Shown one piece after another: positions 1 to 22,977 of a stretch of DNA of 22,977 nucleotides (within the stretch, counting starts at the first letter, position 1; every line of letters begins with the position of its first letter). The translations under genes and the position numbers were made by a program. Origin of the DNA: a virus; IMG/VR virus record IMGVR_UViG_3300006805_000174, positions 1-22,977 of that record. One strand, given 5' to 3'. Under the pieces are notes generated by a model, which ran no database searches, was not told the DNA's origin, and saw only the letters and a program-made list of their open reading frames with translations.

Positions 1-71
1 GAATGCGCAGCGACAGCAAAGGCCGCGCTTTCACGAGCGTCGAAACCGATCCAGATCGATGCGTGCGTCAT
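1..71 (-). CDS. N-terminus of a glycosyltransferase-like protein (partial, cut by window edge)
   Basis: Leftward reading frame that begins at ATG 71-69 and leaves the window still open, so only the first 23 residues are visible. They start MTHASIWIGFDARESAAFAV. An IWIGFD-x-RE-x-xA(F/Y) opening is what I associate with phage and bacterial nucleotide-sugar glycosyltransferases, where the first beta strand is followed by an Asp-x-Arg-Glu turn. The start codon overlaps the TGA of the upstream leftward gene (ATGA junction, 71-68), which supports this start and suggests translational coupling. The family call rests on a short motif only; catalytic residues lie outside the window. The frame is also open upstream of the ATG, which relates to the frameshift in the neighbouring gene. 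Confidence 0.5.
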   Translation of the reverse strand, partial: MTHASIWIGFDARESAAFAVAAH

Positions 72-830
72 GCCTTGTCCTTTGTCACACCGGAACGAAA
101 ATCGTTGTTTGCGGTAATGGCGACACCGTCCTTGACGTAGTTCCGCAGCTTGCGCAGCCGGGTTCGAGCTATCCCACGATGCAACCCACTCCAAGGTCTG
201 GATTACCTTGGCCTCAACCTTCGCAGCAGGCATCTGGTACATCTTCTCGGAGAAGACATGATTCCAGACAGTAGCTACGAATGCTTCGAGCAACTCCTCG
301 CGCTGCTTGGTCTTCTTCTCTGCATCAGCGATGCGCTTGGCTGCAACTTCTTCGATGGATACCTTACGGACACGAGCGAGGATCGCGTCAGTCGCGGCAT
401 TCGCCTTCTGTGGCTTGACTTCCGTCAGACGGGCGACAGTACCGAGAACTTCGTCCTCGCCCATTTGCGAAGGGGCAACGGCATTCCAAGCATGGAACTC
501 GGAGAGGAAGGCTTCAACCTTCGGACTCGTCTGATCCTTGACGAACTCGTTGTAACCCTTGGCGAGAGCCGACCAGCTACCCAGACCACAGACAGCGTTG
601 CGGGTGTACTCGCTGACGAAGTCGCCGATGTCTTCGGTGCTGATGTAGCCCTTGAGAGGTTCGGCAGCTTCTTCTTGTGCTGCATACTGCTTGTTACGTG
701 CCTCAACAACTTTTGAGTGATGCGGCTGGTTGAGTTGAGCAGCGATCTGTGCTGCTGAATGATTGACTGCTGCATCACCATGAACGAGGGTTGCAAAAGC
801 CAGACGGATGTTACGGAGCATTGACGACAT
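68..830 (-). CDS. Hypothetical phage protein with an apparent +1 frameshift near its 3' end
   Basis: No function recognised. The frame starts at ATG 830-828, preceded by AAAGGA, and reads MSSMLRNIRLAFATLVHGDA onward for about 220 residues rich in Ala, Glu and Lys, with helix-forming stretches such as EEVAAKRIADAEKKTKQREE. Codons end mostly in C or G. Around 160-190 the coding signal changes frame. Frame 0 continues without a stop but with unlikely sequence (RCRHYRKQRFSFRCDKG) and rare codons. The frame one base ahead gives LRKLRNYVKDGVAITANNDF and then stops at TGA 70-68, overlapping the next gene's ATG. Removing one C from the CCC opposite 160-162 would join the two parts. Either the sequence has a one-base error, the gene is broken, or there is programmed +1 frameshifting. 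The region is visibly richer in GC (about 48-58% in lines I counted) than the rightward block. Confidence 0.6.
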
Positions 831-887
831 GATTGTGTCCTTTCGAGACAGGTGGTTGATTCAAGGGTAGTGATGCAGTACGCATCT

Positions 888-918
888 CATAGGCCAGTCG
901 AGGCATGACCGACCTATG
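888..918 (-). other. 12-bp RNA hairpin between two leftward genes
   Basis: Arms 888-899 and 907-918 enclose a 7-nt loop. Read on the minus strand the stem pairs at all 12 positions, two of them G-U wobbles. On the plus strand those two positions would be A-C mismatches. The structure therefore fits a leftward transcript. It lies between the stop of the 52-codon gene (927) and the start at 830. No U-run follows, so it is not a typical intrinsic terminator; an RNA-processing or translation-control element is possible. Confidence 0.5.
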
Positions 919-926
919 GGCTGTGA

Positions 927-1085
927 TTACTGCATGAGATGGCAGAGACCATTCTCATCGGGTACGTAAACACGTACCATGTTACCATGATCGTCTACGA
1001 AATGTCCTGTTAGAATTGCGTAACCAAGTGTCCAACCGGAGTTACGGCTCCACATCTTCGCAAGGCCGGCTGTATACCAGTCCAT
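927..1085 (-). CDS. Small hypothetical protein, 52 aa
   Basis: Short leftward gene not recognised by function. It begins at ATG 1085-1083, preceded by a good ribosome-binding site (GAAAGGATCT), and ends at TAA 929-927. The product starts MDWYTAGLAKMWSRNSGWTL and contains a hydrophilic centre (residues 29-36, FVDDHGNM) and a beta-like stretch (VRVYVP). Codon choice resembles that of the leftward gene at 830. It follows the 29-codon gene after one intervening base, and that gene's last codons supply its Shine-Dalgarno, so the two are probably coupled. Small leftward genes of this kind are common in phage early regions, but I see no domain. Confidence 0.65.
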   Translation of the reverse strand: MDWYTAGLAKMWSRNSGWTLGYAILTGHFVDDHGNMVRVYVPDENGLCHLMQ

Positions 1086-1086
1086 G

Positions 1087-1176
1087 TTAGATCCTTTCAA
1101 TTAGTTGTGGAACAACCAGTGTTACAAACATGATACCTGAAACAACCAACAAGTCAAGCGCTTTTTGGATCATCAT
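1087..1176 (-). CDS. Tiny hydrophobic peptide, 29 aa
   Basis: Leftward mini-gene with a strong ribosome-binding site (AAGGAG, 1185-1180) just upstream of a double ATG at 1176-1171; either Met could be used. The product starts MMIQKALDLLVVSGIMFVTL and ends VVPQLIERI, so most of its length could form a single membrane helix. TAA 1089-1087 lies directly before the next gene, and the last codons (GAAAGG) supply that gene's Shine-Dalgarno. It could be a membrane peptide acting early in infection or a leader coupling translation of the 52-aa gene. No homolog is recognised; length and hydrophobicity are the only functional clues. Confidence 0.5.
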   Translation of the reverse strand: MMIQKALDLLVVSGIMFVTLVVPQLIERI

Positions 1177-1191
1177 GATCTCCTTAGTCAA

Positions 1192-1206
1192 ACCCCCGGT
1201 GGGGGT
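1192..1206 (-). terminator. GC hairpin, possible weak leftward terminator or attenuator
   Basis: On the leftward strand ACCCCC-ACC-GGGGGT forms a 6-bp stem with a 3-nt loop, followed by TT and GACT. It sits just ahead of the ribosome-binding site of the 29-codon gene. The U-tract is too short for a confident terminator; an attenuator or mRNA-end hairpin is possible. It resembles the hairpin at 11015-11037, which also ends in a G-run followed by TTT. Confidence 0.3.
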
Positions 1207-1994
1207 ACAACCCACTCAAACGCGGCCAAGGCGATGAACGTAGATCACATGCTTTTGGTGATCGTAGTGAAGAGCAAGGAGCAGAAAAGTCAAGGACATC
1301 ACGATAGGTGATTATCTACATGACTACTCAATGTTCGTCTCTACCAAGCTAACGTTCGAGCTACGCAGTAGCGACAGGCTGTAGTACAGAGCATGTAGCA
1401 TGATGACCGACCATGTATAGCGAACATTGTGATCTAGCACATTGTCAATTGCTCCTTGAGTTTTGTGCGTATCCGCGTTACAATTTGTGGTACCCACACC
1501 AATTACGGGTAATGGTTCATGGACAGCTACTACGGATGTTTGATCCTGACAGGCAGTCACGCTGTCCACGTTGGTATGAGTGACCGACCATCGGGAGGTC
1601 ATACACTGCGCGTAAGCGCACATCGTAACCAGTAGATTGTGCGTAGCATCTAACATCAACCGCACCTGTGCGTTACAAGTAGTTGATTGTCTGCAACGAG
1701 CTAGGATGACTTGTATTAGCATAGGTATGTCCATGTATAGGGAGACTTGCGATCGTCCAATACAGAGCGATTGTGAAAGGATTAGAGGCATGTACATAGA
1801 GGGAGACAGCCTGTATTATTCTGAAGACAAAGGAGGGATGAATGTGAGGGAGAGGATTGTTTATATTGTTGTGTGAAACAGACACTGTTGTAAATACACC
1901 ACACTGGGGGATTGAAGGAGATTTATTTAATGAAGGGGGGTGGGGGGAAACTTTAAAACTGTAGTTGTTTACGAGTGGCACCTTGCTAAAATTT

Positions 1995-2162
1995 TTATAT
2001 TTTTCTGAAACAAGTCGATTGAGGGGGACTATTAATGTAGCTTGACTCGCTGCTCGGTTGGTTTGTTGTACCCAACCTCGCGTGGGGGCTGTAGTCTATG
2101 CCCCCTATAACTACTATAATATAAAAACATATATAGTTATTAGTTCGTAATATATAAACCAT
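1995..2162 (-). CDS. Doubtful small ORF, first after the leftward promoter (55 aa)
   Basis: Leftward frame from ATG 2162-2160 to TAA 1997-1995. It has an AGGAG Shine-Dalgarno (2171-2167) only four bases from the ATG. The predicted peptide has a hydrophobic segment (YICFYIIVVIGGI) and a polar Ser/Pro-rich tail. The Shine-Dalgarno and start codon lie inside the nested hairpin at 2134-2179, which would hide them from ribosomes. The hydrophobic half may merely reflect AT-rich DNA. I list it because it is the first candidate in a strong transcript, not because coding is established. Confidence 0.18.
   Translation of the reverse strand: MVYILRTNNYICFYIIVVIGGIDYSPHARLGTTNQPSSESSYINSPPQSTCFRKI
2056..2105. 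other. Two tandem GC-rich hairpins with 10-nt loops
   Basis: GGTTGG (2056-2061) pairs with CCAACC (2072-2077), and GGGGGC (2084-2089) pairs with GCCCCC (2100-2105). Each has a 10-nt loop, and 6 bp separate the two. They stand at the border between the moderate-GC leader and the AT-rich core. No T-run follows on either strand, so these are not standard terminators. They could be structural parts of a leftward leader RNA or protein-binding sites. Confidence 0.4.
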
Positions 2163-2179
2163 ATTACTCCTAATAACTA
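2134..2179. repeat. Nested inverted repeat (cruciform or hairpin) in the AT-rich core
   Basis: Outer arms TAGTTATTAG (2134-2143) and CTAATAACTA (2170-2179) are perfect 10-bp complements. Inside them GTAATAT (2147-2153) and ATATTAC (2161-2167) are perfect 7-bp complements around a 7-nt loop. Only 3 and 2 unpaired bases separate the two helices. Either strand can fold. On the leftward transcript it contains an AGGAG and an AUG. Confidence 0.6.
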
Positions 2180-2256
2180 ATAATACTAAATATATATCCA
2201 ATAATATAAAAGACATATTATTGTCTATATATTAAGTATTATATATAATAGATTTT

Positions 2257-2285
2257 ATTATACACTACTTTGTCTTATATGTCAA
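2257..2285 (-). promoter_or_regulatory. Leftward sigma70 promoter, full consensus
   Basis: On the minus strand TTGACA (2285-2280) and TATAAT (2262-2257) are separated by exactly 17 bp, a full consensus match. Predicted transcription start is near 2250. It would drive the leader region and the leftward genes from 1176 to 1, and it is divergent from the 2341 promoter with 55 bp between the -35 boxes. Confidence 0.85.
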
Positions 2286-2340
2286 TAGATAATCTTGGTC
2301 TTATATAAATATTTATTTCGTCTTCCAAATAAGATAATGC

Positions 2341-2369
2341 TTGACTTTTATTAATTGTTGTGATATAAT
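2341..2369 (+). promoter_or_regulatory. Rightward sigma70 promoter with extended -10, ahead of the packaging/head operon
   Basis: TTGACT (2341-2346), 17-bp spacer, TATAAT (2364-2369), with TG at 2361-2362 making an extended -10. Predicted start is near 2376, about 40 nt before the terminase small subunit start. The heptamer AGATAAT occurs just upstream (2332-2338) and again at 2287-2293, a possible regulator repeat. The same design recurs at 16594 and 22088. Confidence 0.85.
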
Positions 2370-2378
2370 GTTAGTATA

Positions 2379-2396
2379 GTAACAATTTAATGTTAC
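2379..2396 (+). promoter_or_regulatory. Inverted repeat at the transcript start, candidate operator or 5' hairpin
   Basis: GTAACA (2379-2384) and TGTTAC (2391-2396) are perfect complements with a 6-bp centre. They lie at about +3 to +20 of the 2341 promoter. This position suits a repressor operator or a stabilising 5' hairpin; the binding protein is unknown. Confidence 0.4.
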
Positions 2397-2415
2397 ATTG
2401 TCTGAGGAGATACTT

Positions 2416-3000
2416 GTGGGTAAATTGGTCTATATAAAGATTAACAAGACTCGTGCTGGACAGACGGGTCATTGGAAAGAAGAAAAACGAATTGAAGCTG
2501 TGACAACCTACTTGTCTACTGGTAACCAGATGGAAGTAAGTCGTTTGACGGGAGTCCCGATCAAAACGATTAACCAATGGAAATCCTCAGATTGGTGGAA
2601 GGAGATGGAAAAGAAAATCCGCTCCGAGGAAGAACAGCAATTGGATGCAAAACTCACTAAGGTTATAGACAAGACCCTAGCAAAGTTGATGGATTCAATC
2701 GAAAATGGCGATCACATTTATGATCAACGCACAGGTCAGATCAAACGTGTCCCTGCAAAATTGCGTGATCTAAACACTGCTTTTAATACAATCCTAGACA
2801 AGCGGCAGCTCATAAGAAAACAGCCAACTAAGATTGTCGAACAAACCACTACTGCTAATCAACTACAGAACCTTGCTGATCAATTCGCAAAGTTCGTACA
2901 AAAAACTCTACCTGAGCCTGAACCAATGCATTACATTGAGGGTGATACGGTTATTCAACAAGAGGACGGGACGTATGCAGTTGCTGACAAAGATTTGTAA
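2416..3000 (+). CDS. Terminase small subunit-like HTH protein
   Basis: Probable DNA-recognition subunit of the packaging motor, first gene of the rightward operon and upstream of the large terminase gene. The start is chosen as GTG 2416 because GAGGAG (2404-2409) lies six bases upstream. A TTG at 2398 in the same frame has no Shine-Dalgarno. The 194-residue product has an N-terminal helix-turn-helix (RLTGVPIKTINQWKSSDWW, roughly residues 44-62), a Lys/Glu-rich helical middle that could oligomerise (EKKIRSEEEQQLDAKL), and an acidic tail beginning around PEPEPMHYIEGD. HTH plus central oligomerisation helices is the usual small-terminase layout. The last 26 bases overlap the HNH gene. Position and fold support the call; sequence similarity in this family is generally weak. 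Confidence 0.7.
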   Translation: MGKLVYIKINKTRAGQTGHWKEEKRIEAVTTYLSTGNQMEVSRLTGVPIKTINQWKSSDWWKEMEKKIRSEEEQQLDAKLTKVIDKTLAKLMDSIENGDHIYDQRTGQIKRVPAKLRDLNTAFNTILDKRQLIRKQPTKIVEQTTTANQLQNLADQFAKFVQKTLPEPEPMHYIEGDTVIQQEDGTYAVADKDL

Positions 3001-3409
3001 GAAGTGTGGAATAGATAAACCACATTCAGAATATAGTCACAAACGTGCCAAAGGACGTAAGCCCTCTTTGCAACCTCGCTGTAAAACGTGTGCTTCGGAA
3101 GATACAAAGTTGTGGAGAGATTCACAAAGTATCGACAGATTAAAAGATCTATATCTACAACGAACATACGGTGTAACATTACAGTGGTATCAAGACACAC
3201 TAGCTCTACAACATAATTCATGTCCATTATGTAATACGGCGTTTACCTTCCATGGTGAACTGAATGCTGACTCTCCTGTAGTTGACCATTGTCACACAAC
3301 CGGAAAAGTTCGTGGCATTATTTGTAATGAATGCAATCGTGGGTTAGGATACTTTCACGATAACCCAACGGCTTTGCGTAATGCAGCCATCTATTTAGAG
3401 GAGAACTAA
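2975..3409 (+). CDS. HNH endonuclease, endonuclease VII-like (copy 1)
   Basis: Free-standing nuclease of 144 aa with the endonuclease VII/HNH architecture. Cysteine pairs C8/C11 and C36/C39 form an N-terminal zinc-ribbon-like part. C83/C86 and C117/C120 flank the catalytic VVDHCHTTGKVRG (D104, H105, H107), followed by N121 and the usual GLGYFHDN tail. ATG 2975 is chosen because GAGG lies about nine bases upstream and the zinc motif follows directly; the frame stays open further upstream but lacks a good start. It overlaps the end of the small terminase gene by 26 bp in another frame. Such genes are usually homing endonucleases wedged between phage genes; a resolvase role is less likely given three HNH genes here. 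No recoded copy of a neighbouring gene edge was found at this one. Confidence 0.85.
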   Translation: MQLLTKICKKCGIDKPHSEYSHKRAKGRKPSLQPRCKTCASEDTKLWRDSQSIDRLKDLYLQRTYGVTLQWYQDTLALQHNSCPLCNTAFTFHGELNADSPVVDHCHTTGKVRGIICNECNRGLGYFHDNPTALRNAAIYLEEN

Positions 3410-3419
3410 AATTCCTTTC

Positions 3420-3722
3420 ATGAAAAATGGCAAGCGCGACTATAAGGCCGAGTTAAATTGGGAACACACCAAGAAGAAGAACCGTGTCAAGGACCGCGCA
3501 CAGCGTAATGGAGCTAGAGCAAAAGTGGCAAAAGCTAATGGTACTACCGCAACAAAGTTGAAGGGTGACGTTGGTCACAAGAAAGCAGTAAGCAAAGGTG
3601 GAGCTAATGGTTTAGCTAATCTCTTTGTCCAGAACCCCGGCCAGAACCGGTCATTTGCAAGGAACAAAGATGGATCAATGCGCAGTGAAACCAGCAAGCG
3701 GGAACGTAGCAAAAAAGCCTGA
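3420..3722 (+). CDS. Small basic HNH-like protein next to the terminase
   Basis: A 100-residue Lys/Arg-rich protein. The stretch from residue 50 (DVGHKKAVSKGGANGLANL) followed by NRSFARNKDGS (76-86) resembles small HNH proteins that often sit beside terminase genes, where the typical motif is DVDHxKPLSKGG. Here the second Asp is Gly (G52), although H53 is kept, so catalysis may be lost. In related phages an HNH protein near the terminase assists DNA cleavage during packaging; this is family knowledge, not shown here. The ribosome-binding site is poor, since GAGGAG at 3398-3403 is 16 bases away. The 3' end overlaps the large terminase gene by 53 bp. Confidence 0.6.
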   Translation: MKNGKRDYKAELNWEHTKKKNRVKDRAQRNGARAKVAKANGTTATKLKGDVGHKKAVSKGGANGLANLFVQNPGQNRSFARNKDGSMRSETSKRERSKKA

Positions 3723-5244
3723 GTGGCCGAAGCTTACAGCCGCCATTGTAGAGGGTTTTGCCTCTAGTTGTCTTGTAAAGTTCTTCGATGATGCTTCACA
3801 ATTCGCAAATTTCCATCGTGAATGGTGGGATTTATGTTGTTCTGATGATAAATTTGTAGCTGTCTGCGCACCGCGTGGACACAGTAAGTCTACAACCATT
3901 ACAATCGTATATACACTCGCAGCCGTGCTATTTCGTAATCGAAAATATGCAATTATTGTGGCTGATACTGAGACCCAAGCCTCTCTCTTCCTAGGTCAAA
4001 TCAAGCAAATCTTGTACGACTCACAGGAAATTCAGGAACTTTTCGGTCTTAAGGTAGGAGAAAAGGGTGTTGTTTTTGAAAAAGACACTGAATCTGATAT
4101 TATCGTCTCATTTGCAGATGGTGGTCAGTTCCGTATCGTAGCAAAGGGTGCTGAACAAAAACTACGTGGTATGTTATGGTCTGGTCAACGTCCTGACCTC
4201 ATTCTCATTGATGATTTGATGAATGAAGAGTTGGTGGCAAACAAGGAACGTCGAGATAAACTACGCCGCTGGGTGTATGGCTCACTGATTCCTTGTCGAA
4301 GTGAAAAGGGGATTATCCGTTTTGTTGGGACACCAATGAATCTGGACGATCCCCTCGAAGCTTTGATGCCTCGCGAAAATGCGAAGGACACTGTGGTAGA
4401 GGATCTGAAAATATGGTCCCCAAAGAAGAAGGGTATGTGGCGTGCAGTTAAGTATCGTGCACATAACAGCGACTTTACCAAACTACTATGGCCAGAACGG
4501 AAGACTAAACAGTTCTTCCAAGAATTAAAAGAGGACTTTGCTGAGCAAGGTATCCCTGAAGTATATGCATGTGAGATTCTCTGCAACCCTGTAGACGATT
4601 CCATCAGGTACTTCCGCAAGGGTGACTTCCTCACGATGACTGCTGAGGACATGAAGAAGAATAAAACCTTCTACATCACAGCAGACTTAGCAATTTCCGA
4701 GAAGGATCGAGCTGACTATACAGCTATTCTTGTTGGTGGTATGGATTCCAATGGTCAGTTACACATAGTCAACTGCATCAGAGAACGCTTGTCCGGTGAT
4801 GAGATCGTTGCTACTTTGTTGTCCTTACAAAAAGTATATAACCCCATTGCTGTCGGTATTGAAGACACGCAAATCTCCAAAGCTATTGGTCCTTACCTCT
4901 TCCGTGAAATGGCAGAGACTGGCACCTACATGAACATCACAATGCTTAAGCCACACCGTCAGGATAAGATCCAACGTGCTAGATCCATTCAAGCTCGTAT
5001 GCGTGCAGGTATGGTGAAGTTCGACAAGCAGGCAGATTGGTGGTTAACTTTTGAAGACGAATGTATGTCATTTCCTCGTGCTAAGCATGATGACGTTGTT
5101 GACGCATTGTCTTATCAAGGTATTCTAATTGAACGTATGACTGAGGGTTTAACTCAGGATGAGATCAAGGAAGAAGAGTATGAAGAAGACTATGAACGTT
5201 CAGGCAATCATGATGAAGGCCGCGACTTAATGACAGGTTATTAA
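3670..5244 (+). CDS. terL: Terminase large subunit
   Basis: ATP-driven DNA-packaging motor and nuclease, 524 aa. Residues 67-75 (APRGHSKST) form the Walker A loop. LILIDD (177-182) is Walker B with acidic residues following. VGTPMN (219-224) is the coupling motif. The RNase H-like nuclease domain shows D339 (TADLA), E398 (GIEDT) and D474/D475/D478 (KHDDVVDAL). ATG 3670 is preceded by AAGGA at a 6-base spacing; a TTG at 3625 in the same frame has no such site. The C-terminus is acidic (EEEYEEDYE). The gene overlaps the HNH-like gene upstream and is followed two bases later by the portal gene, so packaging genes are translated together. All key residues are present and the protein appears intact. 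Confidence 0.95.
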   Translation: MDQCAVKPASGNVAKKPEWPKLTAAIVEGFASSCLVKFFDDASQFANFHREWWDLCCSDDKFVAVCAPRGHSKSTTITIVYTLAAVLFRNRKYAIIVADTETQASLFLGQIKQILYDSQEIQELFGLKVGEKGVVFEKDTESDIIVSFADGGQFRIVAKGAEQKLRGMLWSGQRPDLILIDDLMNEELVANKERRDKLRRWVYGSLIPCRSEKGIIRFVGTPMNLDDPLEALMPRENAKDTVVEDLKIWSPKKKGMWRAVKYRAHNSDFTKLLWPERKTKQFFQELKEDFAEQGIPEVYACEILCNPVDDSIRYFRKGDFLTMTAEDMKKNKTFYITADLAISEKDRADYTAILVGGMDSNGQLHIVNCIRERLSGDEIVATLLSLQKVYNPIAVGIEDTQISKAIGPYLFREMAETGTYMNITMLKPHRQDKIQRARSIQARMRAGMVKFDKQADWWLTFEDECMSFPRAKHDDVVDALSYQGILIERMTEGLTQDEIKEEEYEEDYERSGNHDEGRDLMTGY

Positions 5245-5245
5245 A

Positions 5246-7270
5246 ATGAAAATTGAAAAGCTAATCCAGTCTGTTAATATTGCTGAGGATCTTTCAAAAG
5301 AGAAACTCATTGAAATTGGCAATAATGCTGTTGAAGGTTATGAGAATGATCTACAGTCTCGCGAACCTTGGGAAAAGGATCTAAAGACTTGGACAGACTT
5401 AGCTCTGCAGGTTAGTACAAACAAGACCTTCCCTTGGCCCAATGCGGCTAACATCAAGTATCCATTACTTGCCACTGCGGCTATGCAATTTGCAGCCCGT
5501 GCATATCCTACACTGGTCCCATCAAATGGACAGATCGTAAAGTGTAAGACTGTTGGTTATGATCCTGATGGTCAGAAGGCAGCCACTGCACAACGTATCT
5601 CTAAGCACATGTCCTACCAACTTCTAGATGAAATGGAAGATTGGGAAGAAGATATGGACAAGCTTCTTATTGCTCTGCCAATTGCTGGTACTTGTTTTAA
5701 GAAGACTTACTGGGATGCAACTAAGCAGCGTAACTGTTCTAAGCTAGTTCTACCTAAGACCCTCGTGGTCAACTACTTCTGTAAATCTCTGGATGAAGCT
5801 GAACGAGTCACTGAGGTTATCTTCGCTACCAAGCGTAAGATTACTGAGCGTGTGAATCAAGGTGTCTACCTTAAAGTAGAACTTGGTGATGCTCAAGCGG
5901 ATCTTGCTGATCCCAGCACCTCAGTTAACACAGCCTTCCAACGTGCAGGCTCTGATGACGAGACTACTCCTTACACTTTGATTGAACAACATACCTATCT
6001 AGATCTAGACGAAGATGGTTATTCCGAACCGTACATTCTTACAGTTGATGTCAACTCAAAGAAGGTTCTGCGAATTGTCCCACGGTTTAGTGAAGAGGAT
6101 GTAATTGTCAATGAAAAGGGTAAAGTTGTTTCTATCGAGGCTATTCAGTATTACACCAAGTATAGTTTTATCCCGAATCCTGATGGTGGTTTTTATGATA
6201 TTGGTTTTGGTAGGTTGCTTGGTCCCATTAACAATTCTGCTAATACTATTATCAATCAGTTGGTCGATGCAGGTTCTCTTTCTAACCTCCAAGCTGGATT
6301 CATTGGCAAAGGCCTCCGAATCAAAATGGGCGAAAGCCGATTCCAACCCGGAGAATGGAAAGCAGTAAATGCAGTTGGAGATGACCTAAAGAAACAGATC
6401 TTCCCACTTCCGGTGCGGGAACCATCTCAAGTCCTATTCAACCTTTTAGATCTTCTATTGAAGTCTGGGAAAGAACTTGCGAGTGTCGCCGAGATTTTCG
6501 TTGGTAAAATGCCAGGTCAGAACACTCCTGCTACAACTACAATGGCAACCATTGAACAAGGTATGAAAGTATTCACTGCTGTATATAAGCGTGTGTATCG
6601 CTCTCTTACTTCTGAGTTCCGCAAGATCTACAAACTCAATCGTACCTACATGAACCCTGAACAGTATATCTCTGTCTTGGACATGGAAGTACAACAGTCT
6701 GATTATCAAGGTCCAGAGGATAACGTTATCCCCGGAGCTGATCCTACTGCAGTTTCTTCACAAGAGAAACAGGCAAAGGTACAGGCGCTGATGCAGATTC
6801 TCCAGTTAGGGACGTTGGACCCCATGGCCGTTACCCAACTCTATCTGGATGCACATGAGATTCCTGAAGCTGAGAAGTACCTGAAACAACCTAGCCCGCC
6901 GCCGCCAGATCCTAAGATGGAAGCGATTAAAGCTAAGGCTCAGGTTGATCAACAGAAGGCTCAACAGCAAATGCAAATTGCTGAACACAAGCTTCAAATT
7001 GAACAGGCAAGCAAGGAGCAAGAACTCCAAATGAAGGCGGCACAGGTTCAACAAGAACTACACGCCAAGCAGATGGAAGCTGTCCTCAAGGGACAACTAG
7101 CTCGTGCGGAAGCTGGTCAGAAGATGCAAGTGCAAGCAGCACAGACCAAAATGAATTTAGCAACACAAGCGGCCAGTCATGGTCAACAAATGCAGCATCA
7201 AGCCGAAGCTGCAAAGATTCAACAACAAACTCTAAAGAAGAGGTCCACACAGAATGATAAGTCCAAGTGA
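5246..7270 (+). CDS. Portal protein with long coiled-coil C-terminus
   Basis: Head-vertex portal of a podovirus-type phage, 674 aa. The N-terminal region has the stretch FPWPNAANIKYPLL (residues 62-75), which I recognise from large podophage portals, followed by helical segments around RISKHMSYQLLDEMEDWEED. From about residue 556 to 667 the sequence is almost entirely Ala, Gln, Lys and Glu, a predicted coiled coil comparable in position to the barrel of the P22 portal. The gene starts two bases after the large terminase stop and overlaps the next small gene by 17 bp. Twelve subunits would form the DNA channel and dock the gp4-like adaptor encoded at 17339. Confidence 0.88.
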   Translation: MKIEKLIQSVNIAEDLSKEKLIEIGNNAVEGYENDLQSREPWEKDLKTWTDLALQVSTNKTFPWPNAANIKYPLLATAAMQFAARAYPTLVPSNGQIVKCKTVGYDPDGQKAATAQRISKHMSYQLLDEMEDWEEDMDKLLIALPIAGTCFKKTYWDATKQRNCSKLVLPKTLVVNYFCKSLDEAERVTEVIFATKRKITERVNQGVYLKVELGDAQADLADPSTSVNTAFQRAGSDDETTPYTLIEQHTYLDLDEDGYSEPYILTVDVNSKKVLRIVPRFSEEDVIVNEKGKVVSIEAIQYYTKYSFIPNPDGGFYDIGFGRLLGPINNSANTIINQLVDAGSLSNLQAGFIGKGLRIKMGESRFQPGEWKAVNAVGDDLKKQIFPLPVREPSQVLFNLLDLLLKSGKELASVAEIFVGKMPGQNTPATTTMATIEQGMKVFTAVYKRVYRSLTSEFRKIYKLNRTYMNPEQYISVLDMEVQQSDYQGPEDNVIPGADPTAVSSQEKQAKVQALMQILQLGTLDPMAVTQLYLDAHEIPEAEKYLKQPSPPPPDPKMEAIKAKAQVDQQKAQQQMQIAEHKLQIEQASKEQELQMKAAQVQQELHAKQMEAVLKGQLARAEAGQKMQVQAAQTKMNLATQAASHGQQMQHQAEAAKIQQQTLKKRSTQNDKSK

Positions 7271-7469
7271 TTTTGAAAATTGGAAGGCAGACCCAGTAAC
7301 TAAGGTCTTCTTCCAAGCAACGCGAGAACGTATTGAAGATGCAAAAGATATGCTATCCGTACAAGCAGGTTTAGATGTTAACCAAGACAATTATGTTCGT
7401 GGGATCATCCAAGCCTATCGAGAGTTGCAAGATTTTCGTATTGATGATTTGGAAGGAGAGATGTCTTGA
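7254..7469 (+). CDS. Small conserved phage protein between portal and GroES
   Basis: A 71-residue acidic protein starting MISPSDFENWKADPVTKVFF, with predicted helices and a central GLDVNQDNYVRGIIQAYREL segment. Similar small proteins (a D-F-x-x-W start and a G-x-x-x-A-Y-R-E/D motif) follow portal genes in related phages, but no function is known to me. The ATG at 7254 lies inside the portal gene's end and overlaps it by 17 bp. The stop overlaps the TTG start of the next gene (TTGA), so translation is probably coupled in both directions. Confidence 0.75.
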   Translation: MISPSDFENWKADPVTKVFFQATRERIEDAKDMLSVQAGLDVNQDNYVRGIIQAYRELQDFRIDDLEGEMS

Positions 7470-7765
7470 TTACACCTCTCCTGCACACAATCTTAATTAA
7501 GCCTGACGATGTTGAAACAAAGACAGCTAGTGGGATTGTAATTCCAGATATGGTTACAGAGAAAGAACGCAAAGCAGTTGAGTATAGAACAGTTATTACA
7601 GTTGGGCCGCGCGCCTTCATTGATTATGGCAGTGACCCATCTATTCTGAAAGGCGGTGATCGTGTCTCCTTCGCACGCTATAGCGGCAAGGTAATTAAGG
7701 ATGTGGACGGAACAGAGTTTGTTCTAGTTAACGACATAGACATACTTGCTAAAGTAGATGTCTAA
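7466..7765 (+). CDS. GroES-like co-chaperonin (Cpn10 fold), TTG start
   Basis: A 99-residue protein with the Cpn10 layout: an N-terminal strand PLLHTILIKPDD, a mobile-loop region TKTASGIVIPD (residues 18-28), a central VGPR and KGGDRVSFARYSG (62-74), and the C-terminal strand EFVLVNDIDILAKV. Phage co-chaperonins such as T4 gp31 replace host GroES so that GroEL can fold the capsid protein; the location among head genes fits. The TTG start is supported by AAGGAG (7452-7457) eight bases upstream and by overlap with the preceding stop. The last codons are unusual: DIDILAKV (7733-7756) is repeated, recoded, at the end of the following HNH gene, so this 3' end is probably a replacement supplied by that element. 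Confidence 0.88.
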   Translation: MITPLLHTILIKPDDVETKTASGIVIPDMVTEKERKAVEYRTVITVGPRAFIDYGSDPSILKGGDRVSFARYSGKVIKDVDGTEFVLVNDIDILAKVDV

Positions 7766-8219
7766 CTGCATTGTTTGTGGTACTAGTACAGTTTGTGGAA
7801 CAGGAACACATAAAAAGAAATCTCGTAAGTATTGTTCAAATGATTGTATTAAGAAAGCCTGTTACTTACGTAACAAAGCAAAATACACCGAAGCAACCAA
7901 AAACTGGATAAACACATATCCAGAAAAACGAAGACAACACTCTGAAAAATATCGGCGTTTAAATAAGCACTATTATGCACAATATAGAAGTGCTTATAGA
8001 TATAGATTGAAGCAGGCTACCCCTTTGTGGAGTAGTATTGAAGACATTATATCTGTGTATCAAGAAGCGGAATATTTTCAATTAGAGGTTGATCATATAA
8101 TTCCATTAAAGCATCCATTAGTTTGTGGATTGCATGTGTGGGAAAATTTGCAGTTGTTATCTAGAAGTGCTAATGCACACAAATCAAATAAATTTGATAT
8201 TGATATTCTAGCAAAAGTT
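7733..8219 (+). repeat. Recoded duplicate of the GroES-like gene's 3' end flanking an HNH gene
   Basis: The octapeptide DIDILAKV is encoded at 7733-7756 (end of the GroES-like gene) and again at 8196-8219 (end of the HNH gene). Seven of eight codons differ, each only at the third base (for example GAC/GAT, ATA/ATT, CTT/CTA); AAA is unchanged. Protein identity is complete while DNA identity is 17 of 24. The distal copy is followed by GAGGAATAAG, which serves as ribosome-binding site for the scaffold gene, so the distal copy is likely the ancestral end. Confidence 0.85.
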
Positions 8220-8228
8220 GAGGAATAA
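7758..8228 (+). CDS. HNH homing endonuclease fused to the displaced GroES tail
   Basis: Free-standing 156-aa nuclease. An N-terminal zinc-finger-like region has C4, C7, C13, C26 and C30, then a very basic Lys/Arg/Tyr helix. The HNH core is LEVDHIIPLKHPLVCGLHVW with D112 and H113, followed by N130 and the family end NANAHKSNKF-like stretch to F146. Typical relatives end near NKF; here ten extra residues follow (DIDILAKVEE) that copy the end of the GroES-like protein. Its ATG overlaps the GroES-like stop by 8 bp. Two lines counted inside the gene are about 28-35% GC against about 45% in the scaffold gene, which supports acquisition. It differs in family from the HNH genes at 2975 and 15106. Confidence 0.88.
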   Translation: MSNCIVCGTSTVCGTGTHKKKSRKYCSNDCIKKACYLRNKAKYTEATKNWINTYPEKRRQHSEKYRRLNKHYYAQYRSAYRYRLKQATPLWSSIEDIISVYQEAEYFQLEVDHIIPLKHPLVCGLHVWENLQLLSRSANAHKSNKFDIDILAKVEE

Positions 8229-8230
8229 GA

Positions 8231-9034
8231 ATGAGCGAAGAGCTACAAGTATCTGCCCCAGAGCAGATTGAAGCACCAGTCGAATCAACCCCCGTCGAGT
8301 CTACTCCGCAAGTAGATTCATATGAAGATGATGCCCGTGCACAGGGTTGGAAGCCTAAAGAAGAATATGAAGGTGATCCAAACAAGTGGCGTCCTGCAAA
8401 GGAATTTGTAGAACGTGGTGAACTCTTTGGTAAGATTGATACGATGGGCAAGGAACTTAAGGAAACCCGCAAGGCCCTTAAGATGCTACAAGAACATCAC
8501 ACAAAGGTAAAAGAGACTGAATATAATCGCGCAGTCGTCGAACTAAAAGCATTACAAAAGCGTCATCTCGAAGAAGGTAACTCGGATGGTTATCTCGAAA
8601 CTACTGAACTCTTACACGATCTAAAGACTGAACAGAAAGCTCGTGAGGTTGTTAATGAAACTGCTCCGCCAAAAGTGGACCAACGTTTCGTTGATTGGGT
8701 AGCCAACAATCGTTGGTATGAAAAAGAAGTTGAGATGCGCGAGTATGCTGATGTTGTCGGTAACGGTTACGCTGCACGTAATCCGGGTATTGATCCTGAA
8801 GATGTTCTGGTGTATGTTACCAAGCAGGTGCGTAAGCAATTCGCAGATAAGTTTGTAAATCCAAATAGAACTAAACCTTCAGCAGTTGAAGGGGCCAGTA
8901 CAGGGGCAGCTAACAAGAGTTCATTCGAACTTACCGAAGATGAACGGCGTGTCATGAATACGTTTGTCCGTCAGGGTGTTATGTCCAAAGAAGAATATAT
9001 TGCACAAGTTAAGCAAATGAAAGGTGTCAAATGA
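8231..9034 (+). CDS. Scaffolding protein
   Basis: Internal scaffold guiding capsid assembly, 267 aa. The acidic, Pro/Glu-rich N-terminus (residues 1-30) leads to DARAQGWKPKEEYEGDPNKWRPA, a motif I associate with scaffold proteins of this phage group. Then follow a long charged coiled coil (about 70-145) and a basic C-terminal helix (EEYIAQVKQMKGVK), the part that in scaffolds usually contacts the coat. It lies upstream of the capsid gene, as expected. Its Shine-Dalgarno (GAGGAA, 8220-8225) lies inside the end of the HNH gene, within the duplicated GroES tail. The 3' end overlaps the next gene by four bases (ATGA). Confidence 0.82.
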   Translation: MSEELQVSAPEQIEAPVESTPVESTPQVDSYEDDARAQGWKPKEEYEGDPNKWRPAKEFVERGELFGKIDTMGKELKETRKALKMLQEHHTKVKETEYNRAVVELKALQKRHLEEGNSDGYLETTELLHDLKTEQKAREVVNETAPPKVDQRFVDWVANNRWYEKEVEMREYADVVGNGYAARNPGIDPEDVLVYVTKQVRKQFADKFVNPNRTKPSAVEGASTGAANKSSFELTEDERRVMNTFVRQGVMSKEEYIAQVKQMKGVK

Positions 9035-9417
9035 GTCGAGTTACAGAAAAGCGCGTAGCGCGCAAATCACTTCTCCAGCGTGGTCCCCAAACTATTGCCG
9101 GTGATAAAGATCCTAACTTTGTCTATCGCTTTGTTAATGACACTGGTAGTCGCATTGCTAATTTCCAAGCTGCCGGTTATGAGTTCGTCGAGGACAAAGA
9201 TATGGTAGTTGGAGATTCTCGTGTGTTTGATCCTTCTGATATTGGTTCCGGTAAACGTGTGACTAGTAATGATGGTACTGTTTCTTATCTGATGCGTCAG
9301 AAGAAAGAATACTACGAAGAAGATCAGGCTGCAAAAGCTGCTTCAATTAATGAACAAGAAGCTGCTATGAAACAAGAAGCCACTAAAGGAACATATGGTA
9401 AATTATCTATTTCCTAG
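9031..9417 (+). CDS. Conserved head-region protein of unknown role, 128 aa
   Basis: No proven function. The product contains DPNFVYRFVNDTGSRIANFQ (about residues 27-46), an AGYEFVEDKD segment, and a C-terminal half with MRQKKEYYEEDQAAKAA followed by TYGKLSI. I recognise this arrangement (Y-R-W/F-V-N-D-T followed by a KKE-(W/Y)-Y-x-E-D-Q motif) from proteins encoded between scaffold and capsid genes in several tailed phages. It may be a minor head or assembly protein. The ATG overlaps the scaffold stop (ATGA), so expression is coupled to scaffold. A 25-bp gap follows before the decoration-like gene. Confidence 0.65.
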   Translation: MSRVTEKRVARKSLLQRGPQTIAGDKDPNFVYRFVNDTGSRIANFQAAGYEFVEDKDMVVGDSRVFDPSDIGSGKRVTSNDGTVSYLMRQKKEYYEEDQAAKAASINEQEAAMKQEATKGTYGKLSIS

Positions 9418-9442
9418 GCTTCGTCAATCCTAAAGGAAAATA

Positions 9443-10081
9443 ATGGCTAACATTTCCAAAATTAACGGGTTCCGTCCTGTTAAGCATGTAACTGGTGCGC
9501 CCTATAATGGTCAATCCAATATCTATGCAGTCGCCTCTGGTGACTCTACTGCTCTCTTCGTCGGTGACGTTGTTAAGCTTGCTGCTGATGCTAACGCTCA
9601 AGGTGTCCAATATGTAACTGCTCATGCCGCTGGCGTGGCCGGTACTGGCCAACCTGCTCTTGGTGTTGTGGTTGGTATCATCAACTCTAAGCTTGATCCT
9701 GTCACTGGTAAGATGTCTACTGGTACTATCTCTCTAGATACTCCAGTCTACCGTCCAGCTTCTACTGAACAATATGTTCTAGTTGCAGACAGTCCTGATC
9801 TTATCTATGAAGTTGAAGCAACTGCTGCTGGTTCTGCTTATGCGTTTGCTGTTGCTGACGTTGGTCAGAATGCAAACATCTTTGCTGGTGCAGGTTCCAC
9901 CTCTACAGGCAATTCAGCACATTCACTAAACCTGTCTGACAAGGGTACTGCTGCTACTCTTCCATTCAAGATCACTGGTGTTGCTGCTAAGGTTGGTAAT
10001 GAAGTAACTGGTAACTATACCAAAGTTAACGTTCAGATCAACAACCATCAGTACAAGTCTGTCGGTACTGTCGGCGTTTAA
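9443..10081 (+). CDS. Capsid decoration-like head protein
   Basis: A 212-residue Ala/Gly/Val/Thr-rich protein starting MANISKINGFRPVKHVTGAP. The opening GFRPVxxxxGAPYNG, followed by a VGDVVKL strand, resembles head decoration or head-fibre-base proteins encoded just before the major capsid gene in other phages. The middle (IFAGAGSTSTGNSAHSLNLS) is low in charge and the C-terminus has YTKVNVQINNHQY, all beta-rich in appearance. A good ribosome-binding site (AAAGGAAAATA) precedes the ATG. High Ala/Gly with little codon variety suggests an abundant virion protein. The decoration assignment is inferred from position and N-terminal resemblance. Confidence 0.6.
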   Translation: MANISKINGFRPVKHVTGAPYNGQSNIYAVASGDSTALFVGDVVKLAADANAQGVQYVTAHAAGVAGTGQPALGVVVGIINSKLDPVTGKMSTGTISLDTPVYRPASTEQYVLVADSPDLIYEVEATAAGSAYAFAVADVGQNANIFAGAGSTSTGNSAHSLNLSDKGTAATLPFKITGVAAKVGNEVTGNYTKVNVQINNHQYKSVGTVGV

Positions 10082-10097
10082 TCGAAAGGTATAATAT

Positions 10098-11006
10098 ATG
10101 TCAGTTATTACTAGTTCAAGCTTTGCTAAGCTACTCTGGCCCGGCCTCAACTCAATCTATGGTAAGTCATACAATGACTATCCAGTTGAATGGGATAAGC
10201 TGTTCGAAAAGAATTCTTCTGATCGTGCATACGAAGAAGATCTCGGTCTAAGTTCTTTCGGCCTTGCTGCTGTTAAGAATGAAGGCGCTCCTATCCAGTT
10301 TGATAGTGAACGTCAAGGCTTCACCTCACGCTACAACCATGTAGTGTACGCTCTAGGCTTTATCATCACTCGCGAAATCTATGAAGATGACCAGTATGGT
10401 AAGGTTGGTGCACAGAAGGCTAAGGCTCTTGCCCGTTCCATGCGTCAAACCAAGGAAATCGTCGGTGCTAACATTTACAATCGTGCATTCGATAGTAACT
10501 ATGTTGGTGGTGATGGTAAGGAACTACTCTCCAACGCTCACCCGAACGTTGCTGGTGGCACCTTCTCCAACATCATCGCCACTGCTGCTGACCTTTCAGA
10601 AGCTGCCCTAGAACAAGCTGTTATCGACATCGCTGGTTTCCGTGATGATCGTGGTCTGCTCATCGCTGCTCGTCCTGAGAAGCTGGTCATTCCTTATCAA
10701 CAACAGTTTGAAGCTAAGCGCATTCTCGGTTCTGATGGTCGTGTTGGTACTGATCTAAATGATCCTAACGTTCTCAAGAACGAAGGTATCTTTAGTAATG
10801 TTATTACTAACCACTACCTCACCGACTCTGACGCTTGGTTCATTCTAACTAACGTTAAGGATGGTCTGAAGTACTTCGAGCGTCGTGGTGATGCTTTCGA
10901 GATGGACAACGACTTTGATACCGAGAACGCCAAGTTTAAGGCAACTGCTCGTTACTCCTTCGGTTGGTCTGATCCCCGTGCTATCTACGGTTCTGCTGGG
11001 GCCTGA
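10098..11006 (+). CDS. Major capsid protein (Mu gpT-like, HK97 fold likely)
   Basis: Main shell protein, 302 aa. Features include the N-terminal arm with WDKLFEKNSSDRAYEED, the helix-rich region REIYEDDQYGKVGAQKAKAL (spine-like), LIAARPEKLVIP (about residues 194-205), and the C-terminal SFGWSDPRAIYGS, which I recognise from Mu gpT-like capsid proteins of similar length (about 300 aa). The gene follows scaffold and decoration genes and is followed by a terminator-like hairpin, a common arrangement for the most abundant late product. A ribosome-binding site AAAGG precedes the ATG. Codons are strongly biased to GCT, GGT, AAG and CGT forms, consistent with high expression. Confidence 0.88.
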   Translation: MSVITSSSFAKLLWPGLNSIYGKSYNDYPVEWDKLFEKNSSDRAYEEDLGLSSFGLAAVKNEGAPIQFDSERQGFTSRYNHVVYALGFIITREIYEDDQYGKVGAQKAKALARSMRQTKEIVGANIYNRAFDSNYVGGDGKELLSNAHPNVAGGTFSNIIATAADLSEAALEQAVIDIAGFRDDRGLLIAARPEKLVIPYQQQFEAKRILGSDGRVGTDLNDPNVLKNEGIFSNVITNHYLTDSDAWFILTNVKDGLKYFERRGDAFEMDNDFDTENAKFKATARYSFGWSDPRAIYGSAGA

Positions 11007-11014
11007 TGATTTCT

Positions 11015-11037
11015 CCTCCACCTTTGGGTGGGGGTTT
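11015..11037 (+). terminator. Terminator-like hairpin after the capsid gene
   Basis: CCTCCACC (11015-11022) pairs with GGTGGGGG (11027-11034) over 8 bp including one T-G wobble, loop TTTG, followed by TTT and then ACCTCTT. It starts nine bases after the capsid stop. The short T-run suggests partial termination or 3'-end protection of the capsid mRNA. Confidence 0.6.
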
Positions 11038-11055
11038 ACCTCTTAAGGAGATATT

Positions 11056-11460
11056 ATGTCCGCAGGTATTGTAGGTCCAGCCGGTGTTACTATTACCACA
11101 CCAGCCGCACGCGACCCGTATGTAAAGATGGCAAAGCTTGAAGTAGCCGACGGTGCTACTGGTTTTCTAGCTTTCATTCTTCCGAAGTATGCAGTTGTTG
11201 TTGGTGTCTATACAATCAGTGCTGGTGCTAATGCTACTCAGACAATTAACGTTGGTTTCACTAACGGTGGTGTCGAACTAGTCAGTGCATTTGCACCGAA
11301 CTCAACTGGTTATGCTCCCTCTGGTGCAGCTACTGGTGCTTCTGTTGGTGTACAACTTACAGAAGATAAGCATGTCTATCTAAAGGCAAGCTTGACACTA
11401 ACTAATCCAGTTATTGTTAAAGTGGAATATATCATTCCACCGCAGGGTCTGTCCCTGTAA
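11056..11460 (+). CDS. Hypothetical virion protein, 134 aa, beta-rich
   Basis: No family recognised. The sequence is low in charge and rich in Val, Ala, Thr and Gly with alternating hydrophobic residues (ATQTINVGFTNGGVELVSAF, about residues 58-77; NPVIVKVEYIIPP near the end). This suggests a beta-sandwich such as a head decoration or neck protein. It is isolated between two hairpins (11015-11037 and 11469-11510), so it could be present on its own short mRNA. The ribosome-binding site is good (AAGGAGATATT before ATG 11056). Location directly after the capsid gene favours a structural role. Confidence 0.55.
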   Translation: MSAGIVGPAGVTITTPAARDPYVKMAKLEVADGATGFLAFILPKYAVVVGVYTISAGANATQTINVGFTNGGVELVSAFAPNSTGYAPSGAATGASVGVQLTEDKHVYLKASLTLTNPVIVKVEYIIPPQGLSL

Positions 11461-11468
11461 CACCCTAG

Positions 11469-11510
11469 AGGGCGTAGTTTGTTTAACCGCAAATTGCGCC
11501 CTTTCTTTTT
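11469..11510 (+). terminator. Strong intrinsic terminator
   Basis: AGGGCGTAGTTTG (11469-11481) pairs with CAAATTGCGCCCT (11490-11502) along 13 positions with two G-T wobbles and an 8-nt loop, followed by TTCTTTTT (11503-11510). This is the clearest rho-independent terminator in the window. No promoter is visible before the next gene at 11522, so downstream genes depend on read-through or antitermination. Confidence 0.85.
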
Positions 11511-11521
11511 AAGGAAATTTT

Positions 11522-11830
11522 ATGCGCCCAGTAGTAGTTAATAAGCTCGGTACAGGAACATCGGCGTGGATTCCATTGGATTTTAAACAGAGTCCTTTTA
11601 GTGTTGGTCTAGGTGCAGTTGTCAATGGCACAATTACCTATGACATCGAACACACCTTCGATGATGTTTATGATCCTGCAGTAACTCCCGTTGCTTTTAA
11701 ACATGCAACTCTAGTTGCTCAAACTGCCAACAAAGATGGCAATATTGCATTCCCAGTTCGCGCTATTCGTATTAACAACACAGCCGGAACTGGTGATACA
11801 ACTCTCACAATTCTACAAGGTCAACGATAA
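11522..11830 (+). CDS. Small virion-associated protein, 102 aa
   Basis: Hypothetical protein starting MRPVVVNKLGTGTSAWIPLD, with a TYDIEHTFDDVYDP segment (about residues 40-53) and an end rich in Thr (NTAGTGDTTLTILQGQR). A start of MRPVVV and a Y-x-I/V-E-x-T-F-D-D strand are typical of small structural proteins encoded after capsid genes in several phages; no biochemical role is known to me. TTAAGGAAATTTT precedes the ATG and overlaps the T-run of the terminator. The final base of its stop is shared with the next gene's ATG (TAATG), indicating coupling. Confidence 0.6.
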   Translation: MRPVVVNKLGTGTSAWIPLDFKQSPFSVGLGAVVNGTITYDIEHTFDDVYDPAVTPVAFKHATLVAQTANKDGNIAFPVRAIRINNTAGTGDTTLTILQGQR

Positions 11831-12303
11831 TGAATATTCAAGACATCTCTGATTTCCTTGATCTCGTTAAGAACCCAGACAAGTATAATAAGTTTGTTGA
11901 TGATATCAAAGCTGAACAAGAACGTCTCAAGGCTGTAATTGCAACCGTGGGTAAAGCTACTGAACTAGACAAGCTTCGCAAGGCTGCTCAAGCTGACAAG
12001 GATTCTTTTGAAAAGAAGATTGCTGCTTATGAACAAGAACGACAGGCCGCTCTTGAGCGTGATCAACGTGCTTTGTTTGCACGTCAAGCTGCTGCTGATG
12101 AAGTAGCACAGAATGGTCAGAATCTAATTCAAGAAGCTTCCATTAAACTAGAACAAGCAACTAAGCTGTCTGATAGTTTCGCTGGTCGTGATAAAGAACT
12201 GCGTAAGCAGGAAGCCTTTGTTGAAGAACAGAAGAAGCTACTCGCTGCTCAGATTAGTGAATACGAAGAGAAGCTAGTTAAGATTCGCTCTGTTCTAGGT
12301 TAA
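11830..12303 (+). CDS. Coiled-coil protein, 157 aa
   Basis: Predicted to be helical almost throughout, with Lys, Glu, Ala and Gln in heptad-like spacing from about residue 25 to the end (ADKDSFEKKIAAYEQERQAA, then DKELRKQEAFVEEQKKLLAA). No domain is recognised. It starts at the TAATG junction with the preceding small virion gene and ends one base before the next gene. A coiled-coil protein here could be an assembly chaperone, a minor scaffold or a virion linker. Codon use is like that of the neighbouring late genes, so it appears native to the operon. Confidence 0.6.
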   Translation: MNIQDISDFLDLVKNPDKYNKFVDDIKAEQERLKAVIATVGKATELDKLRKAAQADKDSFEKKIAAYEQERQAALERDQRALFARQAAADEVAQNGQNLIQEASIKLEQATKLSDSFAGRDKELRKQEAFVEEQKKLLAAQISEYEEKLVKIRSVLG

Positions 12304-12304
12304 C

Positions 12305-12535
12305 ATGGGAGTATCATTAGAACAACGTTCGGATTCACTTGGGTCATTAAAATTAGATCAAGTATCATCTACTTTGTTCTATGTGGGAGAGGCAACGTTT
12401 GCTGCCTCTACTGCAGACGCCCTTTGGCGAATCCGCAAGATTGATACAACCACTGGTGTGGATGTTCGCTGGGCGGACGGCGATGCCAAATATGACAACG
12501 TGTGGAATGACCGCACATCACTTACTTATCTATAA
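12305..12535 (+). CDS. Small conserved phage protein, 76 aa
   Basis: The product contains LFYVGEATFAASTADALWRI (residues 25-44), then VRWADGDAKYDNVWNDR. The pattern YxGEA followed by A-x-W-x-I, a W-A-D-G and a final W-D/N-D-R-x-S-L-x-Y is one I recognise from short structural-region proteins in many phages, but without assigned function. It begins one base after the coiled-coil gene's stop. It is probably a virion or neck-proximal protein, judged by context alone. The next gene has its own AAAGGAG ribosome-binding site. Confidence 0.6.
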   Translation: MGVSLEQRSDSLGSLKLDQVSSTLFYVGEATFAASTADALWRIRKIDTTTGVDVRWADGDAKYDNVWNDRTSLTYL

Positions 12536-12544
12536 AGGAGTAAG

Positions 12545-12964
12545 ATGCCTACAGCTTCTTATACAAAAATCCCTGCTGCAAATGAAGATCTCGCAGAGGG
12601 TATTAACTCAGGCACTGATCAATGGGCAATTGCTCTAACCAACACTGTTCCAGCTTCTAAGACCTTTGTCTCTGGTACTACCGATTTGACTACGAGTGGT
12701 GGTTACACCGCTGGTGGTAATAACGTGTCTACTACATCTAGTGGCATGAACGGTTCAGACTTTGTTCTAGTACTTGCAGACCCGACAGTATGGACAGGTT
12801 CAGGTGGTGGCTTTACTTTCAGGTATGCACTGCTTGTCAACAAGACAGTTAATGTGATTCCCGGTTATTGGGATTATGGTTCTAGTCAAGTAGTAGCTGC
12901 TGGTGAAACTGTTACAGTTGATCTAGATCAGACAGCAACCGTTGGTGTCTTTAAGCTTACGTAA
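12545..12964 (+). CDS. Hypothetical structural protein, 139 aa
   Basis: Low-charge, Thr/Ser/Gly-rich protein beginning MPTASYTKIPAANEDLAEGI and containing VLADPTVWTGSGGGFTFRYA (about residues 75-94), then a short end strand TVDLDQTATVGVFKL. Composition and alternating hydrophobics suggest a beta-rich virion protein. AAAGGAG lies just upstream of the ATG. The gene follows the 76-aa protein by 9 bp and precedes a 395-aa structural gene by 9 bp. No family is recognised. Confidence 0.55.
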   Translation: MPTASYTKIPAANEDLAEGINSGTDQWAIALTNTVPASKTFVSGTTDLTTSGGYTAGGNNVSTTSSGMNGSDFVLVLADPTVWTGSGGGFTFRYALLVNKTVNVIPGYWDYGSSQVVAAGETVTVDLDQTATVGVFKLT

Positions 12965-12973
12965 GGAATTTAA

Positions 12974-14161
12974 ATGTTACTGCTAACATCAACATCAGAT
13001 CTGGTTAGAGTAGTTACTGGTAGTGCTGCAACTTCTATTGAAGTGCATACTTCATATGTGGATGTGAACGGTACAACGGTTACACCAGACAGAAAAAACA
13101 CAATCATTACAACTGCAACAACTACAACGATTGTACCATCTCCCGCTGCAAGCACACAGCGAAATGTCAAGGCTATTTACATAACTAATAATAGTGTAGG
13201 CACTAGTTGTAATGTTGGTGTGCAGCATTATGATGGAACAAACTCTGTAGAACTAATGCAGTTCATTCTTCTGCCCGGTGAGAACATGACCTTCAATGAA
13301 GAAGGTGGTTGGCGACATCGGGACGCACAAGGTGCTGAGTATCCACCGGCAGGTGCTGGTAATTATGCAGGCCGCACAGTGCAATTCATGAAGACAACCA
13401 CTGCTTCTGATGGTACTGGATATTGGTACTGTTCTTCAAAGGATGCAGGTTTTCCCGGTGCATGGGCACCCGGCACTCCCGGTGTGAATGGTCGAGTCAC
13501 TAATGGAACTTCTTCAGCAGACTATGGTTGTATTCCAATTGCCAATCCGGCGGTAGGTGCTAATTACTTAACAGCCATAGAACTTGCAGGGTCAGTTAAT
13601 CATACACATGATTTTTTTGATTGTTTGTGGGTTAATTCCGGTTTAACAGTTACTACTATTACTGCACAAACAATTACAACTCCAACATTGCCTGCTAGAG
13701 ATATTAATGGCATGACGAATGGGGAAGGTTGTATGATTGCAATGTTAGTCACTACAGCAACTACTAATGCTTCTGCTATTGCTAATACAACAGTCTCCTA
13801 TACAAATAGTCTTGGAGTTTCAGGTAGAACTGCAAGTATTTCTGCAATTGCTGGATCTCAAATTCCAACTACGGCTGTCATTGGAACTATTATTTGGTTT
13901 AATCTTCAAGCGGGTGATACAGGTGTTCAGTCAATTCAAAGTGTGTCATTAGGAACATCTCTTGTTACTGGTGCTGTCAGTATGATGATTACAAGAGACA
14001 TTGTAACAATTGGTACTGCTGTTGTTAATGTGTCCACACCAAAGAATATTCAATCTCCCGGAATTCGTGTATATAATAATACTTGTTTACTGCATAATAT
14101 TTTATCTTCTTCTACTATTGCAACATTCATCACTGGTTCTTTAGTTATTACGGAGCGTTGA
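12974..14161 (+). CDS. Virion structural protein, 395 aa
   Basis: Large beta-rich protein. The N-terminal third contains NVKAIYITNNSVGTSCNVGV (about residues 63-82) and LLPGENMTFNEEGGWRHRDAQG, a pattern I associate with small phage surface proteins. The remainder is rich in Thr, Ser, Ile and Ala, with runs such as TVTTITAQTITTPTLP, suggesting repeated beta strands. It could be a tail or head-surface protein; a precise role cannot be given. AAGGAA precedes the ATG. TGA 14159-14161 is followed almost directly by a 54-aa gene, an arrangement seen when a fibre-like gene is paired with a small accessory protein. Confidence 0.55.
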   Translation: MLLLTSTSDLVRVVTGSAATSIEVHTSYVDVNGTTVTPDRKNTIITTATTTTIVPSPAASTQRNVKAIYITNNSVGTSCNVGVQHYDGTNSVELMQFILLPGENMTFNEEGGWRHRDAQGAEYPPAGAGNYAGRTVQFMKTTTASDGTGYWYCSSKDAGFPGAWAPGTPGVNGRVTNGTSSADYGCIPIANPAVGANYLTAIELAGSVNHTHDFFDCLWVNSGLTVTTITAQTITTPTLPARDINGMTNGEGCMIAMLVTTATTNASAIANTTVSYTNSLGVSGRTASISAIAGSQIPTTAVIGTIIWFNLQAGDTGVQSIQSVSLGTSLVTGAVSMMITRDIVTIGTAVVNVSTPKNIQSPGIRVYNNTCLLHNILSSSTIATFITGSLVITER

Positions 14162-14162
14162 T

Positions 14163-14327
14163 ATGATCTATGTGCTTATTAATAGTGGTGTAGTTTTTCA
14201 TTGTGTATCTGTTGATAGTGTAGAAGATCTACGAGAGTATTATCCAGAAGCATTGATTCTACCACAGCAAGGTGATGAAAATGTGGGCTGGTTGTATGAT
14301 GGAGTTTCTTTTAGTCCACCGGAGTAA
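14163..14327 (+). CDS. Small hypothetical protein, 54 aa, with YDGVSFSPP end
   Basis: Short gene starting one base after the preceding stop. The product begins MIYVLINSGVVFHCVSVDSV and ends GWLYDGVSFSPPE. A C-terminal W-x-Y-D-G-x-x-F-x-P-P is common in small phage proteins encoded near tail or fibre genes, some of which act as assembly helpers; that role is inference. The stop codon region contains GGAG, which serves the next gene at 14331. No obvious strong ribosome-binding site precedes its own ATG apart from GGAGCG at 14151-14156, so translation is likely coupled to the upstream gene. Confidence 0.6.
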   Translation: MIYVLINSGVVFHCVSVDSVEDLREYYPEALILPQQGDENVGWLYDGVSFSPPE

Positions 14328-14330
14328 GAT

Positions 14331-15032
14331 ATGAGAATTGGTTCCTTTGATGCTCAGTTACTACCATTAGGTTGGTTTGATGAGACTGCTGTTGTTGAGG
14401 GTTGGTTTGATAATTCATTAATTACCGTACCCTCTTCTGGAACAGGTGCCTACACATTAACTGCACTTAGTGGAACCTACATTCTGTCTGGTGGTACAGC
14501 AGTTTTAAAGAGAAGTAAACTTCTAGTTACAAATGGAGGTTCTTACTCCACTACAGGATCTGCTGCTAACCTATATAGAAATCGTAAACTAACTGCCCAA
14601 GGTGGAAGTTATAACTACACTGGACAGACAGTTAACATTACATATGTTCCAGTGGCAGGCGCATATTCGCTAACTGCTTTGGGTGGTGTCTATACAGTAA
14701 CAGGACAATCCAGTACGATCCTTCGTTCGAAAGTTCTGGTTGCAAGTGGTGGTAGTTATTCGTATGTTGGACAACCTGTAACCATTCTTCGCAGTAAGAG
14801 GATTGTTACTAATGGTGGTACTTATACTTTAACTGGACAGGCTGTTACAATCATCAAGACTTCTGCTGGTGGTATTGTTTGGCCGAGTCCTTCAGTTGTT
14901 CTATTGGGTACTATGTATGGACCCACAGGTATTGAATACACAGGCACAATGGATGTGTATGGATTGAAGTATGATATCACTACAGGTGATCTAGTTAAAC
15001 CACTTACAGATAAGGTTGTAATGACACTATGA
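14331..15032 (+). CDS. Beta-repeat virion protein, 233 aa
   Basis: The protein starts with a doubled WFD motif (GWFDETAVVEGWFDNSL, residues 14-30) and continues with about six tandem repeats (residues 47-180) of a 22-residue unit of the form GGSYS-x-TGQ-x-V-x-I-x-RSKxLVxN; one unit is 27 long. Such short Gly-Tyr repeats would stack as beta strands, as in fibre or surface-adhesion parts of virions. The C-terminal part (GLKYDITTGDLVKPLTDKVV) is globular and repeat-free. TGA 15030-15032 overlaps the ATG of a 12-codon stub at 15029 (ATGA). This shows that the gene originally following it was translationally coupled. Confidence 0.65.
   Translation: MRIGSFDAQLLPLGWFDETAVVEGWFDNSLITVPSSGTGAYTLTALSGTYILSGGTAVLKRSKLLVTNGGSYSTTGSAANLYRNRKLTAQGGSYNYTGQTVNITYVPVAGAYSLTALGGVYTVTGQSSTILRSKVLVASGGSYSYVGQPVTILRSKRIVTNGGTYTLTGQAVTIIKTSAGGIVWPSPSVVLLGTMYGPTGIEYTGTMDVYGLKYDITTGDLVKPLTDKVVMTL
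14469..14870 (+). repeat. Tandem 22-residue (66-bp) coding repeat
   Basis: Protein-level repeat inside the 233-aa gene: units begin at residues 47, 69, 91, 118, 140 and 162. Four full units are exactly 22 residues and the third is 27. The DNA of the units has diverged, so the array is old rather than a recent expansion. Confidence 0.65.
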
Positions 15033-15067
15033 AAAAGAATCACTATATCTCTGGTGAGTGCTCGTAA
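15029..15067 (+). pseudogene. Displaced original 5' end of the 15515 gene (12-codon stub)
   Basis: ATG 15029 overlaps the preceding stop (ATGA) and encodes MKKNHYISGECS before TAA 15065-15067. Its first ten residues match the start of the gene at 15515 (MGKNYYLSGE): 7 of 10 identical, the other three being K/G, H/Y and I/L. The DNA is identical at 20 of 30 positions, with TCT/TCA and GGT/GGC among the silent changes. The coupling with the upstream gene indicates that this was the native start before the HNH gene arrived. The stub can still be translated as a minigene. Confidence 0.75.
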
Positions 15068-15105
15068 ACTCGCTTCGTCACTGCGTTCCTTAAAGAAAGG
15101 ATTTT

Positions 15106-15522
15106 ATGGAAATTCATGAAAAGAAATGTTCTAGATGTAAAGAAGTAAAATCTCTTTCTAATTTTTCTAGAGATAAACATCATTGGTCTGGACATAAATC
15201 TGCATGTAAGGTTTGTGCTAGTTCTGACTTTTCTAAATGGAAATCGAAAAATTTAGAGAAAAGTAGACTTAGTGATAGAAAGAGACATTATATTAGAACA
15301 TACGATCTTGATCCAGAATTAGCAGAACAACTTGTACAAAATCGTGTTGGTGAGTGTAGTATCTGTGGTTCTATTGCACCATTAGTTGTCGATCATTGTC
15401 ACACTACTGGAAAAGTTCGTGGGTTTATTTGTTCGTCTTGTAACAGTGTTCTAGGATATAGCAAAGACAACATTCAAACACTTGAAAATTCAATTAATTA
15501 TTTAAGGAATTTTTATGGGTAA
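15106..15522 (+). CDS. HNH endonuclease, endonuclease VII-like (copy 2)
   Basis: Free-standing 138-aa nuclease of the same family as the one at 2975. Zinc pairs C8/C11 and C34/C37; C84/C87 and C109/C112 flank VVDHCHTTGKVRG with D96, H97 and H99, then N113 and LGYSKDN. AAAGAAAGGATTTT precedes the ATG. The 13-residue catalytic stretch is identical to copy 1 while the N-terminal parts differ. The 3' end overlaps the restored gene at 15515 by 8 bp, and AAGGAA near the HNH stop provides that gene's ribosome-binding site. Upstream lies the stub of the interrupted gene. The coding DNA is AT-rich with many A/T-ending codons. Probable homing endonuclease. Confidence 0.87.
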   Translation: MEIHEKKCSRCKEVKSLSNFSRDKHHWSGHKSACKVCASSDFSKWKSKNLEKSRLSDRKRHYIRTYDLDPELAEQLVQNRVGECSICGSIAPLVVDHCHTTGKVRGFICSSCNSVLGYSKDNIQTLENSINYLRNFYG

Positions 15523-15799
15523 AAATTATTATTTGTCAGGCGAGTTCAATGTAACGTGCGACAGATGTAGTAAAAAAATAAAAGCCCATCAAGCTAAACA
15601 CGAATGGACTGGTTTTATAGTTTGTGGTGATTGTTGGGAGCCAAGACATCCACAAGATTTTGTCAAGGCGCAATCTGATAAAATCACTGTGCCTTTTACT
15701 AGACCCATTCCTGAATATGTATTTATTGTGGTTCCATATAATTTTTATTGGGACCCCGGATATACGATTTCAGGTTATATTGATCAGGATAATACATAA
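15515..15799 (+). CDS. Conserved zinc-ribbon phage protein with a replaced 5' end
   Basis: A 94-residue protein starting MGKNYYLSGEFNVTCDRCSK. C15/C18 and C37/C40 (VCGDC) form a zinc ribbon, and WEPRHPQDFVKAQSDKITVP is a motif I recognise from small proteins widespread in podovirus structural regions; their exact role is unknown to me. A recoded version of residues 1-10 exists 486 bp upstream as the stub at 15029. I infer that the first codons here were supplied by the HNH element. The body of the gene (from FNV onward) would be the original. The final stop overlaps the next ATG (TAATG). Confidence 0.75.
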   Translation: MGKNYYLSGEFNVTCDRCSKKIKAHQAKHEWTGFIVCGDCWEPRHPQDFVKAQSDKITVPFTRPIPEYVFIVVPYNFYWDPGYTISGYIDQDNT

Positions 15800-16575
15800 T
15801 GACAACAATTGTAACTCGATCCGGTAAAGGATCTTCTCTGTCTTGGGTTGAGGCAGATGCGAATTTCACAAACCTTAATAATGACAAATTAGAAACTTCA
15901 ACTGTTGGTGTAACAGTTCAACCACATTCTAGTAATTTAGATTCCTTTGCCACAGTTGCTCCAACGGCAGCCGGACTTGCTTTACTAGATGATGTTGATG
16001 CAACTGCTCAACGCACAACGTTGGGTTTGGGTAATGTAGATAATACTAGTGACGCCACTAAAAATACTGCTACAGTAACACTAACAAATAAAACATTAAC
16101 AACTCCAATACTAACATCACCACAAATTGGAAATTCAGGAACCGCTACACAAAATTTTACTATAACATCTGCTGCAGCAGATGGCACAATGAAATTAGCG
16201 CGCGGAAATTCTGGGGCCACTACCCAAGACGTTATAACAGTTGACGTTAATGGAAAAGTAAGTATCCCACAAGGAGGTGCACAATTTCCAAAAGCATTTT
16301 GTATTTTTGATGGCACTGCTACAGGGACTAATGCACCACTAGCTGGTTTTGGTATTACATCAGTTACTAGAAATAGTGTAGGTAATTATACTATTAATCT
16401 TAGTGCAACATATGCAGATAACTTCTATATAGTGAATGTAACTGCTGACAATGGAGCCATTAATCAATGCTATTGGGCATCTGCAAATACTACTTCCGTC
16501 ACGGTTGCTAATTATGTCGCGGGTGTTCTAACTAATGCAACTAGATTGCACGTAACTGTATGGAGAGCTTCTTAA
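15799..16575 (+). CDS. Tail fibre-like protein, 258 aa
   Basis: Contains segments typical of tail fibres: an N-terminal SWVEADANFTNLNNDKLETS, then TTLGLGNVDNTSDATKNTAT (about residues 74-93), a LTNKTLTTPIL repeat-type stretch (95-105) and a beta-rich C-terminal domain ending LHVTVWRAS. GLGNVDNTSD motifs recur in fibres of many tailed phages. It may be a host-recognition or virion-surface protein. The start is coupled to the previous gene (TAATG). The C-terminal domain from about residue 165 (AFCIFDGTATGTNAPLAGFG) is the likely receptor-facing or trimerisation part, by analogy. A promoter follows 18 bp after the stop. Confidence 0.72.
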   Translation: MTTIVTRSGKGSSLSWVEADANFTNLNNDKLETSTVGVTVQPHSSNLDSFATVAPTAAGLALLDDVDATAQRTTLGLGNVDNTSDATKNTATVTLTNKTLTTPILTSPQIGNSGTATQNFTITSAAADGTMKLARGNSGATTQDVITVDVNGKVSIPQGGAQFPKAFCIFDGTATGTNAPLAGFGITSVTRNSVGNYTINLSATYADNFYIVNVTADNGAINQCYWASANTTSVTVANYVAGVLTNATRLHVTVWRAS

Positions 16576-16593
16576 TAGAAGATAGTATGGCAC

Positions 16594-16622
16594 TTGACAA
16601 TCTAAGACAAGTATGTTAAAAT
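16594..16622 (+). promoter_or_regulatory. Rightward sigma70 promoter with extended -10, overlapping a gene start
   Basis: TTGACA (16594-16599), 17-bp spacer, TAAAAT (16617-16622), with TG at 16614-16615. Predicted start is near 16629, which is downstream of the ATG at 16613. It could therefore express the holin-like and tail genes but not the full-length 16613 product. Confidence 0.75.
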
Positions 16623-17152
16623 ATATTATATATTTAATATTATATATATTAATACAATTAATAACATATATAGTAACACCTATATTACCTTTATTTAGTA
16701 TTAATAGATTAGGTTGGTCTAACAACCATTCTATTCAAGTTATTGAACCAAGACTTCCAACATGGTTGTCTTGGTTTGATACACCCGACAATAGTCTGCT
16801 AGGAGATGAAAATTTCCATCGACTTAATCCAGATTCATACTGGTCTAGAGTAAAGTGGTTATATCGTAATAGTCTGTATGGCTTCAAATGGAACGCTATA
16901 GGGGCTAGGATCGACGCAGGGCGTATCTTTGAGGGCAGCACTAAGGTTAACTATGTTGGCCCTGTCTATGGCACTCTGCGTGTGTCCTGTGGAAAGTACT
17001 GGCAATGGAAGAAAGTAACTCCATCCAAAATATTTAAAGGTCGTTGTTGGGTACTCAACTTTGGGTGGCTACTAGACGATCCAAATCAAGAGACAGCCTT
17101 GTGGATGTTCTCACCAAGACTTAAAAGGATTAAGTATGATATCAGAACATGA
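16613..17152 (+). CDS. Membrane-anchored hypothetical protein with W-x-x-WFDTPDNSL motif
   Basis: A 179-aa protein. Residues 1-29 are almost wholly Ile, Leu, Tyr and Thr (MLKYIIYLILYILIQLITYI), one membrane helix. The soluble part begins with LPTWLSWFDTPDNSLLGDE (about 48-66) and contains SRVKWLYRNSLYGFKWNAIG. I recognise this PTWLxWFxTPDNSL pattern from phage proteins encoded near lysis genes, catalogued I believe as a DUF (possibly DUF7338), function unknown. The helix is encoded by extremely AT-rich DNA. The start is uncertain: ATG 16613 has only a weak ribosome-binding site and lies within the 16594 promoter. No other ATG precedes the soluble domain. The 3' end overlaps the next gene by 17 bp. 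Confidence 0.65.
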   Translation: MLKYIIYLILYILIQLITYIVTPILPLFSINRLGWSNNHSIQVIEPRLPTWLSWFDTPDNSLLGDENFHRLNPDSYWSRVKWLYRNSLYGFKWNAIGARIDAGRIFEGSTKVNYVGPVYGTLRVSCGKYWQWKKVTPSKIFKGRCWVLNFGWLLDDPNQETALWMFSPRLKRIKYDIRT

Positions 17153-17336
17153 TCGCAGGCAGTATGATGAACGTCTAGTTGAGATTGAAAAGAAAATTGA
17201 TAAACTATCCTCTGATGTTGAAGACCTTGTCTCTGCATGGAAGGCTGCCAATTTGGTGGTCGGGTTTATTAAATGGGCCGGTGGTCTGGCTACTGCTGTT
17301 GTTGCACTAGCAGCATTACTTAAACTGAAAGGTTGA
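17136..17336 (+). CDS. Small membrane protein, holin-like, 66 aa
   Basis: The N-terminal half is a charged coiled coil (DERLVEIEKKIDKLSSDVED, residues 10-29). The C-terminal half is one long hydrophobic helix from about residue 38 to 63 (VVGFIKWAGGLATAVVALAA), ending in KLKG. Coiled coil plus one C-terminal helix matches XhlA-type holin accessory proteins and some single-helix holins. No endolysin gene is visible in the window, so lysis function is inferred from form only. AAAAGGATT precedes the ATG. The gene overlaps the membrane protein upstream and lies three bases before the adaptor gene's ATG. Confidence 0.6.
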   Translation: MISEHDRRQYDERLVEIEKKIDKLSSDVEDLVSAWKAANLVVGFIKWAGGLATAVVALAALLKLKG

Positions 17337-17338
17337 TC

Positions 17339-18037
17339 ATGAGCACATCTGGCACTACATCATACTCCACTACGCGAGATGATATTATTAAACGTGCACT
17401 GCGGTTAGTGGGTGCCCTTGCTCAAGGCGAGACACCTAGTCCTAACCAAGTATCAGAGGCTGCTACTGCACTCAATGGTCTGGTAAAAGCTTGGGCTGCA
17501 GATGGTATGCCTCTATGGGCAATTACTGAGATGACCTTGACGTTAGTAGCAGGACAATCTACATACACTGTGTCTAACCCTAAACCTCTCAAGGTACTAC
17601 AAGCTTGGAACCATAATGTTACTTCCAACGTTGATATCCCAATGCGGATTATCACACAAGCTGAATACAACATTCTAGGTAACAAGACTTCTGCTGGTAA
17701 TCCTATTCAGGTTTACTACAGTCCTAATAGAGACAACGGTGATTTTCATTTGTTTCCTGTACCAACTACTGTCGAACAGGCTGCTAACACATTACACTAC
17801 ATTTGTCAAATCCCATTTCAGGATTTCAATGCAAGTACTGATGCACCTGACTTTCCACAAGAATGGTATGATGCTGTAACCTATGGTCTAGCTACACGCC
17901 TTGCACCTGAGTATGGTCTGGATATTCCCTCACGCAAAACTCTATGGCAAGAGATGACGATCATTAAACAAGATGCACTAAACTTCGGTCTTGAGGAAGG
18001 TTCTCTTTACTTCGGGGTAGAACGTAGGAGCTGGTAA
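17339..18037 (+). CDS. P22 gp4-like head-to-tail adaptor
   Basis: Tail-neck adaptor that binds beneath the portal and closes the head after packaging, 232 aa. The N-terminal helical part (TRDDIIKRALRLVGALAQGE, then EAATALNGLVKAWAADGMPL) is the characteristic feature. A beta-rich insertion follows with LTLVAGQSTYTVSNP. A C-terminal DAPDFPQEWYDAVTYGLATR helix, followed by LAPEYG, is also typical. ATG 17339 is preceded by AAAGG at a six-base spacing; an upstream TTG (17333) in the same frame is less likely. The protein is longer than P22 gp4 (about 166 aa). Its presence together with a gp10-like protein indicates a short-tailed virion. Confidence 0.82.
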   Translation: MSTSGTTSYSTTRDDIIKRALRLVGALAQGETPSPNQVSEAATALNGLVKAWAADGMPLWAITEMTLTLVAGQSTYTVSNPKPLKVLQAWNHNVTSNVDIPMRIITQAEYNILGNKTSAGNPIQVYYSPNRDNGDFHLFPVPTTVEQAANTLHYICQIPFQDFNASTDAPDFPQEWYDAVTYGLATRLAPEYGLDIPSRKTLWQEMTIIKQDALNFGLEEGSLYFGVERRSW

Positions 18038-19848
18038 TGGATGGTATTGGACTAGACCAAGGACAAGTTGCTGATGCAATCAACCGCAAATATCAGGGTA
18101 TGTCTCAACGAGAGCGCAACCAGAAAATGGCTCAAGCCCAGTCTGGTGGTGCCTCTCAGTTCCAATCTCAATATGGTAACGAACTTGCACAAGCACAGCA
18201 ACCAACTGAGTTCTGGGGTGCTGGTCGTAAACTAGCCGAGAATCAAGCCCCAGACATGTCTGCTGTAACTGCCGGGGGTGGTTTCCTATCTAATCTGGGT
18301 GGAGAGCAGTATTACTATGGAAATAAAGATCCTAGTAAATACTCCTTTGGAAACCAGCAAGATTTATGGTCAAACCTAGAGAATCAATATCGTAGTAAGT
18401 ATGCACCATCACTAACTAAAACTCTTAACCAACAATATAAAAACACGCTTGATAGTGGCATCATGTCACAACAAGTTTTGGATAATCAAGTTGCTCAAGG
18501 AAACATGAAGCAATATGATGATGTATATTTATATGATGGTAAAACATATGCAGATCTAAACCAAGCAAACACTGCACTCAATTCTACTCTATCTTCTTAC
18601 AAGAGCCTAGCGAAAGCTCAACAATCTGAACTGTTAGGACAACTCTTTACACAAGGAAAAATCACTGGGCAGTTTGAACCCACAGTTGCTCCAGAAAGAC
18701 AATTTGATAATCTCGGTTTTGCAACAGGTGCTTGGGAAGATTACATCTCAGGTAAAAATGTTGGGCGCCTAGGAGGTAACAGTATTAATGATGTTATCTC
18801 TGGTGACTTAATGAAGTTGTTTGGTTCTAAAGATTTAATGTATGACGGTCAACTTCAAGGAACCGCTTTTGACATGGGTGGGTATGATCCAGTTAAAAAG
18901 CAGTGGGATGAAAAATGGTCGGACTCACATTCAAGTATTTGGGGATCAAATAAAACTAATGCATGGGATCAGGGTTTCTCACAAGTAGGGCGTTCTTTAA
19001 ATGATCCTAATTGGTGGAATCAAAACTCAACTAATCTTGGTGATGGGTATTCATACTTAGCTAAAGACAAAGTAGGTTCAGCACCGGGTTGGTCTAACGT
19101 AGATCAATACATTCGTAATAAGGGTGAACAAGAACTTAAGAAGGGCATGGTTCAACAGATTTGGGAAAAGACTAGTCCAACACATCTCATTGCAAAACAA
19201 GAATTCAAAGATATGCAACCTATCGGTGAGATGGTTGGTAATGCCTTTATTCCTGGTTTAGGTAGTTTGATTAATGCTGTTGATGCTTTCTCTGTTGGTA
19301 ATCCACAAGGTGGAACACAAGGTCTTGCGCGGGCGGGTATCTCTTACGGTAGTTCTACTTATGGTGGTGATACAGGCGCTCCCGTGGATACTGCTACAAG
19401 TACAACAGGACAAGCTGCTAATGGGATGGCGAGTAATGGCGGAGGTGTCTTCGGAACTGGATTCTCGCTAGGATCTTTAACTGCAGACAAAGCACTTCAA
19501 GCCGCAATCTCAGGCACAGGTTCTGCATTAGTCTCCGGGGGTGATCCAAAGTCTGTACTAGCAAATGCTCTATTAACTGGAGCAGGTGGATACAGTGGTG
19601 ACACTATTGCTAAACTGTTTGGTAACAAAGTTCTTGGTGGAATTGCCGGTGGTGCTATGAAGGGTGCTGTCACTGGATTACGTGATCCAGAACATATGTT
19701 AGAATCTGCTCTTACATCCGGTGCTGCAGGTGGTCTAGGAGGTATCTTTAATGAAGGTGTTTCTAATCCAACCCAACGACAGAGTAATGCACAGATGGCA
19801 AATCAAACTGTGAACTTAGCAAAGCTATTTGCGAAAGGTAAGAAGTAA
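18037..19848 (+). CDS. Large Gln/Gly-rich protein, candidate DNA-ejection protein
   Basis: A 603-residue protein starting MDGIGLDQGQVADAINRKYQ. The first 200 residues are rich in Gln, Asn and Tyr, the middle (about 230-380) in Trp, Asp and Asn, and the last 150 in Gly, Ala and Ser with hydrophobic helices such as GGIAGGAMKGAVTG. Internal proteins that enter the host membrane with DNA often combine Gln-rich and glycine/alanine helical segments; P22 gp7, gp16 and gp20 have comparable roles. No homolog is recognised with confidence. The gene lies between the gp4-like and gp10-like genes, in keeping with a virion role. It shares an exact 17-bp word (19304-19320) with the partial gene at the window's right end. 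Confidence 0.55.
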   Translation: MDGIGLDQGQVADAINRKYQGMSQRERNQKMAQAQSGGASQFQSQYGNELAQAQQPTEFWGAGRKLAENQAPDMSAVTAGGGFLSNLGGEQYYYGNKDPSKYSFGNQQDLWSNLENQYRSKYAPSLTKTLNQQYKNTLDSGIMSQQVLDNQVAQGNMKQYDDVYLYDGKTYADLNQANTALNSTLSSYKSLAKAQQSELLGQLFTQGKITGQFEPTVAPERQFDNLGFATGAWEDYISGKNVGRLGGNSINDVISGDLMKLFGSKDLMYDGQLQGTAFDMGGYDPVKKQWDEKWSDSHSSIWGSNKTNAWDQGFSQVGRSLNDPNWWNQNSTNLGDGYSYLAKDKVGSAPGWSNVDQYIRNKGEQELKKGMVQQIWEKTSPTHLIAKQEFKDMQPIGEMVGNAFIPGLGSLINAVDAFSVGNPQGGTQGLARAGISYGSSTYGGDTGAPVDTATSTTGQAANGMASNGGGVFGTGFSLGSLTADKALQAAISGTGSALVSGGDPKSVLANALLTGAGGYSGDTIAKLFGNKVLGGIAGGAMKGAVTGLRDPEHMLESALTSGAAGGLGGIFNEGVSNPTQRQSNAQMANQTVNLAKLFAKGKK

Positions 19849-21284
19849 TGGCAAATCAAAAACAAAGTGGAGTTCCTCAGAAGACTCGGTTGCCATTAAT
19901 GGGAGCCTACTCAAATAGAGACTCTAGTGGTTCTAAAGACCAGCGATTCATCAATATGTTTCCTGAAACTCGCAAGGTAGATCAACTAGAGAACACAAAG
20001 ATCTTCATTAACAAACGTCCGGGTCTAACTACATACAAAGACTTTGGTACTGGTGAAGGTAGGGCAATGGCCTACTTCCGAAATAAGTTTTATGTGGTGA
20101 TTGGTAATCAACTGATTGAAGATGACACTGTTCCTGTGGTTAAGGCAACCTTGTCAACTTCAACAGGACACGTTGGATTGATGAATTGTAACTCAGGTTC
20201 TTTGGGTGACTATCTGTTTATGTGTGATGGTATTAATGCTTGGGTTATTAAACAGGATGGTACTTGTACTCAAGTAACTGATGTTAATTTCCCAACACCA
20301 CACATCTCAGTACCAACATTCATTGATGGGTATGTGTGTCTAGCAAAAGGTAGTGATGTGTATACTTGCACACTAGACGATCCTTTCACATGGCCCACAG
20401 CGAACTTCTTGTCTGCTGAAATGTTCCCTGATCCAATCATCAGTCTTGCACGACAAAATAACCAAGTAGTTGTTCTAGGATCAAGTTCAATTGAATTCTT
20501 CTATGATGTGGCTAATGCTGCTGGCTCTCCTTTGTCTTGCAATGATGCCGCTACAATCCAGATGGGTACTGCTGCTGCATATGCAGTTTACCAGAATGAA
20601 CAGTTCTGTATCTATGTATCTGCATCAGATTCTGGCGGCAGGGCTGTCTGGTTAATCAAGGGTTTCCAACCACAGAAGATTACGGACGAATATATCGAAC
20701 GTATTATTGATGCAGAAGTGAATATGTCAGATTGTCGTGGGTTTGGTATCCGCACAAAGGGACACCTCTTCTATGTACTCAATCTAAAAACTTCTGGAAG
20801 GACTCTAGTATATGATGTTGACGAAAAGTTATGGCATGAGTGGTCTTCTGACTCCGGTGGAAGTCACTCAGTTTTTGCTTACGATCACATGGCAGACTCA
20901 GGTATTGGCGCTGCACATGTACTACACGCCACTAATGGCTGTGTATATAAAGTAGATCCAACTGTTTATCAAGATGACACAGATCCAATTTTGTGTTCGC
21001 TTGTTACAAACAAATATGATATGGATAGCTACAACAGGAAGTTCATGTCATCTCTTAAGTTAGTTGGTGACAGTTATTCTCCTAGTAATGTTGTTACTTT
21101 TTACTGGACGGATGATGACTATCAAACATGGTCTAATGCAAAGACGATTGATATGAATGATGACTTCCCCGCATTCCAACGACTAGGTGCTTTCCGCAGA
21201 CGTGCTTTTAAGTTTGAGCATAGTGGTAACACTCCATTACGTTTGGAGTCTGTTGAGGTTGTCTATACAGAAGGAGCTAACTAA
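19848..21284 (+). CDS. P22 gp10-like tail hub / packaged-DNA stabilisation protein
   Basis: Second neck or tail-tube component, 478 aa, similar in length to P22 gp10 (about 472). It begins MANQKQSGVPQKTRLPLMGA, followed by the conserved DQRFINMFPE stretch (about residues 31-40) and KIFINKRPGLTTY. Then come many short beta strands with repeated DGY, NNQVVVLGSSSIEFFYDVAN and VYDVDEKLWHEWSS patterns, consistent with a beta-propeller. A C-terminal beta domain (VVTFYWTDDDYQTWSNAKT) ends with RLESVEVVYTEG. It overlaps both neighbours by one base in TAATG junctions. It would sit below the gp4-like adaptor and support the tail needle or fibres. Confidence 0.87.
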   Translation: MANQKQSGVPQKTRLPLMGAYSNRDSSGSKDQRFINMFPETRKVDQLENTKIFINKRPGLTTYKDFGTGEGRAMAYFRNKFYVVIGNQLIEDDTVPVVKATLSTSTGHVGLMNCNSGSLGDYLFMCDGINAWVIKQDGTCTQVTDVNFPTPHISVPTFIDGYVCLAKGSDVYTCTLDDPFTWPTANFLSAEMFPDPIISLARQNNQVVVLGSSSIEFFYDVANAAGSPLSCNDAATIQMGTAAAYAVYQNEQFCIYVSASDSGGRAVWLIKGFQPQKITDEYIERIIDAEVNMSDCRGFGIRTKGHLFYVLNLKTSGRTLVYDVDEKLWHEWSSDSGGSHSVFAYDHMADSGIGAAHVLHATNGCVYKVDPTVYQDDTDPILCSLVTNKYDMDSYNRKFMSSLKLVGDSYSPSNVVTFYWTDDDYQTWSNAKTIDMNDDFPAFQRLGAFRRRAFKFEHSGNTPLRLESVEVVYTEGAN

Positions 21285-22084
21285 TGGCTGTTAATACTCT
21301 ACCACCACCGCCAATCAATGACAAGCCCGGTTCCTATACTTGGCTTGAGTGGTATCGACAACTGCGTGCGTATGTGTCTACATCAGGTTCAGTTCCTTGG
21401 TATATCATTAACTTTGCAGGTTCTAATATTACGGACATTGCTGTTCGTAACCACGCTGACTTGCAAAGTATGCAGGGTGGTACAGCAGGTGAGCATTATC
21501 ACCTGACTGCTGCACAACATGCTGCACTAGCCTCTGGGCCACACAATAGTCTATCTGGTATTCAAGGTGGTACTGCTGGACAGTATTACCATCTCAATGC
21601 AGACCAGTATGCGGCAATCAGTAATGAACTAGATGTTGAACTGAGAACATCTGGGACTGTTCTACCAATTACTCCTACTGTCTTTGCACCTGCTGCTGCT
21701 ACAGTTGTAGCTACATCTGGGATTGTATACAACATAGGTAATGGACAATTCACCTTTACAAATGGTGGTGTCTATACAATGTCTTTAACTTTAAATGCAA
21801 GTGCTAGTGCTGGTAATCGCAAGGTATATTTTTATGCTGAGTTGGATACTGGCGGTGGATTTAACATTCTTAGATATTCAGCTAGATCACGTGAAATTGT
21901 TCCATCAGTAGAAGATCAAGTGTTATTTACAGCCACACTGAAAATACCGAAAGGTGCAAAAACACGTCATTACATTTGGGCAAGCACTAATACAGTCACA
22001 CTCAATTCTACTGACGTTCCCGGCACAACTGCTGGGACAGTCACATTACCCGCGTTCCGCGTACAATGGACAGGTTCTTTATAA
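21284..22084 (+). CDS. Tail fibre/spike protein with two QGGTAG-HL repeats
   Basis: A 266-aa protein beginning MAVNTLPPPPINDKPGSYTW, a short proline-rich arm likely to attach to the tail. Two repeats follow, residues about 57-82 and 86-112, each with a QGGTAGE/Q-x-YHL core (QGGTAGEHYHLTAAQHAAL and QGGTAGQYYHLNADQYAAI). These are well-known fibre modules in phage tails. The C-terminal half (about 125-266) is a beta-rich domain with GGVYTMSLTLNASASAGNRK and a final LPAFRVQWTGSL, resembling TNF-like or jelly-roll fibre tips. The gene is coupled to the gp10-like gene (TAATG) and is the last gene before the 22088 promoter. Confidence 0.75.
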   Translation: MAVNTLPPPPINDKPGSYTWLEWYRQLRAYVSTSGSVPWYIINFAGSNITDIAVRNHADLQSMQGGTAGEHYHLTAAQHAALASGPHNSLSGIQGGTAGQYYHLNADQYAAISNELDVELRTSGTVLPITPTVFAPAAATVVATSGIVYNIGNGQFTFTNGGVYTMSLTLNASASAGNRKVYFYAELDTGGGFNILRYSARSREIVPSVEDQVLFTATLKIPKGAKTRHYIWASTNTVTLNSTDVPGTTAGTVTLPAFRVQWTGSL

Positions 22085-22087
22085 TGA

Positions 22088-22116
22088 TTGACAAATATAA
22101 AACAGTGTGGTATACT
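22088..22116 (+). promoter_or_regulatory. Rightward sigma70 promoter with extended -10
   Basis: TTGACA (22088-22093), 17-bp spacer, TATACT (22111-22116), with TG at 22108-22109. Predicted start is near 22123, about 25 nt before the ATG at 22148. The spacer length and TG match the promoters at 2341 and 16594. Confidence 0.8.
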
Positions 22117-22132
22117 ACTAATATACTACTAA
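22111..22132 (+). repeat. Perfect 11-bp tandem repeat spanning the -10 box and transcription start
   Basis: TATACTACTAA occurs twice without a gap (22111-22121 and 22122-22132). The first copy contains the -10 hexamer; the second places an identical hexamer at about the start site. It could bind a regulator, or offer a second -10. Confidence 0.65.
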
Positions 22133-22147
22133 CACAAAGGAATTATA

Positions 22148-22977
22148 ATGGGTGAAGACGACTACAGCGGTATGTATAGTTCTGGTATTTATGGAGATGA
22201 TTCTTCTACAGACTTTAATACACAAACAAATGATATGTACACAGGCTCACCTGTTGATACCAGTTGGATTGGTCAGGGTTATTCTCAAGATCAATTAGAC
22301 AATCCCGGAATGCAAAATATTCCTCAATGGGATAGTGGATTTGATATGTCTAATATCTCTAACACTCCAATGCAAGGTTGGCAACAGAATGGAACTAATT
22401 GGGGACAAGTTGATCAACAATTAGGATCTGATTTTAATTCTTTTGGTCAACGTGCGTATGACTCTATGCAAAATCTGCCTAACCTATTGTCTGGCGGCGC
22501 ACAAGGTGGAACACAAAGTTTTCTATCTAGTTTATTTAGTGGACAGAATGGTAAAGGTCTTATGTCTATTCTAGGTGCCCTTGCAGAAGGTCGCCAGAAT
22601 AAACAAGCCTCATCGCAAAATCCACAGATCATTCAACAGATGCGACAACAAGCTTCTCCATTTGACCAAGCATCTACTGGTGCTAGTCAGATGGGTGCAA
22701 GTTCCATGCGAGATGCAATGCAACAGAAACTTGCTGGTGCTATGTCTGATCCATATGGTCAGCCAATTGTTAAAGCACAAACAGATGCTCTAGCCCACGC
22801 TCAAGCCATCAAGGATGCAGCCGCCGGTCGTAGATCAAACAATGCAACCAGTTCACCAGCACTTGTTGCTGAACAGGCGAAGATTGCACAGAACTATATT
22901 AACAGTCTACAGAATCCATCTGGTGCTAATATGTCTGCTGGTATGGGCGGTCTTGAGCAACTACTTGCTGCTAACAA
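22148..22977 (+). CDS. Gln/Gly/Met-rich virion or ejection-type protein (partial, runs off right edge)
   Basis: Frame opens at ATG 22148 after AAAGG (22136-22140) and stays open to the window end, giving at least 276 residues. It starts MGEDDYSGMYSSGIYGDDSS. The first 140 residues are rich in Asn, Gln, Ser, Asp and Trp. A hydrophobic glycine-containing stretch follows (GTQSFLSSLFSGQNGKGLMS), then Gln/Ala-rich helices (ALAHAQAIKDAAAGRR). The make-up resembles the 603-aa protein at 18037, and the two share the exact 17-bp word CACAAGGTGGAACACAA (here 22500-22516). It has its own promoter. Probably another internal or ejection protein; no family is recognised and the C-terminus is missing. Confidence 0.6.
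   Translation, partial: MGEDDYSGMYSSGIYGDDSSTDFNTQTNDMYTGSPVDTSWIGQGYSQDQLDNPGMQNIPQWDSGFDMSNISNTPMQGWQQNGTNWGQVDQQLGSDFNSFGQRAYDSMQNLPNLLSGGAQGGTQSFLSSLFSGQNGKGLMSILGALAEGRQNKQASSQNPQIIQQMRQQASPFDQASTGASQMGASSMRDAMQQKLAGAMSDPYGQPIVKAQTDALAHAQAIKDAAAGRRSNNATSSPALVAEQAKIAQNYINSLQNPSGANMSAGMGGLEQLLAAN

Follow-up and report, generated by a model that had tools for sequence, protein, structure and literature searches.

The stretch analysed here, referred to as a whole as the window, corresponds to an IMG/VR virus record 22,977 bases long and contains TerS-like, terminase, portal, GroES-like, HNH, scaffold and capsid genes. The following features lie at the GroES-like gene:

7466..7732, + strand: native body of the GroES-like co-chaperonin gene (Pfam Cpn10, 2.7e-17; 87-88% identical in the relatives L001 and L002)
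7733..7765, + strand: replacement tail of the GroES-like gene, DIDILAKVDV and stop (from codon comparison; predicted last beta strand, residues 93-97)
7758..7765, + strand: 8-nt overlap ATGTCTAA, with the HNH ATG over the GroES stop
7758..8195, + strand: HNH endonuclease proper, to ...KSNKF (Pfam HNH above cut-off; PHROG endonuclease VII/HNH; low GC)
8196..8228, + strand: captured native GroES tail, DIDILAKVEE and stop, which is the C-terminus of the HNH protein (matched by L001 and L002, including the scaffold junction)
8231..9034, + strand: scaffold-like gene, which directly follows GroES in HNH-free relatives

The full GroES-like gene (7466-7765) ends VND-IDILAKVDV, the full HNH reading frame (7758-8228) ends SNKF-DIDILAKVEE, and the insertion point lies between GroES codons N89 and D90. 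The proximal copy of the tail (7733-7765) reads GAC ATA GAC ATA CTT GCT AAA GTA GAT GTC TAA and the distal copy (8196-8228) reads GAT ATT GAT ATT CTA GCA AAA GTT GAG GAA TAA. Direct codon comparison confirmed the observation of the first-pass annotation that eight residues are shared and that seven of the eight codons are unlike, with every change at the third base. The proximal tail contains two ATA codons, a codon not used in the GroES body or in the portal, scaffold and capsid genes, and the GC content of the HNH gene is 33% compared with approximately 44% in its neighbours. In alignment, the tail of the GroES-like protein falls on the C-terminus of GroES chains of solved structure, and it is predicted to form the last beta strand at residues 93-97 (of five models, only the best was confident, with a 13-sequence alignment). 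The tail thus matters for the protein, as an insertion that brought no replacement would delete this predicted strand.

As in free-standing phage homing endonuclease genes, the catalytic domain is of the HNH or endonuclease VII type, and neither an intron (by Rfam) nor an intein (by the in-frame stop) surrounds the gene. Residues D112, H113, N130 and N139 of the HNH protein are conserved among aligned homologues. These homologues stop at or just past N-K-x, except for those that carry captured gene ends, which bears out the earlier statement that the usual end point of such HNH proteins is close to NKF.

Comparison with HNH-free relatives decided which of the two tails is native. A viral-contig search first found 14 GroES relatives, approximately 12 of them distinct (L003/L004 and L007/L008 are identical in the GroES gene), and in all 14 loci the HNH gene is missing at this position and GroES runs into the scaffold gene. 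The GroES proteins of the nearest relatives, L001 and L002, end DIDILAKIEE and DIDILAKIGE, respectively. In the DNA of the eight codons, L001 has 83% identity with the distal copy and 71% with the proximal copy, and the corresponding values for L002 are 88% and 62%; across the stop codon and the beginning of the scaffold gene, L001 matches the distal copy at 84% and the proximal copy at 53%. Because the closest HNH-free relatives match the distal DNA, the distal copy is the original GroES end and the proximal copy the replacement, and the comparison also bears out an insertion inside the last GroES codons, both as first proposed. Two observations named beforehand as contrary to this reading, an HNH-free relative whose tail matches 7733-7765 and a DIDILAKV-tailed HNH protein away from a GroES gene, were looked for and not found. 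The description of the tail as silently recoded held in part: it is a replacement, but amino-acid changes occur as well in most cases, and the near-saturated codons would also result from a diverged donor allele, not only from silent recoding of the phage's own codons.

As in gene-end swaps of the mitochondrial type, the native end is retained beyond the nuclease gene, and the replacement end is near-identical in protein and diverged in DNA. No donor allele with the exact replacement tail (GACATAGACATACTTGCTAAAGTAGATGT) occurred among the fetched loci, and the end is too short for a tree. The viral-contig search for this exact HNH elsewhere yielded no close relative, and a DNA search for phages carrying the junction gave no match. 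Judged by sequence comparison, the duplicated gene end is real and above chance, and the HNH-free relatives are the decisive evidence.

An independent second case was found at the same GroES codon in L124; it comes from a distant phage in which the genes are arranged in the same order, and its GroES is 41% identical to that of the window. Its HNH is 38-40% identical to the window HNH; its GroES ends NDEDLICVIKH and its HNH ends SNKF-DEDLICIIKG. In L205, a relative of L124 (71%), the HNH is missing, and the scaffold gene comes immediately after a GroES that ends NDADLICVIKG. In the window and L124, the replacement tails track each phage's own protein and the nuclease lineage retains its target position. 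The nuclease is thus sporadic at a fixed site, with nuclease-free alleles (14 GroES loci without it, L124 with it).

The window also contains a mirror-image cassette, located at the head of a gene that we call gene D:

15029..15067, + strand: stranded native head of gene D, MKKNHYISGECS and stop (from comparison with the HNH-free L025 and L027)
15106..15522, + strand: second cassette, an endonuclease VII-type HNH gene (Pfam Endonuclease_7, 1.5e-19; G005 has a copy with 87% identity at this site)
15515..15547, + strand: replacement head of gene D, MGKNYYLSGEF (overlaps the HNH stop by 8 nt, ATGGGTAA)
15515..15799, + strand: gene D, the target of the second cassette (no Pfam or PHROG match)

Gene D starts MGKNYYLSGEFNVTC in the window, and in the HNH-free relatives it starts MSKNHFVSGGWNVTC (L025) and MKKNFFVSGEWNITC (L027). 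G005 (L035) shares the nuclease, the stranded head and the replacement head with the window. In G004 (L039), a different, unrelated HNH lies at gene D; its N-terminus is the captured native head MSKNHYVSGDWNIT, and the replacement head reads MSKNYYVSGEFNVT. Between the window and G005, 83% DNA identity begins exactly at the stranded head (15029) and continues through the HNH into gene D, compared with mostly 66-75% in the rest of the alignment (81% in the capsid gene), which fits a horizontal transfer of the gene D cassette between diverged phages. In each of the three gene D replacement heads, F takes the position of a W that is present in all HNH-free relatives read, two distant phages among them. 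Because tryptophan has one codon, a DNA change at this position demands an amino-acid change; the substitution is no more than suggestive. Between the stranded head and the nuclease (15068-15105, and L035 1463-1500) lies a conserved stretch, CTCGTAAACTCGC..CGTCACT.CGTT, which probably belongs to the mirror element.

Further HNH genes were observed in the head modules of these phages. At the TerS-like gene of the window, two features were recorded:

2975..3409, + strand: third HNH gene, of the endonuclease VII type, located where the TerS-like gene ends (Pfam; TerS tail shortened)
3410..3445, + strand: possible native TerS tail remnant, NSFHEKWQARL and stop (by eye against L031, ending ...VHDKRET and stop, and the L032 HNH, ending ...YHSIHEKRKT and stop)

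In this region (2398-3445), TerS is shorter than in HNH-free relatives, in which its tail overlaps the next gene, and in L032 the nuclease reads into a stretch resembling the possible remnant. The tail is too poorly conserved to call a replacement, and the site was rejected as a replacement-end case. A small gene with a DVGHKKAVSKGG motif (3420-3722) lies beside the terminase gene in the window and relatives, and its product looks like another HNH-like protein, with no Pfam match. In relatives, HNH genes occupy further head-module junctions (L037 1489-1926, L042 1498-1974, L040 1525-1869), being located before GroES, before the capsid gene and, as a degenerate gene, after TerS; a duplicated end was not seen at the L042 HNH before the capsid gene. 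An apparently recoded GroES head beside an endonuclease VII gene in L007/L008, which differs from L009 at 9 of 10 codons, was ruled out because HNH-free pairs differ to the same degree (L005/L010, 9 of 10).

To survey other loci, we retrieved the 80 top-ranking viral-contig loci with each of two nuclease alignments and sought the upstream gene end or the downstream gene start again across the nuclease, with a cut-off score of 36. Scores of at least 36 were obtained for 14 of 154 testable HNH loci compared with 6 of 399 other genes, and by eye the control matches were low-complexity, tandem-paralogue or out-of-frame. Protein similarity is the criterion by which cases are identified, and a short head or tail on its own scores modestly; the window GroES pair scored 39 in this test, with p ~0.01 in a broader mismatched-pair test. 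Two of the 14 HNH matches (L127 and L081) and also L246 were rejected as zinc-finger similarity between neighbouring or tandem HNH genes, L155 duplicates L154, and L162 scores just under the cut-off. The survey resulted in eight further distinct loci with replacement ends:

L084: major capsid tail (29 codons, 28 residues identical, 77% DNA)
L086: cytosine methylase tail
L124: GroES tail
L162: tail-fibre tail
L076: methylase head
L062: DNA polymerase head
L154/L155: tail-fibre-like head
L088: head of an unknown gene behind the portal gene

The nuclease reading frame includes the captured native end in L086, L124 and L162 as well as in L039, L154 and L088. Overlap between the nuclease and the replacement end occurs at 10 of 12 loci, with a length of 8 nt at 7 of these, and suggests that nuclease and replacement end belong together as a unit, the insertion junction being at the opposite boundary. 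No Rfam intron was detected in the window or the surveyed case loci. Endonuclease VII-like genes at 80 genome-collection loci, mostly from Streptomyces, yielded no convincing case. In L084, an inverted repeat (GGAGCCTG...CAGGCTCC; 1415-1494) lies between the capsid replacement tail and the nuclease and is possibly a terminator carried along with the foreign end. In L242 (Cyanophage Cy-LDV1, 1501-3200), a methyltransferase gene is followed by an endonuclease VII gene, the same pairing as in L086 and L076, and this locus could be a replacement-end case in a named phage.

We regard the feature at the GroES site as probably a free-standing homing endonuclease cassette composed of an HNH gene and a replacement gene end. 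As far as sequence comparison reaches, it establishes the anatomy, the native copy, the recurrence at many genes and in many unrelated phages, and the transfer of the mirror cassette between diverged phages. The cassette lies in GroES between N89 and D90, where the replacement tail would restore the last beta strand and supplies a stop codon overlapping the start of the nuclease gene; at the other side, the reading frame of the nuclease continues into the stranded native tail and borrows its stop. From known free-standing phage homing enzymes, one of which has the endonuclease VII motif (PMC6083498), we infer its cleavage specificity, immunity and drive: the nuclease would cleave the intact GroES end in a co-infecting phage, into which the cassette would then be copied by repair. 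The DNA-distinct replacement would keep GroES working, should be poorly cut and should recombine poorly with the native copy; immunity to self-cleavage is plausible. The replacement probably started out as the terminal part of a diverged allele that travelled with the nuclease, which is the simpler account, and selection against self-cleavage may in addition have maintained or refined it. Because no close relative of the GroES-site HNH was found, its mobility is suggested by analogy with the mirror cassette.

The alternative that survives best, to which we give a little under an even chance, is that only a foreign end was swapped in: the nuclease lay behind the GroES gene of a diverged phage and brought the natural tail of that gene, with no selected recoding and no immunity, through one-sided homologous recombination and an illegitimate right-hand junction. 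The same explanation, transfer of a foreign end, is offered by the authors for the mitochondria of Allomyces and Glomus (PMC3630166). In the 12 pairs of replacement and native ends, 74 of 110 same-residue codons differ, compared with 71.6 expected from uniform codons (P=0.35) and 61.8 expected from genome codon usage (P=0.008), the latter model ignoring the composition difference between nuclease donor and host. The replacement ends are at or slightly above synonymous saturation. Because the codon-usage model ignores that difference, the excess over its expectation is no proof of selection, and because the codon differences lie within uniform-codon saturation, they do not demonstrate selection for uncleavability. 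Such near-saturation favours a foreign end, as do the amino-acid differences between copies that most pairs also show (DV for EE; F for W in the gene D heads), and the natural pair L001/L002 is already 5 of 8 codons apart with identical protein. In L084, moreover, a short inverted repeat comes after the replacement tail, and by eye the same seems to hold for other capsid genes of the set. However, the tails follow the local protein (ILAKV in the window, LICVIK in L124), so that the donors would have to be protein-close and DNA-saturated. The L084 pair, with 28 of 29 residues identical and 68% synonymous change, is the most protein-conserved of the non-identical capsid tails compared, which also speaks against a mere swap, although one natural capsid-tail pair comes near it (26/29, 60%). 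The three gene D replacement heads with F, where the HNH-free relatives read have the single-codon W, point in the same direction.

That the gene end was tandemly duplicated when the HNH inserted, one copy then drifting neutrally, would explain why two copies flank the insert. We consider this improbable because the diverged copy is the proximal one, which is translated as GroES, and because a target-site duplication starts identical, whereas the 12 pairs together are saturated at synonymous sites. Still less probable is a group I/II intron or intein, in which the HNH region would be spliced out and GroES would use the distal tail. A site within the conserved end of a conserved gene is indeed intron-like, but no Rfam match to an intron core was obtained across 7600-8300 even at E 5, an in-frame stop closes GroES before the HNH, which has its own start, the insert is barely larger than the HNH reading frame, and a complete replacement tail would be superfluous. 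Chance or convergence, conceivable for a short motif with a single-pair p of ~0.01, is refuted for practical purposes because HNH-free relatives match the distal copy, and the repeat of the arrangement in L124, the mirror case in the same window and the excess over control genes also argue against it.

The proposed homing cassette resembles several known systems. Mobile-ORF gene hybrids have been described for atp6 of Allomyces and atp6, atp9, cox2 and nad3 of Glomus in fungal mitochondria; their replacement ends are 94-100% identical to a close relative in protein and 64-81% in DNA, compared with 91-98% for the native end (PMC3630166). As in the window, an endonuclease gene lies behind a replacement C-terminal end, with the native end left downstream. 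Those hybrids concern fungal organelles, a LAGLIDADG endonuclease (named for atp6) and, in the parts of that report considered, C-terminal ends only, whereas the cases here are from phages, involve HNH/endonuclease VII enzymes and both gene ends, and include native ends fused to the nuclease. In phage T4, where a mobile endonuclease is linked to the split of genes 39 and 60, a phage homing nuclease likewise lies in a coding region, and a change of the host gene is proposed to block cleavage while the protein is still made; protection there is an untranslated 50-nt insert bypassed by ribosome hopping, in contrast to an alternative coding end (PMC5009743). F-CphI of cyanophage S-PM2 is also a free-standing homing enzyme with an endonuclease VII motif beside a gene that is cut in relatives, but in this collaborative homing its own copy is protected by a group I intron in psbA (PMC6083498). 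Free-standing homing genes of T4 and other phages similarly place HNH genes sporadically at essential-gene boundaries, although the accessible parts of these reports mention no replaced or captured gene end (PMC2988022, PMC10448857). The synthetic fly drive HomeR has the same layout, a homing cassette in a target gene with a re-coded 3′ end; it is an engineered Cas9 system and a parallel of design only, with no relation (PMC7968924).

Neither a phage precedent nor a head version was found in the accessible parts of the open-licence literature searched, an absence that is no proof. The C-terminal version is known from fungal mitochondria, and neither the head version nor the repeated incorporation of native ends into the nuclease seems to have been described in the literature searched. 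A homing gene of this kind can occupy coding sequence without an intron or intein, by which the ends of essential genes become targets. The arrangement accounts for peptide duplications next to HNH genes of phages that would otherwise be puzzling, and annotators may be misled by a nuclease that includes part of another protein. Target immunity becomes testable with short synthetic DNA comparing the native and replacement junctions. We put forward tentatively, as a proposition about as likely to fail as to hold and perhaps slightly more so, that phages harbour widespread natural "cut-and-rescue" cassettes, in which a nuclease would break the end of an essential gene in rivals and supply a functional, DNA-distinct end, 5′ or 3′, with selection keeping the rescue uncleavable and non-recombining. 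If this is true, such cassettes would be the natural counterpart of engineered recoded-rescue drives.
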